Shown here: in pieces, positions 1-8,856 of the stretch
Layout of the letters: each line of letters begins with the position of its first letter
Position numbering within the stretch: position 1 is the first letter of the stretch
Assembly: GCA_021787775.1 (NCBI GenBank)
Contig: JAJYLK010000030.1
Location: 1 to 8,856 of the forward strand
Direction of reading: 5' to 3'
Source of the DNA: Actinomycetes bacterium
Lineage (GTDB): Bacteria; Actinomycetota; Thermoleophilia; BMS3ABIN01
DNA length: 8,856 nt
The notes under the pieces: model-generated
What the model was told of the DNA's origin: nothing
Seen by the model: only the letters and a program-made list of their open reading frames with translations
The model's database searches: none
Translations under genes and position numbers: made by a program

Positions 1-1
1 C

Positions 2-1588
2 TTTCTGCGGGCCAACACCCGTGCTCTCGCCGAGGTGGCCGATGCCGCCGAGGACATCGTCGCCGTGGTCGGCTTCCTGGACGCGCCCGGCGAGGTCTAT
101 AACGCCGCCGCGGTGATGAGCGGCGGTCAGGTGGCGGGCGTCTGCCACAAGATCCGCCTGCCCAACTACGGCGTTTTCGATGAATTCCGCTATTTCAGCG
201 CCGGCGGCCGGCCTCTGAATTTCACGATGGCCGGCTGCACCATCGGGCTTAATATCTGTGAAGACATCTGGTATCCCGACGAGCCCATCGGCGCCCAGGT
301 GGCCGCGGGGGCCGACCTCATCCTAAATGTCTCCTCGTCGCCGTACCGGGTCGGCCGCACCCGCACCCGCGAGGAGATGCTGGAGACGCGCGCCCGCGAT
401 TATCTCACGCCTGTGGCATATGTAAACATGGTTGGCGGCCAGGACGAGCTTATCTTCGACGGCAACAGCCTCGTCTATGACGAGCATGGGCGGCTGCTGG
501 CGCGCGGCAAGAGCATGGAAGAGGATCTGGTGCTCGTCGACATCGACCTGGACGAGGTGCGCGTCTCCCGCCAGCGCGACACCAGCGGTCGCCGCCAGGG
601 GATCGGGCAGCGGCATCCAGGTCCGGTAGATAAGCTCGTCATCGGACCATCCGGGGTACTGGCGGCTAGAACGGCGGCGCGCACCCCGGAGCACGCCGGT
701 CCGCATATGCCGCCGGCGCTGACCGGCATCGCGGAGGTCTATGATGCGCTTGTCCTCGGCGTGGGCGACTACGTGCGTAAAAATCGTTTCAGCCGTGTGC
801 TCATCGGGCTTTCCGGCGGAGTGGACTCTTCGCTGACGGCGGCGGTGGCAGTGGATGCCCTGGGCAAGCAGAACGTCGTCGGCGTCTCGATGCCGTCCCG
901 CTACACCTCCGACGGGACCCGCACTGACGCCGAGGTGCTGGCGCAGCGGCTGGAGATCGAATTCCGCACGGCGCCGATCGAGCCGGTCTTTACGGCTTTT
1001 CTGGATGACCTGGCGCCGCTGTTTGACGGCCGCGGCCCCGACGCCACCGAGGAGAATCTGCAGGCGCGCATCCGCGGCAACATCCTGATGGCGCTCTCCA
1101 ATAAATTCGGCTGGCTGGTGTTGACCACTGGTAATAAAAGCGAAACAAGTGTCGGCTACTCAACGCTCTACGGCGACATGGCCGGCGGCTTCGCGGTCAT
1201 CAAGGACGTGCCCAAGACGATGGTGTATGAACTCTGCCACTACCGCAACTCCCTGGGTGCGGAGATTATCCCCCAGAGCGTCATCGACCGTGAGCCCAGC
1301 GCCGAGCTGGCCGAGAACCAGAAGGATCAGGATACGTTGCCGCCCTACGAGGTGCTGGACCGCATCATCGCAGAGTATGTTGAGTACGACCGCAGCATCG
1401 AGGACATGGTCGCGGCCGGACTGGACGAGGAGATTGTCCGCCGGGTAATCCAAATGATCGACCGCAACGAATACAAGCGCCGCCAGGCCCCGCCCGGGAT
1501 CAAGATCACCTCACGCGCCTTCGGCAAGGACCGCCGCTTCCCGATCACCAACAGGTTCTGGACACCGGCAAAGCCGGAACGGGGGTAA
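2..1588 (+). CDS. nadE: Glutamine-dependent NAD+ synthetase, 3' part (5' end outside window)
   Basis: This enzyme makes NAD+ from deamido-NAD+, ATP and ammonia in the cytoplasm. Its N-terminal nitrilase-fold glutaminase domain releases the ammonia from glutamine. The frame is open from base 2 with no start, so roughly the first 60-70 residues are missing, including the usual first catalytic Glu of the nitrilase triad. Still visible are the triad Lys (HKIRLPNYGVFDE, Lys codon 149-151) and the nucleophile Cys (NICEDIW, codon 257-259). The synthetase half carries the ATP-pyrophosphatase P-loop SGGVDSS (812-832) and the family block TTGNKSETSVGYSTLYGDMAGG (about 1122-1190). It ends in TAA. The next gene starts 55 bases downstream on the same strand, so the two could share a transcript. 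Identity is secure. A GTG at 35 is internal to the conserved domain and is not the start. Confidence 0.95.
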   Translation, partial: FLRANTRALAEVADAAEDIVAVVGFLDAPGEVYNAAAVMSGGQVAGVCHKIRLPNYGVFDEFRYFSAGGRPLNFTMAGCTIGLNICEDIWYPDEPIGAQVAAGADLILNVSSSPYRVGRTRTREEMLETRARDYLTPVAYVNMVGGQDELIFDGNSLVYDEHGRLLARGKSMEEDLVLVDIDLDEVRVSRQRDTSGRRQGIGQRHPGPVDKLVIGPSGVLAARTAARTPEHAGPHMPPALTGIAEVYDALVLGVGDYVRKNRFSRVLIGLSGGVDSSLTAAVAVDALGKQNVVGVSMPSRYTSDGTRTDAEVLAQRLEIEFRTAPIEPVFTAFLDDLAPLFDGRGPDATEENLQARIRGNILMALSNKFGWLVLTTGNKSETSVGYSTLYGDMAGGFAVIKDVPKTMVYELCHYRNSLGAEIIPQSVIDREPSAELAENQKDQDTLPPYEVLDRIIAEYVEYDRSIEDMVAAGLDEEIVRRVIQMIDRNEYKRRQAPPGIKITSRAFGKDRRFPITNRFWTPAKPERG

Positions 1589-1633
1589 AATATTTCGATA
1601 GCCGTCTGGAAGCGTGTGGATCGGTTTAATCCT

Positions 1634-1638
1634 GGAGG
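1634..1638 (+). promoter_or_regulatory. Ribosome binding site that fixes the lipoprotein start
   Basis: A GGAGG core lies five bases before the TTG at 1644. The in-frame GTG at 1614 lies upstream of this site and would place the Shine-Dalgarno inside the coding region, so the TTG is the better start. Confidence 0.75.
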
Positions 1639-1643
1639 TCAAA

Positions 1644-2546
1644 TTGTTTAGGCGCAAGGCTGCGCTAATCTGGTGCTTCATATTCGGTATCGCCACGCTG
1701 TCAGCGCTCTGGGCAGGCTGTTCATCAGGTGGCAGTACCGGGTTAGAAACGGACGCCGCCGTCTTTACGCAGTCTGCGTCTGCCACCATAGGCGCGAGCA
1801 CGCCGGCTCCGGCTGAAGGTCAGCGCGGCGGGCCGGACGCTCCCGCCCCGGCAGCTTCAATCGAGCCTGCGGCCGGTTCGTACGCGCTCATCTACAACGG
1901 GCCGGTCGCCGCCAGCGGCAGCACGGAGGCGCTCGCTGACGTCGCGGCGCAGGCCGGCCTTCCGGTGCAGTACGTGTCGAACATCGAAGACCTGCAGCGC
2001 CTCCTTCCCGATGCGAAGGTGTTTATCATCGGCGGCACGCAGGACGATCTCAGCCCGCTGGTTGCCGCTTTCACGCCGGCGGCCACTGCTGCCCTGAAAG
2101 ACTATCTGCAAAACGGCGGCCGCTATCTGGGCATCTGCGGCGGCGGCTACATGGCGTCATCCGGATGGACTGAAGACGGGAAATCATTTGCTTCGCTGGG
2201 GATTATCCCCGCGGGATCAGGCAGCTATCTGGGGCAACCGGAGCCGCAGATCCTGCCGATCAACTGGCTTGGACAGACCCACCAGATGTATTATCAGGAC
2301 GGCCCGGTGTTTTACCTGAAGCCTGGCGCGGAGGATGTGCGCATCATCGCCCAGTACGCCAACGGTCAGGTGGCCGCTTTCTTGAGCGCCTATGGCCGGG
2401 GGAAGGTGGCGGTCTCCGGCCCGCACCCCGAAGCGCGCCAGACGTGGGTTTACGGCGAACCCAACGCTGACTCATGGACCCCGTCCACTCCCCTGGCGGT
2501 TGACCTGCTCAAGGAGTTGCTGTCAGGCAAGCCGATCAACCAGTGA
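1644..2546 (+). CDS. Lipoprotein with a class I glutamine-amidotransferase-like (BPL_N) domain
   Basis: This is a predicted 300-residue lipid-anchored surface protein. From the TTG start the N-terminus is MFRRK, then a hydrophobic stretch and the lipobox LWAGC, with the lipidated Cys at residue 26. A Ser/Ala/Pro-rich linker runs to about residue 70. The rest resembles the domain seen at the N-terminus of some biotin-protein ligases and in standalone secreted proteins: a strand ending in VFIIGGTQDDL, a nucleophile-elbow sequence GICGGGYMA (Cys165), and GPHPEA near the C-terminal end (His261, Glu263). Cys plus His-x-Glu is the class I amidotransferase arrangement, so the triad looks intact. The substrate is unknown, and being outside the membrane argues against classical glutamine-dependent biosynthesis. 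It follows nadE by 55 bases and may be co-transcribed; no functional link is evident. The domain family is fairly sure, the function is not. Confidence 0.8.
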   Translation: MFRRKAALIWCFIFGIATLSALWAGCSSGGSTGLETDAAVFTQSASATIGASTPAPAEGQRGGPDAPAPAASIEPAAGSYALIYNGPVAASGSTEALADVAAQAGLPVQYVSNIEDLQRLLPDAKVFIIGGTQDDLSPLVAAFTPAATAALKDYLQNGGRYLGICGGGYMASSGWTEDGKSFASLGIIPAGSGSYLGQPEPQILPINWLGQTHQMYYQDGPVFYLKPGAEDVRIIAQYANGQVAAFLSAYGRGKVAVSGPHPEARQTWVYGEPNADSWTPSTPLAVDLLKELLSGKPINQ

Positions 2547-2569
2547 TTTGACTTAAACAACACTGGTTG
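2537..2569. repeat. 9-bp perfect inverted repeat spanning the lipoprotein stop codon
   Basis: CAACCAGTG (2537-2545) and CACTGGTTG (2561-2569) are perfect complements around a 15-base AT-rich loop. The stop codon TGA (2544-2546) sits at the end of the left arm. No T-tract follows the right arm, so it is not a canonical intrinsic terminator. It could be a 3'-end stabilising hairpin or a weak bidirectional terminator. Confidence 0.5.
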
Positions 2570-2763
2570 TGATTCTGACTGGCGGTGTGGCGAAATCGTT
2601 TTCCGGGTAAGCAAAGAAACCCCAGCACCAGCGCTGCTCGGCTGAGCGGCACAGCTAAACGCTGGCCAGGCCGGGGAACGTGCGAAGACAGCCCTTGACA
2701 GCAATTGCATATCCCCAAAGGAGCACACTTTTCCAAGCCTCTATCTCCTGTCCCGGCGCATAT
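2570..2763. other. Intergenic stretch with no gene recognised
   Basis: No convincing coding frame is seen here on either strand; the short open frames lack ribosome binding sites and family-like sequence. There is a 7-bp hairpin (GCTGCTC 2633-2639 with GAGCGGC 2644-2650, one G-U pair, GGCT loop). A perfect TTGACA occurs at 2695-2700, but no acceptable -10 lies 16-18 bases downstream. A purine-rich AAAGGAG (2717-2723) has no start codon at a useful distance. Nothing further can be assigned. Confidence 0.5.
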
Positions 2764-2792
2764 TTGCCACCCACACCCATCTCCGCTATACT
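2764..2792 (+). promoter_or_regulatory. Sigma-70-type promoter of the infC operon
   Basis: TTGCCA (2764-2769) matches the -35 consensus TTGACA at 5 of 6 bases. TATACT (2787-2792) matches TATAAT at 5 of 6. The spacer is exactly 17 bases. Transcription is expected to begin at about 2799-2800, giving an infC leader of roughly 275 bases. It is the best promoter match seen in the window, and its position upstream of the long structured leader and the operon supports its use. Confidence 0.75.
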
Positions 2793-2934
2793 TTCACCCG
2801 TGAATAAAGCAGAAGCACCCGCTTCTCACCTGCCGGCAACGGCGCGGCTTCAGGCCGCACTCTGATGAGAGCTTGCAGGTTACGCCATATGTCAGCGGCT
2901 GGGCGGTCCGCCCATGCGTGAGCCTGATTACGCG

Positions 2935-2960
2935 AGGGTGCTTTTGGGTACCCTTTTTTT
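2935..2960 (+). terminator. Intrinsic terminator inside the infC leader
   Basis: AGGGTGC (2935-2941) pairs with GTACCCT (2948-2954), seven pairs including one G-U, around the loop TTTTGG. It is followed directly by an uninterrupted T-tract (2954-2960). It lies about 135 bases after the predicted transcription start and about 115 bases before infC. That position fits an attenuator rather than the end of the lipoprotein transcript, although it could also stop read-through from upstream. Confidence 0.8.
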
Positions 2961-3011
2961 GTGCGCGGATTCAGTGAAGCCGCCGGTGCATCCGAGAATG
3001 ACATCAACGGT

Positions 3012-3052
3012 CGGCATTATGCCGTGGATCAAAAGGACGGCATTGCGCCGTC
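3012..3052 (+). promoter_or_regulatory. Two tandem hairpins just upstream of the infC ribosome binding site
   Basis: CGGCA/TGCCG with loop TTA (3012-3024) is followed by GACGGC/GCCGTC with loop ATTGC (3036-3052). Both share the string CGGCATT on the 5' arm and loop. The second ends about ten bases before the Shine-Dalgarno, so the pair could influence initiation or bind a regulator. The role is unproven. Confidence 0.45.
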
Positions 3053-3062
3053 AAATACATGC

Positions 3063-3075
3063 AGGAGAGGAGGTG
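3063..3075 (+). promoter_or_regulatory. Ribosome binding site that fixes the infC start
   Basis: A purine-rich AGGAGAGGAGGTG lies directly before the TTG at 3077. The distal AGGAG (3063-3067) leaves nine bases to the TTG, a normal spacing; the proximal AGGAGG leaves only three. The in-frame ATG at 3059 lies before this site and has no Shine-Dalgarno of its own. Confidence 0.65.
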
Positions 3076-3076
3076 T

Positions 3077-3613
3077 TTGCCGGTCGCACATTATAAAGCC
3101 CGGGTCAGGGATCTGACCCGGATAAATGAAGCCATCAGGGTTGACAAGGTACGGCTGATCGGGCCGGACGGAGAGCAGATCGGGATCAAGAGCCGTCAGG
3201 ATGCGCTCGATTTCGCCGTATCGAGGAACCTTGACCTGGTTGAGGTCGCACCTGAAGCCGACCCTCCTGTCTGCCGGGTGCTCGACTATGGCAAGTACAA
3301 GTACGAACAGGAGCAGAAGGCCAAGCAGGCGCGGAAGCACCAGTCCACCATAGTCGTGAAGGAAATCAAGCTGCGTCCCAAAATCGGCGTGCACGATTAC
3401 GAGACCAAGAAGGGGCACGTGGTGCGGTTTCTGAACAACAAGGACAAGGTCAAGGTGACGATCATGTTTCGGGGGCGTGAGGTGGTCCATCCCAGCAAGG
3501 GAGAGGAGCTCCTCCGGCGCCTCGCCGACGATGTGGCCGAACTGGGAGTGATTGAATCGCAGCCCAACCTCGACGGCAGGAACATGATCATGGTGTTAGC
3601 CCCTGTAAAATAA
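3077..3613 (+). CDS. infC: Translation initiation factor IF-3
   Basis: IF3 binds the 30S subunit, keeps it apart from 50S and proofreads the initiator tRNA-start codon pairing. From the TTG start the product is 178 residues, within the normal range. The N-terminal domain (about residues 14-75) starts at [20 protein letters not shown]. The family signature [15 protein letters not shown] follows and runs into the charged linker helix. The C-terminal 30S-binding domain (about 90-178) carries [18 protein letters not shown] and [18 protein letters not shown]. The TTG start is chosen because the strong Shine-Dalgarno lies within any longer frame. Non-AUG starts are typical of infC in other bacteria and underlie IF3 autoregulation there. 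It is the first gene of the operon, downstream of the attenuator-like leader. Identity is certain; the exact start is less so, with ATG 3059 as the alternative. Confidence 0.95.
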
Positions 3614-3645
3614 TTGACATTACATTGCAGCGATAAGTCAAGCAC

Positions 3646-3705
3646 GCCGGTTGCGCATGGTTGCGCGCAGGCCGGCTGGCAAAACCCTTCAAGCCGAAAG
3701 GAAGG
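3646..3705 (+). promoter_or_regulatory. Stable hairpin plus ribosome-site-masking stem in the infC-rpmI gap
   Basis: A long hairpin forms from GCCGG (3646-3650) with CCGGC (3672-3676), continued by TGCGC (3652-3656) with GCGCA (3665-3669). It has a U-G pair and a bulge between the helices and an eight-base loop. A second stem pairs CCTTC (3686-3690) with GAAGG (3701-3705), which covers the Shine-Dalgarno of rpmI. In E. coli, L20 blocks rpmI translation by binding RNA structures in this same intergenic position. An equivalent operator here is inferred from location and structure only. Confidence 0.45.
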
Positions 3706-3708
3706 CAT

Positions 3709-3906
3709 ATGCCCAAGATGAAGACTCATCGCGGCGCCGCCAAGCGTTTCCGGTTCACTTCCGGAGGCAAACTGTTGCGCCGCCGTGGCTACAAGAGCCA
3801 TATCCTGGAAAAGAAAAGCCCCAAGCGGAAGCGCGGTTTCCGCAAGAACGTCGAGATGGCTTCCGGCGATGTCCGGAACGCCAAGCGGATGCTGGGCAAG
3901 AGGTAG
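3709..3906 (+). CDS. rpmI: 50S ribosomal protein L35 (bL35)
   Basis: A small, very basic 65-residue protein of the large ribosomal subunit, at the usual length for the family. The sequence opens with [17 protein letters not shown], the L35 hallmark, and continues with [27 protein letters not shown] and a MLGKR end. The ATG at 3709 is preceded by AAAGGAAGG (3697-3705). Longer in-frame starts near 3661 would add an unrelated N-terminus and cross the upstream hairpin, so they are rejected. It lies between infC and rplT, the conserved order. It ends in TAG, 15 bases before rplT. Confidence 0.97.
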
Positions 3907-3921
3907 AGGAGTCGATCAGCC

Positions 3922-4281
3922 ATGCCAAGAGTCAAGAGAAGCGTCCACGCCCGCAAGAAGAGGCGCAAGGTCCTCGACCAGGCCAGCGGGTACCGGGGCA
4001 CCAAGAATTCCAGTTATAAGCGCGCCAAGGAGCAGGTCAGCCGTTCGCTGATGTACGCCTTCCGTGACCGGCGCGTGCGCAAGCGCGATTTTCGCCGCCT
4101 GTGGATCACCAGAATCAACGCTGGCGCCCGTCAGAACGGCATGTCGTACAACCAGTTCATGCACGGGCTCAAGCAGGCGCAGATCGACCTGAACCGCCGC
4201 ACGCTGGCGGATCTGGCGGTCAGCGATCCGGAGATGTTCTCCAGCCTGGCCGAGCAGGCCAGGTCGGCCCTGTCGGCCTGA
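3922..4281 (+). CDS. rplT: 50S ribosomal protein L20 (bL20)
   Basis: L20 is an early-assembly 23S rRNA binding protein and, in E. coli and B. subtilis, the autogenous repressor of this operon. The product is 119 residues, the standard length. The basic N-terminal extension MPRVKRSVHARKKRRKVLDQASGYRG is followed by KEQVSRSLMYAFRDRRVRKRDFRRLWITRINAGAR, then NGMSYNQFMHGLKQAQIDLNRRTLADLA, all diagnostic. An AGAGGAG (3905-3911) overlaps the rpmI stop and precedes the ATG by ten bases, so L35 and L20 may be translationally coupled. L20 is the prime candidate ligand for the structured RNA in the infC leader and the infC-rpmI gap. Confidence 0.98.
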   Translation: MPRVKRSVHARKKRRKVLDQASGYRGTKNSSYKRAKEQVSRSLMYAFRDRRVRKRDFRRLWITRINAGARQNGMSYNQFMHGLKQAQIDLNRRTLADLAVSDPEMFSSLAEQARSALSA

Positions 4282-4316
4282 GGCCGGCGGTTACAGGCAA
4301 GCTCCAAGCTAACGGG

Positions 4317-5210
4317 GTGAAACCAAAACGGATCACCAGTCACAGTAACATCGCCGTCAAGGAAGCGGCCCGGCTGAAGCGGAAACGCAACCGCTATGCC
4401 GTGCGGCTTTTCCTGGCGGAAGGCGAAGACCTGCTGGATGCGGCGCTCAGGCGCGTGATCATGCCCCGGCAGGTTTTTGTGCTGGAGGGGCATGAGGGGC
4501 CCGCCGGCAAGGCTTTGGCCAAGGCGCAGGCGTCAAGCGACGAGTCCCGGCGGGGCAGGCGGCCGCGGGCCGAGGCGCCGGAATTTTATGCCGTCAACCA
4601 GACGGTGATGGCGAAGCTCTCGGAGCTGGGCAGCGGCTCGCGCGTGATATCCGTGTTCGCGCTCCAGGAGCCGCGCCTGCCGGACGCGCTGCCGGCCGCC
4701 GTGGGTGCGGGCGGTTCGGCGGGAGAGGAAACCGCTGCGGGCCCGTTGGTCTTTCTGGCCGGTGCGGGCGACCCCGGCAACGTCGGGACTGCGATCCGCT
4801 CGGCAGCCGCGCTCGGCGCCGGCGGCGTGGTTCTGGATCCGGAGACCGCAGATCCCTACAGTCCCAAAGCGCTGCGCGCCACGATGGGGTCGGTGTTCAA
4901 CATGCCGGTATATCTGAACGTGGCCGCCGGCGAGCTTGTCGCCTGGGCCGTGGGTCTGGGCCTGAAGATCGTGGCCGCCGACGCGCACCGGGGCATGGCG
5001 CCCTGGGAGGCCGACCTGAGCGGCGGCTTCGTGCTGGCGCTGGGCGCCGAACGCGGCGGTTTATCCGGTCGGCTGAAAGCGGCGGCGCAGGAGATCGTAC
5101 GCATCCCGCAAGGCGAAGCGGCCGAATCGGTCAATGTGGCGCAGGCGGGTTCGATCCTGCTTTATGAGGCGCTCAGGCAGCGAGAGGCGCTCAGGCAGCG
5201 AAAGTGTTAG
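4317..5210 (+). CDS. SpoU/TrmH-family RNA 2'-O-methyltransferase
   Basis: A predicted S-adenosylmethionine-dependent ribose methyltransferase of the knotted SPOUT fold, acting on rRNA or tRNA; the target base cannot be read from the sequence. From GTG 4317 the product is 297 residues. The N-terminal substrate-binding domain begins ITSHSNIAVKEAARLKRKRNRYAVRLFLAEGEDLL. The catalytic domain shows motif 1 DPGNVGTAIRSAAALG (from residue 152), motif 2 LGAERGGLS (242-250) and motif 3 IPQGEAAESVNVAQAGSILLYEAL (from 263, conserved Asn273). A Ser/Arg-rich stretch (SSDESRRGRRPRAE) interrupts the N-terminal domain. The frame stays open back to 4101 inside rplT, but that part overlaps a certain gene out of frame, so GTG 4317 is chosen despite only a weak upstream ACGGGG. 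The C-terminus contains a tandem duplication. Genes of this family occupy this slot between rplT and pheS in Actinobacteria. Confidence 0.88.
   Translation: MKPKRITSHSNIAVKEAARLKRKRNRYAVRLFLAEGEDLLDAALRRVIMPRQVFVLEGHEGPAGKALAKAQASSDESRRGRRPRAEAPEFYAVNQTVMAKLSELGSGSRVISVFALQEPRLPDALPAAVGAGGSAGEETAAGPLVFLAGAGDPGNVGTAIRSAAALGAGGVVLDPETADPYSPKALRATMGSVFNMPVYLNVAAGELVAWAVGLGLKIVAADAHRGMAPWEADLSGGFVLALGAERGGLSGRLKAAAQEIVRIPQGEAAESVNVAQAGSILLYEALRQREALRQRKC
5166..5201 (+). repeat. 18-bp perfect tandem duplication at the methyltransferase C-terminus
   Basis: The 18-base unit GAGGCGCTCAGGCAGCGA occurs at 5166-5183 and again without change at 5184-5201. It adds in frame a second copy of Glu-Ala-Leu-Arg-Gln-Arg just before the terminal Lys-Cys and stop. 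Perfect identity suggests a recent slippage event. The conserved motifs end before it. Confidence 0.9.
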
Positions 5211-5224
5211 AGTTTCATCGATTT

Positions 5225-6277
5225 ATGAACGACGACCTGAAAGAACAGCTTAAGGCGCACGCGGGCCTGGCCGCGCTCTACGAGCAGGCTATGGCGCAGA
5301 TCGGGCAGGCCGGGACCACGGCGGCGCTGGAAGAGGCGCGCGTCCGCCACCTGGGCCGCAAGAGCGGCCTGTCGCAGCTGCTGCGGAGCATCCCCGAGCT
5401 GCCGGCGGAGGAACGCCCCATTGTTGGCAAATACGGTAACCGGGCGCGGACGGCGCTGGAGCAGGCGCTGGCGGCCCGCAAGCACGAGCTGGAAACCGGT
5501 GAGCTTTCCCGGCGGCTGGCAGCCGAGCAGGTCGACATCACGCTTCCCGGCGAACCCTTCCCCCGCGGCCATCTGCACCTGATCACGCAGACCCAGTGGG
5601 AGATCGAGGATTTTTTCGCCGGCCTCGGTTACCGCATCGCCGAAGGTCCCGAGGTCGAGACCGGCTATTATAATTTCACGGCGCTGAACACGCCCGAGGG
5701 GCATCCGGCCCGCTCGCTGCACGACACCTTCTTCATCGAGGACAAGCCGGATGTCCTGCTGCGCACGCATACTTCCCCGGTGCAGATCCGGGTGATGGAG
5801 AAAGAAGATCCGCCGGTCTACGTCATCATTCCCGGCCGGGTCTACCGCCGCGACTCCGACGCTACGCACACACCGATGTTCCACCAGGTGGAGGGGCTGG
5901 CGGTGGACGAGCACATCACCATGGCCGACCTGAAGGGGACGCTCGAGGCCTTCGCCAAGCACATGTTCGGCGCCGGGCGGGAGATCCGCCTGCGGCCGCA
6001 TTACTTCCCCTTCACGGAGCCCAGCGTCGAGGTGGACGTCTCCTGCATGATCTGCGGCGGCGCCGGCTGCCGCTCGTGCAAGCACAGCGGCTGGCTGGAG
6101 ATCCTGGGTGCCGGCATGGTCGATCCCAACGTCTTTGGCTTCGTTGACTATGAGCCCGACGAGGTCAGCGGGTTCGCCTTCGGCATGGGCGTGGAGCGCA
6201 TCGCCATGCTCAAGCACGGCATCACTGATCTGCGGATGTTCTATGATAACGACATGAGATTTATCAACCAGTTTTGA
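5225..6277 (+). CDS. pheS: Phenylalanyl-tRNA synthetase alpha subunit
   Basis: The catalytic subunit of the alpha2-beta2 enzyme that charges tRNA-Phe with phenylalanine using ATP. From ATG 5225 it is 350 residues, normal for bacteria. The N-terminal tRNA-binding coiled-coil arm spans about residues 1-90, with the typical VRHLGRKSGLSQLL. The class II core shows motif 2 RVYRRDSDATHTPMFHQVEGL (from 205) and motif 3 GFAFGMGVERIAML (from 316). A Cys cluster CxxC-x4-CxxC (274, 277, 282, 285) before GWLEILGAGMVDPNVF is the zinc-knuckle-like element often seen in bacterial PheS. The ATG has no clear Shine-Dalgarno and lies 14 bases after the methyltransferase stop, so coupling is likely. A GTG at 5204 would overlap the upstream gene and adds seven non-family residues. 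The beta subunit follows. Confidence 0.97.
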   Translation: MNDDLKEQLKAHAGLAALYEQAMAQIGQAGTTAALEEARVRHLGRKSGLSQLLRSIPELPAEERPIVGKYGNRARTALEQALAARKHELETGELSRRLAAEQVDITLPGEPFPRGHLHLITQTQWEIEDFFAGLGYRIAEGPEVETGYYNFTALNTPEGHPARSLHDTFFIEDKPDVLLRTHTSPVQIRVMEKEDPPVYVIIPGRVYRRDSDATHTPMFHQVEGLAVDEHITMADLKGTLEAFAKHMFGAGREIRLRPHYFPFTEPSVEVDVSCMICGGAGCRSCKHSGWLEILGAGMVDPNVFGFVDYEPDEVSGFAFGMGVERIAMLKHGITDLRMFYDNDMRFINQF

Positions 6278-6341
6278 TGAGCCGACTGAAAGATTCATTG
6301 TCAACCAGCGCCGCGATTTCGCCGGCTGGGGAGATCGGCAG

Positions 6342-8768
6342 ATGAAAGTTCCCGTATCCTGGCTGAAAGAATTTGTCGACACCGGCCTCAGCGCCGAGAA
6401 GCTGGCCGGGCGGCTGGCGCTGACCGGCACCGAGGTGGAGCGTATCAGCCACGCCGGCCTGCCTGCTGCAGATGGCAATCTCGACCGTTTCGTCATCGGC
6501 CAGGTGAAATCGCGCGTCCCTCATCCGGACGCCGACAGGCTGAGCCTGTGTGAAGTAGACCTGGGCGGCGGCCGCAGCGAGCAGATCGTCTGCGGCGCGA
6601 AGAATTTCCAGGCCGGCGACAAGACGGCCGTCTGCCTGCCGGGCGGCATGCTGCCTGGCCGTCCGGAGCCGCTCCGGGCCGCAAAGATTCGCGGCGTGGA
6701 ATCGCACGGGATGATGTGTTCCGAGGCCGAGCTCGGACTGTCCGGCGAATCTGCCGGAATCATGATCCTGCCGGAAGACGCGCCCGTGGGCGAGCGGCTG
6801 GTCGACCACTTGCCGCTGAGCGATGATGTGCTGGAACTCGAGATCACGCCCAACCGGCCGGATTGCCTGTCGATGTACGGCGTCGCGCGCGAAGTCGCGG
6901 CCGTGACCGGCGCGCCGCTGGCGCCCGAGCCGGCAGCGGACGCCGAGCCCCGCGGTGACGATACCATCGGCGAACTGGTGAGCGTGAGCGTCGCAGACGA
7001 GCAGCTGTGCCCGCGTTACGGCGCCCGGCTGATCGTGGGGGTCAGCGTCGCCGAATCGCCCGCCTGGCTGAAGGCGCGCATCACCGCCGCCGGCATGCGG
7101 CCGGTGAACAATGTAGTTGATATCACCAATTATGTGATGTGGACGCTGGGCGAGCCGATGCATGCTTTCGACCTGGCCAGGATCGCCGGCCGGCAGCTAA
7201 CCGTCAGGCGCGCCGCCAGGGGGGAGAAAATTGTCACGATCGACGGCAGCGAGCGCCGCCTGACGCCGGATATGCTCGTGGTCGCCGACGCGGAGCAGCC
7301 GATCGCCATCGCCGGCATCATGGGCGGTGAGGCCAGCGAGGTCTCCGCCGCTACAACCGACATCCTGCTGGAAGCCGCCAATTTCAACGGTCGCAGCGTG
7401 CTGGAGACATCCGTGGCGCTGGGGCTGCGCAGCGAATCGAGCACCAGGTTCGAGAAAGGTCTGGATCAGGAACTGGTGCCGAAAGCGCTGGCGATGGCCG
7501 CGCGGCTGATGGTGGAGATAGCCGGCGGCCGGCTTGTCCCGGGGGAAATCGACATCCAGGCGCGGCCGTTCATGCCGGCCGCGGTGCGGCTAAGGCCCGG
7601 GCGGGTAGAAGCGCTGCTGGGGATCAGGGTGCCGGACGAGGAGATCAGGGCCATCCTCACCCGTCTCGGTTTCTCCGTCCAGGAAAAGGAGGGCGACCTG
7701 CTGGTCTTCGTCCCCAGTTTTCGCGCCGACGTAGAGCGCGAAATCGATGTGATCGAAGAGATCGCCCGCGTGTTCGGGCTGGGGCTGATACCGCCGACGC
7801 TGCCCAGTGACATGCGCGTGCTCGGCGGGCTTTCGTCCGAACAGAAGGCCCGGCGCGGCATGGCGCGGGCACTGGTCGAGCGGGGGTTGACCGAAGTGAT
7901 CAGTTATAGTTTCATCGCGCCGGATTTCGGCGACCGGCTGCGGCTGGATGCGGATGACGGCCGCCGCGAGGCGGTGGCGCTGGCCAATCCGCTTTCGGTG
8001 GAGCAGTCGGTGATGCGGACCATGATGCTGCCCAGCCTGCTGACGACGCTGGCGGTCAACCTGTCGCTGCAAAACCAGGATGTCAACATTTTCGAACTGG
8101 GCCGGATCTACCGTCCGGCCGCCGGAGAGAAGCTCTGTGACGAGCGGCGGGTGGTCGGCGGCTGCCTGAGCGGTTCGCTCAGGGGACACTCGTGGATGAC
8201 CGGCGGCGGCGCCGGCGGTTTCTTCACCGGCAAGGGGATGGTGGAGGCGATTTTTGCCTCCGTTGCCGGCGATTTCACCGTCGAGCGGGCCGGCGAGCCC
8301 TTCCTTCATCCGGGAAAGTCAGCCGCGATCGTCGCCGGCGGCCGCTATGCGGGATATGTCGGCGAAGTGCATCCACTGGTGCTGGAGGCGTTTGACATCG
8401 ACACGCCGGTGGTCGCGTTCGAGATCCTCGAGGAGGAACTGCTGGCCTGCGCCGCCGGCATCATCGTCTTCGAAGACCTGATCACTTATCCGGCTTCCTT
8501 CCAGGACCTCGCCGTCGTCGTCGAGGTCGACCGGCCCGCGGAAGAGATCATCGGCGTGATCAGTGACGCGGGCGCGCCGCTGCTTAAGCGCGTCCGGGTT
8601 TTTGACATCTTCACCGGCGAGCAGATCGGCGCCGGCAAGAAGAGCGTCGCCTTCAGCCTCGAGTTCCGCTCGCCCGAGCGGACGCTGACCGATGAGGACG
8701 TCGCCGCCGCGCGCGCCTCGATCGTGACGGCGCTGGCAGAAAAGCTCGGCGCCAGCCTGCGCGCCTGA
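6342..8768 (+). CDS. pheT: Phenylalanyl-tRNA synthetase beta subunit
   Basis: The editing and tRNA-binding subunit that partners PheS and hydrolyses mischarged Tyr-tRNA-Phe. At 808 residues it has the full bacterial length. Domains in order: N-terminal KVPVSWLKEFVD; tRNA-binding OB fold (about 50-150, IGQVKSRVPHPDADRLSLCEV); B3/B4 editing domain (about 224-400, with VNNVVDITNYVMWTLGEPMHAFD and SESSTRFEKGLD); B5 (about 412-480); synthetase-like core without catalysis (about 495-690, with NIFELGRIYRP near 585); and the C-terminal ferredoxin-like anticodon-binding domain (about 710-808). ATG 6342 follows GGGGAG (6328-6333) by eight bases. It starts 64 bases after pheS, with no terminator seen between. 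No lost key region was noticed. Confidence 0.98.
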   Translation: MKVPVSWLKEFVDTGLSAEKLAGRLALTGTEVERISHAGLPAADGNLDRFVIGQVKSRVPHPDADRLSLCEVDLGGGRSEQIVCGAKNFQAGDKTAVCLPGGMLPGRPEPLRAAKIRGVESHGMMCSEAELGLSGESAGIMILPEDAPVGERLVDHLPLSDDVLELEITPNRPDCLSMYGVAREVAAVTGAPLAPEPAADAEPRGDDTIGELVSVSVADEQLCPRYGARLIVGVSVAESPAWLKARITAAGMRPVNNVVDITNYVMWTLGEPMHAFDLARIAGRQLTVRRAARGEKIVTIDGSERRLTPDMLVVADAEQPIAIAGIMGGEASEVSAATTDILLEAANFNGRSVLETSVALGLRSESSTRFEKGLDQELVPKALAMAARLMVEIAGGRLVPGEIDIQARPFMPAAVRLRPGRVEALLGIRVPDEEIRAILTRLGFSVQEKEGDLLVFVPSFRADVEREIDVIEEIARVFGLGLIPPTLPSDMRVLGGLSSEQKARRGMARALVERGLTEVISYSFIAPDFGDRLRLDADDGRREAVALANPLSVEQSVMRTMMLPSLLTTLAVNLSLQNQDVNIFELGRIYRPAAGEKLCDERRVVGGCLSGSLRGHSWMTGGGAGGFFTGKGMVEAIFASVAGDFTVERAGEPFLHPGKSAAIVAGGRYAGYVGEVHPLVLEAFDIDTPVVAFEILEEELLACAAGIIVFEDLITYPASFQDLAVVVEVDRPAEEIIGVISDAGAPLLKRVRVFDIFTGEQIGAGKKSVAFSLEFRSPERTLTDEDVAAARASIVTALAEKLGASLRA

Positions 8769-8783
8769 GCCGGATCGCCCGGC
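8769..8783 (+). terminator. Weak hairpin directly after pheT
   Basis: GCCGG (8769-8773) pairs with CCGGC (8779-8783) around the loop ATCGC, beginning at the base after the pheT stop. The T-rich stretch (TTATTTT, about 8790-8796) starts several bases too late for a good intrinsic terminator. Termination may be partial or absent. Confidence 0.3.
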
Positions 8784-8818
8784 CTGTCATTATTTTCCGC
8801 GCCGAAGCCTCTGGATGG

Positions 8819-8836
8819 TGCGAATTATTATGCAAC
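8819..8836 (+). promoter_or_regulatory. Candidate ARG box (ArgR operator) overlapping a -10-like hexamer
   Basis: The core CGAAT-TATT-ATGCA (8821-8834) matches the ArgR consensus TGAAT-WWWW-ATTCA at 8 of 10 half-site bases, with an all A/T centre. TATTAT at 8826-8831 matches the -10 consensus at 5 of 6, although no good -35 is seen. A further TGAAT half-site lies at 8843-8847, two helical turns downstream. In Actinobacteria argC commonly follows pheT and is ArgR-repressed, so this probably controls the gene just beyond the window. Confidence 0.5.
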
Positions 8837-8856
8837 TCCTGGTGAATTCCCTGTTG

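Follow-up and report, generated by a model that had tools for sequence, protein, structure and literature searches.

The stretch of DNA analysed here (the window; 8,856 nucleotides) very likely carries, upstream of infC, a genuine L20-type attenuator working by the mechanism of the Bacillus subtilis infC leader. We give a probability of about 0.86 to the overall switch model, in which ribosomal protein L20 at the junction of two hairpins (H1 and H2) would decide between a terminator and an antiterminator; L20 is presumably the ligand, its binding would favour the terminator, and the helices would probably pair in the order set out below. The leader is located 5' of infC-rpmI-rplT, as is characteristic of the Rfam family L20_leader (RF00558), and these genes are followed by those for an rRNA methylase, pheS and pheT. 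On the forward strand, infC (3077-3613; Pfam IF3_N and IF3_C) encodes IF3 and has an in-frame TTG at 3077, its start codon being uncertain; rpmI (L35; 3709-3906; Pfam Ribosomal_L35p) has an ATG at 3709 within an ORF beginning at 3661; and rplT (3922-4281; Pfam Ribosomal_L20, E 2e-45) encodes L20, the presumed regulator.

All parts of the leader lie on the same strand. A match to a sigma-70 type promoter (2764-2792), composed of the -35 element TTGCCA (2764-2769), a 17-nt spacer and the -10 element TATACT (2787-2792), puts the expected transcript start near 2799. It agrees with the consensus at 10 of 12 positions, a score reached once versus a mean of 0.2 times in shuffled sequences, and TATACT is kept in all 15 sequences of the family f1 for which upstream DNA was available, the window included (the sixteenth, L019, is too short). 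Hairpin H1 (AGAAGC-ACCC-GCUUCU; 2811-2826), delimited by the sequence, the predicted fold and the Rfam alignment, bears the apical loop ACCC at 2817-2820. The arms of H2, ACCUGC (2828-2833) and GCAGGU (2875-2880), come from the fold, as does a further hairpin within H2 (2844-2858), which belongs to a stretch exceeding the Rfam consensus and appears as an insertion in the alignment. The intrinsic terminator (2934-2960) consists of a 9-bp stem (2934-2942/2947-2955), written in full as GAGGGTGCT-tttg-GGTACCCTT from 2934 to 2955, and a T tract reaching 2960.

The original prediction placed a long-range antiterminator between H1 and this terminator, and its coordinates proved exact. The strands CAGAAGCACCC (2810-2820) and GGGTGCTTTTG (2936-2946) can form 11 bp, one of them G-U, giving a duplex of -19.9 kcal/mol. 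The sequence and the fold place in the first strand a flanking base, the 5' arm of H1 and its ACCC loop, while the second comprises seven of the nine bases of the terminator 5' arm together with the terminator loop; the long-range helix thus excludes both H1 and the terminator. Folding with and without the complete terminator, a check that had been proposed, made the energy model switch between the two predicted states. RNA 2799-2946, in which the terminator 5' arm and loop have just been made, adopts the long-range helix (-63.0 kcal/mol versus -59.8 with H1 forced), and RNA 2799-2965 folds into H1 and the terminator (-67.5 kcal/mol). Taken alone, the 11-bp complementarity is only mildly unlikely to have arisen by chance: when the leader was shuffled 300 times under a first-order Markov model, four shuffles contained a run of this length, with at most one G-U pair and a separation of at least 40. 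A single window therefore cannot settle whether the pairing matters, and it is the comparison across lineages that makes the antiterminator convincing.

The search against Rfam, also proposed beforehand, returned a full-length match to RF00558 (2801-2967; 43.2 bits, E 4.7e-6), although this score is below the curated cut-off of the family (58.7 bits), which is a reporting threshold and no biological feature. The conserved H1/H2 core of the family, AGAAGC-NNNN-GCUUCU-C-[AG]CCU, and a Rho-independent terminator excluding an alternative pairing are both present in the leader. Other Rfam families were rejected, as all seven further matches had E values of 1.9 or higher. A 23S stretch of the f4 genome G027, GGGGCTCAAGCCGAG, which we take to be the L20 region of 23S rRNA, resembles the f4 leaders (GAGGTTCAACCGAGTC) by eye only, without statistics. 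A search with a 23S pattern gave one match, at L252, where no family reached its gathering score.

Related genomes are grouped here in numbered families, the numbers being labels arranged around G001, the closest genome, which has 20% of its words in common with the window. We infer that G001 and these families belong to the Actinomycetota; the two nearest infC genes that were located are those of MAGs titled Actinomycetes and Thermoleophilia. RF00558 was matched at E <=1 in 27 of 60 relatives, none of the 60 exceeding the curated cut-off, and at E <=0.05 in 82 of 396 sampled genomes of the phylum, one of which exceeded it. In the scan of 60 relatives 25 of 30 loci adjoin infC, which is absent at the other five (L023, L026, L027, L029 and L030). 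All 26 new loci from the top of the phylum scan lie before infC, and 16 of 20 loci from further down adjoin it, infC being absent at L289-L292 (E 0.0047 or worse). In addition, 276 genomes of the class had IF3, and from these 100 infC upstream regions were taken, chosen by family among the matches listed, with f6, f10 and f12 left out.

The scans, the 100 upstream regions and two Bacillota together yielded 123 parsed leaders in 24 lineages. Sequences without an H1 under the parsing rules were dropped (L163, L164 and L212, as well as L167, L169, L170, L171, L175, L192, L218 and L222, several of which have a variant H1 by eye), as were duplicates (L028, L031 and L032) and leaders whose terminator was not clear (L194, L200, L213 and L222, also left out of the swap test over 58 leaders described below). 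For the window, L008 and L024, the terminator was placed manually. By eye, no such leader was seen in the fetched and unscored infC upstream regions of f2 (12), f7 (3), f8 (11) and f9 (6). The L20-type attenuator of the original prediction, with its mutually exclusive terminator and long-range antiterminator, is upheld by the Rfam match, folds, genes and lineages; its suggestion of a possibly lineage-specific element is not, as 22 families of the phylum, together with the two Bacillota, yielded leaders of the same architecture upstream of infC.

Several side observations emerged from these surveys. L194, L200, L213 and L222, all of f4, retain H1, while the 3' arm or T tract of their terminators is weak or lost; possibly they represent a natural loss of attenuation, or a switch to another mode. 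In L009 (genome G018; also in L028) the leader's first part occurs a second time from about position 725, some 770 bases ahead of the complete leader; this copy runs into the apparent end of an NAD synthase gene and is either a duplication or an assembly artefact. RF00558 was also matched in the control genomes of Thermotoga maritima and Bacteroides ihuae in both scans, and in the E. coli and Methanosarcina controls in the scan of 60 relatives only; these matches may reflect a wider spread or chance. Eleven viral contigs were picked up in a 17-mer scan; tblastn detected no infC in them, and the matches were attributed to chance.

Evolution of the antiterminator was followed by a swap test, in which terminator segments were exchanged among leaders and the duplex with H1 was recomputed. 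The test is not tree-aware, and relatedness was guarded against by using one leader per family. Over 58 non-redundant leaders, own pairings were the better ones on average, at -18.57 versus -15.16 for permuted ones (z -9.3, p 5e-5), and the signal was also found within f4 alone (28 leaders; z -5.4, p 5e-5). A control segment located between H1 and the terminator gave p 0.86 (56 leaders) and 0.26 (26 leaders of f4). With one leader for each of the 24 lineages the worst p in 60 draws was 0.001, and the median z was -4.9 for the upstream segment with the 5' arm, -6.2 for the arm with the loop and -7.0 for the whole hairpin. Chance complementarity of H1 and terminator was rejected on the basis of the swap tests over the 58 leaders and the 24 lineages. 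The H2 helix ACCNNN/NNNGGU could be formed by 84 of the 123 leaders, whereas swapped partners allowed it in 14.6 on average (maximum 24).

The covariation expected for 2810-2820/2936-2946 was therefore seen across the 24 lineages, where H1 and terminator changed jointly, but not within f1, where the pairing is conserved: f1 alone gave no signal (z -1.0, p 0.36 and 0.40), because the pairing hardly varies there. Taken separately, f3 (p 0.09 and 0.08) and f5 (p 0.02, 0.05 and 0.19, depending on which of three redundancy levels was applied) gave weak results. A leader's own terminator was its single best partner in only 2 of 58 cases (median rank 9), since the terminators of relatives fit about equally well. 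The rewriting can be followed in f4, with the H1/terminator pairs CCCGTT/AACGGG, TCCGTT/AACGGA and TCCGTTC/GAACGGA, and in the antiterminator strands AAATCATCTA/TAGATGATTT of f16 (L258), GCTACCTGC/GCAGGTAGC of f80 (L257), GCCATTCG/CGAATGGC of f67 (L256) and AAATGCCGCTC/GAGTGGCATTT of f32 (L276); pairing is weak in f34 and f68 (-12.7 and -11.0 kcal/mol). Judged from these comparisons, there is strong evolutionary support for an antiterminator that appears to have been repeatedly rewritten across lineages and never lost.

The energy model was applied to all 123 leaders. When the RNA ended at the terminator loop, at least five antiterminator pairs formed in 113 of them, including all 16 of f1, and the other ten kept H1 (four of f26, two of f32 and one each of f3, f5, f40 and f69); the antiterminator was thus seen in one of five leaders of f26 and in none of f32 (2), f40 (1) and f69 (1). 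In the fold through the terminator, the terminator was present in 85 leaders and missing in 38 (3 of the 16 in f1), while the full-length minimum-energy fold still contained the antiterminator in 41, including 24 of 35 in f4 and 2 of 16 in f1. The complete succession, antiterminator first and terminator later, was obtained for 77 of the 123.

We propose that H1 and H2 would form first in the nascent leader. As the terminator 5' arm emerges, its GGGU would contact the ACCC loop of H1, and pairing would then spread along the H1 5' arm (2810-2820/2936-2946) and open H1; the terminator arm would thereby be sequestered and RNA polymerase would continue into infC. L20 exceeding its site in new 23S rRNA would bind the H1/H2 junction and keep H1 closed, the antiterminator would be blocked, and the terminator would halt transcription. 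For B. subtilis, PMC6097659 describes L20 at the H1/H2 junction and a terminator stabilised by its binding, from which it would follow that free L20 closes H1 and permits termination.

Within this scheme the contact between ACCC and GGGU might be an obligatory kinetic trigger, beyond forming part of the final helix, and this we consider rather unlikely. In the window transcription reaches GGGU before the other terminator-arm bases that take part in the helix, the f1 antiterminators leave no base of the H1 loop unpaired, and across lineages the paired fraction of loop bases is 0.84 in own versus 0.69 in swapped pairings. However, the bases made first in L276 and f4 find their partners in the 3' arm of H1, the long loop of f78 is paired to only 0.26 and that of f34 not at all, and the energy model is silent on kinetics. 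Loop-first nucleation is plausible in f1, as far as the modelled folds indicate; since much of the pairing in f3, f4, f32 and f78 runs through the H1 3' arm, it is no general rule.

The attenuator could also be real and respond to a signal other than L20, such as IF3, L35, another RNA-binding factor or translation near infC. We regard this as improbable. A short reading frame running into the infC start in f4 and f11 would agree with such a signal, but H1 and the CACCU following it match the Firmicutes L20 site, the leader core AAAGCAGAAGCACCCGCTTCTCACCT is identical to that of Anoxybacillus over 26 consecutive bases, H2 co-varies, and rplT is present 3' of infC and rpmI. It is less probable still that the complementarity arises incidentally from two hairpins that have nothing to do with each other, with a constitutive terminator, as the recurrence of the 11-bp run in shuffles is outweighed by the swap tests, both between families and inside f4, and by their negative control. 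Equally slight is the chance that the attenuator is specific to this lineage and has no relation to the Firmicutes leader; the score under the Rfam cut-off and the extra stretch inside H2 speak for it, and the full-length profile match, the 26-nt identity and the similar leaders in 22 families speak against it.

Some features concern the translation of infC and its surroundings. At 3068-3085 the window contains a Shine-Dalgarno-like stretch, AGGAGGTG (GAGGTG in all f1), with an in-frame GTC 6-7 nt beyond it. All 16 f1 sequences keep this GTC, whereas the codon of a later valine varies (GTC, GTA, GTG, GTT). The TTG at 3077 is TTG in 5 of 15 f1 relatives and otherwise TCG, TGG or TAG (TAG in L001 and L019). 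In several further lineages the corresponding codon is ATA, ATC or ATT, which are known non-standard starts of infC. From these sequence patterns, infC may start at the GUC codon. In f4, f8 and f11 (e.g. L191, L155 and L165) the TGA of a short reading frame, in f4 often TTG-GTG-ANN-NNN-NNN-TGA (by eye, uncounted), overlaps the presumed TTG or GTG start of infC, which suggests coupled translation. In f3 leaders such as L015, L018 and L166, a purine-rich Shine-Dalgarno-like stretch precedes the terminator and the infC ATG comes a few bases past the T tract; the terminator might for this reason also affect translation. Finally, 23S genes of f1 are long or broken (3511 bases in G011, L303, versus a model of 2925 positions; three pieces in G001, L304), which suggests intervening sequences.

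The infC leader of B. subtilis is reportedly the subject of a 2007 study by Choonee. The window leader shares with it and with RF00558 the position 5' of infC-rpmI-rplT, a near-identical H1/H2 core, a T-tailed terminator and alternative structures, and differs in its phylum, the longer stretch inside H2 and the score below the cut-off; moreover, several related families use a different antiterminator register. As in the two Bacillota leaders, Anoxybacillus L279 (73.7 bits) and Listeria L280 (70.6 bits), H1 pairs with the terminator 5' arm. According to a review (PMC10931766), the B. subtilis leader may adopt two alternative structures. The same review describes L20 control of rpmI-rplT in E. 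coli, which resembles the present case in the protein and genes, the long-range pairing and, presumably, the mimicry of the 23S site; there, however, control is translational, spares infC and involves a long-range pseudoknot, whereas the window leader has a transcription terminator before infC. A narrow distribution, in Firmicutes, is given for the L20 leader by Babina 2018 (PMC6097659). In Mycobacterium tuberculosis, the infC 5' UTR is long (326 nt), resembles that of infA and is compared with the L20 case (PMC3207917). A literature search on the L20 leader, RF00558 and infC brought up no recognisable report of an L20 leader in Actinobacteria, and earlier reports may exist. The mechanism is already known and ordinary; its occurrence is, as far as could be seen, new for the lineage.

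For the phylum, these results mean that the standard Rfam cut-off hides the L20 leader, one genome passing it compared with the 82 of 396 matched at E <=0.05. On the other hand, not all weak RF00558 matches are real, as the difference between the top-ranked and the lower-ranked loci beside infC indicates. The co-variation of H1 and terminator in 24 lineages provides evolutionary support for the antiterminator, and it supplies natural variants with which to examine the rewiring of a protein-sensing switch around a retained ligand site. Tentatively, and at somewhat less than even odds, we suggest that the L20 leader is ancient and predates the split of Actinomycetota and Bacillota, its platform (the H1 stem ends, CACC and H2) having stayed fixed while the H1 loop and terminator helix were continually rewritten, with register and arm changing many times. 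If this is true, one protein-sensing RNA would be traceable across phyla through its co-varying switch helix.
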